A stretch of DNA of 64,000 nt from the NCBI RefSeq assembly GCF_002158905.1, contig NZ_CP021431.1, forward strand, positions 3,736,001 to 3,800,000, written 5' to 3'. The notes under the pieces are model-generated. The model had not been told where the DNA came from. It saw only the letters and a program-made list of their open reading frames with translations, and made no database searches. Both the position numbers and the translations under genes were made by a program. Numbering within the stretch: the stretch's first letter is position 1; each line of letters starts with the position of its first letter. Below, one piece after another: positions 1 through 64,000 of this stretch. The stretch is from Yoonia vestfoldensis (GTDB lineage: Bacteria > Pseudomonadota > Alphaproteobacteria > Rhodobacterales > Rhodobacteraceae).

Positions 1-355
1 CATCACCGATATGGCCATAGATCTCGTCATTCCCGTCGCCGCCATAAAGGATATCATCGCCACGGCCGCCATGCAGCACGTCATCGCCTGCGCCGCCCTG
101 CAGGATGTCGTCGCCGTCACCGCCGTGCAGATAATCATCGGCGGTGCTGCCAAGGATCAGGTCGTCGCCCTCTGCGGCAAAGACCACCACGGCTTCATCG
201 CTGGCCTCCAACATCTCGTCGATCGGAATGACCCGGCTGCCGATGATATCAGGCTGGTCGTCAGAGGCGGGCGTTGGATCGTCCTCGGTGGTATCGTCAC
301 CGCCGACCAGCAGCGCCGTCAAGGCGATCCCGATTAATCCCATGATCACAACCAT
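1..355 (-). CDS. RTX (hemolysin-type) calcium-binding protein, N-terminal part
   Basis: The gene runs off the left edge; only its first ~118 codons are seen. The protein opens with a short hydrophobic stretch (about residues 2-17, [15 protein letters not shown]), then an acidic linker rich in Asp and Thr, then from about residue 62 a run of glycine/aspartate nonapeptides of the GGxGxDxLx type ([27 protein letters not shown]). Such repeats bind calcium in parallel beta-rolls and are typical of proteins secreted by type I systems. The start at 355 has an AGGTGG ribosome site just upstream; an in-frame ATG at 343 is the alternative. An 11-bp tandem repeat (CCACCTGCCAT, about 360-381) lies in the leader. 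A hydrophobic N-terminus is unusual for a type I substrate, so it may be membrane-anchored. Function unknown. Confidence 0.8.
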
Positions 356-457
356 TGATCCACCTGCCATCCACCTGCCATCCGCCGGGTCTGATCCGGC
401 TACCGGGCCTGTCTATCACAAAGTGTTTTGCCTTTGTTCCAGATTTCCAAGCGGTGG

Positions 458-1357
458 TTAATCCGCCCCGAAGAAGGGCAGGAAGCTGTCGATCACGGCT
501 TGCGGGTTTTCCTCCATCGCGAAATGGCCCGATTGGCAGGCGGTATCGGTCATCTGGCCCACCCATGGCCGCCAGAGCGCGGCCGGATCGCCCGTCTGCG
601 CCGGAAACCCGCCCTTGGCCCAAAGAAAATGCAGCGGCGCGGCGATCTTGCGTCCGGCGGCCTTGTCCGCCTCGTCCAATGCGCGGTCAAAGGTGGCGCC
701 CGCGCGGTAATCGGCGCACATCGCATGCAGATGCGCGGGGTCGGCGGCCTGCGCGCGGTAGCTGGCCAGCGCCGCATCGCTGAACACGGCCAGCGATTTG
801 TCCATGGTCCAGCTGGTCAGCGTCCAGTCGATATAGCCTGCCGGATCGGCCCCGATCATCCGTTCGGGCAAGGGGGCAGGCTGCGCCAGATAGGTCCAGT
901 GATAGGCTTTCAGCGCCAGATCGGCAGACCAATTGGCCCAGAAATCGCCCGTCGGCACGATCTCGATGATGCCCAGCCGGATGATCCGGTCGGGATGGTC
1001 CAGCGCAAAGCGATAGGCGACCCGCCCGCCGCGGTCATGGCCCAGCAGATGGGCGCGGTCGATCCCTAAAGCATCCATCAAGGCGGCGATGTCAGACGCC
1101 ATCGTGCGTTTGGCATAGGTGCTGTGGTCCGCATCATCGGCGGGGGCGTCGCTGTCGCCATAGCCGCGCAGGTCGGGGATGATCACGTCGAAATGCTGCG
1201 CAAGGGCGGGGGCGACCTTTTCCCAGCAATGGTGGTTCTGCGGATAGCCGTGCAGCAGGATCAGCGGTGTCCCCTGGCCCGCGCGATGCACCGACAGGGT
1301 GACAGCGCCGCAGCGGATGAAGGATTGGGTGAAACCTGGGATCATGGGATGCTCCAT
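458..1357 (-). CDS. Alpha/beta hydrolase, haloacetate dehalogenase-like
   Basis: A 299-residue alpha/beta hydrolase. The oxyanion-hole HGYPQ lies at 36-40, the nucleophile elbow GHDRGGR at 106-112 carries Asp108 instead of Ser, and the general-base His sits in SGHFAMEENP near the C-terminus. Asp nucleophile, the two Arg of the HDRGxR motif (109, 112) and the cap-domain His153-Trp154 pair are the signature of fluoroacetate/haloacetate dehalogenases, where Arg holds the carboxylate and His/Trp bind the halide. The relay acid, usually Asp in the DI-PT motif, reads Glu132 here (IEIVPT). The start overlaps the end of the upstream DUF1643 gene by 16 bases, so the two are probably co-transcribed, possibly with truB. 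An epoxide hydrolase of the same superfamily is the main alternative. Confidence 0.85.
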   Translation of the reverse strand: MEHPMIPGFTQSFIRCGAVTLSVHRAGQGTPLILLHGYPQNHHCWEKVAPALAQHFDVIIPDLRGYGDSDAPADDADHSTYAKRTMASDIAALMDALGIDRAHLLGHDRGGRVAYRFALDHPDRIIRLGIIEIVPTGDFWANWSADLALKAYHWTYLAQPAPLPERMIGADPAGYIDWTLTSWTMDKSLAVFSDAALASYRAQAADPAHLHAMCADYRAGATFDRALDEADKAAGRKIAAPLHFLWAKGGFPAQTGDPAALWRPWVGQMTDTACQSGHFAMEENPQAVIDSFLPFFGAD

Positions 1358-1854
1358 CGCCTTGGGTGCTGGTCATAGGCCACGTAGAGCGGGTGGCGGG
1401 GGTGGCCGTCCTTGGTCAGACCCAGTATATGCAGCGGCTTGGCGGTTTGTCGCAATAATTCCGCCACCTGGCTGCCGCGCCCCAGATGCGCGCCATGCGT
1501 GCCCCAGGCGGCGATGATCTGATCCGCCCAATCGGCCGCCGCCAGCAAGCTGGCATCATTGGCGGGGCCAATAGGGTCGGCCGCGCGGCGCAGGGCGCGT
1601 GGATCTTTGTCGCGCCAGGCAAAGATATTGGTCACGCGAAACGCCCCGAACCCCAAGGCGCGGGCCCGGCGTTCGCAGCGTTCGACGGTGGGATCGTTGT
1701 GCTGTTCCGTCGCCTTGGACGGGTTCAGCATCACAAAGGCAAGCCGCGGGGCATTGTCGTCCCAGATCCGGGTCAATTCATAGCGGTAGCATTCGCAATC
1801 CGAGTAGGTCGCTGAGGAGGCGGCATGATCGGTGATATGCTGGTGGTGGATCAT
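1342..1854 (-). CDS. DUF1643 domain-containing protein
   Basis: A 170-residue protein with the features of the DUF1643 family: an early Cys/Tyr segment (CECYRYELTRIW), the conserved LAFVMLNPSKAT block around residues 38-50 followed by a D-x-T-xx-R element, and a later LGLTKDGHPRHPLY stretch near the C-terminus. No biochemical role is established for the family. It lies 22 bases downstream of truB and overlaps the following hydrolase by 16 bases, which suggests a three-gene transcript. The ATG at 1854 fits the family start; no signal peptide or membrane segment is seen, so it is probably cytoplasmic. Confidence 0.85.
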   Translation of the reverse strand: MIHHQHITDHAASSATYSDCECYRYELTRIWDDNAPRLAFVMLNPSKATEQHNDPTVERCERRARALGFGAFRVTNIFAWRDKDPRALRRAADPIGPANDASLLAAADWADQIIAAWGTHGAHLGRGSQVAELLRQTAKPLHILGLTKDGHPRHPLYVAYDQHPRRWSIP

Positions 1855-1876
1855 GCGGGCGTCAGGTCACATCACC

Positions 1877-2782
1877 CTATGCCACGAACACGCGCGTCGG
1901 GTGCAATTCGCCGCCCCGATAGCTGCCGATGGCGATGGCCTTGCCGTCATGGCTGGCCCAGACTTCCTCGCCATAATCAACTCCGCTGGCGATGACCGGC
2001 GCGGGATTGCCGTTGCGCAGCCGTGCGACGCTTTCCGCAGGGCAGCGGACCTGGGGCAGATCGGCCAGCCCGACCTCGGGCGGCAACAGCCGCGCGTCCA
2101 GTTCCGGCGTGCGCGCGATGGCATCCAGCTGGTCCAGCGTGATCCCGTCGGTCGCCTGAAACGGCCCCGACCAGATCCGGCGCAAGGACCGCACATGCGC
2201 CTTGCAGCCCAGCACTTCACCCAGATCGCGGGCGATGGACCGCACATAGCCACCCTTGCCACAGGTCATTTCCAGCACCGCATGATTGGCATCGGGACGA
2301 TCGGCCAGCAGCAATTCCTCGACCCATAAGGGGCGCGCCGCCAGTTCCATCGTCTCGCCTTCGCGGGCCTTGGCATAGGCGCGTTCGCCGTCGACCTTGA
2401 CGGCGGAAAACTGCGGCGGGACTTGCATGATATCGCCGATGAACCCCGCCAGCGCGGCCTTGATCGCGGCGTCATCAGGGCGCAGGTCGCTGGTGGCGAT
2501 CACCTCGCCCTCGGCATCGTCGGTATTGGTGGCCTGTCCCAGCCGGATCGTGAATTCATAGGCCTTCAGCGCATCGGTGATATAGGGGACGGTCTTTGTC
2601 GCCTCGCCCAAGGCCACGGCCAGCACGCCGGTTGCCTCTGGGTCCAGGGTGCCGGCATGGCCTGCCTTGTTGGCATCGAAGGCCCAGCGCACGCGGTTGA
2701 CCACCGTGGTCGAGGTGATGCCCGCCGGTTTATCCACCACCAGCCAGCCTGAAATATCGCGTCCCTTGCGTCTGCGCGCCAT
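1877..2782 (-). CDS. truB: tRNA pseudouridine(55) synthase TruB
   Basis: A 301-residue protein that isomerises U55 to pseudouridine in the T-loop of tRNAs. The TruB signature is complete: the KPAGITS block (18-24), the [14 protein letters not shown] catalytic motif with the nucleophile Asp47, the [13 protein letters not shown] segment and the [10 protein letters not shown] block around residue 187. The C-terminus (from about 245) is the short PUA-like end seen in alphaproteobacterial TruB. It is the first gene of a leftward group with DUF1643 and the hydrolase, and is divergent from the RimB-like gene at 2889. In many relatives truB sits close to rbfA and infB; here that link is absent within the window. 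Confidence 0.97.
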
Positions 2783-2888
2783 GATCTTGCCCTTTGTCAG
2801 ATGGCGGCTTGCTATGCGCGCGCACCCCGCTGGTCAAGGCGCGGCGGTTCGCGCTATGTCGGGGCAACGCCACAACCGGACCGCTGCC

Positions 2889-3359
2889 ATGCAACCTGCA
2901 CCTTCCCCGCATCCTTTGCTGATCATCGGCTGGCAGGAACGGATCAGCCTGCCAGCGCTTGGGCTGTCCGATTTCGCGGTCAAGGTGGATACCGGCGCCA
3001 AAACCACCGCGCTGCATGCCGAAGAGATAGAGACCTTTTACAAGCAGGGCGAAAAATGGGTCCGGTTCCGCTGTCCCGACATCCCCGGCAGCTCCGCGCG
3101 CATCTGTGAATTTGCTGTCTTCACAAAACGCGATATCACCAATACGAGCGGCCAGCCAGAGACGCGGATCGTCATCCGCACCCCGATGATTCTGGCCGGA
3201 CGCAAGTGGAAGATCGACATATCCCTGACCGACAGGGGCAGCATGCAATTTCCGCTGATCCTCGGGCGGCGGGCCTTGCGTCATAAAAACATCGCCGTTC
3301 ACGCCCGACATACCTATCTGGTCAGCCCCCTGCCGCAACCTGAAAGCGCCGCCAAATGA
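2889..3359 (+). CDS. RimB-like retropepsin-fold protease (COG4067 family)
   Basis: A 156-residue protein of the so-called ATP-dependent zinc protease family, in reality a retropepsin-like aspartic protease fold. The active-site motif is the [12 protein letters not shown] segment near residue 33; a second conserved block, [10 protein letters not shown], lies near 123. Family members sit beside rimK and are thought to act with it in the modification of ribosomal protein S6. The stop overlaps the rimK start (ATGA), so the two are translationally coupled. The reading frame is open upstream, but homologous sequence begins at PLLIIGW, so ATG 2889 is preferred; ATG 2856 is possible. No signal peptide is seen with this start, so it should be cytoplasmic. 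Confidence 0.85.
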
Positions 3360-4261
3360 AAATCGCCATGCTCGCCCGCAACGCCGAGCTTTATACCCAC
3401 CGCCGCCTCAAGGAATCCGCCGAGGCACGGGGGCACCAGCTCGACATCATCAATACATTGCGCTGCTATATGAACATCGCCTCGCGCCGGCCCGAGGTCT
3501 ATTACAACGGCGAAAAGCTGGTGGGCTATGATGCGGTCATCCCGCGGATTGGGGCATCGGTCACGTTCTACGGCATGGCCGTGCTGCGCCAGTTCGAGAT
3601 GCAGGGTGTGTTTCCCCTGAACGAAAGCGTGGGCATCGGGCGGTCGCGTGACAAGCTGCGGTCGATGCAGCTGCTGGCGCGCGACGGGATCGGGCTGCCG
3701 GTCACGACCTTTGCCCATGATCCGCGCCAGACCGACGAGGTGCTGAAACTCGCCGGTGGCGCGCCCGTGGTGATCAAGCTGCTGGAAGGCACCCAGGGCA
3801 TCGGCGTCGTGCTGGCCGATACCGACCGATCCGCGAAATCCGTGGTCGAGGCGTTCCGCGGCGCGGGTGTGAACATCCTGTTGCAGGAATTCATCAAGGA
3901 AGCGGGCGGCACCGATATCCGCGCCATCGTGGTTGGTGGCAAGGTCGTGGCCGCGATGAAACGCACCGGCGCCGAAGGCGAATTCCGGTCCAACCTGCAC
4001 CGTGGCGGGTCGGCGCAGGTGATCAAGCTGTCGCCCGAGGAACGGTCAACCGCGATTCGGTCGGCCAAGGCGATGGGGCTGAATGTCTGCGGTGTGGATA
4101 TGCTGCGGTCAAACCACGGGCCGGTGGTGATGGAGGTGAATTCCTCGCCGGGGCTGGAAGGCGTGGAAAAGGCGACAGGGCTGGATATCGCCACCAAGAT
4201 CATCGAATATATCGAAAAGAACGCCAAACCCAACGCGACCAAGACCAAAGGCAAGGGATGA
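3356..4261 (+). CDS. rimK: RimK-type ATP-grasp ligase (ribosomal protein S6--L-glutamate ligase family)
   Basis: A 301-residue ATP-grasp enzyme. Enterobacterial RimK adds glutamate residues to the C-terminus of ribosomal protein S6. Visible features: the RimK N-terminal [11 protein letters not shown] block (about 63-73), the ATP-grasp glycine loop [12 protein letters not shown] (about 144-155), the [15 protein letters not shown] strand, and the metal-binding end [13 protein letters not shown] with the expected Glu and Asn. Length matches E. coli RimK (300). It overlaps both neighbours by ATGA, with the protease-like gene upstream and an M14-type deacylase downstream, so all three products are probably made in matched amounts. 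Substrate could be S6 or another protein C-terminus. Confidence 0.93.
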
Positions 4262-5301
4262 CCAAACGCGCGGCCTTTCAGATCGCAGGCGACCAGATCG
4301 CGGTAGGCACGCGCAAGACGGTCAATATTCCGGTCAGCACCCTGTCGGATTACACGCCGGTGACCCTGTCCGCGCATGTGATCCACGGGCGCAAGGACGG
4401 GCCGACCGTCTTTGTCAGCGCGGGCATCCATGGCGACGAGGTGATCGGGGTCGAGATCGTGCGCCGTCTTTTGCGGACTGGCACGCTGAAAAACGTGGCA
4501 GGCACGCTGATCGTGGTGCCGATCGTCAACACCTTCGGGTTTCTGAACCATTCGCGTTACCTGCCTGACCGGCGCGACCTGAACCGCTGCTTTCCGGGCT
4601 CGCCCCATGGATCACTGGGGTCGCGGCTGGCGCATATCTTCATGACGGAAATCGTGGAGCGCTGCAGCCTTGGCATTGACCTGCATTCCGCCGCGATCCA
4701 TCGCACGAACCTGCCGCAGGTGCGGGTGTCGGGCAACAATTCTGAAACGCTGCGGCTTGCCCGCGTCTTCGGCGCGCCGGTGATCCTGACCAGCGCTTTG
4801 CGCGATGGCAGCCTGCGGCTGGAGGCGAAACGCAAAGGCGTCAATATCCTGCTTTACGAAGCGGGCGAGGGGATGCGCTTTGACGAAATGTCGGTGCGTG
4901 CTGGGCTGGCGGGTATCTTGCGGGTGCTCAAGGATGTGGGGGTGCTGCCCAAGGCGGGGATCGCCGCGCCCAAGGCGCAGCCTTTGCTCTGTTCTGACAG
5001 CCACTGGGTCCGCGCGCCTGCGGGTGGGCTGTTGCGCATGTTCAATGCCGAAGGCGATGTGGTGGCGGTGGGCGATCTGGTGGCCGCGATTTCCGACCCG
5101 TTTGGCGGCGGCGAGGTCGAGCTGCGCACGCCTTATGGCGGTATCATCGTCGGTCGCGCGGTCATGCCCATCGTGCATGAAGGCGACGCGCTGCTGCATA
5201 TTGCGGCCGTGAAATCCGCCGGTCAGGCCGAGGCCGCGCTGGGTGATCTGACTGCGCAGCTGGAAGACGCGCCGCTGTTCGACGAGGATGAAATCATCTG
5301 A
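4258..5301 (+). CDS. Succinylglutamate desuccinylase/aspartoacylase family protein (M14-type)
   Basis: A 347-residue zinc-dependent amidohydrolase/peptidase of the AstE/AspA family. The zinc site is clear: His58 and Glu61 in GIHGDEVIG, and His143 in [18 protein letters not shown] (about 105-114) is the substrate-binding Arg/Asn motif, and LLYEAGEG near 200 supplies the catalytic Glu. The C-terminal ~80 residues form a small beta domain ([11 protein letters not shown] ... [10 protein letters not shown]) resembling a lipoyl-like barrel, common in this subfamily. Its ATG overlaps the stop of rimK. Inferred role: removal of an amino acid or acyl group linked by the ligase, or supply of a substrate; the true substrate is unknown. 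Confidence 0.88.
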
Positions 5302-5311
5302 TCCGCCACCA

Positions 5312-5333
5312 AGATTTTTCTGCCGAAAAATCT
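5312..5333. terminator. Perfect stem-loop, likely bidirectional terminator
   Basis: A perfect 9-bp inverted repeat (AGATTTTTC / GAAAAATCT) with a TGCC loop follows the M14-type gene by 10 bases and lies in the 151-base space between two converging genes. The A/T runs in the arms give a U-tract in either direction, so it can end transcripts of both the rim cluster and recQ. A second element, CGAAATT at 5346-5352 paired with AATTTCG at 5361-5367, and a C/G-rich inverted stretch near 5413-5440 follow. Stem-loops of the first type are common between rhodobacteral genes. Confidence 0.6.
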
Positions 5334-5452
5334 GTCGCGCCCCCACGAAATTCCTTCCGAAATTTCGCGGTCTGCGGTGCTTTGACTTCTTTTTTCCAAA
5401 AATACTCCGGGGTGAACCCCGGACCTGTCCGGGGGAGGGGCAGCGCCCCTGG

Positions 5453-7495
5453 CTAGGGTTCGGTGGTGTGCAGCACGTCCAGAAAGGCATCGCCGAACCT
5501 TTCGGCGTGGCGGTCGCCGATCAGCCGCGTCAGGCTGTTGATATCGGCACCCCGCAATTGCGCGACCTTTGCCAGCATGGATGCCGAACAGGTCATCGGC
5601 TTGTCGGCACCATGCGGGCCACGGATCAGCGCGCTTTGCGCGGCCAGCAGGCGGTCATAGATCCGGCCTTCGTCACGGCCGGCCAGTTTGCGGCGGCTGG
5701 GGTGCAGGTTTTCCGCCTCGCCCGCGATCACCTCGAGGAAGGCGCGCCCGTAGCTTTCCAGCTTTTTCGCGCCGACCCCGCCGATCTGGGCCATATCGTC
5801 CAGCGTTGCGGGGCGTTTCTCGGCCATCTCGATCAGGGTCTTGTCGTTAAAGATGATATAGGCTGGCACGCCCGCCTGTTCGGCCAGAAACCGGCGTTTG
5901 GCCTTCAGCGCGGATAAAAGCGGCGCATCGTCTTCATTGACCAGGGTATGCACTTTCGGCCCGGCACCTTTGGCGGCAGTGATCGTGTCGCGGCGCAGCA
6001 TGATCTGCGCCTCGCCGCGCAGGATCGGGCGGGCATGGTCGGTCATGCGCAAGGCCCCATGCCGGTCGCGGTCGGGGCGCAGCAGGTCGTGGCCCATCAT
6101 CTGCCGGAAAATCGCCTGCCACTGGCGGCGGTCGTAATCGCGCCCCACGCCATAGGTGGGCAGGCTGTCATGGCCGCGCGCCTTGATCTTGTCGGTGGGC
6201 TGGCCCAGCAGGATGTCGATCAGATGGCCTGCGCCGAAATATTCCTCGGTCCGCAGCGCCGCTGACAGGGCCATGCGCACGGGGGTCGTGGCGTCGAACA
6301 CCTCGGCGGGTTTGTCGCAAAGATCACAATGGCCGCAGGGATCGCTCGTTTCCCCGAAATAGGACAGAAGCGTCTGGCGGCGGCAATGCAGCGCCTCGGC
6401 CAGACCCAGCAGCGCGTTCAGGCGGCCATGATCGGCGGTGCGCCTGTCGGCGGGGGCCAGCCCTTCGTCGATCTGCTGGCGGCGATAGCGGATGTCGTCG
6501 GGACCAAAGAGCGTCAGCGTTTCCGCGGGCGCGCCGTCACGGCCCGCGCGGCCGATTTCCTGATAATAGGCCTCGATCGATTTGGGCAGATCGGCATGGG
6601 CGACCCAGCGGATATCGGGTTTGTCGATGCCCATGCCAAAGGCGACGGTGGCACAGACGATCAAGCCGTCTTCCTGCTGGAACCGGCGTTCGACGATGCG
6701 GCGGTCCTCGGCCTCCATCCCGCCGTGGTAATGACAGGCCAGATGCCCGGCCTCGCGCAAAGCCTGGGCCAAGGTTTCGGTCTTGGCGCGGGTGCCTGTA
6801 TAGACGATGCCCGACTGACCCTTGCGCGCGGCGGCAAAGGTCAGGATCTGCGCGCGCGGGCTGTCTTTGGCGGCAAAGGCAAGGTGGATATTGGGCCGGT
6901 CGAACCCGTGCAGGAATGTCGCAGGCTGCTGGCCTGCAAACAATTTCTGGACAATCTCGGCCTGTGTTTCGGCATCCGCCGTGGCGGTAAAGGCCGCCAG
7001 CGGCACATCCAGTGCTTCGCGCAAGTCGCCGATACGCAGGTAATCGGGGCGGAAATCATGGCCCCACTGGCTGACGCAATGCGCCTCGTCCACGGCGATC
7101 AGACTGACACCGGCGCGCTGCAGCATCTGCACGGTGCCACCGGCGGACAAACGTTCGGGCGCCATGTACAAAAGTTTCAGCGTGCCGGATTCCAGTGCGG
7201 ACCACACCGCCTCGGTTTCTTCCTCGGTATTGCCCGATGTCAGCGCACCTGCGACAACGCCCGCCTGCTGCAACCCGCGCACCTGATCACGCATCAGGGC
7301 GATCAGCGGGGAAATCACCACTGTCACGCCGGACCGCATCAGCGCGGGCAGCTGGAAGCAGAGCGATTTGCCGCCCCCCGTGGGCATGATCGCCAGCGTA
7401 TTGCGCCCGGCGGCGACAGCCTCGACGATGTCCTGCTGGCCGGGCCGGAAGGCGTCAAAGCCAAAGACATCGCGCAAAAGCGTGGCAGCGGACAT
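5453..7495 (-). CDS. recQ: ATP-dependent DNA helicase RecQ
   Basis: A 680-residue 3'-5' DNA helicase that acts in recombination and replication-fork repair. Walker A is PTGGGKS near 38-44; Walker B with the RecQ loop reads DEAHCVSQWGHDFRPDY near 136-152; motif VI is YYQEIGRAGRDG near 310-321. The zinc site follows (C-RR...CGHCDLC, about 370-395), then the winged-helix domain and an HRDC domain (VPAYIIFNDKTLIEMA near 545-560). It is some 70 residues longer than E. coli RecQ (609), the extra part being at the C-terminus. It converges on the rim cluster and stands alone. Confidence 0.97.
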   Translation of the reverse strand: MSAATLLRDVFGFDAFRPGQQDIVEAVAAGRNTLAIMPTGGGKSLCFQLPALMRSGVTVVISPLIALMRDQVRGLQQAGVVAGALTSGNTEEETEAVWSALESGTLKLLYMAPERLSAGGTVQMLQRAGVSLIAVDEAHCVSQWGHDFRPDYLRIGDLREALDVPLAAFTATADAETQAEIVQKLFAGQQPATFLHGFDRPNIHLAFAAKDSPRAQILTFAAARKGQSGIVYTGTRAKTETLAQALREAGHLACHYHGGMEAEDRRIVERRFQQEDGLIVCATVAFGMGIDKPDIRWVAHADLPKSIEAYYQEIGRAGRDGAPAETLTLFGPDDIRYRRQQIDEGLAPADRRTADHGRLNALLGLAEALHCRRQTLLSYFGETSDPCGHCDLCDKPAEVFDATTPVRMALSAALRTEEYFGAGHLIDILLGQPTDKIKARGHDSLPTYGVGRDYDRRQWQAIFRQMMGHDLLRPDRDRHGALRMTDHARPILRGEAQIMLRRDTITAAKGAGPKVHTLVNEDDAPLLSALKAKRRFLAEQAGVPAYIIFNDKTLIEMAEKRPATLDDMAQIGGVGAKKLESYGRAFLEVIAGEAENLHPSRRKLAGRDEGRIYDRLLAAQSALIRGPHGADKPMTCSASMLAKVAQLRGADINSLTRLIGDRHAERFGDAFLDVLHTTEP

Positions 7496-7577
7496 GAAGG
7501 GGGACCTGTCTTTGGATTTTCTTGATTGCTGGCGACAATCCCATAACCGGAATCGGTGAACAACCCATAGAGGCCCG

Positions 7578-7614
7578 AAAATGCAAAAGGCCGCCTCTGC
7601 GGACAGAGACGGCC
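7578..7614 (-). terminator. Rho-independent terminator of the exported-protein gene
   Basis: Read on the minus strand, GGCCGTCTCTG pairs with CAGAGGCGGCC (one G-T wobble) around a short TCCG loop and is followed by TTTTGCATTTT. It lies 30 bases after the stop of the leftward gene at 7645-7977 and before the recQ promoter region. Confidence 0.7.
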
Positions 7615-7644
7615 AAGCGCGACAGGGAGATGTCGGGCAGGGGT

Positions 7645-7977
7645 TTACCGGTCGATCCGGTAGGTTTCGGTTGCGACGACTTCGCCGCCGACCTTCAGCA
7701 CGGCGATCACATCACGGCGTGCGGGGACACCTGTGTTCACGCGGACATCGGTGTTTGCACCGGCGCGCACGGCCTGGGTTCCCAAAAGCGCACCCTGTTT
7801 GCCGGCGGCACGGTCGTAAATCTCGACGATACCGTCAGCTTCGGCGCGCACGATCCCCAGTTCGACAGTGCTGGTGGCGGCTTGTGCGCGGGGCAGTTCG
7901 AAGTAGCTGTTTGCCGATGCGACAGATGCTGTTGCTGCAAGTGTGACCGCGGCGATGGCGAATGCTTTGATGGACAT
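7645..7977 (-). CDS. Small exported protein of unknown function
   Basis: A 110-residue protein with a clear Sec signal peptide (SIKAFAIAAVTLAATASVASA, cleavage before NSYFEL). The mature part of ~88 residues is a simple mixed beta sequence (VELGIVRAEADGIVEIYD ... VRVNTGVPARRDVIAVLKVGGEVVATETYRI) with no cysteine and no motif that I recognise; it is presumably periplasmic. The frame is open further upstream, but ATG 7977 is preceded by a strong AAAGGAAAGAG ribosome site and begins the signal peptide. It is a single gene between recQ and a divergent histidine phosphatase, closed by a terminator. Confidence 0.75.
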   Translation of the reverse strand: MSIKAFAIAAVTLAATASVASANSYFELPRAQAATSTVELGIVRAEADGIVEIYDRAAGKQGALLGTQAVRAGANTDVRVNTGVPARRDVIAVLKVGGEVVATETYRIDR

Positions 7978-8106
7978 GATACTCTTTCCTTTTTCATTTC
8001 TCTGGCGGCGGGATGCCGCATCTTGTTGAAACAGTGCATAATCTTGCGCTGCTGTGAAACAGAGATTGGCACGGCCCCGGCCGAGAAAAAGAGGCGGCAT
8101 GATCAC

Positions 8107-8408
8107 GAAATCGGGGATAAAAGTGATCGGTTTTCGTGCTTGAAAAAACGAAATTGCTTATATTGATGTGTTTATGTGCGATGGCGCACTTAGTTCCCAG
8201 CGGCTCTGTGCGTTCCGGCCCAGATCGGGGCGCCGTCGGTCTGGCTGTTGTTCACGCATTTTGTCGGGGTGCAGGATCGTGATCTGCGATTATTTCCGCC
8301 CCGTCACGCGGGCGTTACCAAATCCACCGATATTGCGCGTTTGGTGCCGATGACCGCGTTGTCAACGACGGTCGCACCGCTTACTCCTATGCGGGAAGGA
8401 GCATCCAA
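8107..8408. other. Intergenic region without a gene
   Basis: About 300 bases between two divergent genes. The first ~70 bases are AT-rich and hold an imperfect inverted repeat (CACGAAA near 8104 and TTTTCGTG near 8132) that may belong to the promoter of the exported-protein gene. Short open frames here have no ribosome site and no recognisable product. A GGAAGGAG ribosome site at about 8395-8401 serves the phosphatase. Confidence 0.5.
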
Positions 8409-9053
8409 ATGGGCGAAATCATCCTGGTCCGGCATGGGCAGGCCAATTCCAGCGCGCGTGACGAAGATGGCTATGACCGCCTGTCTGATCTGGGCCATCA
8501 GCAGGCCGCCTGGCTGGGCGATTACATGCGCGACCGCGAAGGTGCTTTTGACAAGGTGATCAGCGGCAGCCTGCGCCGGCATCGCGAAACGGCGGCGGGG
8601 CTGGGATATCGCGATGCGATCATCGACCCGCGGCTGAACGAGATGGATTACTTTAACCTTGGCCGCGCCTTGCAGGATGTGCATGGCGTGCCGTTTCCCG
8701 GCCCTGACGACTTTGCCGCCCATGTGCCGCAGGTCATGCAGGCCTGGTACCGGGCCGAGATCATGGGCGTCGAAACCTTCGCGTCCTTCGAATCCCGCGT
8801 CACCGGCGTGTTGCAAGAGGCCGCACAACCCGGTGTGCGCGTGCTATGCGTGACATCGGGCGGGGTGATCGGGATGATCATTCGCCATTTGCTGGACCTT
8901 GATCCAACGCGGATGGCGCATATCCTGCTGCCGATCCTGAATTCCTCGGTCCATCGGATCCATGTTATCCCGCAGGGGCCGATCCTGGCCAGTTTCAACG
9001 CCGTGCCGCATCTGGATACGGCGGACCGCATGCATGCGCTGACCCATTTCTGA
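8409..9053 (+). CDS. Histidine phosphatase family protein
   Basis: A 214-residue member of the phosphoglycerate mutase-like superfamily. The phosphate-accepting histidine lies in LVRHGQA (Arg8-His9), the second Arg in SGSLRRHRETA (about 56-66), the acid in LNEMDYF, and the second histidine position is within VLCVTSGGVIGMIIR, where the usual SHGG reads TSGG. Loss of that second His would weaken catalysis. It has no signal peptide and stands 12 bases before the saccharopine dehydrogenase gene, so the two may be co-transcribed. The substrate (sugar phosphate, nucleotide or protein) cannot be told. Confidence 0.87.
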   Translation: MGEIILVRHGQANSSARDEDGYDRLSDLGHQQAAWLGDYMRDREGAFDKVISGSLRRHRETAAGLGYRDAIIDPRLNEMDYFNLGRALQDVHGVPFPGPDDFAAHVPQVMQAWYRAEIMGVETFASFESRVTGVLQEAAQPGVRVLCVTSGGVIGMIIRHLLDLDPTRMAHILLPILNSSVHRIHVIPQGPILASFNAVPHLDTADRMHALTHF

Positions 9054-9065
9054 AAGGCTGCCTAG

Positions 9066-10130
9066 ATGTCCATTCACCTATGGCTGCGCGCCGAAAGCCG
9101 CCCGCATGAAGAACGCAGCGGCCTGACCCCGCCAGGGGCCGCGCAGCTGATCGCCGCCGGTTTTCGCGTCACGGTCGAGGACAGCCGCCAGCGGATTATC
9201 CCCATCGCCGATTATGCCGCCGCAGGCTGTGATATCGCGCCCGAATTCAGCTGGCCGGATGCGCCTGCCGATGCGGTGATCTTTGGGCTCAAGGAATTGC
9301 CCGATGACGGCACGCCGCTGCGGCATCGTCACATCATGTTTGGCCATGCCTATAAAGGGCAACCGGCGGGACAGGTCCTGCTGGACAGGTTCCGCGCGGG
9401 CGGGGGCAGGCTGCTTGATCTGGAATATCTGGTGGATGATCACGGGCGGCGAGTTGCGGCCTTTGGCTATTGGGCGGGCTATGCGGGGGCGGCGGTGGCG
9501 CTGCTGTGCTGGATGGCGCAGCAAGGCGGGCAGGTGGCAGGACCGGTGCGCGCCTATCCGTCGGCGGGGCATCTGCTGGGCGATTTGCAGGCAGGTCTGG
9601 TGGCGCTTGGCACCGCGCGGCCCAATGCGCTGATCATCGGGGCGCTGGGGCGTGTGGGCGCGGGGGCGGCTGATCTTTGCGGCGCGATGGGCGTGCCGGT
9701 CACAAAATGGGACATGGCCGAAACCGCGCATGGCGGCCCCTTTCCCGAAGTGCTGGCGCATGACATCTTTCTGAATTGCATCCTTGCGCGCCCCGGCACG
9801 CCGGTCTTTGTGCCCGCCAGCGCCAAGCTTGCCACGCGCCGCCTGTCGGTGATCGGCGATATCGCCTGCGATCCCGATAGCGATTTTTCCCCGATCAAGG
9901 TCTATGACCGCACGACGACTTGGGATGCGCCTGCCCTGCGCGTGCATGACGCGCCCGTGCTGGACGTGACCGCCATCGACAACCTGCCCAGCATGCTGCC
10001 GACCGAAAGCAGCGAAGATTTCGCCGCCCAATTGCTGCCGCAGCTGATGACGCTGGACCGGATGGACACAGGCGTTTGGGCAGGCGCGCAGGGATGGTTT
10101 GACCGCGCGATGGATCAGCCGGGGCGGTAA
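9066..10130 (+). CDS. Saccharopine dehydrogenase (LYS1-type, lysine-forming)
   Basis: A 354-residue NAD-dependent dehydrogenase of the alanine dehydrogenase/PNT-like superfamily. Features: the N-terminal RAESRPHEERSGLTPPGA block that binds substrate, DAVIFGLKELP near 74-84, the HIMFGHAYKGQP block near 94-105, the Rossmann glycine loop IIGALGRVGAGAADL near 190-204, and the C-terminal DNLPSMLPTESSEDFA. This set is that of Lys1-type saccharopine dehydrogenases, which interconvert saccharopine with lysine and 2-oxoglutarate. In bacteria such proteins more likely act in lysine breakdown or an unassigned imine reaction. The 3' end overlaps a convergent DUF3775 gene by 16 bases. Confidence 0.88.
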   Translation: MSIHLWLRAESRPHEERSGLTPPGAAQLIAAGFRVTVEDSRQRIIPIADYAAAGCDIAPEFSWPDAPADAVIFGLKELPDDGTPLRHRHIMFGHAYKGQPAGQVLLDRFRAGGGRLLDLEYLVDDHGRRVAAFGYWAGYAGAAVALLCWMAQQGGQVAGPVRAYPSAGHLLGDLQAGLVALGTARPNALIIGALGRVGAGAADLCGAMGVPVTKWDMAETAHGGPFPEVLAHDIFLNCILARPGTPVFVPASAKLATRRLSVIGDIACDPDSDFSPIKVYDRTTTWDAPALRVHDAPVLDVTAIDNLPSMLPTESSEDFAAQLLPQLMTLDRMDTGVWAGAQGWFDRAMDQPGR

Positions 10131-10441
10131 AGGTCGTCCTCGACCGCGCTGCTGTCGATGCCCAAAGCCTCTAGCCCGCTTTCCAGATGGTCCGCCAGAT
10201 GCGGCGATCCTTTCAGGTAACGCGCGGTCGGTGTCGTGGCCTCGGCCATGGCGGTGCGCAGGGCTTCTGCCAGATCCTCAGGCTCGAATGTGCCGCGCCC
10301 GATCCAGAACAGGGCGACAAGGCCGGCCTGCTCATCCTCGTTCAGACGGTCAACGAAACCGTCGAATTCATTTTCCGCGCGGTCAAGTTCACGCGCAAGG
10401 ATGATGACCTCGGCCACCTTATCTGCTGAAATGGGTAACAT
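10115..10441 (-). CDS. DUF3775 domain-containing protein
   Basis: A 108-residue acidic cytoplasmic protein with the features of DUF3775: an N-terminal ISADKVAEVIILARELD helix, the LNEDEQAGLVALFWIGRG segment in the middle, then a helix-rich tail (YLKGSPHLADHLESGLEALG). The family role is not known. ATG 10441 was chosen because family members begin just before the ISADKV helix; the frame is open to 10513. It overlaps the convergent saccharopine dehydrogenase gene by 16 bases and is followed upstream by the SDR operon, read in the same direction. Confidence 0.8.
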   Translation of the reverse strand: MLPISADKVAEVIILARELDRAENEFDGFVDRLNEDEQAGLVALFWIGRGTFEPEDLAEALRTAMAEATTPTARYLKGSPHLADHLESGLEALGIDSSAVEDDLYRPG

Positions 10442-10516
10442 CTGGCACCCTCCGTTGATCGCAGCATGCGCGATCATAGCACGCGGCACCTTGATCTGGC
10501 GCAACAGAATCACGGG

Positions 10517-11254
10517 CTATTTCGCGCCGAACAGCCGGTAGTAAAGCCAATCTGGCAGGAACTGTGATCCGCGAAACACCCAGGAAAACAGTAAGGGAAA
10601 GCTTTTCTTGAATGTATCGGTGTTCATATGTTCGAACACCTCTTTCGCGGCATCCTGCGGCGACATAATGAACGGCATGTGGAAATCGTTCTTTTCGGTC
10701 AGCCGCGTCTTGATGAAACCGGGGTTGATCAGCTGCACATGCACGCCGGTGTTGCGCAGATCGGCCTGCATCGATTCCGCCAGCGCCATCATGCCTGCCT
10801 TGGACGAACAATAGCCGATGGCACCGGGCAGGCCGCGAAACCCCGACAGCGAGCCGACCAGCACGATATGGCCCGCATCGCGCGCGACCATATCCTTGAT
10901 CACCGATCCAACAACGCGCGAGGCGCCAAGGAAATTGACCTCGCCCATCATATCGGCTTTTTCATTGTCCCAGTCTTGCGCTTTCATCGGCCAATAGACA
11001 CCGGCCAGATACACGACCCCGTCGATCTGCCCGACCTCGGCGGCGGCACCTTCGACAGAGGCGCGGTCCGTGACATCGACAGTCACATAAGATGCCTTGC
11101 CCGGCAAATCCTCGACCAGATCTTTCAGGCGATCCTCGGTCCGGGCAGAGACGACCACCTCGGCCCCGGCACGGCTGAGGCTAAAGGCGACCTCGCGCCC
11201 CAATCCTTCGCTTGCGCCGACAATCCAATAGCGTTTTGCTTGCCATTCGGTCAC
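10517..11254 (-). CDS. Short-chain dehydrogenase/reductase (RpoE-ChrR operon)
   Basis: A 245-residue classical SDR. The cofactor loop is GASEGLGRE near the N-terminus, LAGVYWP replaces the usual NNAG, and the catalytic Ser-Tyr-Lys set is visible (VGSLSGFRG ... YCSSK). The product keeps a hydrophobic C-terminus (SWVFRGSQFLPDWLYYRLF). It is the last gene of a five-gene operon divergent from rpoE-chrR with the same order as in Rhodobacter sphaeroides next to its singlet-oxygen regulon. A GTG start at 11254, preceded by GGGGGAA, is preferred; ATG 11269, which overlaps the upstream gene by 14 bases, is an alternative. Confidence 0.87.
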   Translation of the reverse strand: MTEWQAKRYWIVGASEGLGREVAFSLSRAGAEVVVSARTEDRLKDLVEDLPGKASYVTVDVTDRASVEGAAAEVGQIDGVVYLAGVYWPMKAQDWDNEKADMMGEVNFLGASRVVGSVIKDMVARDAGHIVLVGSLSGFRGLPGAIGYCSSKAGMMALAESMQADLRNTGVHVQLINPGFIKTRLTEKNDFHMPFIMSPQDAAKEVFEHMNTDTFKKSFPLLFSWVFRGSQFLPDWLYYRLFGAK

Positions 11255-11255
11255 G

Positions 11256-11828
11256 TCATTCCCCCGCATAGGCCTGATCGCGTGGTCGCATCGTGGCGAC
11301 AAGCTCGGCAACCTTGATCCCGAATTTACGGAATTGGCTGCGATTCATGATCGACCCGTTTGATGTCAGATACATCCAGTCTGTAACATCAAGCGCGTGA
11401 CCGCCAGCCTCCTCGGCCAATTTTATGCGGTAGTTCAGCACAACGGCAGAACCTTGCTGCTTTCCGCTGCCCGCGCCGATGACATCGGGGGCCTCGGCCT
11501 TGATCGTGCCGTCATTCGACAGGGTCAGGGTCCAGCAGCGATCCTGCATCAACCCGCTGTCATAGCGGAATTTTTCGACCATCGTGCCGACATTGCCGTT
11601 CCAGCTTGCGTGGAAATCGGCGACGAACCGGGACGAGACCTTGCCGGTGGGGCCAAAGATGACGCCTTCACAGACGATGGGGCCATTGAACCTTTCGCGG
11701 ATGTCGAACATCGGGCCATCGGGGTAATCCGCCGGTTTCTGCGCCAGAAACGATGCAAAGCGGGTCTTGGCATAAACCGCCCCCGCCATCAGGGCCGCGC
11801 CCAAAACGCTGTAAATCACAAACGACAT
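11256..11828 (-). CDS. DUF3833 family protein
   Basis: A 190-residue protein with one hydrophobic N-terminal segment (residues 3-20) and then the DUF3833 pattern: FDIRERFNGPIVCEGVIFGPTGKVSSRF, a DAQ/DRCWTLTLSNDGTIKAEAPDVIG middle and LDVTDWMYLTSNGSIMNRSQFRKFGIKVAE at the end. The fold is probably a small lipocalin-like beta barrel exposed to the periplasm; this is an inference from the pattern of beta strands. It lies 3 bases after the transporter gene and just before the SDR gene, so it is part of the RpoE-ChrR stress operon. Confidence 0.85.
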   Translation of the reverse strand: MSFVIYSVLGAALMAGAVYAKTRFASFLAQKPADYPDGPMFDIRERFNGPIVCEGVIFGPTGKVSSRFVADFHASWNGNVGTMVEKFRYDSGLMQDRCWTLTLSNDGTIKAEAPDVIGAGSGKQQGSAVVLNYRIKLAEEAGGHALDVTDWMYLTSNGSIMNRSQFRKFGIKVAELVATMRPRDQAYAGE

Positions 11829-11831
11829 CGT

Positions 11832-13058
11832 TCATTCCTCAAGCTGCGTGGCGACCAGCAAGCCGATGGCCAACAATTTCAATAGCGACGGCACTGCGGC
11901 ATAAAGCACCGTCAGCGTCGTCAAGGCCGTGTCCGGCAAATCGGTTGCACCGGCGGTGAAACCGGATCTTTCCAGCACCGGCAGCAAGATGACTGCCGCA
12001 AAGGCCAGCGTGAACTTGTTCACCAGCGACCAAAGGCCAAACCCCTGCCCACCGGTCGGCGATATGACCGACATGCGTTTGGCGAACATTGCGGGCATCA
12101 AGGTCAGGTCTGCCCCGATCGTTGCTCCACTTAATACGCAGATGATCGCGAACGGGATCACATCGCCGGTGGATAAAGTCAGCGTATAGCCGAATGACGC
12201 GATGGCGAGCGTCATCGCCGCCAGCAGCACCCGCTTTTCCCCGAACCTGCGGGCAAGTGCCGACCAGAGCGGCGAGGACAGCGCCGCTGCCAGAAAGAAC
12301 AGCACCAAAAGCGCGCCTTCCCAGCCCGGCGCGCCCAGCCTGCTTTCGACGTAGAACAGGAACAGCGTGGATGACACCGCCAGCGGCGTGGCATTGACCA
12401 GCGCAAGCACCAGCAGCCGCCGCGCCACGGGATCGGCCAGGATGTCGCGGATCTGGGACGGTTCCTGTGCGGCGCGGCCTTTCCATTCGGGCCACATGAA
12501 ATAGGCCGCAATCAGCGTGACAACGGCAAAGCCAAAGGCGAACACGGCAAAGGGGTCGGCCACCACACCGGTCAGCAATGTGGGGATCATGGCGGCAATG
12601 CAGACCCCCAGCAAGGCCCCGCTTTCGCGCCAGGCGGCCAGCCGGACATGGCCGCCCTCGGCCGTGCCTGCCTTGCTGATCCCTTGGGCGTAGAAATTGA
12701 TGGTCAGGAAACTGAAGGCGGTAAACAGCCCCGTGATCGTCAGGCCGAACCACCAGATCGGCGCAATTGGCGGGGCCAGCGCGAACAGCCCGATCATCGA
12801 CAGCGCCAGCACAAGGGCCGTCAGCGTGATCGCCAGTTTCTTGACCCGCCTCAGCCGTTCGCTGATCCAGCCCAATACCGGGTCTTGCACCACGTCGAAC
12901 AGGCGCAGGCCGAACAAGACGGCCCCCAATGCTGTCAGGCTGACGCCATAGGTATCGGCATAATATTTGGGCGCGTAGATATAGATCGGCAATCCGGCAC
13001 CCGACAGCACAGCGGCATACAGGCTATAGGCCGGCAGCCGTTGGGTCAGGGCTTTCAC
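11832..13058 (-). CDS. MFS transporter of the GPH-like type (RpoE-ChrR operon)
   Basis: A 408-residue protein with about 12 membrane segments. The sequence RLFDVVQDPVLGWISERLRR in the first cytoplasmic loop is the DxxxDPxxG motif of glycoside-pentoside-hexuronide type carriers. The substrate is unknown; given its place among fatty-acid-modifying genes it may carry a lipid-related compound, which is inference. The GTG start at 13058 overlaps the stop of the DUF1365 gene (GTGA), showing translational coupling; the frame is open to 13136 but the upstream part lies over DUF1365 and is not conserved in character. Confidence 0.85.
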   Translation of the reverse strand: MKALTQRLPAYSLYAAVLSGAGLPIYIYAPKYYADTYGVSLTALGAVLFGLRLFDVVQDPVLGWISERLRRVKKLAITLTALVLALSMIGLFALAPPIAPIWWFGLTITGLFTAFSFLTINFYAQGISKAGTAEGGHVRLAAWRESGALLGVCIAAMIPTLLTGVVADPFAVFAFGFAVVTLIAAYFMWPEWKGRAAQEPSQIRDILADPVARRLLVLALVNATPLAVSSTLFLFYVESRLGAPGWEGALLVLFFLAAALSSPLWSALARRFGEKRVLLAAMTLAIASFGYTLTLSTGDVIPFAIICVLSGATIGADLTLMPAMFAKRMSVISPTGGQGFGLWSLVNKFTLAFAAVILLPVLERSGFTAGATDLPDTALTTLTVLYAAVPSLLKLLAIGLLVATQLEE

Positions 13059-13810
13059 CGGCTGACCTCGTCGCGCGGTGGGGCGGGTTGCGACCGGAAT
13101 GTGGCGCCCTTCCACCAGAGCTTGACCGCTTGCCAATGGATCAGCGCCAGCACACGGCGCGATCCAAAGGGGCGGCGCAGCGCCGCGCGGATGATGCTGC
13201 CATTGCTGATCGGGCGGCGCGCGCCCGTCAGCGTGGCGATCAAGCCACCATTGCCGCGGCTATAGTCGATCCAGATACCGACGCTGTCCGGTTGGATGTC
13301 AAAGCGGAACACATAGCCGCCCTCGACCGGCTGAAACGGCGAGACATGCATCACCTTTTGCGCGGCCAATGTGTCCGCCTTGGTGATCGCGCGCCCGTCC
13401 TCGTGGCGGCACAGATAGGAATGACGGTCGCCAAAGGTATTGCTGACCTCTGCAATGATCGTGGTCAGGGCGTCACCTTGATAGCACAGCCAGAACGACA
13501 CCGGATTGAACACATGGCCCAGCATGCGCGGTTGCGCCAGCAACATGATCCGGTCGGGTTGCGCAATGGCATGGGCAGTCAGCACATCGCGCACCCATGC
13601 CGCGCCGCGCCCCTGTTTGGGTGGCCCGCCATGGTCGGCATCCTGCAGCGACATCAGATTGCCGCCGTTGCGCGTGAATAGCGCCGGTGCGTCGGGCGCG
13701 GTTTCCGCATCCAGCAGCACATAATCGATGGAATAGCGGAACGCGTTCTTGGTGGCCCCGCGCCGCCCGTGATAGGTTTCCCCCGCGATATGATCGATGC
13801 GCGCGGTCAC
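13055..13810 (-). CDS. DUF1365 domain-containing protein
   Basis: A 251-residue protein of the DUF1365 family, which is nearly always encoded next to a flavin amine oxidase-like protein and often a cyclopropane fatty acid synthase-like methyltransferase. Seen here: HGRRGATKNAFRYSIDYVLLD near the N-terminus, RMLGHVFNPVSFWLCYQ in the middle, NTFGDRHSYL and the KVMHVSPFQPVEGGYVFRF block. The start is GTG 13810, which overlaps the stop of the FAD oxidoreductase gene (GTGA). In rhodobacters this set is part of the RpoE response to singlet oxygen and linked to furan or methylated fatty acids; no methyltransferase gene is present at this locus. Confidence 0.88.
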   Translation of the reverse strand: MTARIDHIAGETYHGRRGATKNAFRYSIDYVLLDAETAPDAPALFTRNGGNLMSLQDADHGGPPKQGRGAAWVRDVLTAHAIAQPDRIMLLAQPRMLGHVFNPVSFWLCYQGDALTTIIAEVSNTFGDRHSYLCRHEDGRAITKADTLAAQKVMHVSPFQPVEGGYVFRFDIQPDSVGIWIDYSRGNGGLIATLTGARRPISNGSIIRAALRRPFGSRRVLALIHWQAVKLWWKGATFRSQPAPPRDEVSR

Positions 13811-15105
13811 TCTGCCGCCATCGCCATGCGGTCGGGCGCGGTCAGCCTGCCGACCACGTCCAGCGCGCTGGACAACCCGTCCTCGTGAAAGCCGTTTTTC
13901 ATCCATGCGCCGCAGAACCATGTGCGATTGGTGCCATTCATCGCGGCGGCGGTTTTCTGGGCGGCCAAGGCGGCCAGATCATAGACCGGATGATGCAAAG
14001 TCACCTCGTCCCAGATCAGATCCTCGCGGATCGGGCGGCGGCTGTTCAGCGTGACCATCAGCGTATCGGCCTGCAACCAAGGCTGCAGCGAATTCATCCA
14101 ATAGGTCAGGTCGATTTCGCCGCCCTGCTGATAATTGGCCTCTGTGTAGATCCATGACGACCAGACCTGTTTGCGCTTGGGCATGATGGATATGTCCGAA
14201 TGCAGCACGATCTTGTTGGGCTGATAGCGCACCGCGCCCAAAGTGTCGCGCTCGACGGGCGAGGCATCCGACAGCATGGCAAGGCTCTGGTCGGAATGGC
14301 TGGCGAAAACGACCTCGTCAAAGCGTTCCCAATCGCCGCCCTTGGCCTTGACCTCGACCCCCATCGGGTTGCGGCGGACCGCCTCGACCGGCGCGCCCAG
14401 CCGCAGATCGACATCGCGCCGCGCCATATCGGCGGCCAGACGGCTGACATAGGCCTGCGAGCCACCGTCAACCGTGTACCATTGATGCTGCCCCGTCGCG
14501 CCCAGCAGCGCGTGATTGTCGAAAAAGGTCATCATCGCATGGGCGGGGAAATCGAGGATCTTTTCCTTGGGTGTGGACCAGATCGCGCCGGAAAACGGCA
14601 ACAGGTAATGGTCGCGAAAGTAATCCGACAGGCGCAGCTTTTGCAGCAACCCGCCGATGGTCAGCGCCGGGTCCTGACTGGCGGCCAGCCCGTGTTTGTT
14701 GAAATGCAGGATGTCACGGACCATGCGCAGGAACCGCGGGTTGGCGGCATTCTTGCGCTGGGCGAAAAGCGCATCCAGACTGGCCAGCCCATATTCCAAC
14801 CGGCCGCCGCCGAAAGACGCACCAAAGCTCATTTTGCTTTTGACGACCGGCACGGCGAGTTCATCGAACAGTGCCGTCAGATGCGGATAATTGGCATAGT
14901 TGAACACGATGAAACCGGTATCGACCTGCTGGTCGCCGTGCTGGCCTGCCATCCGGGTGCGGGCATGGCCGCCCAGCCGGTTTTCAGCCTCGAACAGCAC
15001 CACCCGGTGATCCTTGGCCAAAGCATGCGCCGCACCCATCCCCGAAATGCCTGCACCGATCACCGCAATCTTCAAGGGCGCGGCTGTCCCCGTTTCTACC
15101 AACAT
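13807..15105 (-). CDS. FAD-dependent oxidoreductase (amine oxidase/desaturase-like, RpoE-ChrR operon)
   Basis: A 432-residue flavoprotein. The dinucleotide loop IAVIGAGISGMGAAHAL starts at about residue 14, followed by LFEAENRLGGHARTR; the C-terminal FAD contact is WFCGAWMKNGFHEDGLSSAL. It has the size and motif set of the flavin amine oxidase-like proteins paired with DUF1365, which act on fatty acyl chains in Rhodobacter as part of furan-fatty-acid formation. ATG 15105 has a GGAGAG ribosome site six bases upstream; the frame stays open to 15174 without one. It is the first gene of the operon running left from the rpoE intergenic region. Confidence 0.9.
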   Translation of the reverse strand: MLVETGTAAPLKIAVIGAGISGMGAAHALAKDHRVVLFEAENRLGGHARTRMAGQHGDQQVDTGFIVFNYANYPHLTALFDELAVPVVKSKMSFGASFGGGRLEYGLASLDALFAQRKNAANPRFLRMVRDILHFNKHGLAASQDPALTIGGLLQKLRLSDYFRDHYLLPFSGAIWSTPKEKILDFPAHAMMTFFDNHALLGATGQHQWYTVDGGSQAYVSRLAADMARRDVDLRLGAPVEAVRRNPMGVEVKAKGGDWERFDEVVFASHSDQSLAMLSDASPVERDTLGAVRYQPNKIVLHSDISIMPKRKQVWSSWIYTEANYQQGGEIDLTYWMNSLQPWLQADTLMVTLNSRRPIREDLIWDEVTLHHPVYDLAALAAQKTAAAMNGTNRTWFCGAWMKNGFHEDGLSSALDVVGRLTAPDRMAMAAE

Positions 15106-15143
15106 AATCTCTCCGTCGCCCCGGTCGTTTCTTGTCTGGTTGC

Positions 15144-15169
15144 TACGTAGCGCGGTTTGGGACGGATCA
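15144..15169 (-). promoter_or_regulatory. Candidate RpoE-type promoter of the FAD oxidoreductase operon
   Basis: On the minus strand TGATCC (15169-15164) resembles the -35 box used by the rhodobacter singlet-oxygen sigma factor RpoE, and TACGTA (15149-15144) follows 14 bases later as a possible -10. It lies about 40 bases before the start codon at 15105. The -10 match and the short spacer are weak points. Confidence 0.4.
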
Positions 15170-15191
15170 CGCAAAATACTTTGTCATCCGC

Positions 15192-15221
15192 TGATCCAAG
15201 CGCCGGATCGCGGCGTAATAA
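15192..15221 (+). promoter_or_regulatory. Candidate autoregulatory promoter of rpoE-chrR
   Basis: TGATCC (15192-15197) and TAATAA (15216-15221), 18 bases apart, resemble an RpoE-type promoter reading toward rpoE. If real, transcription begins after the ATG at 15226, which argues that translation of rpoE starts further downstream, probably at 15334. A matching TGATCC on the other strand faces the divergent operon. Confidence 0.45.
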
Positions 15222-15333
15222 ACACATGTTGAACGAGATGCATGCCCCTGCGAAAGCTGATGCAGTCACCGTGATGCCCGTCTATAAACGGACAGGCAAG
15301 ACGGGCATTCGCACCACGGGGGCAAAACGGGTG

Positions 15334-15882
15334 ATGGCAGAGGCAACGACCAAACGCATGGCATGGGTGACACAGGTCGCCGCCGTGCGCGACGCCAAGG
15401 ACAAGGCGGCTTTTGCCGAATTGTTCGCCTATTTCGCCCCCCGCGTGAAATCGTTCCTGATGAAATCGGGGGCCAGCCCGGATCTGGCCGAAGAATGCGC
15501 GCAAGAGGTGATGGTCACCCTGTGGAACAAGGCCCATCTGTTCGACCCCGCCAAGGCGAGCGTGTCGACATGGATCTTCACCATCGCCCGGAACCGGCGG
15601 ATCGACCTGTTGCGCAAACAAAAACGGCCCGAGCCCGAGGATTTGCCCTGGGGACCAGAGGCAGAACCCGAACAGGCCGAGGCCATGGGTCTGCAACAGG
15701 AAACGGAACAATTGGGTCAGGCGCTCGCCGCCTTGCCTGCGGAACAAAGAAAGCTGATCGAACGCGCCTATTTCGGCGAGTTGAGCCATAGCGAGATTGC
15801 CGCCGAAACCGGCCTTCCGCTCGGGACGATCAAATCAAGGATACGGCTGGCGCTGGAACGCCTGCGCCACACAATGAAGTGA
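15334..15882 (+). CDS. rpoE: ECF sigma factor RpoE (ECF11 group)
   Basis: A 182-residue extracytoplasmic-function sigma factor. Region 2 covers FAELFAYFAPRVKSFLMKSGA ... ECAQEVMVTLWNKAHLFDPAKASVSTWIFTIARNRRIDLLRK; region 4 is the LPAEQRKLIERAYFGELSHSEIAAETGLPLGTIKSRIRLALERLR helix-turn-helix. The partner ChrR lies 7 bases downstream, which places it in the ECF11 group that answers singlet oxygen. The frame is open from 15157; ATG 15334 gives the usual length and follows the candidate promoter. ATGs at 15226, 15238 and 15274 would add up to 36 residues of unconserved, basic sequence. Confidence 0.9.
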   Translation: MAEATTKRMAWVTQVAAVRDAKDKAAFAELFAYFAPRVKSFLMKSGASPDLAEECAQEVMVTLWNKAHLFDPAKASVSTWIFTIARNRRIDLLRKQKRPEPEDLPWGPEAEPEQAEAMGLQQETEQLGQALAALPAEQRKLIERAYFGELSHSEIAAETGLPLGTIKSRIRLALERLRHTMK

Positions 15883-15889
15883 CATGTAG

Positions 15890-16537
15890 ATGACAAAGAT
15901 CAAACACCACCTGACCGATGCCCTGTTGATGGGCTACGCCGCCGGCAGCTTGCCAGAGGCGTTCAATCTGGTGGTCGCCACCCATATTTCGATGTGCGAC
16001 ACCTGCCGCGCAGCCCTTGCCGAATTCGAGGCCGTGGGCGGCGAGGTGATGCTCGACGCTGATCCTGTCGATATGGCCGAGGATGCCCTGACCGCCGCGA
16101 TGGCGCGGATCATGGCTGCGCCGCGCCGCGAACAGCCCAAGGCCGCGCCTGTGCGCGGCGTGTTTCCTGCCCCTTTGCGCGATTACGTCAGCGGCGATCT
16201 GGACCGCGTGAAATGGCGCAAGATCGGCGGCGGCGTCAGCCAGATGGTGCTGAAAACAGATGGCGGCGCCAGCGTGCGCCTGCTGCGTATCCCTGCCGGG
16301 ACGGCCGTGCCGGATCACGGGCACCGTGGGACGGAATTGACGCTGGTGCTGCAGGGCGCTTTTGTCGATGAAACCGACCGTTTCGGCGCGGGCGATATCG
16401 AGGTCGCCAACGAGGATCTGAACCACACGCCGGTGGCAGAACAGGGCGTGGATTGCATCTGTCTGGCGGCGACGGATGCGCCTTTGCGGTTCAAGGGCTT
16501 GCTGCCGCGCATTGCACAGCGGTTCATCGGGATTTGA
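15890..16537 (+). CDS. chrR: ChrR-type zinc anti-sigma factor
   Basis: A 215-residue two-domain protein that binds RpoE and releases it when singlet oxygen is present. The N-terminal anti-sigma domain has the zinc ligands (His6 or His7, His32, Cys36, Cys39 in THISMCDTC). The C-terminal cupin domain keeps the four metal ligands: His144, His146, Glu150 in DHGHRGTELTLVLQG and His180 in EDLNHTP; spacing matches the R. sphaeroides protein with a shift of one to three residues. It follows rpoE by 7 bases and is almost certainly co-transcribed with it. Nothing suggests loss of function. Confidence 0.94.
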   Translation: MTKIKHHLTDALLMGYAAGSLPEAFNLVVATHISMCDTCRAALAEFEAVGGEVMLDADPVDMAEDALTAAMARIMAAPRREQPKAAPVRGVFPAPLRDYVSGDLDRVKWRKIGGGVSQMVLKTDGGASVRLLRIPAGTAVPDHGHRGTELTLVLQGAFVDETDRFGAGDIEVANEDLNHTPVAEQGVDCICLAATDAPLRFKGLLPRIAQRFIGI

Positions 16538-16551
16538 CGAGGTGGCGGGGT

Positions 16552-17787
16552 TTACCCCGCCTCATCCTGACCGATCGGCAATGGTGCCTCATCCGGCGCA
16601 ATCTCTGCAAAGTCGAAGTTATCGAGCCGGTTCGCCCGCTTGCCCGCCTTTTCAGCAGATATCTTGATATCTTCCAGATCCTTGGCCGCCTGCCCGAAAT
16701 GCCGGTCAAGATTGCCGACCCGCGTGACCAGCCTTTCCACATCCGCGCCCAGCAGCGATAATTCCTTGCGGATCGCCCCCGCCTGTTCGCGCATCCGCGC
16801 ATCCTTCAAAATCGCGCGCATCGTGTTCAGCGTGGCCATGCAGGTCGTGGGCGACACGATCCAGACACGGGCATCGAAACCGGCGCGCACCACCTCTGGC
16901 AGGCGGGCGTGCAGTTCGGCATAGACCGCCTCGGACGGCAGGAACATGATCGCGCCATCGGCGGTTTCGCCATCGATGATATAACGCTCTGATATGTCCT
17001 TGATATGTTTGCGCACCGCATTGCCCAGATCGCGCAGGGCGATTTTCTGCAGCTCCTGCGTGTCAGCCCGTGCCAATGCCTCGTAGGATTCAAACGGGAA
17101 TTTGGCGTCGATCACGATTGGGCCGGGCGGATTGGGCAGATGCACCAGACAATCGGCACGCTTGCCGTTGGACAGCGTCGCCTGCAGCGTGAAACTGTCG
17201 CTGGGCAGCGCCTTGGACACGATATCGGTCAGCTGGATTTCCCCGAATAGCCCGCGCCGTTGCTTGTTCGACAAGATATCCTGCAAGGACAAAACATCGC
17301 CCGACAGCTTTTCGATATTGGTCTGCGCACGGTCGATGGTGGCCAGCCGTTCTTGCAATTCGGTCAGGCTTTTGGTGGTTTTCTCGGAACTGCCGGTCAG
17401 CGTTTCTTTCAGCCGTTCATTCATTTCCGCCAGCGAATGCGCCGATTTCAGCGCATTGTCGGCCAGCCGTTCGGCGACCTGCGCCTGCACCTCGGCCAGT
17501 CGCGCCTCCATCGTCTGGATCACGCGCACCTGCGCATTGGCCTGCGCGTCGCTGACGGTCTGGATATTGCCGGCCAATTGGTTCTGCCCTTGGGCCAGCC
17601 CCATCACATCCTGTGACATGCGGCCCATCTGATGGGCGACGTAATTGACCGCCTCGGCGGATTGGCCTGCCCGCCGCAGGGCCGTGATCAGCAGAACCAC
17701 GATCAGCACCAAGGCCGCCAATGCCCCGATCACGGCCAGCAGGGCAGGATCGCTGAACGCATAGCTATTTTCACCGATCTGGATCAT
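16552..17787 (-). CDS. rmuC: DNA recombination protein RmuC
   Basis: A 411-residue RmuC-family protein. One membrane segment lies at about 15-37, followed by a long coiled coil (about 45-165, repeated [12 protein letters not shown] type heptads) and then the nuclease-like RmuC domain with [28 protein letters not shown] and [22 protein letters not shown]. The IDAKFP motif carries the PD-(D/E)xK-like acidic and Lys residues. RmuC limits inversions at short repeats in E. coli. Its ATG overlaps the stop of mutL (ATGA), so the two DNA-repair genes are coupled. Confidence 0.93.
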
Positions 17788-19595
17788 GTGCGGCCAAATA
17801 ATCTTTCGATGTCAGAGAGTTTCAGTTCCACATAGGTGGGCCGTCCGTGGTTGCATTGGCCGGAATGCGGTGTTGCTTCCATTTCGCGCAGCAGCGCGTT
17901 CATTTCCGCCGCCTGCATCCGCCGCCCCGTGCGGATCGACCCGTGACAGGCGACACGGCTCAGGATCGCCTCGATCCGCGCCTGAACGCTGGCGCTGTCG
18001 CCTTGGTCGGCCAATTCGTCCGATATATCGCGCAGCATGGCGGCGGCGTTGATTTCGCCCAGAATAGCAGGCGTTTCGCGCACGGCGATGGCATTGCCGC
18101 CGAAAGGTTCGATGGTCAGGCCAAGGCGCGCCAGATCATCCGCGATATCCAGCAGGGCAGCGGTTTCATGGTCGGACAGTTCGACGATTTCGGGGATCAG
18201 AAGCGCCTGTGCCGCGACGCCATTGGCGGCCATCTGGCTTTTCAGTTTTTCATAGACCAGCCGTTCATGCGCGGCATGGCCATCGACGATCACGATGCCC
18301 GTGGCGGTCTGGGCGATGATATAGTTTTCATGCACCTGTGCGCGCGCCGCGCCCAAAGGCAGATCGGCGCTGCTGTCATCGGCGGGCGGTTCGACACGGG
18401 CGGATGGCATTTCCGCAAAGCCGGGGGCCTGCGCCTGAAAAGTCAGCGAGCGCGCGCTGAAACTGGGGCGGTCCATCTGATAGACGCGGGGGGTGGCGTG
18501 TTGCGGTTGCATCGCGCCAAGGGTTGCATCGGCCACGGTGCTGGACGCGCGGTGGCCTGCCCCTGCCAATGCGTGCCGCAGGCCCGATACGATCAGCCCG
18601 CGCACCAGACCGGGATCACGGAAGCGGACCTCTGATTTCGCGGGATGCACGTTCACATCGACCAGCGTGGGGTCGCAATCGACAAACAGCGCCGCCACCG
18701 GATGCCGGTCGCGCGACAGCACATCCATATAGGCCGCGCGCAGGGCCCCCAGCAGCATCTTGTCGCGCACCGGGCGGCCATTAACGAACAGGAATTGCGC
18801 CACCGCAGCGCCGCGCGAATAGGTCGGCAAGGCGGCATAGCCGGTCAGGTGAAACCCGTCGCGTTCGGCGTCGATCCGCAAGGCGTTATCGGCAAAATCG
18901 CGGCCCAGCACGCTGTGCAGCCGCCCGTGCAATGCGTCAAACAGATCGCCCGTCTGCGCATCGGCGCGAAACACCACCCGGCTGTCGCCATCTGATCCAT
19001 CGCGCAGGATGAAGGTCACGAAAGGTTCCGCCATCGCCAGCCGCTTGACGACATCGGTAACGGCCTGCGCCTCTGCCCGGTCGGTGCGCAGGAATTTCAG
19101 CCGCGCAGGGGTGGCATAGAACATATCGCGCAATTCAACGACCGTGCCAGCGCTCAGCGCGGCGGGGCGCACATCGCTGATCCGCCCGCCCGAGACGGCG
19201 ATACTATGCGCGCCATCACCCGCCGTGCGGCTGGTGATCAGCAGACGTCCGACAGCGCCAAGCGAGGCCAGCGCCTCGCCCCGAAAACCGAAAGACGTGA
19301 TATTCAGCAGGTCCGATCCGTCGATCTTGGATGTCGCATGCCGCGACAGCGCCATGGGCAGGTCATCCGCCGTCATGCCGCAGCCATCATCGCTGACGCG
19401 GATCAGGGTCTTGCCGCCATCCGCGATCACCACCTCGATCCGGGTTGCACCGGCGTCGATACTGTTTTCCACCAATTCCTTGACCGCAGAGGCGGGGCGT
19501 TCCAACACCTCGCCCGCCGCGATCCGGTTGATGGCGGCGTCGTCCAGCTGCCGGATCACCGGGCGGGGCTGTATCTGGGGGGCAGATGCGATCAT
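17784..19595 (-). CDS. mutL: DNA mismatch repair protein MutL
   Basis: A 603-residue mismatch repair protein. The GHKL ATPase core is intact: [16 protein letters not shown] (Asn box), DDGCGM, the [12 protein letters not shown] lid and [10 protein letters not shown]. The C-terminal dimerisation domain ends with [11 protein letters not shown] and [16 protein letters not shown]. The endonuclease metal motif DQHAxxExxxxE reads [12 protein letters not shown] here, so the Gln is replaced by Gly while His and both Glu remain. In organisms without MutH this domain nicks the new strand, so the change is worth checking. Translation of rmuC is coupled to it. It lies upstream of, and separate from, the M16 pair. 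Confidence 0.96.
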
Positions 19596-19643
19596 GCCAC
19601 AATCCTTAGCATGATCACGCGATTCTGACAGCGTCGTTTCGCG

Positions 19644-20954
19644 TCAATCTGCGCTTTCCAGCCCTTCGGGCTGACCGACCACCACGAAATGCAGCTCATC
19701 GGCGCGTAACAGCTCTGCCGCGACGCGATTGGCGTCTTGTAATGTGACGGCCTCGATATAGGCGTTGCGGTTAACGACGTAATCGGGCGGCAGGTCGATC
19801 ATCTGCATCCCCACCATGATCGCGGCAATCGCGGCATTGCCATCAAAGCGCAGCGGATATTCGCCTGTCAGATAGGTCTTGGCGGCGGCGAGTTCTTCTT
19901 GGGTCAGGCCTTCGCTGGCCATGCGGTCCCATTCGGCGCGGATGATCGTGATCGCCTCGGCGATGGTCTCGTTGGCGGATGCAAGGCTGCCGATCACCAT
20001 TTCCGCATGGAACATCGGCGCAAGACTGCTGCCGATGCCATAGGTCAGGCCGCGCTTTTCGCGGACCTCGGTCATCAGGCGGGATTCGAAACCGCCCGCG
20101 CCAAGGACATGGTTCACGATGAAGGCGGCAAAGAAATCGGGGTCATCGCGTTTCATGCCGGCATGGCCGAACAGGGCAAAGGATTGCGGATTGGCAAAAT
20201 CGATCACCGTGATGCCGCCATCCAGACCAAAGGCCACATCCGCAGGCGGTGGCGGCCCTTGGGCGGGCAGATCACCTAGCAGCGCATCCAGCATCGGACC
20301 GACCTGGTCCACCGTCACATCCCCCACGACAGAGACATAGAGCCGGTCGCGGGTCAGCGCATTCGCATGGGCGGTGATGATATCGTCGCGGGTCAGCGCG
20401 GTGACACTGTCCAGCGTGCCATCCAGCGGCGTGCCATAGGGATGATCGCCAAAAGCCGCGGCATCAAAGGCCGCATCGGCAATGCTGCGCGGATTGACCG
20501 CATCGCTGGCGATCCCGGCCAGCACCTGCGCGCGCACGCGGTCGATGGCGGATTGGTCAAAGCGTGGCGCGATCAGCGCCTGTTCCAGCAGGGCCAGCGC
20601 CTCGGTCTTGTTTTCGGTCAGGAATTGCGCGGAAATGCTGATCGTATCGTCGGTCGCACGAAAGCTGAACCGCGCGGCCAGGCGTTCAAGCTCGGTCTGG
20701 AATGCCTGCGCATCCAGATCGCCTGCGCCTTCTTCCAGCAGGGCGGCCATCAGATTGGTCGCGCCACGCTTGCCGGGCAGGTCCAGCGATGCGCCGCCGC
20801 GAAACCGGATTTCCAGCGCGACAAAGGGGATGCCGGGTTCTTCGACGACCCAGGCGTTGATCCCGCCATCGGATGTCACCTGGTGGATGGCGATTTCGGC
20901 CTGTGCGCTGGCTGCCAGCAAAGCGCACCAAAGGAATGTGACGATCCGCAGCAT
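19644..20954 (-). CDS. M16 family peptidase, non-catalytic subunit
   Basis: A 436-residue pitrilysin-type protein with a signal peptide (LRIVTFLWCALLAASAQA). The zinc motif HxxEH is missing: the matching place reads GATNLMAALLEEGAG. The C-terminal half keeps the VREKRGLTYGIG segment with the Arg/Tyr pair that contacts substrate. This is the pattern of the inactive partner in two-subunit M16 proteases, which form a clam-shell with an active subunit. That active subunit is encoded immediately upstream with a one-base overlap. Expected location: periplasm. Confidence 0.9.
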   Translation of the reverse strand: MLRIVTFLWCALLAASAQAEIAIHQVTSDGGINAWVVEEPGIPFVALEIRFRGGASLDLPGKRGATNLMAALLEEGAGDLDAQAFQTELERLAARFSFRATDDTISISAQFLTENKTEALALLEQALIAPRFDQSAIDRVRAQVLAGIASDAVNPRSIADAAFDAAAFGDHPYGTPLDGTLDSVTALTRDDIITAHANALTRDRLYVSVVGDVTVDQVGPMLDALLGDLPAQGPPPPADVAFGLDGGITVIDFANPQSFALFGHAGMKRDDPDFFAAFIVNHVLGAGGFESRLMTEVREKRGLTYGIGSSLAPMFHAEMVIGSLASANETIAEAITIIRAEWDRMASEGLTQEELAAAKTYLTGEYPLRFDGNAAIAAIMVGMQMIDLPPDYVVNRNAYIEAVTLQDANRVAAELLRADELHFVVVGQPEGLESAD

Positions 20955-22285
20955 CAGCGTGCCTCCTCTTGCGCGGCCACGACCCAGCCGGTCACGGCGC
21001 TGTTGCGATCAAAGATGCGGGCGGCGACATCCTTGATCTGTGCGGGTGTGACCGCTTGCAGAATGGCGGGCCAATCCTGCACATCCGCCACCGTCAGCCC
21101 GGTGGTCAGCGCCATCCCATAGCGCCGCGCAAGCCCCTGTGCATCATCACGCGCATAGATTTCCGAGGCGCGCAGCTGGGTGCGGATTGCCTCCATCCGG
21201 GCGGGGTCAATCTCGCTGTCCATGAAGGCTGTGATGACCTCGTCCATCGCGGCTTCGGCAGCGGACAGGGTCACATCCTCGGATGGCAGGACCACGACAG
21301 AGAATGTCGTCTGATCCAGCGACATGCCGCTATAGCTTGCGTTGGTGTAAAGCGCGGTCTGCGTGTCGAATTGCAAAGCGCGGCCAAGGTCGGATGTAAA
21401 GGGCGACCCGCCCAGCAATTCCGCCAGATAGACAAGGGCGGCTGCATCTTCTTGCGCGCGGCTTTCGCGTTCCGGCGCAAGATAACTGCGCACGATATAA
21501 GGCTGGCTGACGCGCGGATCGACATAGGTGATCCGGCGCTCGGCGCGCTGTGGCGGCTCGGTCGGGCGGATGCGTTCGGGCAGATCGGCATTGGCGGGGA
21601 TCGGGCCGTAATGTTCGCGCGCCAGCGCCAGCACATCCTCGGGGTCGACGTCTCCGGCGACGATCAGCACCGCGTTATTGGGGGCGTAATGGCGTTGATA
21701 AAAGGCCGTCAGTTCCGGCATATCCAGCTGCGCGATTTCATGCTGCCAACCGATGATCGGCACGCCGTAACGGTGGTTTTGATATTGCGCGGCCATCATC
21801 TGTTCACGCGCCAGCGCACCGGGGTTGCTGTCTGTGACCTGTGCGCGTTCTTCCAACACGACGCGGCGTTCGGTGCTGATATCCTCGGGGGTCAGCGCCA
21901 GATTGGTCATCCGGTTTGCTTCCATCTGCATCATCAGGTCCAGACGGTCGGCGGCGACGCGCTGGAAATAGCCGGTGTAATCGAAACTGGTAAAGGCGTT
22001 GTCGCTGCCGCCATTGGCCGCGACCACCTGTGAAAATTCACCCGGCGCCAGCATATCGGTGCCTTTGAACATCAGATGTTCCAGAAAATGCGCCACACCG
22101 GATTGCCCTTCGGGTTCATCCGCGGACCCGACCTTGTACCAGACCATATGCACGACAACAGGCGCGCGGCGGTCTTCGATCACGACGACATCCATACCGT
22201 TGTCGAGCGTGTAGGTCGTGACCTCTTCGGCAGCGGCGGTGAGCGCCAGAAAGATCAGGCTGATTGCGGCGAAAAAGCGTGTCAT
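20954..22285 (-). CDS. M16 family zinc peptidase, catalytic subunit
   Basis: A 443-residue pitrilysin-type protease with a signal peptide (TRFFAAISLIFLALTAAAEE). The inverted zinc motif HFLEH lies in SGVAHFLEHLMFKGT, with the third ligand Glu about 76 residues later in RRVVLEERAQV. It probably works in the periplasm together with the downstream inactive partner, whose gene overlaps by one base. In Rhodobacterales this pair usually follows lspA and a DUF3035-type lipoprotein gene, as it does here. Confidence 0.93.
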   Translation of the reverse strand: MTRFFAAISLIFLALTAAAEEVTTYTLDNGMDVVVIEDRRAPVVVHMVWYKVGSADEPEGQSGVAHFLEHLMFKGTDMLAPGEFSQVVAANGGSDNAFTSFDYTGYFQRVAADRLDLMMQMEANRMTNLALTPEDISTERRVVLEERAQVTDSNPGALAREQMMAAQYQNHRYGVPIIGWQHEIAQLDMPELTAFYQRHYAPNNAVLIVAGDVDPEDVLALAREHYGPIPANADLPERIRPTEPPQRAERRITYVDPRVSQPYIVRSYLAPERESRAQEDAAALVYLAELLGGSPFTSDLGRALQFDTQTALYTNASYSGMSLDQTTFSVVVLPSEDVTLSAAEAAMDEVITAFMDSEIDPARMEAIRTQLRASEIYARDDAQGLARRYGMALTTGLTVADVQDWPAILQAVTPAQIKDVAARIFDRNSAVTGWVVAAQEEAR

Positions 22286-22373
22286 AGGCCCCCTGCGGTG
22301 TCGTTGGTTTCGCTATTAGCTACGCCGCCGGGCGCGATCTTCAAGCGGCCATACGCCGATGTGAAGGCCGGTT

Positions 22374-22592
22374 TCAGCGTGCGCTGGCCGGGCGCGGGTT
22401 CGCGCGGTTCGTCTGTCCGGGTGTCGGCGGCGGCAGATCGAGCGTCGGCGGCATCTGTAGCGGGTCGGCGATGACAAGCGACATTTCGGCGGGGCCAACA
22501 TTCGTTGTGCCAAAGTCACGCAGTGAACCCTCGTTCCTGCTGCATGCCGCCAGCAACGCAAGGGCAATTCCGGAAAGAGCAAAGGCGCGCAT
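22374..22592 (-). CDS. Small lipoprotein, DUF3035-like N-terminus
   Basis: A 72-residue product with a lipoprotein signal: hydrophobic ALSGIALALLAAC with the cysteine at 16. The mature part contains PTLDLPPPTPGQTNRANPRP, similar to the proline-rich TPGGTNxADP segment of DUF3035 proteins that occupy this place between lspA and the M16 genes in relatives. Those are about twice as long, so this copy is short and may be a truncated form. A good ribosome site (AAAGGACC) precedes ATG 22592. Function unknown; outer or inner membrane anchored. Confidence 0.65.
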   Translation of the reverse strand: MRAFALSGIALALLAACSRNEGSLRDFGTTNVGPAEMSLVIADPLQMPPTLDLPPPTPGQTNRANPRPASAR

Positions 22593-22644
22593 CAGAGGTC
22601 CTTTTCGTGGTGTTGCAAATGATTACCGCATGGAACCGCCAAGG

Positions 22645-23118
22645 TCACGCAGCTTTCTTGCCATCTTCCCCAAGAAAGGCCAGCCCGATGGCACCCGCAA
22701 AGATCGCGATATCGGCGACGTTGAATGCATAGGGGTTGTTGAACCCGCAGCAGGACATGTTCAAAAAATCCGCGACAGCCCCATAGATGATCCGGTCGAT
22801 GACATTGCCCAGCGCCCCGCCGATCAGGAAACCGCCCGCGATATAGGCCCATTTGGTCCCGCCGCTGCGGTTCAGCCACCAGATCACGCCGGCGCTGATC
22901 AGCAAGGCCACCGCGATCAAGACCCAGCGCATGTCGTAATCGGCGAACAGGCCGAAATTCACGCCACGGTTCCACGCCATGCGGAATTCGATGAAAGGTG
23001 GCCAGACCTCGATGATCCCGTCCTGTTCGTTGATCAGGCCCAGCCAATGCACCACGAAATACTTGCTGATCTGGTCGATCAGAAAGACCCAGAATCCGGT
23101 CCAGAACATCAGGCGCAT
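22645..23118 (-). CDS. lspA: Lipoprotein signal peptidase LspA
   Basis: A 157-residue membrane aspartyl protease that cuts prolipoproteins after lipid attachment. Four hydrophobic segments are visible, with the family blocks DQISKYFVV near the start, AWNRGVNFGLF, GGALGNVIDRIIYGAVADFL and FNVADIAIFAGAI; the two catalytic aspartates are in the last two (NVID and NVAD). ATG 23118 has a GGGGGG ribosome site. It lies 10 bases after purH, which suggests co-transcription, and is followed by a small lipoprotein gene that would be one of its substrates. Confidence 0.95.
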   Translation of the reverse strand: MRLMFWTGFWVFLIDQISKYFVVHWLGLINEQDGIIEVWPPFIEFRMAWNRGVNFGLFADYDMRWVLIAVALLISAGVIWWLNRSGGTKWAYIAGGFLIGGALGNVIDRIIYGAVADFLNMSCCGFNNPYAFNVADIAIFAGAIGLAFLGEDGKKAA

Positions 23119-23128
23119 CAATCCCCCC

Positions 23129-24718
23129 CTAATGCCGGAAATGGCGCATGCCGGTAAAGACCATGGCGATACCGGCGGCATCGGCGGCGGCGATCACCTC
23201 GTCATCGCGCATCGACCCGCCGGGCTGGATCACGCAGGTCGCACCGGCGGCGGCGGCTTCCATCAACCCATCTGCAAAGGGAAAGAATGCATCCGACGCG
23301 ACCGCCGATCCGATGGTCAGCGGCGCGGGCAGGCCCATCGCCTCGGCCATGCGTTCGGCCTTTTTGGCGGCGATCAGCGCGCTATCCAGCCGCGACATCT
23401 GGCCCGCCCCCACGCCCACGGTCGCGCCGTTCTTGACATAGACGATGGCATTGGACTTGACGTGTTTGGCGACTTTCCAAGCGAACAACAGATCGATCAT
23501 CTGGGCCGCGCTGGGCGCGAGCTTGGTCACGACCTTCAGATCATCCATGCCGATATGGCCGGTATCCTTGTCCTGCACCAGCATCCCGCCCGCGACCTGC
23601 CGGTAGGTGGTGATCGGGGCGGTCACATCGGGCAGGCCATCAGTGGTCAAAAGGCGCAGGTTCTTCTTGGCCGCGAAAACCGCCTTGGCCGCATCGGACG
23701 CGCCGGGGGCGATGACGACTTCGGTGAAAATTTCGACGATGGCCTTGGCGGTGGCTTCGTCCAGCGGCTGGTTCAGCGCGACGATCCCGCCGAAGGCGCT
23801 GGTGCGGTCGCAGTCAAAGGCGTTTTGATAGGCCTCCAGCAATGTCGCGCCGCGCGCCACGCCGCAGGGGTTGGCGTGTTTGATGATCGCCACGGCAGGG
23901 CCATCCGCAGGGGCGAATTCCGCCACCAATTCAAATGCGGCATCGGTGTCGTTGATGTTGTTATAGGACAATTCCTTGCCCTGATGCTGCACCGCCGTCG
24001 CCACACCGGGGCGACCTGTGCCGTCGGTGTAAAAGGCCGCCGCCTGATGGCTGTTTTCGCCATAACGCATGGTTTGCTTATAGGTGCCAGCGAACGACCG
24101 GCGGCGCGGTGTCGTGTCACCAATGGCCCCTGCCATCCATGTGCTGACAGCCGTGTCATAGGCGGCGGTGCGCGCATAGGCGGTTTGGGCAAGGCGCTGG
24201 CGCAGCGCCAAAGTGGTCTGGCCCGCATTGGCATCCATATCCGCCAGCAGCAGATCATAATCCTGCACATCGGTGACCACCGCGACAAAAGCATGGTTTT
24301 TCGCGGCAGAGCGGATCATCGCCGGCCCGCCGATATCGATGTTTTCGATGCAGGTGTCGAAATCGGCGCCTTTGGCGACTGTTTCCTCGAAAGGATAAAG
24401 GTTCACGACCAACAGATCTATGGGGCCGATATTATGTTCGACCATCGCGTCACGGTGGCTTTCAAGGTCGCGCCGGGCCAGCAAGCCGCCATGCACCACC
24501 GGATGCAGCGTCTTGACCCGCCCATCCATCATTTCGGGAAAACCGGTGAAATCGGACACATCGCGCACCGCAAGCCCGGCATCGCGCAGCGCCTTGGCAG
24601 TGCCGCCGGTGGACAAAAGCTCGACACCCCGCGCGGCCAGCGCATGGCCCAGTTCGGTCAGCCCGGTCTTGTCGGAAACGGAAATCAGCGCGCGGCGCAA
24701 AGGTGCAAGGTCGGTCAT
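23129..24718 (-). CDS. purH: Bifunctional AICAR transformylase/IMP cyclohydrolase PurH
   Basis: A 529-residue enzyme for the last two steps of IMP synthesis. The N-terminal cyclohydrolase domain (1-~195) shows [26 protein letters not shown] and [13 protein letters not shown]; the transformylase domain holds [24 protein letters not shown] (catalytic Lys-His) and DAFFPFADG near the C-terminus. The frame is open to 24871, but ATG 24718 starts at the conserved [17 protein letters not shown] and gives the normal length. It stands between the heparinase-like gene and lspA in a conserved rhodobacteral order. Confidence 0.97.
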
Positions 24719-24731
24719 CAGGTCCTCAAGA

Positions 24732-26459
24732 TCATTCAGCGGTGCCAAGCGGGGCTTCAAAGGCCAGATCACGCACCGCAAGCGGGGTATCATCGGCCTT
24801 GGCAAGCGACCACCGGACGCGTGTCGCATAGGGCAAAGCGCTGCCGGATAAAACCACCTGTTGCGCGGCACGCGGTTTTAATTGCCCGTTTTCCAGATAA
24901 ACCGACGGGTTGATTGATAATTGGGCGGCGCTGTCGTGCCTGAAGACCCAAATCTCGCCTGATTTCAGCCCAAGAGACACCATCGACCCGTCGCTATTGG
25001 CCGTGCAGGTCACATCAGGATGCAGGTGGAACCGGATCGCAAAGCGGATACCGGCGCGCAGGCTCTGGTCAAAGACGTGGTCAAAGCGGGTTTCATCCTC
25101 GGGCGACAGGGTGGTCAGCAGGTCTTCGCCGGTCAGGCTGCGCCCGTCGAGAGAGAGATGCAGCAGGCGGGCATGGGTCAGGCCATGGGTCGGCTGATAG
25201 CCGTTATGCGACAGCTCTAGCCTTGCGCCGCTGTCATCGCTGCGGGTCTCGGCGCGCACAAGGCTGGGGACGCCGGTCAGCCAATCGTCGGATGCGTCGC
25301 CCAGATCTGACGACGACAGCCCGTCAAGACCCAGCGTCGCATGGCTGGGCGTTGCGCGGCTGGCGCGGCGCCAATCATCGCCGAAGCGCGCGCCCGATCC
25401 GCAATTCACGATCAAGGGGCGGCGACCCGAGGTCAGCTCGAACCCCAAGGTGCTGGCATGGGCGTCGCGCGATGCGGCCCCTGTGGGCGGTGCTGCCGCA
25501 TCAATGATCAGCGTGCTGCGCCCGCCGGTCAGCCGGGCGAATCCCATGGCTGTCTGGCCCGTGGCCGGGGTCTTGACCCCGGACCCCGCCAAGGCCGCGT
25601 CAAGCTGGCCTGCCGCGCCACGACCACCGCCATGAAACCGCGCCAGCCCGCCATCGGCATGCCGCAAGCCGCGCAGCACCGGCACGATCCGGGCGATGGC
25701 ATCCGTGATCTCGGTGGGGACGGACCGGTTGCAGACGCTCAGGATATCCCGGCTATCCACCAGATCCGACAGCACCGCCGCCAGCTGTGCGGGATTGCGC
25801 GATGCGATCCCGCCTTGGGCATCGACCTGCGTGCTGCAGGCCGCTGCCAGCGCGCCGGTGATCTGATCCACCGGTCCTGCCATGCCCTTCAGCATCAGCC
25901 CCAGATGGATCATGCGCGCCAATATGCCGATGTCATCCCCGGCGCGCTGCCAGCGCCGGGTCAGGAACAGCGCTTGGCGCGCAAGGCTTTGCATGAAAGC
26001 GGCTTTTGCGGCCGGGTCTTGTTTGCGCAGCAGAAAATCGCTGTGGCGGGTCCAATGGTCCAAGCGCCGCGCGGTGATCCCCACCTGCCAGCCCGGCCCG
26101 TTGCCCGCGCCGAACCGGCTGATCCAGTCCTGCACCCAATCTTGCGCCTTGGCCCGCGCGGGCGCATCGCCGAGCGCGGCCAGATCGGCCAGCCAGTCGC
26201 AGCGGTGCACCTCGGCCATGACATCGGCGCGTTGCGGAGCAAGGTCCCAGATCGCAAGCTCTGGCGCGCTGACCCGCACCCCCAGCACCAGAAACTTGCC
26301 TGCCACCAGATGCTGGCCGCTGATGGGCGATCCGATCTGGCGCGGTTCGGGGGGCTGCGTGAACTGCGTGGTCACGCTGGCGCGTCCGGCCCGTCTTGCA
26401 TGGTGCCGGTCACCATATGCCGCGATGCGGCCCCGCCATGTAGGATGCTTTGCCATCAA
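24732..26459 (-). CDS. Heparinase II/III family protein
   Basis: A 575-residue protein of the heparinase II/III type found between rsmB and purH in many Rhodobacterales. The N-terminal half is alpha-helical, consistent with an alpha/alpha toroid (for example [21 protein letters not shown]). The C-terminal beta-rich part includes the [23 protein letters not shown] stretch, with the His expected of the family, and [16 protein letters not shown]. The substrate is unknown; a role on a cell-envelope polysaccharide is inferred. No signal peptide is evident. Two ATGs at 26459 and 26456 are possible. It lies 13 bases before purH. Confidence 0.85.
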
Positions 26460-26526
26460 CTGCGGTCCAATGTTGCAGGCTGGTCAGCCCGGGTCATGCG
26501 GACCATAGGAAAGGCTGCGGGTCAAG

Positions 26527-27795
26527 TCACGCGGGCTTTGTCAGCACGGCGATATAGAACCCATCCATGCCGCCCTGATCGGGCCAATAATCCGGACGCA
26601 GGCGCAGCCCGGCTTCTTCGGTGATCCAAGCGGGGTCCAGACCGGCCATCGCGGGCGGCAGGACGCGCAGGCCGGGGTGGCGGGCCAGCGCCTCTTCGAT
26701 CTGCACCTCGCCTTCGTCGGGCAACAGCGAACAGGTGCAATAGACCAGCCGTCCGCCGGGGCGCAGCAAGGTCAATGCATGGTCGATCAGCGCCTCTTGC
26801 TGGGCGATCAGCGCGCCGAATTCCGACCCGTCCTTGGCATAGGGCAGATCGGGATGCCGCCGGATCGTGCCGGTCGCCGAACAGGGCGCATCCAGCAGAA
26901 CGGCGTCATAGCCGCCTGCGGTCACAGCAAAAGCATCGCTGACCAGCGTTTGGGCGGCCAGCCCGGTGCGGGCCAGATTCTCGGTCAGCCGCGTCATCCG
27001 CTTTTCCGACAGATCGACAGCGGTGACATCGGCACCACCGGCTGCCAGCTGCAAGGTCTTGCCACCCGGTGCGGCACAAAGATCCAGCACCCGCAGGCCG
27101 GTCACATCGCCCAGCAATTTGACGGGTATCGCGGCGGCGGCATCCTGCACCCACCAATCGCCCGCGTCATAGCCGGCAAGGCCGGACACCTGTCCCGCCT
27201 GCGCCAGCCGCAATGTGCCATTCGGCAGCACCACGCCGCCCAAAGCGGCGGCCAAGGCTGCGGGATCGCCTTTCGTGGTCAGATCCAGCGGCGCGCCTGC
27301 GAAATGCGCGGATTCCATCCCTGCCACGGCATCACGGCCCCAAGCGGCGACCAGCGGTTGACGCAGCCAACCGGGGGTCAGCGGGACGGGGCGTTTGGCC
27401 CAAGCCTCTGGCCCCTCATCCGCGATACGGCGCAGGACGGCATTGACCAGCCCTTTCATCGTCTGGCTGCGTTTGTTGCGCGCGACGATTTCGACATAGG
27501 CGTTCACCACGCCATATGCGGCCTCGCCCTGCATCAATTCGATCAGCCCCAGCCGCAGCGCGTTCATCACATGATCACCGGGCGGTTTTTTCAGATAGGG
27601 TTTCAGCATCCGGTCGGCCCGGTCCAGCCCGCGCAGCGCATCCGTAGCCAGCCGCTGCGCACGCGCGCGGTCGTCAGGCGCCAGCTGCGCCAGCGCACCG
27701 CCTGCGATCAATTCGGCCATCAGGCGGCCCTCGGTGGTGATCTGCATCAGCAGGTGATGGGCGCTGCGGCGCGGCAGCAGGCCGGATTGGTCCAT
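26527..27795 (-). CDS. rsmB: 16S rRNA (cytosine-C5) methyltransferase, RsmB family
   Basis: A 422-residue protein with an N-terminal NusB-like helical domain (about 20-150, ALRGLDRADRMLKPYL ... VNAYVEIVARNKRSQTMKGLVNAVLRRI) and a C-terminal Rossmann methyltransferase domain. The SAM loop is LDLCAAPGGKTLQLA, the motif IV cysteine is in LLDAPCSATGTIRR, and the catalytic cysteine is in VYCTCSLLPDEGE. This matches RsmB, which methylates C967 of 16S rRNA. ATG 27795 overlaps the upstream edge of a divergent open frame; the ATG at 27747 is an alternative. Confidence 0.92.
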   Translation of the reverse strand: MDQSGLLPRRSAHHLLMQITTEGRLMAELIAGGALAQLAPDDRARAQRLATDALRGLDRADRMLKPYLKKPPGDHVMNALRLGLIELMQGEAAYGVVNAYVEIVARNKRSQTMKGLVNAVLRRIADEGPEAWAKRPVPLTPGWLRQPLVAAWGRDAVAGMESAHFAGAPLDLTTKGDPAALAAALGGVVLPNGTLRLAQAGQVSGLAGYDAGDWWVQDAAAAIPVKLLGDVTGLRVLDLCAAPGGKTLQLAAGGADVTAVDLSEKRMTRLTENLARTGLAAQTLVSDAFAVTAGGYDAVLLDAPCSATGTIRRHPDLPYAKDGSEFGALIAQQEALIDHALTLLRPGGRLVYCTCSLLPDEGEVQIEEALARHPGLRVLPPAMAGLDPAWITEEAGLRLRPDYWPDQGGMDGFYIAVLTKPA

Positions 27796-27862
27796 GGGTA
27801 AACTCTTGAAGCTGGGTGAGGGCGGCGTATATCAAAGCATGACCGCCGACAAGGACAGCGCC

Positions 27863-28039
27863 ATGCCCCAAGACGCCCCCAAAGACCTGCCCCCCGCCGC
27901 CCAACGCGCCTTGGCCGAAGCCGCCGAACGCCGCAAGGCTGCGAAACTTGACCTGCCGCCTGAATTGGGCGGGCGCGACGGGCCAGAACCCGTGCGCTAT
28001 GGCGATTGGGAAAAAAAGGGCATCGCGATCGATTTCTAA
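27863..28039 (+). CDS. DUF1674 protein (SDHAF4-like)
   Basis: A 58-residue protein ending in GGRDGPEPVRYGDWEKKGIAIDF, the diagnostic C-terminus of DUF1674. The mitochondrial relative, succinate dehydrogenase assembly factor 4, helps flavinylated SdhA; bacterial roles are inferred from that. The N-terminus is an Ala/Lys-rich helix. ATG 27863 is preferred for the AAGGA ribosome site eight bases upstream; ATG 27839 would add eight residues. It is divergent from rsmB, as in many alphaproteobacteria. Confidence 0.82.
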   Translation: MPQDAPKDLPPAAQRALAEAAERRKAAKLDLPPELGGRDGPEPVRYGDWEKKGIAIDF

Positions 28040-28157
28040 CTGGTTTCTGATCGTCGTCCCTGTTGCCGCCACACCACCGTTTCTTGGCTTTTATCCAGAC
28101 GATATTGTCGGTTGGCTGATTTTCTGCATAAATTGCCCAAAAATAATACAAAGGGCA

Positions 28158-29276
28158 GTGGTTGTGGTTTTTCAGCGTATGGTTGCCGTTTCGGCATGTT
28201 TGTTTATTGCGGGCTGTAGCCTGCCCCGCGGAGCGGGGTTCCAGTCCGAGGTTCTGGCCGCCGCCAATGCGAATATCGCGGCGGATGGCGAAACCCCCGC
28301 CTATGATTTCACGGTCTACGAGGTCAATAGCGCGCGCCTGCCGATGCTGCTGGCCTGGCCTGACCGCAATCTGTCGCAGCTGCCTTGGTTGCCCGCGTCC
28401 CAACAGCCCGCATCCTTGCTGATCGCGCCGGGCGATTCCATCCAATTGACGATCTGGGATGCTGAACAAAACTCGCTTTTGGCGGGGGTAGGCCAGCGCG
28501 CGACGCCCTTGCAACAAGCGCAGGTCAGCGCGAGCGGGCGCATTTTCGTGCCATATATCGGCGAATTGACCGTCGCGGGCATGGCCCCCGATACGGCCCG
28601 CGCCCGGATCGAGGAAGAATTGGTGCGCACGATCCCGTCGGCGCAGGTGCAGCTGGTCGTCCAGCCGGGGCGTGGAAATTCCGCCAATCTGACCGGCGGT
28701 GTCGGCGCGACTGGCATTTACCAGATCCCGGACCGCGATTTCAGACTGCTTGATCTTTTGTCGCTGGCTGGCGGTGCGAACCCGACCTATGTCAATCCGC
28801 AGGTCCGGCTGACGCGCGGTGGCATTGTTTACGGCATCCCTCTTGAGCGGCTGCTGGAAGAGCCGGCGCTTGATATCGCGGTGCAGGGCGGCGACCGGGT
28901 CCTGATCGTGCCGGATGACCGCAAATTCCTGGCGCTGGGGGCCACGGGTGCGCAGTCGCAATTCGACTTTCCGACCGCAGATCTGTCCGCCTTGCAGGCG
29001 CTGGCGCTGATCGGTGGGGTCTCGGCCACCACGGCCAATCCCAAGGGGATCTTGATCCTGCGCGAATATGACCTTGCCGAAGTGCGCGACGGCCTGTCCG
29101 GCCCGCCGCAGGAACGGGTCGTGTTCACGATTGATCTGACAACGGCGGATGGCCTGTTTTCGGCGGGCAAGTTCATGGTGCAGGACGGCGATCTGATCTA
29201 TGGCACTGAAAGCGCGCTGGTCCCGGCATTGACCTTTGTGCGCCTGGCCTCGACCTTTCAGTCGCTGACGAATTAG
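28158..29276 (+). CDS. Polysaccharide export outer-membrane lipoprotein (Wza/KpsD-like)
   Basis: A 372-residue lipoprotein of the polysaccharide biosynthesis/export family. The lipobox is IAGC (Cys about residue 20). The export domain begins with LLIAPGDSIQLTIWDAE, and soluble ligand-binding beta-grasp modules follow (GIYQIPDRDFRLLDLLSLAGGANPT and FLALGATGAQSQFDFP...ALALIGGV). It probably forms part of the outer-membrane channel for capsule or exopolysaccharide. GTG 28158 has an AAGGG ribosome site and gives the signal peptide a basic residue; ATG 28179 is the alternative. No inner-membrane partner (Wzc) is nearby. It ends two bases before the convergent RTX gene. Confidence 0.87.
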   Translation: MVVVFQRMVAVSACLFIAGCSLPRGAGFQSEVLAAANANIAADGETPAYDFTVYEVNSARLPMLLAWPDRNLSQLPWLPASQQPASLLIAPGDSIQLTIWDAEQNSLLAGVGQRATPLQQAQVSASGRIFVPYIGELTVAGMAPDTARARIEEELVRTIPSAQVQLVVQPGRGNSANLTGGVGATGIYQIPDRDFRLLDLLSLAGGANPTYVNPQVRLTRGGIVYGIPLERLLEEPALDIAVQGGDRVLIVPDDRKFLALGATGAQSQFDFPTADLSALQALALIGGVSATTANPKGILILREYDLAEVRDGLSGPPQERVVFTIDLTTADGLFSAGKFMVQDGDLIYGTESALVPALTFVRLASTFQSLTN

Positions 29277-29278
29277 CG

Positions 29279-31225
29279 TCAGAACAGCGCGATATCATTG
29301 GCGAGGGTGGCGTAATCCGTCACCCCGTCGATCATCAGGATATCATTATTGCCGAAATCAATGGTCACCCGCGCGCCGTCCTGTCGGCCATAGACCAGCA
29401 GCAAATCGGCGGCCGAGGTCAGCCCGGTCCAAAGCCGCGCATCCAGGATGATCCGGTCGATGCCCTGTTCGAAATCGGCAATCACGTCTCGGCCGTGGTT
29501 GAAGATGAACACATCTGCCCCCGCCCCGCCGATCAGCACATCATTGCCTTGGGTGCCCGTCACGACCTTGTCAGAGCTAGGGGGCGCGGCGGGCTGGTTT
29601 TGCAAGGCGCTGCGCAGATCGGTGATCTTGCTATCGACCAAGGCCCGCTTTGCGGCCTGCATCGAAAACGGGTCACCTTGATCAGGCGCAATGTCCGGCG
29701 GTGTCGGTGTCAGCGCGGGTGGTGGCGTCTCTGGTCCCGGAAAGCCGGGGCTAAGCGTGCCGGGCAGGCGCATCCCGCCCAGCACATCGGCATTGCTCAA
29801 CAGCCGGTAATCGATCGGATTGCCATCGGCGCTGTGGATGATCAGATCCTCATCGCCATAGCGGATGATGAACCCGGTGGGGGTGATCGCCATGGTCAGC
29901 TGGCTGATGTCGCGCAGCATCGGCCAGAGCGACAGGTCCAGCCGATCCTCGCCCAGGGTGAAATCGGTGATCGTATCGGTTTGCCCGTCGGCCACCAGGA
30001 TGAACACATCCGCCCCCGGCCCGCCCGTCAAAATATCCTCTCCGGCCCCGTCGCGCAGGATATCATGGCCCGCGCCGCCCAAGATGAGGTCATCACCAGC
30101 CCCGCCCAGCAGGATATCATCGCCCCCTGTGCCGCTTAGCAGCCCGCCTGCAAGCGTCGCTGTCGCCGTGATCCCCGCCCCGCCGGTGTCGAGCCGCAAT
30201 TGCGTGATCCCTGTCTCGCTGCTGCTTGCGACGAAAATATCCAGCCGGTCCTCGGCGCTGCGCGCGGCAATGGCGCTGACATTATCCAGCCCGATCTCTG
30301 TGGTATCCGCGATATGGGCCAGCGCCACCAATTGTCCGCCGGGCAACAGCGCAAAGACGGATATGCCGTCATCCGCGCCGCCCGCGATGACATAGCTGCG
30401 CCCGCCTTCGGTCACGATATCCAGCGCGGTGGCCCCGCCAAAACGGGTCTGCAACGTGTCCATCACATGGTCGCGGATCGTCAATGCGCCCTGCGCGCCG
30501 ACCTCGATCACGGTCAGGCTGCTGCTGCCTGCCGCCGCCATCACAAGATAGGTCACCCCGGCGACGACACTTGTTTGCAGCGCGGTGGCATCGGCGATCC
30601 ACAGCCCGCTTTCCGCCGTCAATGCCGTGATTTCCGACAGGCCGCCGGTGGCATCGACCTGCCAGCCGGTCAGCCGGTTGGTCGCATCCACGCTATAGAC
30701 AAACCCATCGGCAGAGGTGATCGCATGGACCTTTCCGCCGGTCGTGATGGTCGCCAGCGGGCCGATGAAAGTGCCGCCCGCGTCAAAGTGCCAGCCCGCG
30801 ATCCCCGCCGCGTCGGCAAGGCCGCCATAGACGAATTGCGCGCCCCCCTGATGCACCACCAGATCGGGGCGGAAACCCGCAAAGATCGGCAGGCTGTCGA
30901 TCACCTGCCATGCGCCGCCTGTCAGGCTGATTTGCTGAAAAGCACCATCCGCGCCACCGCCGGTCAACAGCACCGGCCCCGCCGCGGTATCAAGCGTCAG
31001 CACAGACCCGCCGCCGCCCGCCACATCGCCGCCTTGCAGCCTATGCAAGGCCCCGGTGTCGATGATCGGATCGCTGATGTCCCAGCTTTGCAGCGCCCCG
31101 TCGAAACGGGTGATCCCGACAAGATTGTCGGTCCCGTCAAGGCGGATAATGTCCAGATCAATGATCCGCGACCATGTGGATTCGTCAGGCGTGGTCAGAT
31201 ATCTGACCGGCACGATTGTGGACAT
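29279..31225 (-). CDS. Large RTX calcium-binding protein with beta-propeller-like N-terminus
   Basis: A 648-residue protein without a Sec signal, as expected for type I secretion. About 380 residues at the N-terminus form repeated beta segments (LVGITRFDGALQSWDISDP and similar), like a propeller. Two RTX regions follow: GTGGDDILLGGAGDDLILGG near 400-440 and GTQGNDVLIGGAGADVFIF near 580, each followed by a DxITDF or DVIADFEQG block that often closes type I substrates. A proline-rich linker (about 535-560) lies between. ATG 31225 follows GGGGGG; the frame is open to 31375. No exporter gene is near. It converges with the export lipoprotein. Confidence 0.85.
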   Translation of the reverse strand: MSTIVPVRYLTTPDESTWSRIIDLDIIRLDGTDNLVGITRFDGALQSWDISDPIIDTGALHRLQGGDVAGGGGSVLTLDTAAGPVLLTGGGADGAFQQISLTGGAWQVIDSLPIFAGFRPDLVVHQGGAQFVYGGLADAAGIAGWHFDAGGTFIGPLATITTGGKVHAITSADGFVYSVDATNRLTGWQVDATGGLSEITALTAESGLWIADATALQTSVVAGVTYLVMAAAGSSSLTVIEVGAQGALTIRDHVMDTLQTRFGGATALDIVTEGGRSYVIAGGADDGISVFALLPGGQLVALAHIADTTEIGLDNVSAIAARSAEDRLDIFVASSSETGITQLRLDTGGAGITATATLAGGLLSGTGGDDILLGGAGDDLILGGAGHDILRDGAGEDILTGGPGADVFILVADGQTDTITDFTLGEDRLDLSLWPMLRDISQLTMAITPTGFIIRYGDEDLIIHSADGNPIDYRLLSNADVLGGMRLPGTLSPGFPGPETPPPALTPTPPDIAPDQGDPFSMQAAKRALVDSKITDLRSALQNQPAAPPSSDKVVTGTQGNDVLIGGAGADVFIFNHGRDVIADFEQGIDRIILDARLWTGLTSAADLLLVYGRQDGARVTIDFGNNDILMIDGVTDYATLANDIALF

Positions 31226-31392
31226 CTTCAATCCCCCCCAGGACTGGCCTTGTCGATCCATGCAGGCTCGTGGATGTCGCGGTCCGCCACATGGCTGAAT
31301 TGCGGCAGCACAATGGTTCTTGTCGCGCATTTCGTTCAATTGCCTCTGATCACGCCCCGCGCTAGAACGGCACAACCACAGCAGGAGAGGTC

Positions 31393-32772
31393 ATGCCCCC
31401 CCAATTCGGCACCAGCGGGCTGCGCGGCCTTGTCACCGACCTGACACCGGCGCTTGTCAGTGATTATGTGACCGCCTTTGCCGCGAGCTGCCCGATGGGC
31501 AATGGCCTGTTTGTGGCGCATGATCTGCGGCAATCCTCGCCCGCTTTGGCAGCGGTGGTGGCGCAGGCCGGTCAGGCGGCAGGGCTTGCCGTCACGCGAT
31601 GCGGTCCTGTGCCGACGCCTGCGCTGGCGCTGGCCGCGATGCAGGCGGGGGCGGCGGCGGTCATGGTGACGGGCAGCCATATTCCCGCCGATCGCAATGG
31701 CTTGAAATTCTACACCCCCGCGGGCGAGATCACCAAGGACCAAGAGGCCGCGATCCTGACAGGCTTGGGGGCTTCCCGCAGGGTTTTGTCAGGGCCACAG
31801 CCGCAGTTCATGGACGTCGGGCAGGGCTATTGCGCACGCTATATTGCCGCGTTCGGCACCAGCCTGTCAGGGCTGCGTCTGGGGCTTTATGCCCATAGCG
31901 CGGTGGGCCGCGACCTGATGGCAGCGCTTTTGACCGAACTTGGCGCAGAGGTCGTGACCTTGGGGCATTCCGCCGATTTCGTCCCTGTCGATACCGAGGC
32001 GGTCGATCCCCAGACCAAGGCCCGCCTTGCCAATTGGGCGCGTGATCACGATCTGGCGGCGATCCTGTCCACCGATGGCGATGGTGACCGCCCGCTGATG
32101 GCGGATGAAGCCGGACAGATCATTCCGGGCGATATCATGGGCCAGATCACCGCAGCTTTTCTGGCCGCGCAGCATCTGGTGACGCCGGTCTCGTCCAATA
32201 GCGGTGCGGATAGGCTTGGGTTCGCGCGGGTGCTGCGCACGCGGATCGGGTCGCCGCATGTGATTGCGGGGATGCAGGCGCTGGGTGGCGCTGTGGTCGG
32301 ATACGAGGCCAATGGCGGGTTTCTGCTGGGTTTTGACGCGCAGGGACCAAAGGGTCCGCTGGCCGCCCTGATGACCCGCGACGCGATGCTGCCGATCTTG
32401 GCGGTGCTGGCCGCCAGCAAGGGCGCGCCGGTGTCGCAGCTGGTGGCGGCGCAGCCTGCACGGTTTACCGCCGCCGACCGGTTATGCGCGGTTCCGACCG
32501 ATATCTCGGCCGCTTTGGTCGGCTGGCTGACGCAGGACGCCCCGGCGCGCGCGACCTTTCTGGCCGCCCTTGGCCTGGTCGAAGCTGGCGTCGATCTGAC
32601 AGATGGGCTGCGGATCGCCTGCGCCGATGGCCGCTGCCTGCATCTGCGCCCGTCCGGCAATGCCCCCGAATTGCGCTGCTATGTCGAGGCTGAAACCCAG
32701 CACGCGGCGGCCATGACGTTGCAAGCCGGTCTGGCCTTGCTGCGCCAGCGGATCGACGCGCTGGTCAGGTGA
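31393..32772 (+). CDS. Phosphohexomutase (phosphomannomutase/phosphoglucomutase family)
   Basis: A 459-residue alpha-D-phosphohexomutase. It opens with FGTSGLRG, the catalytic serine is in VTGSHIPADRNG (Asn of the usual SHNP replaced by Ile), the magnesium loop is STDGDGDRPLM, the sugar-recognition loop is GYEANGGFL (EANGG), and the phosphate loop is LRPSGNAPELRCYVEAE. EANGG and the divergent SHIP set resemble the phosphomannomutase branch. It would supply mannose-1-phosphate, the product used by the manC product encoded at 53186-54521. GGAGAGG precedes the ATG. The 3' end overlaps the convergent AI-2E gene by eight bases. Confidence 0.88.
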   Translation: MPPQFGTSGLRGLVTDLTPALVSDYVTAFAASCPMGNGLFVAHDLRQSSPALAAVVAQAGQAAGLAVTRCGPVPTPALALAAMQAGAAAVMVTGSHIPADRNGLKFYTPAGEITKDQEAAILTGLGASRRVLSGPQPQFMDVGQGYCARYIAAFGTSLSGLRLGLYAHSAVGRDLMAALLTELGAEVVTLGHSADFVPVDTEAVDPQTKARLANWARDHDLAAILSTDGDGDRPLMADEAGQIIPGDIMGQITAAFLAAQHLVTPVSSNSGADRLGFARVLRTRIGSPHVIAGMQALGGAVVGYEANGGFLLGFDAQGPKGPLAALMTRDAMLPILAVLAASKGAPVSQLVAAQPARFTAADRLCAVPTDISAALVGWLTQDAPARATFLAALGLVEAGVDLTDGLRIACADGRCLHLRPSGNAPELRCYVEAETQHAAAMTLQAGLALLRQRIDALVR

Positions 32773-33781
32773 CCTTTTCGCCCAGCATATGTTCAACCCA
32801 GAGCTTTTGCACCGCGACCATCGTCATCACCGTCAAAGGCGCGGCCAGGATCAGGCCAATCGCGCCGAACACGACGCCCAACAGCACTTGCAGCCCGATC
32901 AGCAGCGCTGGTGGCAGGTTTACCGCGCGCTGCTGGATCATCGGTGTGACGACATTGCCCTCGATATTCTCGATGACGATATAGCCCGCCAGCACGATCA
33001 ACCCGGTTTGGGTGCTTTCGGTAAAGCTGACGGCGACAATCGGCACGGTCGCGATCAGCGGCCCGATAAAGGGCACAAAGGTCACCAGCGCCGTCAGCAC
33101 CGCCAGCGCGAACCACAGATCGACCCCCAGCAAGAACAGGCCCAGCCCGACGGTCGTGCCCAGAAAGGCCATTGACACAAGCTGCCCCAGAAACCACCAG
33201 CGCACCGCATGGCTGATGGCCGCGAATGTGTCGGCGACCGGGTCGCGCCCGCCCGGCGGGATCAGGCGCAGCACGCCCCGGCGATACAGCCCCGGATCGG
33301 CCGCCAGAAAGAACGCCAGCACGATCAGGAACAAAAGGCTGCTGATGGCGCCGACGACGGACATGCCCATGGTCATCATCTGGCCCATAAGATTGCCCGC
33401 CGCACCGGTCAGACTGTCACCAGAGCCATCGATGTTATCCACAAAATCAAGAATCCCGATGTCTTGCAGCCAGTTCTGCAATCTCTGTGCTGTGGCCACG
33501 ATGGTTTGCGCCAGTTCTCGGAATTGCTGGGCCAGCCGTGTCGCTGTCAGGCCGATCGCGGCGGCGATGATGCTCAACAGCCCGATGCCCACGGCTGCCA
33601 GCGCCCAGCCATGCGCAAGGCCCGATTTGCGCATGATCGCCTTGGTCGCGCCATCAAATCCGATAGCCAGAATGATCGCTGCCAAAACCAGCAACAGCAC
33701 ATTGCCCAACAGATAGACGATCAGCAAAAGCCCCGCTATCAGCAGCAAAATTTCTGTTCTGATCCAGCGCTGCTGTGCCAT
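32765..33781 (-). CDS. AI-2E family transporter
   Basis: A 338-residue membrane protein of the AI-2E exporter (PF01594-type) family. About eight hydrophobic segments are visible, with the typical TALVTFVPFIGPLIATVPIVAVS block and the IENIEGNVVTPMIQQRAVNLPPALL motif near the C-terminus. Members include TqsA and several ion-antiport carriers, so the substrate here is unknown. It converges on the phosphohexomutase gene and is separated by about 75 bases from the downstream end of the TetR gene that precedes it in the same direction. Confidence 0.9.
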   Translation of the reverse strand: MAQQRWIRTEILLLIAGLLLIVYLLGNVLLLVLAAIILAIGFDGATKAIMRKSGLAHGWALAAVGIGLLSIIAAAIGLTATRLAQQFRELAQTIVATAQRLQNWLQDIGILDFVDNIDGSGDSLTGAAGNLMGQMMTMGMSVVGAISSLLFLIVLAFFLAADPGLYRRGVLRLIPPGGRDPVADTFAAISHAVRWWFLGQLVSMAFLGTTVGLGLFLLGVDLWFALAVLTALVTFVPFIGPLIATVPIVAVSFTESTQTGLIVLAGYIVIENIEGNVVTPMIQQRAVNLPPALLIGLQVLLGVVFGAIGLILAAPLTVMTMVAVQKLWVEHMLGEKVT

Positions 33782-33858
33782 CTGTCCCGTCCCGGCCTGT
33801 TGGTGCAGGCGGATAACGCGACAGGGCCGGTCCCGTTCCGGACGGATGCCGGATTTCG

Positions 33859-34485
33859 CTATTCGGACAGGATCGCGCGGCTGATGCGCATCATGAAATC
33901 ATGATCGTCGATATCGGCCCCGACATCCTTGTTCTTCATGTCGATGGACAGGAAGGAATGGCCATGGACGCAGGACCACAGCAGATAGGCGCAGCGCAGC
34001 ACCTCGGGGTGATCGACGGTCCGGTTCTTGCGGGCGGCGACATGTGTCACCACGACGCCAAAACATTCGGCACCCTTTTGCTGAAGGTCGGGGGCGTTTT
34101 CATGGCCCTCTGTCAGGCCAAAGACCAGCCGGAACACCCCCGGTTGCGCCCTTGCGAAATCGACATAGGCCTGCCCGATGGCCGCCACCGCATCCAGCGA
34201 GCCTGCGGCATGGGGTGCCGCGGCGCTGGCCATCGCGGCATGCAGCCTGTCCATCGCCTCGCTGGCGACGCCGCGCAGGATTTCGTCGCGATCCTTGAAA
34301 TGTTTGTAAGGTGCGGCCGAACTGACGCCGGCACGCCGCGCGGCCTCGGCCACGGAAAACCCGTCGGGACCATGCGTTTCGACCAGATCGCGCACGGCGG
34401 CGATCAATTGCGCCCGCAGGTCGCCGTGGTGATAGGCGGATCTGGCAGCGCCGGTTGTTTCGGGCCGTCGCCGGTCATCTGACAT
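33859..34485 (-). CDS. TetR/AcrR family transcriptional regulator
   Basis: A 208-residue repressor. The N-terminal helix-turn-helix is VAEAARRAGVSSAAPYKHFKDRDEILRGV (about 45-75), and the C-terminal domain carries the TetR_C_33-like segment with FRLVFGLTEGHENAPDL and a His/Cys patch (LLWSCVHGHSFLSID) that could bind a ligand or metal. It is divergent from the RND efflux pair, the usual arrangement for a local repressor. A pair of nearly identical 17-base sites in the shared intergenic region fits its operators. ATG 34485 gives the usual N-terminus; the frame is open to 34581. Confidence 0.9.
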   Translation of the reverse strand: MSDDRRRPETTGAARSAYHHGDLRAQLIAAVRDLVETHGPDGFSVAEAARRAGVSSAAPYKHFKDRDEILRGVASEAMDRLHAAMASAAAPHAAGSLDAVAAIGQAYVDFARAQPGVFRLVFGLTEGHENAPDLQQKGAECFGVVVTHVAARKNRTVDHPEVLRCAYLLWSCVHGHSFLSIDMKNKDVGADIDDHDFMMRISRAILSE

Positions 34486-34554
34486 GATCAGCAGCCTTTC
34501 TGTCGTCTGGGGCAAGCAAGGTCTGGGGCAAGCAAAGTTTGGGGCGCGCGAAAA

Positions 34555-34671
34555 GTTAGCATTACTTACATCCAGAGGCAACAGGCCCTCCGCGCGACCA
34601 TCCCTGATTTTGGCGCTTTTGAAAACCTCTTGCGAAAGTGAGTGATTCTCACTTATGTAAGCGGTGCTAAC
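34555..34671. promoter_or_regulatory. Two inverted 17-bp sites, likely TetR operators, with RND promoter
   Basis: GTTAGCATTACTTACAT at 34555-34571 and its inverted copy at 34655-34671 (reading GTTAGCACCGCTTACAT on the minus strand) differ only at three central bases. Each is a weak palindrome, GTWAG-N5-CTWAC. Between them AAGTGAG (34636-34642) and CTCACTT (34648-34654) form a perfect inverted repeat. A promoter TTGCGA (34630) -18 bases- TATGTA (34654) toward the RND genes overlaps the second site, so binding there would block it. Confidence 0.55.
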
Positions 34672-34687
34672 TTAAAAGGGCTGGACC

Positions 34688-35830
34688 ATGACGCAATCTG
34701 TGACATCGACCCTGCGCCGGGTCATGACGCTGGGTCTGACGCTTGCGGTCTTTGGCGGGGCGGGGGCCACGGTCTATGCCGGTTTCGCGCTGATCGCGGC
34801 GCAGGGCGATGCGGGTGCGGTCGCGGTGGCACCTGTATCCACGGTAGAGGTGTTGCAGATCGAGATCGCCGACAGCTATCGCGTCACCCGCCGCTTCACC
34901 GGCCAGATCGAGGCCGCCGCCCGGATTGATCTGGGCTTCGAGTTGGGCGGTCGCGTGACCGAGATGCTGGTGGATGAGGGCGATATCGTTGCAAAAGGTG
35001 TTCCGCTGGCACGGCTGGACACCAGCGCGCTGGTCCCGCAGCGCGCCGCGCTAGAGGCGGAACTGGCCGCACTTGTCGCCGATGCGGAATTGGCGCAGCT
35101 GACCTTGTCGCGCGCCGATGCCTTGCTGGAAAGCGGGTTTCGCTCGGTGGCGGCACAGGATGATGCGCGCCTTGCGCTTGCGCGGGCGCAGGCCGGGATT
35201 GCGGCGGCGCATGCGCGGATCGCCGGTGTCGATGTGCAGATCGCCAAATCGGTGCTGACCGCCCCTTTTGCCGCGCGGATCGGCGCGCGCCTTGCCGATC
35301 CGGGGCAGACTGTGGCTGCGGGGCAGAACCTGCTGGTGCTGTTTGATGCAGGCCCTGCGCAGGCGCGGGTCGGCTTGCCGCCGGATCTTGCGGCAAGATT
35401 GCGGGTTGGCCAAAGCGTCACGCTGGAGATCGGGGGCGCGACCCATCAGGCGCGGATCCGCCAGATCAGGCCCGATCTGGACCCCGGCACCCGCAGCCGG
35501 TCTGTGGTTGTGACGCTGCCTGCCGGTCTTGGCCCTGTGCTGGGCGATACCGTGGCGCTGGTGCTGGCGCAGGTCGTGCCGGAACCGGGGTTCTGGGCCC
35601 CTTTATCCGCCCTGCGCGAAGGCGCGCGCGGCAGCTGGTCGGTCATGGCGCTGGACCCGGTGCCGGATGGTGCGCGGATCGTCTCTGCCGCGGTCGAGGT
35701 GATCCATGCCGATGGCGCGCAGGTCTATCTGCGGGGCCAGTTGCCAGCAGGCGCGCGGATCGTGGCGCAAGCGCCGGATCGTGTCGCCCCCGGCCAGATC
35801 GTGCAGCTTGCAGCAGGTCCGCAAGGGTGA
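34688..35830 (+). CDS. RND efflux periplasmic adaptor (HlyD/MFP family)
   Basis: A 380-residue membrane-fusion protein with one N-terminal hydrophobic segment (about 14-35). The barrel-sandwich start FTGQIEAAARIDLGFELGGRVTEMLVDEGDIVAKGVPLARLDTS is typical, followed by a coiled hairpin rich in Ala/Leu (about 118-180) and the return strand VLTAPFAARIGARLADPGQTVAAGQNLLVLFD. It would link the inner-membrane pump encoded next to an outer-membrane channel that is not encoded here. The stop overlaps the pump start (GTGA). The ATG is preceded by AAGGG and by the TetR-type operators. Confidence 0.92.
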   Translation: MTQSVTSTLRRVMTLGLTLAVFGGAGATVYAGFALIAAQGDAGAVAVAPVSTVEVLQIEIADSYRVTRRFTGQIEAAARIDLGFELGGRVTEMLVDEGDIVAKGVPLARLDTSALVPQRAALEAELAALVADAELAQLTLSRADALLESGFRSVAAQDDARLALARAQAGIAAAHARIAGVDVQIAKSVLTAPFAARIGARLADPGQTVAAGQNLLVLFDAGPAQARVGLPPDLAARLRVGQSVTLEIGGATHQARIRQIRPDLDPGTRSRSVVVTLPAGLGPVLGDTVALVLAQVVPEPGFWAPLSALREGARGSWSVMALDPVPDGARIVSAAVEVIHADGAQVYLRGQLPAGARIVAQAPDRVAPGQIVQLAAGPQG

Positions 35831-38800
35831 CCGGCATGGATACGCTGTTCTTTCGCCAGCCCCGTCTTGTGATGTTGGCGCTGTTGGTGATCCTGTCGGC
35901 GGGGGCCTCTGCGCTGGTGTCCATCGGGCGGCAGGAAGACCCGACCATCACCAATATCTTTGCCACCGTCACGACCGTTTTCCCCGGCGCCGACCCCGCG
36001 CGGGTCGAGGCGCTGGTCACCGCCAAGATCGAAACCGAATTGCGAACCATCCCCGAGATTGCCGAAATCGCCTCGACCTCGGCCACGGGCATATCGGTCA
36101 TCGCGGTTGAATTGGTGGAAACGATCCCGCCCGCAGCGATCGAACAGATCTGGGCGCAGGTCCGCGATTCCGTCGCCGATGCGCAGCGCGATTTCCCCGC
36201 CGGCGTGCGCGAACCGGCTTTCGACAGTGACGGCGCGGGCGGCTATGCTGCGATCTTTGCGCTGACCATGCCGGATGGTTTCAGCCTGACCCGCGCGGCG
36301 CGCGAGGCCGAGGCGCTGGCGGATCATCTGCGCCGCATGCCGGGCACCGCCATGGTCGATCTGCATGGCCTGCCCGAAGAAGAAGTGCTGGTCACCCTTG
36401 CTCCCGACCGGATCGCCGCGCTGGGCATGACGGCAGATCAGGTCTCTGCCGCCATCCGCGCCGCCGATGCCAAGGTGCAGGCCGGGCGGTTGCGCGGCGA
36501 TGTCACCGATCTGGTGCTGGGCATCACCGGCGAGATCACCTCGCTGGACCGTCTGCGCGCGGTTGTGCTGCGCGAGGATGCGCAAGGCCGCGTCACCTTG
36601 CTGGGCGATGTGGCCGAGATCACCCGCGGCCCGCGCGCGCCGATGGCCGAGGCGGCTTTGTTTCAGGGCCGTCCGGCGATCCTTGTCTCGGCCAAGCTCA
36701 GCGAGGGTTTGCAGGTCGACCGCTGGATGGCCGCCATCCGCGCGGCCGTGGCGACACAGGCCGATAATCTGCCTTGGGGGCTGGCCATCGACACTGTCTT
36801 TGACCAAAGCCGCTATACATCCGACCGGCTGGCCGAGGTCGGCACGAATATGGCCATCGGCGTGGCTCTTGTGGTTGCGGTGCTGTTCGTCACCTTGGGC
36901 GCACGCTCTGCGCTGATCGTGGCGATGGTGCTGCCGGTGGTGACGCTGGCCTCGGTTGCGACGCTGAACGCGCTGGCCGTGCCGATCCATCAGATGAGCG
37001 TGACCGGATTGATCGTGGCGCTTGGCCTGCTGGTCGATGCCGCCATCGTCATGACCGACGAGGTCGGCAAACGCCTGCGTGCCGGGCTGTCGCGGCTGGC
37101 GGCTGTTGCAGGATCGGTGCGCCGGCTGACGATGCCGCTGGCGGCCTCGACCGTCACGACGATCCTGTCGTTCATGCCGCTGCTCTTGCTGCCGGGGCCT
37201 GCGGGGGATTTCATGGGGTCGATTGCGATTGCCGTGATCGTCATGCTGGGCTGGTCCTTTATCGTTGCCATCACGATCACCCCCGCGATTGCCGGGCATT
37301 GGCTGGTGGCGCGCGACGGTGTTGCGCCGCGTCCCGGTCTGTTGATGCGCGGCTTTCGCGCGGCGATGGCCCTCTCGCTGGCTAACCCGTGGCGGAGTGT
37401 CGCGCTGTCGCTGATCCTGCCGGTGCTGGGGTTTTTATCCCTGCCCGGCCTGACCCCGCAATTCTTTCCCGGTGTGGACCGCGACCAGTTTCATATCGAG
37501 CTTGATATGCCCCGTGGCACCGGCATCGGTGAAACGCTGCGGGTGGTGCGCGCCGTTGATGCGGTGCTGGCGGCCGAGGACGACATCCGCGACGTGGCTT
37601 GGGTGGTGGGCCGGTCCGCGCCTGCGTTTTATTACAACATGGTCGGGGGCCGCGATCAGGCGCCGGCCTTTGCCGAGGCGCTGATCCGCACCGCATCGCC
37701 CGCCGCGACCCAGCGGCTGCTGGAAAGCCTGCAATCCGCGCTGCCGCCGCAATTCCTGCAAGCGCGGTTCGTGATCCGTGGCCTGACCCAAGGGCCGCCG
37801 GTCAATGCGCCGCTGGAATTGCGCCTTGTCGGGCAGGAAATCGACGCGCTGCGCCTTGCGGGCGATGATCTGCGCGCGCGGCTGGCTGCGGTATCTTCCG
37901 TGGCCGTGGTGCGCACTGGCGTGGCAGGCGGCACCCCCAAGCTGACGCTGAACGTGGATGAGGCGCGCGCCCGTCTGCTGGGGCTCGACCTTGGCCAGAT
38001 CGCCCGCCAGATGGAGGCCGGGCTGGAAGGCGTCACCGGCGGATCGCTGCTGGAAGGGACCGAGGAATTGCCGGTCCGTGTCCGCCTTGGCGCAGGGCTG
38101 CGCGGTGATCCGGTGGCCATCGGCGATATGCCGATCCTGCCACCCGGTGCGGCCCGGATCGCGGCGGCGGGCCAGTTTCCCGCCGTGCCCCTGTCGACGC
38201 TGGGCAGCCTGCGGATGGAGCCATCCGAAAGCACGATCACCCGCCGCAATGGCGAGAGGATCAATAATGTGCAGGCCTTTTTGATGCCGGGCGTTTTGCC
38301 TGCCGTGGCACTGGCCGAGGCGATGGCGTTGCTTGACGCGGGCGGTTTTACCCTACCGCAGGGGGTCCGGCTGGAAACCGGTGGCGATTCCGATGCGCGC
38401 GACAGCACGGTGCAGGCGCTGATCGCCCCTTTGGGGCTGATCATCACCCTGTCGATCGCAGTGGTGGTGGTGACGTTCAATTCCTTCCGCCTGACGCTGA
38501 TCGCTTTTACAGTGGCCTTTTTGTCGGCGGGGCTGTCGATGCTGGCGCTGGCGGTGTTCAATTATCCGTTCGGGATCACCGCGATCATCGGGGTGATCGG
38601 GTCGATCGGCGTATCGATCAATGCCGCGCTGATCGTGCTGTCGGGACTGCAAGAGGATGCGGGCGCACGCGCCGGTGACCGCGCGGCGATGGTCGATGTG
38701 GTGGCCGGATCGGCGCGGCATATCACCTCGACCACGATCACGACGTTCGGTGGGTTCCTGCCGTTGATCGTGGCGGGCGGCGGGTTCTGGCCGCCTTTCG

Positions 38801-38925
38801 CCATGTCGGTCGCTGGTGGCGTCGCCTTGTCGGTGACGCTGGCCTTTGCCTTCACGCCCCAGATGTTCGCCTTGACCCTGTCGCGCGGCACGGGGCCTGT
38901 GATCGCCAGAAAGATGCCACAATAA
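35827..38925 (+). CDS. RND family efflux permease (AcrB/HAE1-like)
   Basis: A 1032-residue inner-membrane pump of the AcrB superfamily with two sets of six membrane segments (about 12-30 and 335-510; 865-1010) and two large periplasmic loops. Seen: GRQEDPTITNIFATVTTVFPGADPARVE near the N-terminus, and the TM4 proton-relay segment TGLIVALGLLVDAAIVMTDEV with its Asp pair. Family relatives with this kind of N-terminus (QEDP) export drugs or other lipophilic compounds; the substrate is unknown. GTG 35827 overlaps the adaptor stop; ATG 35836 is possible. Confidence 0.94.
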   Translation: MTGMDTLFFRQPRLVMLALLVILSAGASALVSIGRQEDPTITNIFATVTTVFPGADPARVEALVTAKIETELRTIPEIAEIASTSATGISVIAVELVETIPPAAIEQIWAQVRDSVADAQRDFPAGVREPAFDSDGAGGYAAIFALTMPDGFSLTRAAREAEALADHLRRMPGTAMVDLHGLPEEEVLVTLAPDRIAALGMTADQVSAAIRAADAKVQAGRLRGDVTDLVLGITGEITSLDRLRAVVLREDAQGRVTLLGDVAEITRGPRAPMAEAALFQGRPAILVSAKLSEGLQVDRWMAAIRAAVATQADNLPWGLAIDTVFDQSRYTSDRLAEVGTNMAIGVALVVAVLFVTLGARSALIVAMVLPVVTLASVATLNALAVPIHQMSVTGLIVALGLLVDAAIVMTDEVGKRLRAGLSRLAAVAGSVRRLTMPLAASTVTTILSFMPLLLLPGPAGDFMGSIAIAVIVMLGWSFIVAITITPAIAGHWLVARDGVAPRPGLLMRGFRAAMALSLANPWRSVALSLILPVLGFLSLPGLTPQFFPGVDRDQFHIELDMPRGTGIGETLRVVRAVDAVLAAEDDIRDVAWVVGRSAPAFYYNMVGGRDQAPAFAEALIRTASPAATQRLLESLQSALPPQFLQARFVIRGLTQGPPVNAPLELRLVGQEIDALRLAGDDLRARLAAVSSVAVVRTGVAGGTPKLTLNVDEARARLLGLDLGQIARQMEAGLEGVTGGSLLEGTEELPVRVRLGAGLRGDPVAIGDMPILPPGAARIAAAGQFPAVPLSTLGSLRMEPSESTITRRNGERINNVQAFLMPGVLPAVALAEAMALLDAGGFTLPQGVRLETGGDSDARDSTVQALIAPLGLIITLSIAVVVVTFNSFRLTLIAFTVAFLSAGLSMLALAVFNYPFGITAIIGVIGSIGVSINAALIVLSGLQEDAGARAGDRAAMVDVVAGSARHITSTTITTFGGFLPLIVAGGGFWPPFAMSVAGGVALSVTLAFAFTPQMFALTLSRGTGPVIARKMPQ

Positions 38926-39021
38926 GACAAAGCGCAATTCTGCAAGCCATCGCCTGCCGCGCCTCGCGCAAAGCTGATGATGCGCGTTGTTGTCGGGGCT
39001 GAAAATGGCTAGACAATCGAT

Positions 39022-39363
39022 ATGCAGCTGTTTCGTAATCTTCTGATCTATAGCCTGATCGCCGTCATCCTGCCCTGGGGTGCCTTGGCGCAAGCGGCCG
39101 CGCCGCAGGCCTTGTTCAGCGTGGTTCCTGCCAGCAGTGAAATCACGCAAGCGTCGGATGCGGCCGTGCATGTTACGGCCAAGCAAAAACGCTGCCGTGT
39201 GGCGATCCTGACCGGCGCGCCCTGTTTCGCGGCGATCATCGCGCAGGGGCGCGCGGCGATCAGCGGCGATCTGCAAGAACGTGACGCGCTGTTCATGGCT
39301 GCGATCACCTTGCCCAAAGGGGTGACGACCGGCGGCTTTCTGGACCCGCCGCGCCAAGGCTGA
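39022..39363 (+). CDS. Small exported protein of unknown function
   Basis: A 113-residue product with a Sec signal peptide (FRNLLIYSLIAVILPWGALAQA). The mature ~90 residues contain two cysteines in KRCRVAILTGAPCFAA that could form a disulfide, then a hydrophobic helix and a glycine/proline-rich end. I do not recognise a family. It lies 59 bases before the L,D-transpeptidase gene in the same direction and may share its transcript. Confidence 0.6.
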   Translation: MQLFRNLLIYSLIAVILPWGALAQAAAPQALFSVVPASSEITQASDAAVHVTAKQKRCRVAILTGAPCFAAIIAQGRAAISGDLQERDALFMAAITLPKGVTTGGFLDPPRQG

Positions 39364-39422
39364 TCTTCGCTGCCGCGCTGCTGCGTGGCGATCCCGAATT
39401 TCAGCCACCAAGGACCAGACAT

Positions 39423-40133
39423 ATGTTGAAACGACGCAGCTTTCTTGCCGGAGGCGCGGCGCTGGGGCTTTCTGCCTGCGGGTTGCCCGCGCGCGATATG
39501 GCCCCGCCGCTATCCCCCCGTATCCCACCGCAAGCGCCGGTGATGCCGCCGCTGCCCGCGCATTACGGCGCGATCACGGATGAACCTTTCCCGATCCCCG
39601 CCCTGCCCGAAAATGTCGTGCCGCCGCATCTGTGGCGGCAAGAGGTGGACAATCCCTTTCCACATGACCCGCCCGGCACGATCATCGTCGATCCCGATGC
39701 GGGCTTTCTGCATCTGGTGGGCCAGAACGGCCGCGCGATGCGCTATGGGGCTGGCACCGGTGCCGATGCTTTTGCATGGAGCGGCGACGCCCGCCTGCAA
39801 TTCTGCCGCAGCTGGCCCCGCTGGCGCGCGCCTGACCAGATGATCGCCCGCCAGCCGGAGCTGGCACCCTATTCCGTCGCCAATGGCGGCATGGCGCCGG
39901 GGCCGGGCAATCCGCTGGGCGCGCGGGCGCTGTATCTGTTCCAGAATGGCGAGGATACGCTTTACCGGATTCATGGCGCCTGCGAGCCGGAATATCTGGG
40001 GCAGGCGGTATCGTCGGGCTGCGTGCGGTTGCTGGATCATGATGTGATCGATCTGCATGAAAGGGTGCAGCATGGCACCACGATCCGGGTGCTGCCATCG
40101 CTCGCGCCAGCGCGGTTTGCAGGGCTTTATTAG
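39423..40133 (+). CDS. L,D-transpeptidase (YkuD) lipoprotein
   Basis: A 236-residue cell-wall enzyme. The N-terminus is a twin-arginine-like lipoprotein signal (KRRSFLAGGAALGLSAC, lipobox LSAC). After a proline-rich spacer (about 25-65) comes the YkuD domain: GTIIVDPDAGFLHLV, the catalytic His in YRIHGACEPEYLG, and the nucleophile Cys in SSGCVRLLDHDVIDL. It forms 3-3 peptidoglycan cross-links or attaches proteins to the wall. The extended hydrophobic n-region and proline spacer place the enzyme at the membrane, reaching into the periplasm. Confidence 0.92.
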   Translation: MLKRRSFLAGGAALGLSACGLPARDMAPPLSPRIPPQAPVMPPLPAHYGAITDEPFPIPALPENVVPPHLWRQEVDNPFPHDPPGTIIVDPDAGFLHLVGQNGRAMRYGAGTGADAFAWSGDARLQFCRSWPRWRAPDQMIARQPELAPYSVANGGMAPGPGNPLGARALYLFQNGEDTLYRIHGACEPEYLGQAVSSGCVRLLDHDVIDLHERVQHGTTIRVLPSLAPARFAGLY

Positions 40134-40140
40134 ACCGCCG

Positions 40141-40533
40141 CTAGACCCCGGCAGCCGGTTCGTCATTGGCGATGTCGAACCTTTCCGCCATGTCTTGCGA
40201 GATCACGCCCGAATGCAAGGCCAGCAGGATCAGTTTTTCGTCAAAGGCAGCCTCGCCCGCGATTGCGGCAGTGATGCGCTGATCGGCATGGGCGGCGGCA
40301 TCGGGGCCGTTGACGGCCACGAATTGCGCCTGTTCCAGCACGCAATAGGCCAACAGCTGTGCGGCATCGGCCATGGTCTTGTCGGTCAGCGCCGCATGTT
40401 TGCGGCGCAGTTGCAGGATTGTCAGCTTGACCGGTTCTGGGATCAGCAGCGGATGCAGCCCCGCCGCCCTAAGCGCCGCGTCAAGCGCCGTCAGGTCCGA
40501 GGACCGGCCGAACATGTCGAAAAATCGCAGCAT
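40141..40533 (-). CDS. Hypothetical protein following an amino-acid ABC transporter
   Basis: A 130-residue, probably cytoplasmic, helix-rich protein (SDLTALDAALRAAGLHPLLIPEPVKLTILQLRRKHAALTDKTMADAAQLLAYCVLEQAQF). I recognise no domain. It is read in the same direction as the ABC transporter and begins 65 bases after its ATPase gene, so it could be the last gene of that operon. ATG 40533 follows a GGAAACC ribosome-like site; the frame is open to 40590. Confidence 0.7.
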   Translation of the reverse strand: MLRFFDMFGRSSDLTALDAALRAAGLHPLLIPEPVKLTILQLRRKHAALTDKTMADAAQLLAYCVLEQAQFVAVNGPDAAAHADQRITAAIAGEAAFDEKLILLALHSGVISQDMAERFDIANDEPAAGV

Positions 40534-40598
40534 GGTTTCCGATAACAGGTTCCGTTGCGGGCTGCACGCAAAGCTTGCGCCCCGCGTCACCTTTCAGC

Positions 40599-41348
40599 TC
40601 ATAACCTGCCCGAGGCGATGATCCGTTGCAAAAACGCCTTTGTGCGCGGCTCTTGCGGGGTGCCGAACAGGCGGTCGGGCGTGTCCTGTTCAAGGATCAC
40701 ACCGCCATCCAGAAAGGCCACACGGTCGGCGCAATCGCGCGCGAACCCCATTTCATGCGTGACGATCATCATCGTCATCCCCTCATCTTTCAGGCCCCGG
40801 ATGATGGCCAGCACCTCGCCCACCAGTTCAGGGTCCAGCGCGGCGGTGATTTCATCCAGCAGCAAAACATCGGGGCGGGTCATCAGGGCGCGCGCGATGG
40901 CGATGCGCTGTTGCTGCCCGCCCGACAATTGTTCGGGATAGGATGCGGCAAAGCCTGCCATGCCGAACCGCGCCAGCACCTCGCGCCCGCGGTCCTCGAC
41001 CTCGGCGCGCGACTGGCCCTGCACGCGGCGCGGGGCCAGCGTGATATTGTCCAGCACATTCATATGCGGAAACAGGTTGTAGGATTGAAACACGATCGCC
41101 ACGCGTTTTTGCAGCCCGGTCTTGCCGAAGGCCGGATCATCGACCGGCACACCGTCCAGTCGGATCGTGCCGTAATCATGATCCACCAGCCGGTTGACGC
41201 AGCGCAGCAGGGTGGATTTGCCCGAGCCTGACGCGCCGATCAGGCAGACAACCTCATGCGGGGCGATGCGCAGGCTGACGCGGTCCAGCACCAGCTTGTC
41301 ACCGAAATATTTGGTGACGCTGTCGATCTCGATCATGGGGGTGGTCAT
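40599..41348 (-). CDS. Amino acid ABC transporter ATP-binding protein
   Basis: A 249-residue ATPase of the polar amino acid (HisP/GlnQ) type. Walker A is GASGSGKST (about 36-44), the Q-loop is VFQSYNLFPHMNVLDNI, the signature LSGGQQQRIAIARAL, Walker B LLLDEITAALDPE, and the switch His lies in MMIVTHEMGFARD. The helix-rich LAPRRVQGQSRAE region is typical of this subfamily. It lies four bases after the permease gene and completes the operon SBP-permease-ATPase. Confidence 0.95.
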   Translation of the reverse strand: MTTPMIEIDSVTKYFGDKLVLDRVSLRIAPHEVVCLIGASGSGKSTLLRCVNRLVDHDYGTIRLDGVPVDDPAFGKTGLQKRVAIVFQSYNLFPHMNVLDNITLAPRRVQGQSRAEVEDRGREVLARFGMAGFAASYPEQLSGGQQQRIAIARALMTRPDVLLLDEITAALDPELVGEVLAIIRGLKDEGMTMMIVTHEMGFARDCADRVAFLDGGVILEQDTPDRLFGTPQEPRTKAFLQRIIASGRL

Positions 41349-41352
41349 GCGG

Positions 41353-42243
41353 TCATCCGGCGATTTGCAGGCGACGTTCGCGGTCGCGCCTTGTCAGGTA
41401 ATCCGCCAGCCGCGCCATGGGAATGGTCGCCAGCAGAAACAGCCCCGCCGCCACGATCAGCGACGAATAATTGAAGGTCGAAGCCGTGTAGATCTGCGCC
41501 TCGCGCACTGCGTCACGCACGCCGATCACCGACAGCAGCGCCACATCCTTTTGCAAGGCCACGACGATATTCATCAGCGCGGGCACCACATTGCGCAAAG
41601 CCTGCGGCAGGATCGCATAGCGCAGCGTCTGCCATTCGCTCAGCCCCAGCGATTTGGCGGCGGCGCGCTGACCTTCATGCACGGCGTCGATGCCCGAGCG
41701 GTAGATTTCCGCAACATAGGCCGCATAGCTGAGCACCATGGCGACCGCACCCCAGAACAGGCCCGAATTGGGCAGGCCCGGCAGGTTCAGCGCGGGGATG
41801 CCAAAGCCGAACAAAAGCACCAGCAGCAGCACCGGCACACCACGGAAAATGTCGATATAGATCACCACCATCAACCGAAACGGCGCGAACCACGGCGCGC
41901 GCAGGCTGCGCACGACCGCCAGCACCAAAGCCCAGAGCAGCACACAGGCCAGCACCGTCAGCCAGACCTGCATATTCACCCAGAACCCTTGCAGCACACG
42001 CGGAAAGGCCGCGATCATCGCGTCGATGCTGAAAAATTGCAGCTTGATCCGCGCCCATTGTTCGGCCGACGTCACGACCCAGGCGATCAGCCCAAAGACC
42101 ACCACGACGCTGATCCCGCCGATGGCGGCGGGGATCATCGCTTCTTTCCAGTTGAAACCACGGCGGGGCGGCGGCGGGGGTGGTCCCCGCCGTGCTGGAT
42201 CATTGGCCGCAGCTTGTGGCGCGGCGACGTTGCTATCCGTCAT
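41353..42243 (-). CDS. Amino acid ABC transporter permease
   Basis: A 296-residue HisM-type permease. A proline-rich cytoplasmic N-terminus (RRGPPPPPPRRG, about 19-30) precedes the first membrane segment; about five to six segments follow. The EAA loop is EGQRAAAKSLGLSEWQTLRYAILPQALRNVVPAL. YIDIFRGVPVLLLVLLFGFG is the usual early family motif. Only one permease gene is present, so it probably works as a homodimer. Its ATG overlaps the stop of the binding-protein gene (ATGA). Confidence 0.93.
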   Translation of the reverse strand: MTDSNVAAPQAAANDPARRGPPPPPPRRGFNWKEAMIPAAIGGISVVVVFGLIAWVVTSAEQWARIKLQFFSIDAMIAAFPRVLQGFWVNMQVWLTVLACVLLWALVLAVVRSLRAPWFAPFRLMVVIYIDIFRGVPVLLLVLLFGFGIPALNLPGLPNSGLFWGAVAMVLSYAAYVAEIYRSGIDAVHEGQRAAAKSLGLSEWQTLRYAILPQALRNVVPALMNIVVALQKDVALLSVIGVRDAVREAQIYTASTFNYSSLIVAAGLFLLATIPMARLADYLTRRDRERRLQIAG

Positions 42244-43085
42244 TCCGCGATGATCGGCAGGTCCGGATCGGCGACCAGATAGGTGGCGACCAGATCATCA
42301 ACCACGCCGCGCGCGATGATCTCGCTCAGCGCGGCGTCCACCCAAGGCACCAGCGGGCTGCCGAATTCGAACAAAAGCCCATGGCCATTGTCGTTTTCAT
42401 CGGCAGGGACAAGGGCGACGATGCTGGCATCGGGCACCTGCACGGCGGTCATGAACAAGGCCGTCGGCAAAGCCGCCAGGGTCGCGTCGATCTGGCCGGC
42501 TTGGAGCGCCTGGAATACATCGACCTGCTCGTTATAGATCGCGGCATCATCGACGCCGAGGATATTGACCAGATAATCGTTATCCGTCGTCCCGATCACA
42601 GCGCCCCAGCGCAGACCGCGCAGATCGGCAAAGCTGGTGGCGGTTTCGGCGGCGGTGCCGGGCAGCGCGATCACCGCCTTGTCAGGCTGGAAATAGACCT
42701 GGCTAAAGCTGACGATTTCTTTGCGCGGTTCGGTCACGGAAATCTGCTGGATCGCGAAATCATAGGGTTTTGCCCCCGGCGCGATGGTTTGATCAAAGGT
42801 CTGTCCGACCCAGACAACCTGTTCGGGCGCAAAGCCCAGCTCTGCGGCGAGCGCATAGACCAGCCCGTTCTCGAACCCTTCGCCCCCGGCGGGATCGTTG
42901 TTCAGCATCCAGGGCGGATAGACCGGATCGCCGGTGCCGACGGTCAGAAACCCCGGCGTCGTCAGGCGCGGGTCCATCGGCGTGTTTTCCTGTGCCTGTG
43001 CCATCAGCGGCAATGTGGCGACCAGCGCCCCTGCAAATAACGCCAGCACCCCACGTCGCGCCGCGTCGGTCATGTAATCCGTCAT
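42240..43085 (-). CDS. Amino acid ABC transporter substrate-binding protein
   Basis: A 281-residue periplasmic protein (SBP_bac_3 type). The signal peptide is RRGVLALFAGALVATLPLMAQAQ. The ligand domain opens with GFLTVGTGDPVYPPWMLNNDPAGGEGFENGLVYALAAELG and includes the hinge block PYDFAIQQISVTEPRKEIVSFSQVYF. The ligand is probably a polar amino acid, identity unknown. ATG 43085 follows an AAAGGA ribosome site; ATG 43073 would drop four residues. It is the first gene of the ABC operon. Confidence 0.92.
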   Translation of the reverse strand: MTDYMTDAARRGVLALFAGALVATLPLMAQAQENTPMDPRLTTPGFLTVGTGDPVYPPWMLNNDPAGGEGFENGLVYALAAELGFAPEQVVWVGQTFDQTIAPGAKPYDFAIQQISVTEPRKEIVSFSQVYFQPDKAVIALPGTAAETATSFADLRGLRWGAVIGTTDNDYLVNILGVDDAAIYNEQVDVFQALQAGQIDATLAALPTALFMTAVQVPDASIVALVPADENDNGHGLLFEFGSPLVPWVDAALSEIIARGVVDDLVATYLVADPDLPIIAE

Positions 43086-43247
43086 GAATGATCCTTTCAT
43101 CTGTGCCGACATCCCCGAATGGCGTGCGGTTCCGGCAAATTCGCCTGCTTGCGGGATATGGTCAAGCATGATGCTGCACGGCAAGGCCATTCCCCTGCCG
43201 TGCAGCGCCGTTGGATCATCATCTGCCCAAAAGCGGGGCAATCACTG

Positions 43248-44390
43248 TCAGCCTTGGGCGGGCACCAGGCGCAACAGCGGCGCATCCTCGCCATCGGTCA
43301 GCACATAGATATAGCCGTCCTCTGGCCCGACCGCGACATCGCGGATGCGATAGCCCGCGCCGTCCAGCACGCGTTCGGGGTCTGATACCTGCGCGCCATC
43401 GACGGGAAAGACGCCAATGTATTGCTGGAACAGATTGCCGACCAGCAGATGCCCTTGCCAGTCGGGAAAGGCGTCACCGTCATAAAAGGTCATCCCCGAA
43501 GGCGGGAAATGGTCGTCCCGCCCCGGCCCCCAATGATAGGCTGGCGCCGCGAAACCGTCGGCATCCTGATGCGTGGGCGCGAATTGTTCGCCGGTGCGAT
43601 AATCGACACCATAAGCCGCCAAGGGCCAACCGAAGTTTTCACCCCGCGCGACGATATTGATCTCGTCACCGCCGGCTTCTCCATGTTCGGCCAGCCAGAT
43701 CTCGGACGTGTCGGGATGCAGGGTCATCGCCTGGATATTGCGGTGCCCATATGACCAGATCGCGGGGGCCGCACCTTGGGTATCCACGAAAGGGTTGTCA
43801 TCTGGCACCGTGCCATCCAGCCTCAGGCGGATCACGCTGCCATTCTCGCTGGACAGGTCCTGCGCGATATGGTCGGGGCCGAAATCTTTGAACGCGCGGT
43901 CGCCGGTGCCCATATAAATATGGCCGTCATGGATCACGATCCGCGATCCGTAATGCGCGGTGCTGTCGATGCCGGGGCTGACCTGAAACAGGGTTTCGAT
44001 CTCGGTCACGGTCCCGGCCTCTGTATCCAATGTGCCGCGTCCCAGATGGGTCGTCGTGCCGCCCGTGACGCTGCCCGCCCATGTCATATAGATCACGTTG
44101 TTATCCGCGAAATCGGGCGCAAGGGCGACATCAAGCAAACCCCCCTGACCTGCCGTGCTGACATCGGGCGCGCCGTCGAGTGCCGAAACCTCGCCGCTGC
44201 CCGCATCATAGAGCAGGAAAGTGCCGCCCTTTGCGGTCATCAGGATATCGCCGCCATCGGGCAGAAAGGTCATCGCCCAAGGCTGGTCCAGCCCCTCGGC
44301 CAGGGTTTCGACGTCATAGGATTGCGCAAGGACAGGTGCGCCCGTCATCAGCGCGATGGCGGCGGTCAGCGTTGCTGTCGTTTTCATCAT
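43248..44390 (-). CDS. PQQ-dependent sugar dehydrogenase (soluble aldose type)
   Basis: A 380-residue periplasmic beta-propeller protein with a signal peptide (TATLTAAIALMTGAPVLAQ). Motifs of the glucose/sorbosone dehydrogenase family are plain: LDQPWAMTFLPDGGDILMTAKGG, GGLLDVALAPDFADNNVIYMTWAG, HYGSRIVIHDGHIYMGTGDR and GHRNIQAMTLHPDTSEIWLAEHG, with catalytic His within the second block region. It would oxidise aldoses with PQQ; no pqq biosynthesis genes are in the window. AAGG lies six bases before the first ATG. It is divergent from the two-component system. Confidence 0.9.
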   Translation of the reverse strand: MMKTTATLTAAIALMTGAPVLAQSYDVETLAEGLDQPWAMTFLPDGGDILMTAKGGTFLLYDAGSGEVSALDGAPDVSTAGQGGLLDVALAPDFADNNVIYMTWAGSVTGGTTTHLGRGTLDTEAGTVTEIETLFQVSPGIDSTAHYGSRIVIHDGHIYMGTGDRAFKDFGPDHIAQDLSSENGSVIRLRLDGTVPDDNPFVDTQGAAPAIWSYGHRNIQAMTLHPDTSEIWLAEHGEAGGDEINIVARGENFGWPLAAYGVDYRTGEQFAPTHQDADGFAAPAYHWGPGRDDHFPPSGMTFYDGDAFPDWQGHLLVGNLFQQYIGVFPVDGAQVSDPERVLDGAGYRIRDVAVGPEDGYIYVLTDGEDAPLLRLVPAQG

Positions 44391-44528
44391 GATACCTTTC
44401 GTTTCATTATATTCGGGGCGCCAACGTCGTCTTGCAGGGCGCGTTCCATCACGAAGATGCCAGCGGCGGCGTGATCCTGTGGCCCCTTGGGACTTTACTT
44501 GGCGCGGCGGTTGGTCTCAAAAGTGGGG

Positions 44529-45209
44529 ATGAAGGTTCTTTTGGTCGAAGATAACCACGATATCGGCGAGGCCGTCGAGCGGCGTTTGCAGATGGCCGGC
44601 CATGTCGTGACATGGAACCGGACCGGTGATGATGTCGTCGCCATGCTGGAACATGACCCTGTCGATGCGGTCATTCTGGACCTGATGCTGCCTGCGGCAG
44701 ATGGTATCGCGATCCTGCGCCAGATCAGACGCCAGCAGCGTGATCTGCCCGTGCTGGTCATCACCGCAAGGGCGGAAATCGACGACAAGGTCAGCCTGCT
44801 GGACCTGGGCGCGGATGATTATCTGGTCAAACCCTTTGACATGCGCGAAATGGAGGCGCGTTTGCGCGCGCTGGTGCGCCGCCCCGCCGGGCAGTTCACC
44901 TCGATCCTGCAACTGGGCGATCTGCAGATGGACCCGGTCAATCGGATCGTCACCCAGGCCGGGCAGGTGATCGACCTTGGACGCCGCGAATGCGGCCTGC
45001 TCGAGGCGCTGATGACCCAGGCGGGCCGCGCCGTCACCCGCGAAAGGCTGATGTCGCGGCTGTCCCATCTCGAGGATGGCGGATCGGAAAATGCGCTGGA
45101 ATTGCTGGTCTCGCGTCTGCGCCGCAAGATCGCGGCCAGCAATGTCGAAGTCGTCACCATGCGCGGTGTCGGCTATATGGCGCGGGTGATGCCTGATGCG
45201 CAGACCTAG
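44529..45209 (+). CDS. tctD: Response regulator of the OmpR/TctD type
   Basis: A 226-residue response regulator. The receiver domain has the acidic pocket near the N-terminus (VEDN), phosphoacceptor Asp in AVILDLMLP (about 52), Thr in LVITARAE and Lys in DDYLVKPFDMREM. The winged-helix OmpR output domain ends with GSENALELLVSRLRRKIAASNVEVVTMRGVGYMA. It shares an overlap with the downstream kinase gene (start 45196 inside its 3' end) and precedes tctCBA, as in tricarboxylate-responsive TctD/TctE loci. ATG 44529 fits the family start; no strong ribosome site is seen. Confidence 0.9.
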   Translation: MKVLLVEDNHDIGEAVERRLQMAGHVVTWNRTGDDVVAMLEHDPVDAVILDLMLPAADGIAILRQIRRQQRDLPVLVITARAEIDDKVSLLDLGADDYLVKPFDMREMEARLRALVRRPAGQFTSILQLGDLQMDPVNRIVTQAGQVIDLGRRECGLLEALMTQAGRAVTRERLMSRLSHLEDGGSENALELLVSRLRRKIAASNVEVVTMRGVGYMARVMPDAQT

Positions 45210-47691
45210 CCCGCCATCGCTGCGCCGCCGCATCCTGATCTTGGCGGCCTCGATGCTGCTGGGGGCGGCTGTGCTGCTGATGACTTTCATTTCGGATTAC
45301 GCCAATCGCGCCGCCGATCAGGCGCTTGACCGCCTGTTATCTGCCGCCGCCCTGTCGATCGCCGGCGCCGTGCTGGTCGAGGACGGGGCGGTGGTGGTCG
45401 AAATGCCCTTTGCCGCCTTCGCGATGGTCTCGGGCGAGGAACGCGTATTCTATACCGTGCTTGGCCCGCAAGGCGAGCATGTGACAGGCTATGCCGATCT
45501 TGCGCCCGAGACACCGCTGGCCGCATCGGTCGATCCGGTGTTTTCAGACATCCGCCATAATGACGAAGCGGTGCGCATGGTCCGGCTGGGGCGATTGATT
45601 TCGACCGCCGAAGGCACCGGATGGGTCACGATCAGGGTTGCTGAGACCCGTGGCGCGCGCGCCGCCCTGGCGGCTGAAATCGTGGGGGCCGCGCTGGTGC
45701 CGGTGGCTGTGCTGACGCTGCTGGCGCTGGCGCTGGTCTGGATCGTGATCGGGCGCGCCTTTGCGCCGCTTGCGGTGATCGACCGGGCCTTGCGGCAGCG
45801 GCGGCCTGACGATCTGTCCTCGCTGGACGTGCCGGTGCCGGTCGAGGTGCAGCGCCTTGTCGGTGGGCTGAACAATTTCATGGGCCGGTTGGAACAATCC
45901 ACCGCCCGGATGGGGGATCTGGTCACCGAGGCCGCGCATCAGGTGCGCAATCCGCTGGCGTCATTGCGGGCGCAATCGGAAATGGCGCTGGATGAACCCG
46001 ATGCCGCCGAATTGCGCGCGCGCGTCGGGCGTATTCATACCTCGGCGGTCGAGGCAAGCCATCTGGTGACCCAGCTTTTGATGGATGCCACCATTTCCCA
46101 CCGGATGGAAACCGCAGTGATACGCGCGATCCCCATCGTCGCGCTGGTGGATGAGGTCGTCGGCAGGCTGGACCCTGATCTGCGCCCGCGTGTCACGCCG
46201 CAGATCGGGCCGGGCACCGATACGCTGGTGGTCATGGGCGACCGCGTCGGGCTGCGTGAAATGCTGCGCAACCTGATCGACAATGCGCTGGCCTACGCGC
46301 CCGGCATGATCGAGGTCGCCATCGCCGCCCAGACCGACGGCACGGTGCGGCTGGCGGTGCTGGACCGGGGGCCGGGCATCAGCGACGCCGACAAGGCGCG
46401 TGTGCTGCAACGATTCGTGCGCGGCAGCGGTGCCAGCGGCACGGTCGGATCGGGGCTGGGGCTTGCGATCGCGCAGCGTGTTGTGACCGGCCATGGCGGC
46501 AAGCTGACCCTCTGCGACAGGGCGGGCGGCGGTTTGGAAATTGTCGTGGCCTTGCCGGTCGTCGATAAACAACAGCCCGATAAACAACAGCCCGGTGCCC
46601 CGCAGCGCAAGCGCGCCCCCGTGGCCGGGGTGCTGTTATGCGCCGCGCTGGTCACGGCGCTGGACGCGACCTCGCCGCTGTCGGCGGAGCCTTTGCTTTT
46701 TGCCGCCAATGGCCCCGAGACGCAGCAGCTGGCAATTGCGGGCACCACGGATACGGCGCTGTTTGCGCCTTATATCGCGGCTTTTCAGGCCGGGGCGCCG
46801 GGTGTGGCTGTCCGCTATCTCGAAACCGACAGCCTGGCGCTTTACGAAGGCTTTCTGGCCGGAACGCTGGGCTTTGCGCCTGACCTGCTGATTTCCTCGG
46901 CCTCTGATCTGCAGATGAAACTGGCCAATGACGGGCATGCGCTGTCCCATCCGTCACCCGGTTTGGCGGCGCTGCCTGCCTGGGCGCAATGGCGCGCCGA
47001 GGTGATCGGCTTTACCTATGAACCCGCTGTGATCATCTATAACCCGCGCCTGATGCCGCCCGGCACGCAGCCCCGCAACCATCTGGACCTGGCCGTGCTG
47101 CTGGAACAAGAACCTGCCCGTTTTGCCGGGCGTGTCGCCACCTATGATATAGCCCGCAGCGGGCTTGGCTATCTGCTGGCCTCGCAGGATCAGCAGATTT
47201 CATCGCAATTCTGGCGGCTGGCGGCGGCCTTTGGGCGGGTCAGCGCGCGGCTAAGCGATTCAAGCCCGGCCATTCTGGACAATGTCGCCAGCGGAGAGTT
47301 GATCCTTGGGTATAATGTCCTGGGGTCCTATGCCTTTGCGCGGCAGGCAGCGGGCGCGCCTATCGGGATCATCGTGCCGGATGATTATGTGCTGGTGCTG
47401 ACGCGCAGCATGGTGATCCCCCGCACAGCCCCGAACCCCGATCTGGCGCGCGCTTTCGTGGATTTCGCATTGTCGCCTGCGGGCCAGCAGGTGGGGGCGG
47501 GGCCCTCGGCGCTGGGCGCGATCATGCCGGGCAGCGCAGGCATCTGGACGCCAGAGCGTATTTCGATGCTGGGGACCGGCGTGATCCAGCCCATCGCGCT
47601 GGCGCCGGTGCTGCTGGTGGCGCTTGATCCGCAGCGGCGCAGCCGGTTCTTGGCCACGTGGCAGGAAATCGTCGCACCAGGCCGCCCGTGA
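45196..47691 (+). CDS. Sensor histidine kinase fused to a periplasmic solute-binding protein
   Basis: An 831-residue fusion. Residues 12-35 and 160-187 are membrane segments around a TctE-like periplasmic sensor; the kinase core has phosphoacceptor His248 (TEAAHQVRNP), the N box NLIDNALAYAP, DRGPGIS and GSGLGLAIAQ. A kinase would normally end near residue 455. Here a linker with two copies of DKQQP (nt 46564-46593, a 15-base tandem duplication) leads into a hydrophobic segment (476-495, VAGVLLCAALVTALDATSPLSAEP) that looks like a signal peptide and then an iron/ thiamine-type extracellular binding protein (about 498-831). The frame is continuous. Whether the second part is periplasmic, tethered or cleaved off is unknown. 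Its start overlaps the regulator gene. Confidence 0.88.
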   Translation: MRRPSPPSLRRRILILAASMLLGAAVLLMTFISDYANRAADQALDRLLSAAALSIAGAVLVEDGAVVVEMPFAAFAMVSGEERVFYTVLGPQGEHVTGYADLAPETPLAASVDPVFSDIRHNDEAVRMVRLGRLISTAEGTGWVTIRVAETRGARAALAAEIVGAALVPVAVLTLLALALVWIVIGRAFAPLAVIDRALRQRRPDDLSSLDVPVPVEVQRLVGGLNNFMGRLEQSTARMGDLVTEAAHQVRNPLASLRAQSEMALDEPDAAELRARVGRIHTSAVEASHLVTQLLMDATISHRMETAVIRAIPIVALVDEVVGRLDPDLRPRVTPQIGPGTDTLVVMGDRVGLREMLRNLIDNALAYAPGMIEVAIAAQTDGTVRLAVLDRGPGISDADKARVLQRFVRGSGASGTVGSGLGLAIAQRVVTGHGGKLTLCDRAGGGLEIVVALPVVDKQQPDKQQPGAPQRKRAPVAGVLLCAALVTALDATSPLSAEPLLFAANGPETQQLAIAGTTDTALFAPYIAAFQAGAPGVAVRYLETDSLALYEGFLAGTLGFAPDLLISSASDLQMKLANDGHALSHPSPGLAALPAWAQWRAEVIGFTYEPAVIIYNPRLMPPGTQPRNHLDLAVLLEQEPARFAGRVATYDIARSGLGYLLASQDQQISSQFWRLAAAFGRVSARLSDSSPAILDNVASGELILGYNVLGSYAFARQAAGAPIGIIVPDDYVLVLTRSMVIPRTAPNPDLARAFVDFALSPAGQQVGAGPSALGAIMPGSAGIWTPERISMLGTGVIQPIALAPVLLVALDPQRRSRFLATWQEIVAPGRP
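46564..46593 (+). repeat. 15-bp tandem duplication at the kinase/binding-protein joint
   Basis: GATAAACAACAGCCC occurs twice without a gap, encoding DKQQP-DKQQP. It lies exactly where the kinase domain ends and the second protein part begins. Confidence 0.95.
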
Positions 47692-47715
47692 CACCCTGAT
47701 GACAGGACGGTGACA
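47689..47715 (+). promoter_or_regulatory. Three TGACA boxes at 11-bp spacing before tctC
   Basis: TGACA starts at 47689, 47700 and 47711, each 11 bases apart, and the second and third are followed by GGA. The first TGA is the stop codon of the kinase fusion. Tandem sites at 11-base spacing are usual for OmpR-family regulators, so this is a good candidate site for the regulator encoded at 44529, controlling tctCBA. Confidence 0.5.
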
Positions 47716-47876
47716 GGAACCGCTGCTAGGCTTTGCCGCAGTCGGGTATAGGAGGTGCCGGGACTGGGGGGAAACCGCAAGCGCATGGCGATGGGCCATG
47801 GTTGCGCGCCTGTTCCAGACAACCTTTTGCTCTGCTCCGCGCTTGCGCGGTCATCTAGATCTTTTGGGAGGAAAAC

Positions 47877-48830
47877 ATGAAGAATTTTGGTATCGCGGCC
47901 TTTGTGGCGGCGTCGGTCATGGCATCTGCCGCCGTGGCGCAAGTGTCCGAATTGCGGATCATGGCACCGGCAGGCCCGGGTGGCGGCTGGGACCAGACCG
48001 CGCGCACGATCCAGTCCACGCTGCAAAGCGAAGGGCTTGTGCCGAATATCCAGGTTGAAAACGTGGCCGGGGCCGGTGGCACCATCGGGTTGCAGCAATT
48101 CGTCAACCGCTCGACCGGGGATGCGTCGGCGACGATCGTCGGCGGCTATGTGATGGTCGGTGCGATCATCGCCAACGACAGCGCCGTGACGCTGGGTGAC
48201 ATCACCCCGCTGGCGCGTCTGACGGGTGAATATGTCGTGGTCGTGGCCAGTGCCGACAGCCCGATCAACACGGCCGAAGACCTTGCCAATGCGCTGCGCG
48301 CCGATATCGGTGCCGTGACCTGGGCGGGCGGTTCTGCCGGTGGCGTCGATCACATCGCTGCGGGCAAATTCGCGCAGGCCGCCGGTGTCGCCCCCGAGGC
48401 GATCAATTACATCCCCTATTCTGGCGGTGGTGAGGCGTTGGCCGCGATCCTGGGTGGTCAGGTCAGCGTCGGCGTGTCGGGGTTCAGCGAGTTTTCCAGC
48501 CAGATCGAGGCCGGTGCGCTGAAGGTCATCGGCATCACCGCGCCGGAACGTCAGGCCTATCTGGACGCGCCGACCTTTGTCGAACAGGGCTTTGACGTCG
48601 ATGTGCAGAACTGGCGCATGATCGCCGCCGCCCCCGGTATCAGCGATGCCGAACGCGCCGCGCTGTTGGATGTGATCGGCACGATGGCGGCCTCTGACAC
48701 ATGGAACGCGGAACTGGAAACCAAGGGCTGGGTGAATACTTTCCTCGCCGGTGACGATTTCGCCGCCTATCTGGACGAACAGATCAGCGCGACGACCGCG
48801 ATCCTCGCTGATCTGGGTATCACAGAGTAA
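47877..48830 (+). CDS. tctC: Tripartite tricarboxylate transporter substrate-binding protein TctC
   Basis: A 317-residue periplasmic binding protein with a signal peptide ([19 protein letters not shown]). The Bug/TctC pattern is plain: [42 protein letters not shown], and [40 protein letters not shown]. The ligand is probably a di- or tricarboxylate. A strong GGGAGG ribosome site precedes ATG 47877, and the 185-base leader holds the TGACA boxes. Its stop overlaps tctB by one base (TAATG). High expression relative to the other tct genes is expected. Confidence 0.94.
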
Positions 48831-49381
48831 TGTCGGGCGATCCGAAAAACCAAGCAGCCGAAGAGGACCTTCGGCTGCCTTTCGACGACGAGGCCGGGCG
48901 CGGCACCGGCAAACGCGATCTGGCGGGGCTGTTGATCGCAGGGGCGCTGTTCGCGCTGGCCATGGTCATCGTCAATGACGCATCCGGCTATCCGATCCGT
49001 CGGTCCTATGCCAAGTTCGGCCCAGAGATCGTGCCTTATCTGGTCGCTGCGGGTATTTCGGTCATGGCCGTGATCACCGCGATCATGGCATGGCGCGGCG
49101 GTTTCGAGGCACGTGATCCGCTGAATATCGGCGCGTTGTCATGGCTGGTCGGCGGCATCGTGATCGAGATTTTCATGCTTTACGGCGGCACTGGTTTCAT
49201 TGCGGGCTCTGCCGTCTTGTTTGCTTTTGCGGCGCGGGCCTTCGGGCAGGCGACGCTGCTGTTGAACCTTGCCATCGGGGCCGTGCTGTCGACGCTGCTG
49301 TATCTGCTGTTCCGCTACGGGCTGGGGCTGTCGCTGCCAGCCGGTCCGGTCGAGCAGACCATCGATCTTTTGCTGAGGTAA
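48830..49381 (+). CDS. tctB: Tripartite tricarboxylate transporter small membrane protein TctB
   Basis: A 183-residue membrane protein with four hydrophobic segments after a charged N-terminus (about 35-52, 70-90, 110-150, 155-170). The Tct B subunit is poorly conserved; the call rests on size, topology (LLIAGALFALAMVIVND, YPIRRSYAKFGPEIVPYLVAAGI) and its position between tctC and tctA. It starts on the last base of the tctC stop codon and ends four bases before tctA. Confidence 0.88.
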   Translation: MSGDPKNQAAEEDLRLPFDDEAGRGTGKRDLAGLLIAGALFALAMVIVNDASGYPIRRSYAKFGPEIVPYLVAAGISVMAVITAIMAWRGGFEARDPLNIGALSWLVGGIVIEIFMLYGGTGFIAGSAVLFAFAARAFGQATLLLNLAIGAVLSTLLYLLFRYGLGLSLPAGPVEQTIDLLLR

Positions 49382-49385
49382 GCGC

Positions 49386-50906
49386 ATGGATACCTTCATT
49401 CTGTTGTTCGAGGGTCTGGCGACCGCGACGCAACCCTCAAACCTGATGTTCGCATTGCTGGGCGTGATGCTGGGCACCGCCGTGGGCGTCATGCCGGGCA
49501 TCGGCCCTGCGCTGACCGTCGCGCTATTGCTGCCGGTCAGCCTGTCCTTTGGCGCGACGGGGTCGATGATCATGTTTGCGGGCATCTATTACGGGGGCAT
49601 GTATGGGGGCGCGATATCCTCGATCCTGCTGAACACGCCGGGGGAGACCGCGTCAATTATGACCGCGCTCGAAGGCAACCGCATGGCCAAACGTGGCCGG
49701 GGCGGCAAGGCCTTGGGTGCGGCGGCCTTCGGGTCGTTCTTTGGCGGGATGTTTGCGACGCTGGGTCTGGCGGTTGTCGCGCCTTTCATGGTGATGGTCG
49801 CGCTGTCATTTGGCACGGCGGAATATTTCGCGCTGATGGTTTTGTCCTTCATGACCGTCTCGGCGGCCTTCGGCGGGTCGATGTCGCGCGGGCTGACGGC
49901 GTTGTTCATCGGTCTGACCATCGGCATCGTCGGCACGGACAAGCTGACCGGGCAGGTGCGGCTTGCCTTCGGCATCCCCGAGATGAGCGACAATATCTCG
50001 ATCGCCATCGTGGCTGTCGGTCTTTTTGCCATTGGCGAGACGATGTATCTGGCCTCGCAATCTGTGAACCACAAGACCAAGGCGCAGGCGGTATCGGGGT
50101 CTGTCTGGCTGAACTGGGCCGATTTCAAACGCTGCATCCGCCCCTATATCCGTGGCACCGGCCTTGGGTTCCTGTTCGGCCCATTGCCCACGGGCGGGGC
50201 GGAAATCCCGACCTTTCTGTCCTATACAACCGAAAAACGTCTGGCGACCGGCGAAGCGCGCCGCGAATTTGACGAAGGTCTGGGCGCCATCGAAGGTGTC
50301 GCCGGACCAGAGGCTGCCAATAACGCCTCTGCCGCGGGCACGCTGATCCCGCTTTTGACGCTGGGTCTGCCCACCTCGGCCACGGCGGCGATGATGCTGG
50401 CGGGGTTCCAGCAATATGGGCTGCAACCCGGCCCGCTGTTGTTTACCAACAACGCCGAGCTGGTCTGGGGGCTGGTGGCCAGCCTGTTCATCGCCAACCT
50501 GATGCTGGTCGTGCTGAACGTGCCGTTCATCGGGATCTGGGTCAAACTGCTGACAATCCCGCGCCCGTGGCTTTACGCGGGTATCCTGTGTTTCGCGACG
50601 CTGGGGATCGTCGGTGCGCAAGGCTCGCCTTTCGCGCTGATCCTGTTGCTGGGCTTTGGCTTGATCGGCTTCGTGATGCGCCGGTTCGGTTATCCTTTGG
50701 CGCCAGCGCTGGTCGGTGCGATCCTTGGGCCATTGGCCGAGGAACAGCTGCGCCGTGGTCTGATGATCAATCAGGGTGACTGGATGTTCCTGATCGAATC
50801 CCGCATCGCGCTGGTGATCTATGCGATCGCCCTGCTGTCGGTCTTTGGTCCGCGTCTTTGGGCGCTGCTGCGCAAGGCCACCGCCAAGACCAGCGCCGCC
50901 AGATGA
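49386..50906 (+). CDS. tctA: Tripartite tricarboxylate transporter large membrane protein TctA
   Basis: A 506-residue membrane protein with about 12 segments. The family motifs [23 protein letters not shown] near residue 37, [19 protein letters not shown] near 74 and the mirrored [18 protein letters not shown] near 260 are all present, with [27 protein letters not shown] near 315. It is the translocating subunit that works with TctB and the binding protein TctC. The operon tctCBA ends with a terminator just after this gene. Confidence 0.95.
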
Positions 50907-50907
50907 A

Positions 50908-50957
50908 AAGCGAGGCGCGACGGGGCGGATTGACCGCTTCGTCGCGCCTGCGTTTTT
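50908..50957 (+). terminator. Rho-independent terminator after tctA
   Basis: A long stem (GCGAGGCGCGACG pairing with CGTCGCGCCTGCG, plus GGCGG with CCGCT) around an ATTGA loop begins within two bases of the stop codon, and ends in a TTTTT tract at 50953-50957. Confidence 0.8.
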
Positions 50958-51017
50958 GGGGCGATCCCGACCGGTCAATGCCGCTAGACTGCGCCGGTGT
51001 CACAAAGGAATCGCCCC

Positions 51018-52151
51018 ATGACCCGCAGCTATGCTGTCGATATCCTGCGCGGTGCCGCATTGCTGGGCATCGGGATCGTCAACCTGCCGTATCTTGCCCA
51101 ACCCCTCGCAGCGCAGATGGTCCTGCCCGAGACGATTCTGGACCTTGTCGCCAAAGGCCTTGTCAGCCTGCTGTGCGAGGGCAAGTTCTTTGTGCTGTTT
51201 TCATTCCTGTTTGGATGGGGTTTCGGGGTGCAGCTCGCCTCGGCCGCGCGGGCGGGACTGCCTGCGGGGCCAAAATATCGCGCGCGGTTGATCGCGCTGG
51301 CCTTGTTCGGCGTGGCGCATGCGCTGTTGGTCTTTCCCGGCGACATCCTGCTGGCCTATGCGATACTGGGTGCCGGGTTATGGTCCCTGCGCGAGGCCAG
51401 CCCCCACCGCCTGTGGCGGATTGCGCTATGGATGGTGCCGCTGGCGGCGATGGCTTTTGGCCTGTTGGGGGTCCTCGACGGGCTGTCGAGCGCGATGCCA
51501 CAAGGCGCTGTCGATCTGGGCGGGAACGGATATCGCGGCAGTTTTGCGGCTGGCGTGGCGCAGCGGCTGTCTGATTGGCCGATCACGCTGCTGGTGGTTG
51601 CGCTGTTCAACGGGCCGCTGGCCTTTGGGGCGTTCTGCCTTGGGCTTGCTGCGCAAAAGCTGGGTTTCTTTGACACAGGCAAAAGGATGCAGGCCAAGCT
51701 GGCCACGCGTCTGCCGCTTCTTCTGGCCATCGCTCTGCCAGCGAATGGGATCTATGCGGCGGCGATATTGGGGTATCTGCCGGCAGGCTGGCCGACCTAT
51801 CTGGGATTTGCCGCGCTTGCGCTGGGCGCGCCCGCGCTGGGTGCCGTTTATGTCCTGGCGGTGCTGCGTCTTGCGCCGCATCTTGGGCTGCTGGCGCCGG
51901 TGGGATCAATGCCGCTGACCGGCTATATCGGGCAGGGTGTGCTGGCGGGTGCTGTTTTTCATGGCTGGGGGCTTGGCCTGTTCGGCACCCTGGGCAATGC
52001 GGCGCTGTTTGGCGTGGCGTGCCTGATCTGGCTGGCGGTGACGGGGGCGGCGATCCTGTGGCAGCGGCGCTGGGCGCGTGGCCCGCTGGATGCGGCCTTG
52101 CGCGCGACGGCGGCAGGGCTGGCCCGGTCAACGCGCCGCCATGCTGGCTAG
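51018..52151 (+). CDS. DUF418 domain-containing membrane protein
   Basis: A 377-residue membrane protein of the DUF418 (YeiB-like) family with about nine hydrophobic segments. It opens with VDILRGAALLGIGIVNLP and KFFVLFSFLFGWGFGVQ; the C-terminal DUF418 block holds PVGSMPLTGYIGQGVLAG. Function is not known for the family. ATG 51018 follows an AAAGGAA ribosome site; a GTG upstream at 50997 is less likely. Its last four bases overlap the convergent galE gene. Confidence 0.85.
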   Translation: MTRSYAVDILRGAALLGIGIVNLPYLAQPLAAQMVLPETILDLVAKGLVSLLCEGKFFVLFSFLFGWGFGVQLASAARAGLPAGPKYRARLIALALFGVAHALLVFPGDILLAYAILGAGLWSLREASPHRLWRIALWMVPLAAMAFGLLGVLDGLSSAMPQGAVDLGGNGYRGSFAAGVAQRLSDWPITLLVVALFNGPLAFGAFCLGLAAQKLGFFDTGKRMQAKLATRLPLLLAIALPANGIYAAAILGYLPAGWPTYLGFAALALGAPALGAVYVLAVLRLAPHLGLLAPVGSMPLTGYIGQGVLAGAVFHGWGLGLFGTLGNAALFGVACLIWLAVTGAAILWQRRWARGPLDAALRATAAGLARSTRRHAG

Positions 52152-53164
52152 GGCGCGTCATAGCCCTTAGGATTGCTGGATTGCCATGCCCAGGTGCTGG
52201 CGGTCATCGCATCCAGATCATGCGTGGCCTGCCAGCCCAGTTCGGCCTGCGCGCGCGCCGGATTGGCCTGCATCGCGGCGATATCGCCTGCGCGGCGGGG
52301 GGCTTGGACGGTGGGGATCCTCTGGCCGCAGGCACGCTCGAACGCGCGCAGCATGTCGATCACGCTATAGCTTTGGCCGGTGCCGATGTTGAAAGGCCGC
52401 GCGCCGGGGCTGCGGGCCGCGTAATCAAGCGCCGCGACATGCGCGCGGGCCAGATCGACGACATGGATGTAATCGCGCAGGCCGGTGCCGTCCGGCGTGT
52501 CGTAATCATCGCCGAAGATCGTCAGCGCCGGACGCAGCCCCACCGCGACCTGCGCGATATAGGGCATCAGGTTATTGGGGATATCCTTGGGGTCTTCGCC
52601 GATCCGGGCAGAGCCATGCGCCCCCACGGGGTTGAAATAGCGCAACAGCACGGCGCTGCGGGCCGGATCAGCGGCGGCCCAATCGGTCAGCACCTGTTCG
52701 GCCATCAATTTCGTGCGGCCATAGACCGACGTCGGGCGGGTCGGATGCGCCTCGTCATAGGGCAGGTAATCAGGTTCGCCGTAAACCGTGGCCGAGGATG
52801 AAAAGATGATCCGGCGGCATCCGGCCCTGTCCATGGCATGCAGCAGCGCCAAGGTGCCGCCAACGTTGACATCATAATAGGCCAGCGGTTTTTGCTGGCT
52901 TTCGCCCACCGCTTTCAGCCCTGCGAAATGCACGACAGCCTCGGGCGCGAAATCCTGCATCACGCGGTCCAGCATGGCGGCATCGCGTACATCGCCGCGC
53001 AGATCGATCATCGGGCCATTCGACAGGCGGCGCACGCGGGTCAGCACCTCTGGCGTGGCATTGCTGTAATTATCCAGCACGCAGACCTTATGGCCCTGCG
53101 CGATCAGTTCGATCAATGTATGGCTGCCGATATATCCGGCGCCGCCGGTGACAAGTACGCGCAT
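52148..53164 (-). CDS. galE: UDP-glucose 4-epimerase GalE
   Basis: A 338-residue extended SDR epimerase that interconverts UDP-glucose and UDP-galactose. NAD loop GGAGYIGSH (7-15), the DLRGDVRDAAMLDRV block, catalytic set SSSATVYGEP and YGRTKLMAEQVL (Tyr-xxx-Lys), YFNPVGAH and RDYIHVVDLARAHV are all present; length matches E. coli GalE (338). It lies 21 bases downstream of manC, so the two sugar-nucleotide genes form an operon for envelope polysaccharide. A UDP-GlcNAc epimerase activity is possible. Confidence 0.95.
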   Translation of the reverse strand: MRVLVTGGAGYIGSHTLIELIAQGHKVCVLDNYSNATPEVLTRVRRLSNGPMIDLRGDVRDAAMLDRVMQDFAPEAVVHFAGLKAVGESQQKPLAYYDVNVGGTLALLHAMDRAGCRRIIFSSSATVYGEPDYLPYDEAHPTRPTSVYGRTKLMAEQVLTDWAAADPARSAVLLRYFNPVGAHGSARIGEDPKDIPNNLMPYIAQVAVGLRPALTIFGDDYDTPDGTGLRDYIHVVDLARAHVAALDYAARSPGARPFNIGTGQSYSVIDMLRAFERACGQRIPTVQAPRRAGDIAAMQANPARAQAELGWQATHDLDAMTASTWAWQSSNPKGYDAP

Positions 53165-53185
53165 CCTTGGTCTTTCGTCAGGCCG

Positions 53186-54521
53186 CTAGTCGCGGGCATA
53201 GATATCTTCATAGCGGATGATATCATCCTCGCCCAGATAGCTGCCGGTTTGCACTTCGATCAGGACCACGGGCAGTTTGCCCGGATTTTCCAACCGGTGG
53301 GTTGATCCGAGCGGAATATAGATGGATTCGTTTTCGGTCAGCAGTTTCACCGTTCCGTCACAGGTGACCCGCGCGGTGCCCTGCACGACGATCCAATGTT
53401 CGGCGCGGTGGTGATGCGATTGCAGCGACAGCGCGGCACCCGCATCCACGACGATCCGCTTGACCTGAAACCGATCACCCGTGGCAAGGCTTTCGAACCA
53501 GCCCCAGGGGCGGTGATCCTTGGGAAAGCTTTCGGCCTGACAGGCACCCCGCGCTTTCAACAGCGCGACGGCCTGTTTGACGTCCTGCGTGCGGCTTTTG
53601 TGGCTGATCAGCACGGCATCGGGCATGGCGACGGCGATGATGTCCTGCAAGCCGATGCCGACGATCACCTGTCCGTCATTTTCGGACCGCAGCAGCGTAT
53701 CGGTGCAATCGATCGCATGGGCCGGACCGGATAGCGCCAGACCGTCGGTTTCGGTTTCGCGCCAGACCGCTGTCCAATCGCCCAGATCAGACCAGCGCCC
53801 CGCATATGGGGCCACGCTAAGGTTGTCGGCCTGTTCCATCACCGCGTAATCAATGGAAATCGCGGGCGCGCGGCCCCATGGTTCCGGCGCAAGCCGCAGA
53901 AATCCCAGATCATGGCTTGCGTCATCCACGGCTGTCTGCACCGCCTCGACCATATCGGGGGCATAGAGCGCATAGGCGGCCAGGATATCCTTGACGGTGA
54001 ACAAGAACAGGCCCGCGTTCCATAGATAGCGCCCCTCGGCCAGCATCTTGGCGGCGCGGGCGGCATCGGGCTTTTCGACGAAACTGACCAGCGGTGTGAT
54101 CTGCGGATCATCCTGGAGCGGGGCTGCGAGCTCAAGATAGCCATAGCCGGTCTCCGCCCGTTCGGGCGTGATGCCAAAAGCGACGATCTGCCCGGCCGCG
54201 GCGGCGGGAATGGCCGCGGCAACAATTTGGGCGAACAAGGCCGCATCGGGGATCACATGATCAGAGGGGGCGACCAGCATCAGCGCGTCAGGATCGCTCT
54301 GGGCCAGATGCAAGGCGGCGGCCAGAACGGCAGGGCCGGTATCGCGCGGGGCGGGTTCGATCAGCACGGCCTGCGGCGTGATGCCCATGGCTTGCATCTG
54401 TTGCACCGCGATGAACCGGAACTGGTCCGCCGTCACGACCAGCGGCGCCGCAAAGACATCGCCGCCCAGCCGGGTCAGGCTGGCTTGGAACAGGCTGCCC
54501 GTGCCTGCGAGCGCGGAAAAT
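53186..54521 (-). pseudogene. manC: manC: mannose-1-phosphate guanylyltransferase/mannose-6-phosphate isomerase, 5' end cut off by IS6 element
   Basis: The frame reads GMP-type nucleotidyltransferase (APSDHVIP, YGYLELA, FVEKPD, YLWNAGLFLF, SIDYAVME) and then the type II isomerase cupin (RPWGWFESLATGDRFQVKRIVV, HHHRAEHWIVVQGTARV). Full ManC proteins begin with a GGxGTRLWPLSR nucleotide-binding loop ending in PKQF; here the native sequence starts only at FSALAGTGSLFQ, so about 29 residues and the start are lost at the IS6 end. The frame stays open into the element, and an ATG inside its terminal repeat (54526) could start a 446-residue product lacking the guanylyltransferase loop, leaving only the isomerase domain. 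It precedes galE. Confidence 0.88.
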
Positions 54522-55330
54522 GGCATTGCCAAGTTGTTTGTGCTGCTCGACTTGGGTAGAGGTGCAGCATGCAAATCCCATCGTCCATGCCGCGCCTGAA
54601 GGGCTTTCGTTATCCGCGTGAGGTCGTTGCTTATGCGGTTTGGGCGTACCACCGCTTTGCCCTGAGCACGGCGGATGTGGAAGACCTGTTGGCGGAGCGC
54701 GGCGTGATTGTCAGCCGCGAAGCTATCCGCCTTTGGGTCAACCGGTTTGGCACGCATTTTGCGGGCTGTATCCGTCGGGATCGATTACGTCCGAACGACA
54801 AATGGCACATGGACGAGGTTGTGATCACGATCAATGGCGTGAAGCACTGGCTGTGGCGTGCGGTGGATGCCAACGGCGACACACTTGATATTCTTATGCA
54901 AACACGGCGCAATGCCAAAGCCGCAAAGCGCTTTCTGGCAAAGCTGATTGCTCAATTTGGCCAACCGAGGGTGATCATCACCGACAAACTGCGTAGCTAC
55001 ATCAAACCAATCGCACGCCAGGCACCGGGAGCCGATCACCGTGCCCACAAGGGGCTTAACAATCGAATAGAAGGCAGCCACAGGCCGACGCGGCGACGAG
55101 AGAAAATCATGGGCCGATTTAAATCGCCAAGACAAGCGCAACGTTTCCTTGCAGCCCATGACCAGATCAACACGATCTTCAAACCTCGCCGCTATCGCCT
55201 CACCGCTAACTCCTATCGTCATGCAAGGGCAGATGCGTTCAACCTCTGGGCCGACTATGCCCGCGAGATGACCGCCTGACGGGCTTGGCTCAGGTTGCAT
55301 TCGGTTCGGTAAAAATAACTTGGCAACGCC
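54522..55330 (+). mobile_element. Complete IS6-family insertion sequence (809 bp)
   Basis: Ends are 14-base terminal inverted repeats: GGCATTGCCAAGTT at 54522-54535 and, on the minus strand at 55330-55317, GGCGTTGCCAAGTT (one mismatch); similarity continues some bases inward. One transposase gene fills the interior. The flanking eight bases differ (CGGAAAAT on the left, TCTTTGTG on the right), so there is no target duplication. The element separates manC on its left from a broken IS91-type transposase gene on its right, as expected at one end of a replicative cointegrate or after a deletion between copies. Confidence 0.93.
54569..55279 (+). CDS. IS6-family transposase
   Basis: A 236-residue DDE transposase. 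The N-terminal helix-turn-helix part includes SREAIRLWVNRFG; the catalytic triad is Asp82 (KWHMDEV), Asp139 (VIITDKL) and Glu168 (NNRIEGSH). Length and motifs match IS6/IS26-type enzymes, which transpose by forming cointegrates. The gene lies within intact terminal repeats and shows no disruption, so it should be active. ATG 54569 follows an AGAGGTG ribosome-like site; ATG 54587 is possible. Confidence 0.95.
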   Translation: MQIPSSMPRLKGFRYPREVVAYAVWAYHRFALSTADVEDLLAERGVIVSREAIRLWVNRFGTHFAGCIRRDRLRPNDKWHMDEVVITINGVKHWLWRAVDANGDTLDILMQTRRNAKAAKRFLAKLIAQFGQPRVIITDKLRSYIKPIARQAPGADHRAHKGLNNRIEGSHRPTRRREKIMGRFKSPRQAQRFLAAHDQINTIFKPRRYRLTANSYRHARADAFNLWADYAREMTA

Positions 55331-56396
55331 TCTTTGTGGGTTTGGAACGTATCTCAGTTTGTTGCGTCAGGTTGGCCAGTAATGCTCTGCACACTGTGAG
55401 GCGGGCGGCGCGCTGTCCGTTGGCAAGGAAGCCGTAATGACGGATGCGATGAAAGCTATCGGGCACTGTATGAAGAAGAAAGCGGCGGATGAACTCTGCG
55501 GCATCAAGGGTCATCGTTCTGGGCCGGCGACCATGGCGATAGTCACGCCAGCGGAACGTCACCTTGCCATCTGCCATGCTGACCAGGCGTGAGTTGGCAA
55601 TGGCGACACGGTGGGTATACCGGCTCAGATACGCCAGCACTTGTACTGGCCCTCCGAAGGGTGGTTTGGCATAGACAACCCATTCTTGACGAGTGGCTTC
55701 TGTCAGAAGTTGGGTGAATGCCTGTGGGTCGGCGCGTTCAGCGATGTCACCGAAGAACTTTAGCTGCTCAGCCTCAAAAGCTGCGTGAAGCTCTTGAAGA
55801 AAAAGCCGGCGAAACACGCGTGACAGCACCCGGACCGGCAAAAAGAAGTTGGGGCGGCACGCGATCCAGCGCGTGCCATCAGGTGACTGGCCACCCCCCG
55901 GAACAATACAATGGAGGTGAGGATGATAACTCATGGTCTGACCCCAGCTATGCAGCACGGCAGTGAGACCGATCCTGGCTCCGAGATGTTTGGGATCGGC
56001 GGCTATGATGCGCAGCGTCTCGGCGGCTGTCCTGAACAGAATAGTGTAGACAACCTCTTTGTTCTGGAAGGCTATGGATGCAATCTCGGTGGGCAGTGTG
56101 AAGACTACGTGGAAATAAGGCACCGGCAGAAGGTCACCGGCCCGGGCCTCCAGCCAGTCGCGTGCGACCGCGCCCTGACACTTGGGGCAATGCCGGTTGC
56201 GGCAGGAATTATAGGCGACACGCACAACGCCGCAGGTCCGGCAGCCCTCGACATGGCCACCGAGCGCAGCCGTGCGGCACAGTTCGATCGCGGACATAAC
56301 GCGGCGCTCTACGCGCCCAAGGTGGCCGTCGTGAGCATGGATATAGGCAGGACCGTAGCGGCCGAAGACGTCCGCTATCTCCAAGGAGGGAGGCAT
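55331..56396 (-). pseudogene. IS91-family transposase, 3' end replaced by the IS6 element
   Basis: About 355 codons of an IS91/IS801-type rolling-circle transposase. Zinc finger CRTCGVVRVAYNSCRNRHCPKCQG (about 52-75), the Y2/HUH region with SYHPHLHCIVPGGG (HLH metal motif), and VLAYLSRYTHRVAIANSRLV are present. From 55330 leftward the frame runs into the IS6 end (stop near 55290), so the native C-terminus is gone. It starts 10 bases after the recombinase gene. It is probably inactive in this form. Confidence 0.88.
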
Positions 56397-56405
56397 AGCT
56401 CATCC

Positions 56406-57275
56406 TTAGCCGGGTGGCACTACCTCAAGGCTCAGCCGATCAAACGGGCTCTGCGTCTTCGCTATCGTTGTCGTGGCAACTTGCGTGTAGCGCGCAGTCG
56501 TCGATAGGTTGCTGTGTCCGAGCAGAACCTGAATGATGCGGATATCGACGCCGCTTTCAAGAAGATGGGTGGCGAAACTATGCCGCAAAGTGTGGACGCT
56601 CACCTTTTTGGTCAATCCCGCCGCCTTGGTTGCCGATCTACAGGCCGAGTGCAGCACCTGCACATCGATGGGCTTGTCGCCACGCCCAGGAAATAGCCAG
56701 TTCCGCGGTCGAGCCAGGCGCCAGTAGGTTCGCAAGATGCCGAGAAGCTGTGGCGAAAGCATGACCGTGCGGTCTTTGGCGCCTTTGCCATGACGGACCT
56801 GCAGCACCATACGATCACTGTCGATATCTGTGACCTTCAGACTGACCGCTTCCGAGGCGCGCAGCCCTGCGGCGTAGGCTGTCGTCAGTGCCGCACGCGC
56901 CTTCAGAGACGGCACCGCCTCGAGGAACCGCACAACTTCATCGGCGCTCAGGATCGTCGGCAACGTGCGCGGGGTTCGCGCGTAGGCGATCCGCTCGGGG
57001 ATCTCTGCCCGGTTCAACGTGACACCATAGAAAAAGCGCAACGCACAAACTGTCTGATTAAGCGCCGGCCACGAAATATCCTGCGCTACCAGATAGACCT
57101 GAAAGGCCCGAACATCTTCTAAACCGAGTTGATCTGGTGACCTATCAAAATACCGGCTGAATTTGGCAACAGCATGCAGATAGGATCGTTGTGTGGCCGG
57201 CGACAGGTTGCGAAGCGTCATGTCGTCGATCATACGGCGGCGCAGCGGGCTTACCGCTGATGTGGCATTTGCCAT
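56406..57275 (-). CDS. Tyrosine recombinase of an IS91-type element
   Basis: A 289-residue phage-integrase family protein. The N-terminal SAM-like core-binding domain (MTLRNLSPATQRSYLHAVAKFSRYF) precedes the catalytic domain with Arg in AYAAGLRASEAVSLK, Lys in HGKGAKDRTVML, HTLRHSFATHL (His-xx-Arg) and the nucleophile Tyr in LSTTARYTQV. A good AGGAGA ribosome site precedes ATG 57275. Its gene and the HUH transposase gene are read together; recombinases of this kind accompany IS91-like elements rather than acting as prophage integrases. Confidence 0.92.
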   Translation of the reverse strand: MANATSAVSPLRRRMIDDMTLRNLSPATQRSYLHAVAKFSRYFDRSPDQLGLEDVRAFQVYLVAQDISWPALNQTVCALRFFYGVTLNRAEIPERIAYARTPRTLPTILSADEVVRFLEAVPSLKARAALTTAYAAGLRASEAVSLKVTDIDSDRMVLQVRHGKGAKDRTVMLSPQLLGILRTYWRLARPRNWLFPGRGDKPIDVQVLHSACRSATKAAGLTKKVSVHTLRHSFATHLLESGVDIRIIQVLLGHSNLSTTARYTQVATTTIAKTQSPFDRLSLEVVPPG

Positions 57276-57429
57276 GGTTTGGTCTCCTGTTCAAAGGGTG
57301 GTCTCAGCAACCAAACCTATGCATCAGGAGGCCATTCCCGCCAATAGCAACGCCCATCCCGCGTCAGCGGGTTCGTTCAATCCCCGCGATTCAGGTTTTG
57401 GGCGTGACGCTTTAAGAAGGGGGTCCCCG

Positions 57430-57723
57430 ATGGAAAGCACCGCTTACGCCCTGCCCGCGACGCCCAAGCAGATCGCCTATGCGCGCGCGCTGGCCTTGCG
57501 CAACCAGACGCTTTTGCCGTGGGAGGTTCAGCAAGATCGGCGGTCCCTGAGCGCCTGGATCGACGCACAAGCCAAGTTGAACCCGGGCGCGCAGGACAGC
57601 CGCCCGACATCAAAGCAGGTCGCCTTCGCCGAGCGTCTCGCCCGGATCAAACGCCGCGCCGTCCCGGATGAGTGTTTCCGCGACAAGGGGCTGATGTCAA
57701 AATGGATCGATGGGAACAAATGA
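57430..57723 (+). CDS. Small protein made of two 37-residue repeats
   Basis: A 97-residue protein consisting of two related halves: the first TPKQIAYARALALRN...LPWE...DRRSLSAWIDAQ (about 10-46), the second TSKQVAFAERLARIKR...VPDE...DKGLMSKWIDGN (about 60-96). The shared pattern is T-x-K-Q-[IV]-A-[FY]-A-xx-LA ... [LV]P-x-E ... D-xxx-[LM]-S-x-WID. Short domains of this kind occur in plasmid proteins; a nucleic-acid role is a guess. It is plausible as a gene because of the conserved repeat and frame, with a start at ATG 57430. The wider frame from 57193 is not supported. Confidence 0.6.
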   Translation: MESTAYALPATPKQIAYARALALRNQTLLPWEVQQDRRSLSAWIDAQAKLNPGAQDSRPTSKQVAFAERLARIKRRAVPDECFRDKGLMSKWIDGNK

Positions 57724-57751
57724 AGCTGGGTAGCCCCTGCGGTGATTGAGA

Positions 57752-58168
57752 CTACTTCAGCCGATCAACAATCGATGCCCCGCCCGACCTGGCAAGCGCG
57801 ATCAGGCTGGACTGGATTTTGGATGTGAAGACGGAACTGAACGTGCCGATGGGCGTGCGGTCCTCCCAGACATAGGACCGCTCCAGAATATCGGTGTTGA
57901 TCTCGTCCAGCATGACCCATTTGCGGACATGGGTCTCCAACCCCACACGCTGCGACTCGATCTGTGGCACCTCAATGCACTTGCGCGAGGGCAAAGGCGG
58001 TCGCGTCGTGATCGGCAGGATGAACACCACGGTCTCTGTATCGGACTTGGCGACAGTGACGGCGATGCAGACAGGCCGTGTCTTGCGGCCCTCTGTCTCG
58101 CCCGCCATCTGTTCGCGTTTCCATAGGAACGGGTAGCGGAAAACCTCTCCCGCGCTCGGCTTAGTCAT
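57752..58168 (-). CDS. PemK/MazF-like toxin
   Basis: A 138-residue protein beginning GEVFRYPFLWKREQMAGETEGRKTRPVCIAVTV, the pattern of a PemK/MazF-type fold (first strands and the KxRP loop), with VFILPITT as the next strand and KWVMLDEINTD near 85-95. Such toxins cleave mRNA in most cases. It overlaps the end of the Phd-like antitoxin gene by eight bases and is therefore produced from the same transcript. It is a plasmid-maintenance module next to the replicon. Confidence 0.8.
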   Translation of the reverse strand: MTKPSAGEVFRYPFLWKREQMAGETEGRKTRPVCIAVTVAKSDTETVVFILPITTRPPLPSRKCIEVPQIESQRVGLETHVRKWVMLDEINTDILERSYVWEDRTPIGTFSSVFTSKIQSSLIALARSGGASIVDRLK

Positions 58169-58415
58169 CAGCCTGCGTCAAGTCCCGCTCGAGCCCCTCT
58201 ATCATCAGCGCCTTGAGATCCTCGGGCATCTCGTCAACCATATGAGCCTGTTGCGTGGCCCCCCGCGCGAGCTGCTGGTACTGGTCCATGCTCATCAGCA
58301 CGAATTTCGGCTTACGATGTTTGGTGATCGCAATCGGCGACCGAATAGCCGCGTCAAACAGGTCACTTGTGTGCCGCGTCAGGTCGGCCGCCTTGAACTC
58401 GGGAAGCTCATGCAT
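58161..58415 (-). CDS. Phd/YefM-type antitoxin
   Basis: An 84-residue antitoxin. The N-terminal DNA-binding part (PEFKAADLTRHTSDLFDAAIRSPIAITKHRKPKFVLMSMDQYQQLA) is the Phd/YefM fold with the typical KPKFVLMS strand; the acidic tail (MVDEMPEDLKALMIEGLERDL) would neutralise the toxin. ATG 58415 has GGAG upstream; ATG 58430 is an alternative without one. Its operator is the palindrome at 58434-58466. The pairing of a Phd antitoxin with a PemK-like toxin is a mixed module. Confidence 0.85.
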   Translation of the reverse strand: MHELPEFKAADLTRHTSDLFDAAIRSPIAITKHRKPKFVLMSMDQYQQLARGATQQAHMVDEMPEDLKALMIEGLERDLTQADD

Positions 58416-58433
58416 GATCTGGGTCTCCATTTG

Positions 58434-58466
58434 TGCAGAATATACATACATTCTGGATATTCTGCA
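58434..58466 (-). promoter_or_regulatory. Palindromic operator of the Phd-PemK operon
   Basis: Perfect 10-base arms TGCAGAATAT (58434-58443) and ATATTCTGCA (58457-58466) are separated by 13 bases. The palindrome ends 19 bases before the antitoxin start at 58415 and covers likely -10/-35 positions, as expected for autoregulation by the antitoxin-toxin complex. Confidence 0.7.
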
Positions 58467-58492
58467 AGAGATGGGTTGAGCACTCCCATGTG

Positions 58493-58915
58493 TCATCCGT
58501 ACCACCGCACGGTCTCAGTGTAGGTGTACTCATAGGCGGTGTTGCCGTTCTCGAAGGACTCGTCCGAAGTCAGGTGGTCGTAGCCGCGATAGGCTACCAG
58601 CGCGCCGTAGCGGTCGAACGTGACGAACGCCCCTGCCCGTCCGATGTCTGTCGGATTGAAGGCTATCGGCCGGATCTCGATCTTTTGGACCTCTGCTTCC
58701 AACACGCCAAGCTGCGTATCGATCTCGGGGGGGTCATGTTGTCTAGCGTACTCTTTTTCCAAGGCCTGATACTCGGAGAGTAGTTTGGTATAGGTCGCTT
58801 CTTCATCCGTCACCAGCCAATCGAGCAGCATTGTGCCACCCTCAGCGTTATAAGCATTAACACAGACAAAGACGGCGGTAAGGTTGGCCACCTGGGCCGA
58901 GGCGTCTGTGAACAT
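58493..58915 (-). pseudogene. Fragment of a plasmid ParB-like protein
   Basis: An open frame of 140 codons. Its central part (DEEATYTKLLSEYQALEKEYARQHDPPEIDTQLGVLEAEVQKIEIRPIAFNPTDIGRAGAFVTFDRYGALVAYRGY, about 37-113) matches in pattern the middle coiled coil and RPxxYDPxxIARAGAFVS...RGYVRP segment of the ~600-700-residue ParB-like proteins of alphaproteobacterial plasmids. Both the DNA-binding ParB start and the long C-terminus are absent, and the sequence after RGY diverges. It is most likely a decayed remnant. Identification rests on my memory of the family pattern. Confidence 0.5.
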
Positions 58916-59234
58916 CTAGCAAACCTAAATTGCCTTCTTGTTCCATGATAAGTTGATCACATCCCAGACCTGCACCTGACGCGGGTGATCTGGGTCACCT
59001 TCAAACCAACATTCTTCTTCTTGATGATCGTATGGTTTGAAGTATGCCGCAATTGTCTCTTGATCTTCGATGGCTATGCAGACTCACCAGCCGGTCGAGT
59101 TTATGTGGCGAGAGCATCAGTTTTCTTGCCTCATCATAGCATCGAGGTAGGCGTTGTTGTTTTTCACGTGTCCTGTGCTGGCTCTCAAAATTAATTCGTC
59201 GAGTGCAATAAGGAGCTGCCCTGGACCTCATTCT
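58916..59234. other. Intergenic region, no gene seen
   Basis: About 320 bases between the ParB-like fragment and the rep gene, with lower GC than the chromosomal part. Short open frames on both strands lack ribosome sites and any recognisable product. A decayed remnant of plasmid sequence is likely. Confidence 0.45.
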
Positions 59235-59915
59235 TTAAATGACAAGCGCAATATCCGACACATCCGGATCTACCGCTTGGCATGCTGCCAAAACATGTTT
59301 TGCGAGATGCGTCTGAACATAATTGCAATGAAACCGGCTTGGCGCCTTTAGCGTAAGCCGCCCCCCTGCCCTATCGACACGTGCAAGACTGCGTAACCAG
59401 CTGGCATATTTATCCGGCATTTCGGTATAAAGAATAGCCTGCGCTAGCGCCCATTCGGTCCCCGAACTGGTATCGGGTGGCGGCAATGTGCCCTTGATCG
59501 GCAATGGCACCACTTCTGGTGTTTCCGGCTGGCCGGTCATCCGCAGGTCAAAGTCAGGTCCGACGTTGCACCAATTCTCTTGCGTCATTTCCAGAATGCG
59601 GTCGATGTTCAGGCCATATTCCGTGACCCGCCCGCGTGCGCCCTGCCGTTTTACGACGAGCCACCCCAGCCCACGCAGCTTTGCCATTTCACGTTTCACA
59701 GTACGTTCGTCGACAGTCCAAAGCCTGGCAATTTCGCGCTGACCGACAGCCAGATCGTCGCGGGCCCAGTTGTAACGTGCAGTGACTAAGGTAATCAGCC
59801 GTAGCACCAAACGTTGGTCATGTTTATTACGGGCCAAAGCGTAAGCGCCCAAGGCCGTGATGATATCATATTTTTGCGCTGCATCGCGTTGGCGCGCAGG
59901 TTTGACAATGTGCAT
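59235..59915 (-). CDS. DnaA-like plasmid replication initiator
   Basis: A 226-residue protein. A winged-helix part around 55-110 (AVGQREIARLWTVDERTVKREMAKLRGLGWLVVKRQGARGRVTEYGL) is followed by a linker and a C-terminal domain (about 148-226: GTEWALAQAILYTEMPDKYASWLRSLARVDRAGGRLTLKAPSRFHCNYVQTHLAKHVLAACQ) that resembles DnaA domain I. This matches the DnaA-like replicases described for Rhodobacterales plasmids, which pair with repA/repB-type partition genes. Here the gene is divergent from repA across a 523-base AT-rich region. It is the best evidence that the right part of the window is a plasmid replicon. Confidence 0.8.
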   Translation of the reverse strand: MHIVKPARQRDAAQKYDIITALGAYALARNKHDQRLVLRLITLVTARYNWARDDLAVGQREIARLWTVDERTVKREMAKLRGLGWLVVKRQGARGRVTEYGLNIDRILEMTQENWCNVGPDFDLRMTGQPETPEVVPLPIKGTLPPPDTSSGTEWALAQAILYTEMPDKYASWLRSLARVDRAGGRLTLKAPSRFHCNYVQTHLAKHVLAACQAVDPDVSDIALVI

Positions 59916-60438
59916 GACTGCCCTCTACTGCGCAGATCGCGCAGCTTTACTATACCTCTTGGTCAGATCTCTTGATGGATCATAAGGAGCGGTGAAAAAC
60001 GAAAACGCCTTTCCGTCCTGTTCCCTAATTTGCGTCCAACAATGCGATTCTGTCAAGGGCCTGTTTCGAGGGTGTCATCCAAACGCCTTCATTTAAAATA
60101 GATTTTCCGGTATATAGGTATAAGGGGGCAGCTTGTACGTCCCCTATATGACAGTTTTTGTCCCCCAATACTTAGCGATTGTTGATATGGTGTCCCGCTA
60201 TATCGTGGATCATGGCGTATGCATTGATCGCCTTATTGCGCGGGAAAAGCGCCAGGGCCCGCGATTCGAAGGGCCAACATGTCAGAGCTCTCCAAGATGG
60301 AAAAATTCACTTTCTTTCTCGTGTAGTTTCGGCGTAAATCAGGAAAGAAGAATAATTAACGTTTGATTTGTCCTCTGGCATTGGTTCCCCGCGGGGAACC
60401 ATCGCAAGGCAACAAGCATCAATGACCGGAGTCCGTTT
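59916..60438. other. Candidate replication origin / rep-repA promoter region
   Basis: The 523-base region between the divergent initiator and repA genes is AT-rich compared with its surroundings. GTCCC motifs start at 60139, 60160 and 60192, 21 and 32 bases apart (two and three helical turns), followed by AT-rich TATAT or AATA; they could be iterons bound by the initiator. A nearby GGGGGCA (60124-60130) gives an inverted partner. It ends with a parS-type palindrome at 60383-60400. No canonical DnaA box was found by eye. Confidence 0.45.
60384..60399. promoter_or_regulatory. parS-type palindrome 1 (upstream of repA)
   Basis: GTTCCCCGCGGGGAAC is a perfect 16-base palindrome that fits the GTTNNNNGCNNNNAAC parS pattern of RepAB-type partition systems; flanking G and C extend it to 18 bases. 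It lies 40 bases before the repA start. Confidence 0.8.
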
Positions 60439-61734
60439 ATGTATACACACGAAGATCTGGCAAAGCTGCAGGCGCAGTCGCTTAAGATGCAGGGGTTTAT
60501 CCGGCAACAAACCTATTCCCCCGAGATGGAGAAAACCTTGCGTCGGTTTTCAAGCTGGGAAGTGGCAGAGCTGATCCTCAAGATCAATCCGTCCACGTTC
60601 CGCGGGCGGCTGGCCGCAGACCCTTCCCTTCCCGAAGGTCTGGTCGAAGAAGACGGCCGTCAGCGCTGGTATACATTGGAAGAGATCAATGAACTCCGCC
60701 GTAAGGTAAAGATCAAGGGCATGTCCTTGATGCCGCCCCGTCAAGCAGGCAAACGAGCGATTCGCGCGGCGATTGCGAATTTTAAAGGCGGTGCCGGTAA
60801 ATCTACCGTCGCGCTGCATTTCGCCCATGCCGCTGCGCTGAACGGCTATCGCGTGCTGGCCGTCGATTTTGATCCGCAAGCCACGTTAAGTCATTCCATG
60901 GGTTTGTCCGATGTATCCGAAGAGGTGACGGTTTGGGGCATCATGGCCCGCGACCTTATCCGTGAAACCGAACGGATGAATGCCGCCGCTGCCGGTGCCG
61001 AAAGCGGGACCGCCCTGCCCCAGCGCAAATTGCCCGCCGCCGTTACCGGCATGGGCCTGAACGAATTGCGCGTCACGGATTTCATTAAATCCACCAGCTG
61101 GCCGACTATCGACATTATCCCAAGCTGCGCCAACGCCGCCTTTGTCGAATTTGCCAGCGCCCAGTACCGGCACCTGAACCCCGAATGGTCGTTCTTTGCG
61201 GCGGTGTCGCGATACCTCGACCAGATCCCGCCGGATGCTTATGACCTGATCATTTTCGATTGCCCGCCTGCGATCGGCTATCAGTCGATGAATGCGGTTT
61301 TTGCGGCCGATGTGCTGTATGTGCCATCTGGTCCTGGCTATTGGGAATATGACAGCACCACCAGTTTCATCGGCCAGCTGTCCGAAGCGCTAGAGGATCT
61401 TGGCCGTTTTCGTGGGCGCCTGCCGTCGGGCACTAACCCTGAAAAGGTATTTGCAGCTATTCGTTTCCTACTGACGCGTTTTGAACCGAACAATGACCTA
61501 CACCGCGCGATGCAAAAAGCATTTGAGCAGGTGTTCAAGTCACATGTCACCGCAAACCCGATTGAAATGACCCGCGCGGTAGAACAATCAGGCCGGTTCC
61601 TGTCGTCGATCTATGAAATGGATTACCGGCAGATGACTCGCGAAACATGGCGTCGTGCGCGGATGTCATTTGATCGTGCCTATGACGAATTTCAGGCCAC
61701 ATTGGTCGACGCATGGGACAAGCTGGAGGACTGA
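60439..61734 (+). CDS. repA: Plasmid partitioning protein RepA (ParA-type ATPase)
   Basis: A 431-residue ParA-type ATPase that moves plasmid copies apart and represses its own operon. The N-terminal winged-helix part (about 1-100, with MEKTLRRFSSWEVAELI and QRWYTLEEINELR) is that of the RepA class. The deviant Walker A is NFKGGAGKST, Walker A' VLAVDFDPQATLS, and Walker B DLIIFDCPPAIGY. A GGAG lies upstream of ATG 60439, and a parS-type palindrome lies between it and the origin region. repB starts three bases after its stop. Confidence 0.95.
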   Translation: MYTHEDLAKLQAQSLKMQGFIRQQTYSPEMEKTLRRFSSWEVAELILKINPSTFRGRLAADPSLPEGLVEEDGRQRWYTLEEINELRRKVKIKGMSLMPPRQAGKRAIRAAIANFKGGAGKSTVALHFAHAAALNGYRVLAVDFDPQATLSHSMGLSDVSEEVTVWGIMARDLIRETERMNAAAAGAESGTALPQRKLPAAVTGMGLNELRVTDFIKSTSWPTIDIIPSCANAAFVEFASAQYRHLNPEWSFFAAVSRYLDQIPPDAYDLIIFDCPPAIGYQSMNAVFAADVLYVPSGPGYWEYDSTTSFIGQLSEALEDLGRFRGRLPSGTNPEKVFAAIRFLLTRFEPNNDLHRAMQKAFEQVFKSHVTANPIEMTRAVEQSGRFLSSIYEMDYRQMTRETWRRARMSFDRAYDEFQATLVDAWDKLED

Positions 61735-61737
61735 TGA

Positions 61738-62859
61738 ATGGTTAAGAAGCGCTCCGTCTTCGATATCAATTTTGAACCCGAAGACAATGAAGAGTTCCCC
61801 GCGGGGAACCCGTCACCGATGGAAACAAAATCTTCCAACGTGCAAGGCCATCCGTTTCAAAACCGCGAAGCCGTTCCTGCGCGACGTGGGCCGATGGCCA
61901 GTGCGATTGCAGAGACCGCCGATGCAACGGCTGAGCGTGCTTCGGCAGAGGCAGCGATCCGCGCGGAAAACGATGCTTTGGCGCATGAACATGTGCGTCT
62001 GAAAAAGCTGGGGTTGATTACCGATCTGATCAAAACCTCTGATGTGCTGATGACAAAGCTGACGCGCGACAGGTCCGCCAATGCTGATCCTGATCTGGCA
62101 GAACTGAAGGAATCGATCAAATCGGTCGGCCTGTCGAACCCGATCCGTGTTGAACAGACCGCCGATGGTTTCGAGCTTATTCAGGGGTATAGACGCCTGA
62201 CGGCTTTTATCCAATTGGCAGAGGAAACCGGCGATCCACGGTATACGCGGATCCCGGCAGCGATGGTTCCCCGCGGGGAACCGCTGGTCACATTGTATCG
62301 CAAGATGGTCGACGAAAACCTGATCCGCAAAGATCTGTCATTTGGTGAAATGGCCCAGCTCGCGCTGTCCTATGCGCGGGATGAGGGCGTGTCATCGGGT
62401 GATGCTGTATCAACGCTTTATGCCTCTGCGCTCAAGCAGAAGCGCACCTACATCCGGCAATTCGCCCGCGTTCTTGAAGCGTTGGATGGTGCGGTGCGTC
62501 ACCCCGAAGCGATACCGCGCGCCTTGGGTCTGGACCTTTACAAGATGATCGAGGTAGAGCCGGACCGCAGGACAAGCATCATCGCGGCGTTGCGTGAACT
62601 GCCTGATCGGGATGCGGATAAAGAAGTGCAAATGTTGCGCGACAGCTTTGCTGCCCTCAAAAAGCCAAGACGACAGATGCCCCCTAAAACGGTCTCCAAG
62701 ACCTCGCTCCGGCTGGGTCGCCCCGAAGGCGAGGTACGTGTGACTGCGTCGGACGGCAAGATCGAGCTACGACTGAACAGGGATTTTTCTGCAATCTCTC
62801 GGTCAAGACTTCAGGAAGGGATTGAGGCGCTTTTGACGTCATTGGACAAGGACTCCTAG
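61738..62859 (+). CDS. repB: Plasmid partitioning protein RepB (ParB-type)
   Basis: A 373-residue centromere-binding protein. An N-terminal ~95-residue region (disordered, with the FDINFEPEDNEEFPAGNPSP start) is followed by the ParB nuclease-like fold with DLAELKESIKSVGLSNPIRVEQTADGFELIQGYRRLTAF, the NLIRKDLSFGEMAQLAL helix-turn-helix region (about 200-230), and a C-terminal basic part. Two parS-type palindromes lie within its coding sequence. It is translated directly after repA (three-base gap) and is probably coupled to it. Confidence 0.93.
   Translation: MVKKRSVFDINFEPEDNEEFPAGNPSPMETKSSNVQGHPFQNREAVPARRGPMASAIAETADATAERASAEAAIRAENDALAHEHVRLKKLGLITDLIKTSDVLMTKLTRDRSANADPDLAELKESIKSVGLSNPIRVEQTADGFELIQGYRRLTAFIQLAEETGDPRYTRIPAAMVPRGEPLVTLYRKMVDENLIRKDLSFGEMAQLALSYARDEGVSSGDAVSTLYASALKQKRTYIRQFARVLEALDGAVRHPEAIPRALGLDLYKMIEVEPDRRTSIIAALRELPDRDADKEVQMLRDSFAALKKPRRQMPPKTVSKTSLRLGRPEGEVRVTASDGKIELRLNRDFSAISRSRLQEGIEALLTSLDKDS
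61794..61809. promoter_or_regulatory. parS-type palindrome 2 (inside repB)
   Basis: The same GTTCCCCGCGGGGAAC 16-mer as at 60384, here 56 bases into repB, encoding part of the FPAGNP segment. Being identical to the upstream site outside the gene, it is likely a functional binding site and not a chance result of coding. Confidence 0.75.
62266..62281. promoter_or_regulatory. parS-type palindrome 3 (inside repB)
   Basis: A third GTTCCCCGCGGGGAAC, with the same G/C extension (62265-62282), in the middle of repB where it encodes VPRGEP. Confidence 0.75.
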
Positions 62860-62933
62860 GGCTCTGGCGGGCTTGGGGCAGGGTAGGGGCGTTGTGCGTC
62901 TTCTTGACTCCGTCACCTTCACGCTTTAAATGT

Positions 62934-62953
62934 CTAGCTAGATAGCTAGCTAG
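62934..62953 (+). promoter_or_regulatory. Repeated CTAGCTAG operator before the Phd-PIN operon
   Basis: CTAGCTAG occurs at 62934-62941 and again at 62946-62953, separated by ATAG, so the two palindromes are 12 bases apart centre to centre. The second ends 10 bases before ATG 62964. This resembles an antitoxin autoregulatory site. Confidence 0.55.
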
Positions 62954-62963
62954 GATGACGCTC

Positions 62964-63206
62964 ATGTGGACCGTTCAGGATGCGAAGAACAAGTTCAGTG
63001 CGGTGGTTGATGCCGCGTTGGCAGGGACCCCGCAAGAGGTGACGCGCCGTGGCAAGCCTGCGGTTGTTGTGCTGTCTGCCGATGAATATCATAGACTTGT
63101 TGAAGGGGCTGTGAAGGCGCGGGGAAGCTTTGCAGAGCATTTGATGGCATTTCCCGGGGGCGATTTCCCACGGGCATCTGCCACCCTGCGTGATGTAAGC
63201 TTTTGA
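62964..63206 (+). CDS. Phd/YefM-type antitoxin (second system)
   Basis: An 80-residue antitoxin with a Phd/YefM fold: VQDAKNKFSAVVDAALAGTPQEVTRRGKPAVVVLSADEYHRLV. The tail (GSFAEHLMAFPGGDF) would bind the toxin. ATG 62964 has AGGA upstream; ATG 62955 would add three residues. The stop overlaps the PIN toxin start by one base (TGATG). The CTAGCTAG repeats lie directly before the gene. Confidence 0.9.
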   Translation: MWTVQDAKNKFSAVVDAALAGTPQEVTRRGKPAVVVLSADEYHRLVEGAVKARGSFAEHLMAFPGGDFPRASATLRDVSF

Positions 63207-63607
63207 TGTACATACTCGACACGAACGTCATCTCGGCCGTGCGTCGTCCGGACCGCGCACCCAAGGTAGCCGCCTGGTTGCGAGGCAAGGCAGAACAGGA
63301 CCTCTTCCTGAGTGTTGTGACATTGGGCGAAATTGAGCGTGGCATTCGCCAGCAGGAAGCCCGGGACCCCGGGTTTGCGCAGGATCTTCGGTCTTGGCTT
63401 GATCAGACTATCATGCTGTTCTCGGATCGGTTGCTTTCTTTCCAGGCCGAGGATGCCCGCATCTGGGGCCGGCTTTCGGCCGAGATAGGTCACACTGGCG
63501 CGGATCTAATGATTGCTGCGTCGGCGCTACGCCACGGCGCGATTGTTGTTACGGGGAATGTGAGTGACTTTGCGCCAACAGGGGCTGCGGTCGAAGATCC
63601 GTTCTGA
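63206..63607 (+). CDS. PIN domain toxin (VapC/FitB-like)
   Basis: A 133-residue PIN-domain ribonuclease. The acidic metal residues are visible: Asp5 in ILDTNVISAV, Glu in TLGEIERGI, and the Asp pair in GADLMIAASAL and VTGNVSDFAP. The FitB-type LDTNVISAVRRP start is typical. It is translated with the antitoxin gene upstream. ATG 63206 is the start; the TTG one codon earlier is not needed. Target RNA is unknown. Confidence 0.93.
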   Translation: MYILDTNVISAVRRPDRAPKVAAWLRGKAEQDLFLSVVTLGEIERGIRQQEARDPGFAQDLRSWLDQTIMLFSDRLLSFQAEDARIWGRLSAEIGHTGADLMIAASALRHGAIVVTGNVSDFAPTGAAVEDPF

Positions 63608-63642
63608 AAGCAAGATGCCATTCGATAGGGCAGGGAGGGGTC

Positions 63643-64000
63643 TTACAGTCCCGCGGCCTTTGTCAGGTTCACGCGGAACCTGTCGCGCCTGCGCTGATAG
63701 CGGCGGGTCATTTCGGCGCTGGCATGGCCCAGCTGCTTTTGAACGTAGCGTTCGTCGACCTCAGCAGAGCTTGCCAGACCGGCGCGCAAGCTGTGCCCGG
63801 AAAACAGTGCAAGGCGGTCCTTCTCGGGCAGCTCGGATCGGATGCCTGCGTCTACGACTGTGCGCTTAATGAGCCGCGCAACGTGCTTATCATTCAGGCG
63901 CGTTTCGGATGCCCTTTTGCCGTCGCGCGAGGTGCCGACGAAGATCGGACCAAAGTCGATCTTTGCGAAGTGCAGCCATCGTTCGAGGGCATGAACGGGG
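63643..64000 (-). CDS. Tyrosine recombinase, C-terminal part
   Basis: The gene enters from the right edge; about 118 C-terminal codons are seen. The catalytic His-xx-Arg is in FSGHSLRAGLASSA, a later His in KQLGHASAEMTRRY, and the nucleophile Tyr in RRYQRRRDRF. The sequence is unlike the IS91-associated recombinase at 56406. It may be a plasmid resolvase or an integrase of the inserted replicon. The N-terminus and the active-site first Arg are outside the window. Confidence 0.88.
   Translation of the reverse strand, partial: PVHALERWLHFAKIDFGPIFVGTSRDGKRASETRLNDKHVARLIKRTVVDAGIRSELPEKDRLALFSGHSLRAGLASSAEVDERYVQKQLGHASAEMTRRYQRRRDRFRVNLTKAAGL

What the first reader, a model, noticed from the sequence alone, without database searches (positions are those of the whole stretch)
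54200..57300. Chromosome-plasmid junction: IS6 element inside manC looks like one end of a cointegrate
Left of 54522 the genes are of chromosomal type (mutL, purH, rsmB, rpoE, galE). Right of 55330 are a plasmid initiator, repA/repB with parS, toxin-antitoxin systems and recombinases. The IS6 copy is intact but the flanking eight bases (CGGAAAAT / TCTTTGTG) differ, and both neighbours, manC and an IS91-type transposase, are cut exactly at its ends. IS6 enzymes make cointegrates, which would fuse a plasmid into manC and leave a second IS6 copy at the other end. Alternative: a single IS followed by a deletion, or the window lies on a megaplasmid that also carries housekeeping genes.
Basis: partly seen in the sequence, partly recalled or inferred. 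Interest (0 to 1): 0.85.

Follow-up and report, generated by a model that had tools for sequence, protein, structure and literature searches.

The report
Plasmid fused into chromosome by IS6

Summary
Confirmed, and the other end found. The IS6 element (809 bp, window 54522-55330) has one other copy in the genome: 100% identical, same orientation, at C1:136844-137652. C1 (3,836,950 bp) reads as a circle, because a secretion-ATPase ORF (VirB11 type) runs across its ends. Between the copies lie 182,463 bp with a DnaA-like initiator, RepA/RepB, relaxase, type IV secretion and vitamin genes. Outside lie manC without its first 28 codons and fcl without its last 27. In G016, the relative closest by fcl, these genes are adjacent on one chromosomal contig; about 176 bp found there is missing here. 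The second copy is thus followed by fcl', not by CGGAAAAT and the manC 5' end as predicted. The fused structure is what the assembly shows; the route is inferred: IS6 cointegration plus a small deletion, or fusion at two resident IS copies. IS6 cointegration and plasmid integration are known kinds of event. Notable is the cargo: the genome's only detected ThiC and NadA genes, each found in 3 of 56 genomes of the genus, own included.

The parts
53186..54521 (-). manC remnant (mannose-1-phosphate guanylyltransferase / mannose-6-phosphate isomerase), 5' end missing (28 codons relative to G016); outer chromosomal flank
   Evidence: Pfam NTP_transferase and MannoseP_isomer; comparison with G016
54522..55330 (+). 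IS6-family insertion sequence, 809 bp, left junction copy; identical copy at C1:136844-137652
54569..55279 (+). IS6-family transposase, 236 aa, DDE residues kept
54522..54535 (+). left terminal inverted repeat GGCATTGCCAAGTT
55317..55330 (+). right terminal inverted repeat AACTTGGCAACGCC
55331..56396 (-). IS91-type (Y2) transposase, 3' end cut at or near the IS6 edge; first gene of the integrated plasmid
   Evidence: Pfam Y2_Tnp and Zn_Tnp_IS91; two full-length relatives of 393 aa
56406..57275 (-). tyrosine recombinase that accompanies the IS91-type transposase
   Evidence: Pfam Phage_integrase; same pair on named plasmids
58161..58505 (-). Phd/YefM-type antitoxin
   Evidence: Pfam PF02604
59235..59915 (-). 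DnaA-like plasmid replication initiator, 226 aa
   Evidence: Pfam DnaA_N; homologue in 289 of 72,556 PLSDB plasmids, 80% identical to that of NZ_CP084953.1, which PMC9025767 lists as pDSM14862_b, DnaA-like-I
60439..61734 (+). RepA/ParA-type partition ATPase
   Evidence: RepA model below its cut-off; homologue at E 1e-40 in 28 of 56 genomes of the genus, own included
61738..62859 (+). RepB/ParB-type partition protein
   Evidence: matches below the curated cut-offs
63203..63607 (+). PIN-domain protein, possibly a VapC-type toxin (name recalled)
   Evidence: Pfam PIN

Best explanation
A DnaA-like-type plasmid of about 183 kb with conjugation genes, carrying one copy of an IS6 element, was fused into the chromosome within the fcl-manC gene pair by IS6-mediated cointegration. 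The element is now at both ends in direct orientation. About 176 bp of chromosome (the last 27 codons and stop of fcl, an 8-bp spacer and the first 28 codons of manC, counted on G016) was lost in the same or a later event, most simply an adjacent deletion started by the second copy, which also removed one half of the 8-bp target duplication. Shown in the assembly: two identical direct copies; plasmid-type genes between them; a reading frame that closes C1; collinear chromosome outside; the missing 176 bp. Inferred: that the plasmid brought the IS, that the route was copy-in plus adjacent deletion, and that recombination between the copies can still release a circle of about 183,272 bp.
For: Two copies only in the genome, 100% identical, same strand. 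A secretion-ATPase frame (T2SSE; the part lying in the start of C1 was scanned) continues across the contig ends. The segment is 182,463 bp at 57.2% GC. Plasmid functions: DnaA-like initiator, RepA/RepB types, VirB4, VirB8 (two), VirB9, VirB10 and VirD4 types, secretin and secretion ATPase, a 3,063-aa protein with a MobA/MobL relaxase domain. One alignment from initiator to RepB (about 3.6 kb, window 59235-62862) is found in 80 of 94 RepA-bearing loci from relatives, one of them titled as a plasmid, pLokhon02. Left flank (10.2 kb, 86%) and right flank (7.9 kb, 91%) are collinear on one contig of G016 with a gap of about 176 bp. fcl lies directly before manC in 18 of 22 same-genus loci and in a second pair in the same genome; in G005 that pair lies in the same chromosomal context. 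The 190-bp G016 query that spans the lost stretch finds nothing in the genome; 11 of 11 neighbouring 190-bp pieces of G016 match the remnants at E below 1e-40 in a local test. In the other 55 genus genomes no match to this IS longer than 500 bp exceeds 72% identity (9 candidates scored per genome), so it probably came with the plasmid.
Against: No 8-bp duplication at the outer (CGGAAAAT / CTTGGGGG) or inner (TCTTTGTG / ATCCGTAC) flanks, so at least one extra event is needed, and the inner mismatch needs a further rearrangement on the plasmid. In 5 of 5 relatives of this IS on named plasmids the 8-bp flanks also differ, so this is weak evidence either way. No free copy of this plasmid was found: its VirB4 is in no other of 56 genus genomes at E 1e-30, and 20 kb around the transfer genes has no megablast match in PLSDB. 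A RepA homologue is not always on a plasmid-sized contig: in G005 a partial one (residues 56-429) lies on a 337-kb contig that also carries the fcl-manC chromosomal region. Reads were not available.
Confidence: 0.85

Rival explanations
1. Fusion at two resident copies. The chromosome already held one IS6 between the damaged fcl and manC, the plasmid held another, and the two molecules joined by the transposase's targeted conservative reaction or by homologous recombination. No new duplication is expected.
For: Explains the absence of target duplications without a deletion after fusion. For IS26 the conservative reaction is over 50 times more frequent than copy-in when both molecules carry the IS (PMC6952201, Introduction).
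Against: Needs more steps: IS26 itself moves only by forming cointegrates (PMC6952201), and the 176-bp loss must still be explained. No third copy exists, and none of the 18 uninterrupted same-genus fcl-manC loci has room for an IS between the genes.
Confidence: 0.35
2. Assembly artefact: a chromosome with one IS and a separate plasmid with one IS were wrongly joined at the 809-bp repeat.
For: Such a misjoin would give the same flanks as fusion at two resident copies. A search for 16S genes, meant to show that longer repeats were bridged, returned nothing; its control rang in 9 of 14 genomes, so it is inconclusive.
Against: The assembly has 3 contigs (3,836,950, 111,030 and 39,380 bp) and resolves an exact 1,326-bp inverted repeat inside this segment, longer than the IS. 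C1 starts inside the plasmid segment and closes over a reading frame.
Confidence: 0.08
3. No plasmid fusion: a lone IS followed by a deletion, or the window lies on a megaplasmid that carries housekeeping genes.
Against: A second copy exists with fcl' behind it. C1 is 3.84 Mb, carries dnaA, and its flanks are collinear with the 3.06-Mb contig of G016.
Confidence: 0.01

Closest known systems
Chromosomal integration of a 280-kb plasmid in Sulfitobacter pontiacus CB2047 (PMC13386836; passages and section 10 seen)
   Same: Same bacterial order; a large plasmid with partition and toxin-antitoxin genes inside the main chromosome.
   Different: There the flanking repeats are rrn operons, homologous recombination is proposed and Nanopore reads span both junctions; here the repeats are IS6 copies, two genes are cut, and no reads were available.
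IS26/IS257/IS1216 cointegrates, copy-in and targeted conservative routes (PMC6952201: abstract, outline and Introduction seen; review PMC7986276 and PMC9602291: passages seen)
   Same: Fused molecules bounded by directly oriented IS copies; deletion beside the IS is a known product of the replicative route within one molecule.
   Different: This IS has 28 residues between the second D and the E of its transposase; I did not place it in a clade, and neither route has been tested for it here.
Paracoccus aminophilus chromid pAMI5 (PMC3925955; abstract passages and other passages seen)
   Same: dnaA-like replicon that carries the genome's only nadABC and also pantothenate-synthesis genes.
   Different: pAMI5 is a free, essential replicon; here the replicon is part of the chromosome and also carries conjugation, thiamine, biotin-synthase and PABA genes.
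DnaA-like-I plasmids of Rhodobacterales, e.g. pDSM14862_b (PMC9025767; passages and a table seen)
   Same: Initiator 80% identical, with a RepA/RepB-type pair beside the initiator in the related loci.
   Different: Free replicons; the table lists pDSM14862_b without a T4SS.
Chromosomally integrated IncHI2 plasmid in Salmonella (PMC9019673; search listing only)
   Same: A plasmid integrated in a chromosome.
   Different: Resistance plasmid in an enteric host; I did not read how it integrated.

Membership tests
IS6-family insertion sequence | Single transposase ORF of the IS6 family with DDE triad | tested here: met
   NF033587 219 bits against cut-off 125; D82, D139, E168 conserved in five relatives
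IS6-family insertion sequence | Short terminal inverted repeats, element about 0.8 kb | tested here: met
   809 bp; 23-nt arms 83% complementary, five bases of each lying outside the IS; same left terminus in five named copies
IS6 copy-in cointegrate | Two directly oriented identical IS copies at the ends of the fused molecule | tested here: met
IS6 copy-in cointegrate | 8-bp target duplication at the outer flanks | tested here: not met
   CGGAAAAT against CTTGGGGG; about 176 bp lost between them
IS6 targeted conservative fusion | No new duplication; each molecule held an IS beforehand | tested here: inconclusive
   No duplication; no plasmid-free sister with the chromosomal IS among the relatives examined
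Integrated plasmid | Own initiator, partition and transfer genes between the junctions | tested here: met
Integrated plasmid | Collinear chromosome outside the junctions in a relative without the plasmid | tested here: met
   G016, 18 kb collinear with a gap of about 176 bp; RepA query has no match at E 1e-40 in G016
Integrated plasmid | Junctions seen on single long reads | not testable with these tools
   no reads available
DnaA-like-I replicon | Initiator homologous to a typed DnaA-like-I replicase, beside a parAB-type pair | tested here: met
   80% identity to pDSM14862_b, typed DnaA-like-I; RepA/RepB types
DnaA-like-I replicon | Places in group I rather than group II in a phylogeny of replicases | not tested
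   no tree was made

The most novel reading that the evidence does not exclude
A natural Hfr-like, reversible state. A plasmid with conjugation genes, carrying B-vitamin and NAD synthesis genes rare in its genus, has become part of the chromosome between two direct IS6 copies. Recombination could release it again as a circle, and its relaxase could move chromosomal genes from this point, so vitamin self-sufficiency would be fixed or shed by an IS6 switch.
Probability: 0.2. Interest if true: 0.65.

Novelty: new member of a known kind. Interest (0 to 1): 0.45.

Why it matters
It is a clean case of a plasmid entering a chromosome at an IS6 element outside the resistance-plasmid setting in which these elements are mostly studied, and both junctions can be compared with an uninterrupted relative. 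The segment holds the only ThiC and NadA genes detected in the genome; in the genus each is present in 3 of 56 genomes, own included. Acquisition and chromosomal fixation of vitamin synthesis through a plasmid is thus open to direct test in this strain.

Tried and rejected
Rejected: lone IS plus deletion, and megaplasmid. A remnant of the missing manC/fcl ends elsewhere in the genome: none found (which scored 40 of 43 candidates and itself warns that an empty answer without a known positive shows nothing; my sensitivity control was local, against the two remnants only). The idea that the two inner flanks are halves of one interrupted IS91 element: the other inner flank does not resemble the DNA around the IS91 transposase in two relatives and has no PLSDB match at the sensitivity used. 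A free version of the plasmid: none seen (in PLSDB the 5000 VirB4 records counted are all below 60% identity, the best listed at 32%). 16S search to judge the assembly: empty and inconclusive. tRNA scan of the ten loci L005-L014: none.

Literature: searches (15 of 20 papers listed; 15 of 62; 1 of 1; 4 of 4; 8 of 22) showed no title or abstract that reports this integration or a vitamin cluster on an IS6-integrated plasmid in Rhodobacterales. That says nothing about unlisted papers or papers not held.

Full report
What was checked. The window is bases 3,736,001-3,800,000 of contig C1 (3,836,950 bp) of a three-contig genome; the other contigs are 111,030 and 39,380 bp.

The element. The IS runs from 54522 to 55330 (809 bp). 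Its transposase (236 aa) is an IS6-family protein with D82, D139 and E168 conserved in five relatives on named plasmids. Flanks are CGGAAAAT on the manC side and TCTTTGTG on the plasmid side. In none of those five relatives do the two 8-bp flanks match (3 compared by script, 2 read by eye from the sequence printed). A missing duplication is therefore common in this subgroup and says little about the route.

The other end. The same 809 bp occurs once more in the genome, at C1:136844-137652, identical and on the same strand. Its left flank is ATCCGTAC and its right flank CTTGGGGG, followed by fcl (GDP-fucose synthase; name from the sequence and neighbours) lacking its 3' end, and then gmd. The region between the copies crosses the ends of contig C1. 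A reading frame runs through that point without a stop, and its part in C1 is a type II/IV secretion ATPase (Pfam T2SSE) beside other VirB-type genes, so I take it as virB11 and C1 as circular. The segment is then 182,463 bp.

The chromosome outside. In G016 (fcl 89% identical at protein level, the best of the 60 genomes apart from the own genome) fcl is followed directly by manC on a 3.06-Mb contig. About ten kilobases to the left of the window's IS and eight to the right of the second copy are collinear on that contig, with a gap of about 176 bp. On G016 this equals 27 codons and the stop of fcl, 8 bp of spacer and 28 codons of manC (175 bp if base 54521 is counted as manC). One search found fcl at E 1e-60 in 26 of the 35 other same-genus genomes it searched. 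Loci of 22 of these were at hand: in 18 of the 22 manC starts at the corresponding distance (161-181 nt between the cut points), in 4 no manC was found within the stretch held. In G005 the uninterrupted pair sits in the same chromosomal context as here. The genome has a second, uninterrupted fcl-manC pair at C1:1,597,027-1,599,447 (66% and 59% identical), which may be why the loss was tolerated (inference). The lost stretch was not found elsewhere in the genome; 11 of 11 control pieces of G016 of the same length match the remnants.

The plasmid inside. The window part holds a DnaA-like initiator (59235-59915) and RepA/RepB-type partition genes (60439-62859). The initiator has homologues in 289 of 72,556 PLSDB plasmids; the two best are 80% identical, one of them on NZ_CP084953.1, listed as pDSM14862_b and DnaA-like-I in PMC9025767 (passages and table). 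Of 94 RepA-bearing loci from relatives (14 from unnamed genus genomes with short flanks, 80 from the named-genome scan, which kept the best 80 of more), 80 hold one alignment from initiator to RepB. The RepA homologues of the 14 genus genomes lie on contigs of 3.8-337 kb. The 337-kb one, in G005, is a chromosomal contig: it also carries fcl-manC and the genes around it, and its RepA match is partial, with no initiator seen. So a RepA relative alone does not prove a free plasmid.

Further in are a secretin and a secretion ATPase, VirB4, VirB8 (two), VirB9/CagX, VirB10/TrbI and VirD4 types, and a 3,063-aa protein with an N-terminal MobA/MobL relaxase domain and helicase-type AAA domains. A simple ORF caller listed 177 ORFs of 90 aa or more, some of them surely spurious; 68 proteins of the segment were scanned against Pfam, several without a match, and the rest are not annotated here.

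The cargo. The segment carries thiC, a thiO-like oxidase, thiG, thiE, thiF, thiD; nadA, nadB, nadC; panB, panC; bioB and bioY; pabB; queC, queD, queE; and copper-type efflux genes (gene names follow the profile matches and gene order). ThiC is found once in this genome, on the segment, and in 3 of 56 genomes of the genus, own included. NadA likewise. Whether the other 53 genomes belong to auxotrophs is not shown, since salvage and other routes exist and several genomes are incomplete. Vitamin genes on plasmids are not new: NadB has matches at E 1e-100 in 47 PLSDB plasmids, and nadABC sit on the essential chromid pAMI5 of Paracoccus aminophilus (PMC3925955, passages).

How it probably arose. 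IS26 fuses two molecules, leaving the IS at both ends in direct orientation and an 8-bp duplication outside (PMC6952201, Introduction). Within one molecule the replicative reaction deletes DNA next to the IS (PMC7986276 and PMC9602291, passages). That this IS behaves like IS26 is an inference from family membership. One fusion into fcl-manC and one 176-bp adjacent deletion give what is seen. The rival, fusion at two resident IS copies by the conservative or homologous route, also gives what is seen but needs an earlier IS insertion and deletion at the same place. With two copies in the genome and no long match above 72% identity in the other genomes of the genus, I favour the first, at roughly 55 to 35. 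The inner flanks (TCTTTGTG / ATCCGTAC) also differ, so the plasmid's own IS site had been rearranged before or afterwards.

Assembly. No reads were available. An exact 1,326-bp inverted repeat inside the segment is resolved in the contig, which makes a wrong join at an 809-bp repeat less likely but does not exclude it.

Verdict. The event is of a known kind: large-plasmid integration has been reported in a related bacterium through rrn operons (PMC13386836), and IS6-family cointegrates are well studied. The cargo and the two-sided comparison with an uninterrupted relative make it a useful case.

Noticed in passing
C1:60,411-86,000 (L010:411-20000 and L011:1-5673): Cluster of B-vitamin and cofactor genes on the integrated plasmid: thiC/O/G/E/F/D, nadA/B/C, panB/C, bioB, bioY, pabB, queC/D/E; ThiC and NadA are each found in only 3 of 56 genomes of the genus, own included.
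   Followed up: partly
C1:18,285-27,476 (L175:685-9876, minus strand): Very large protein (3,063 aa): MobA/MobL relaxase domain at the N-terminus followed by helicase-type AAA domains.
   Followed up: partly
L190 (G005:C11:322,809-323,933): In relative G005 a partial RepA homologue (74% identical, residues 56-429) without a detected initiator lies on a chromosomal contig about 84 kb from the uninterrupted fcl-manC pair: possibly the relic of another plasmid integration near the same place, or the end of a contig that joins a plasmid.
   Followed up: partly
L014:12679-13839 and neighbours: Gene with a weak match (below cut-off) to the shufflon N-terminal region near a secretin and secretion ATPase, suggesting a thin conjugative pilus; no shufflon recombination sites were looked for.
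   Followed up: no
C1:1,597,027-1,599,447 (L048): Second, uninterrupted fcl-manC pair, 66% and 59% identical to the broken one.
   Followed up: yes
C1:111,123-112,448 and 125,061-126,386: Exact 1,326-bp inverted repeat in the plasmid segment; the first copy has two transposase-type ORFs (HTH_Tnp_1; HTH_21 and rve; IS3-like, name recalled). It could invert the region between the copies.
   Followed up: partly
C1:135,393-136,404 (L005:15393-16404): Another ParA/VirC1-like ATPase with a small partner gene close to the second IS6 copy; a further VirC1-like ATPase lies at C1:29,017-29,793. The plasmid may itself be a fusion of replicons.
   Followed up: no
C1:1,135,048-1,136,847: A second, distant VirB4 relative (32% identical) elsewhere on the chromosome.
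   Followed up: no
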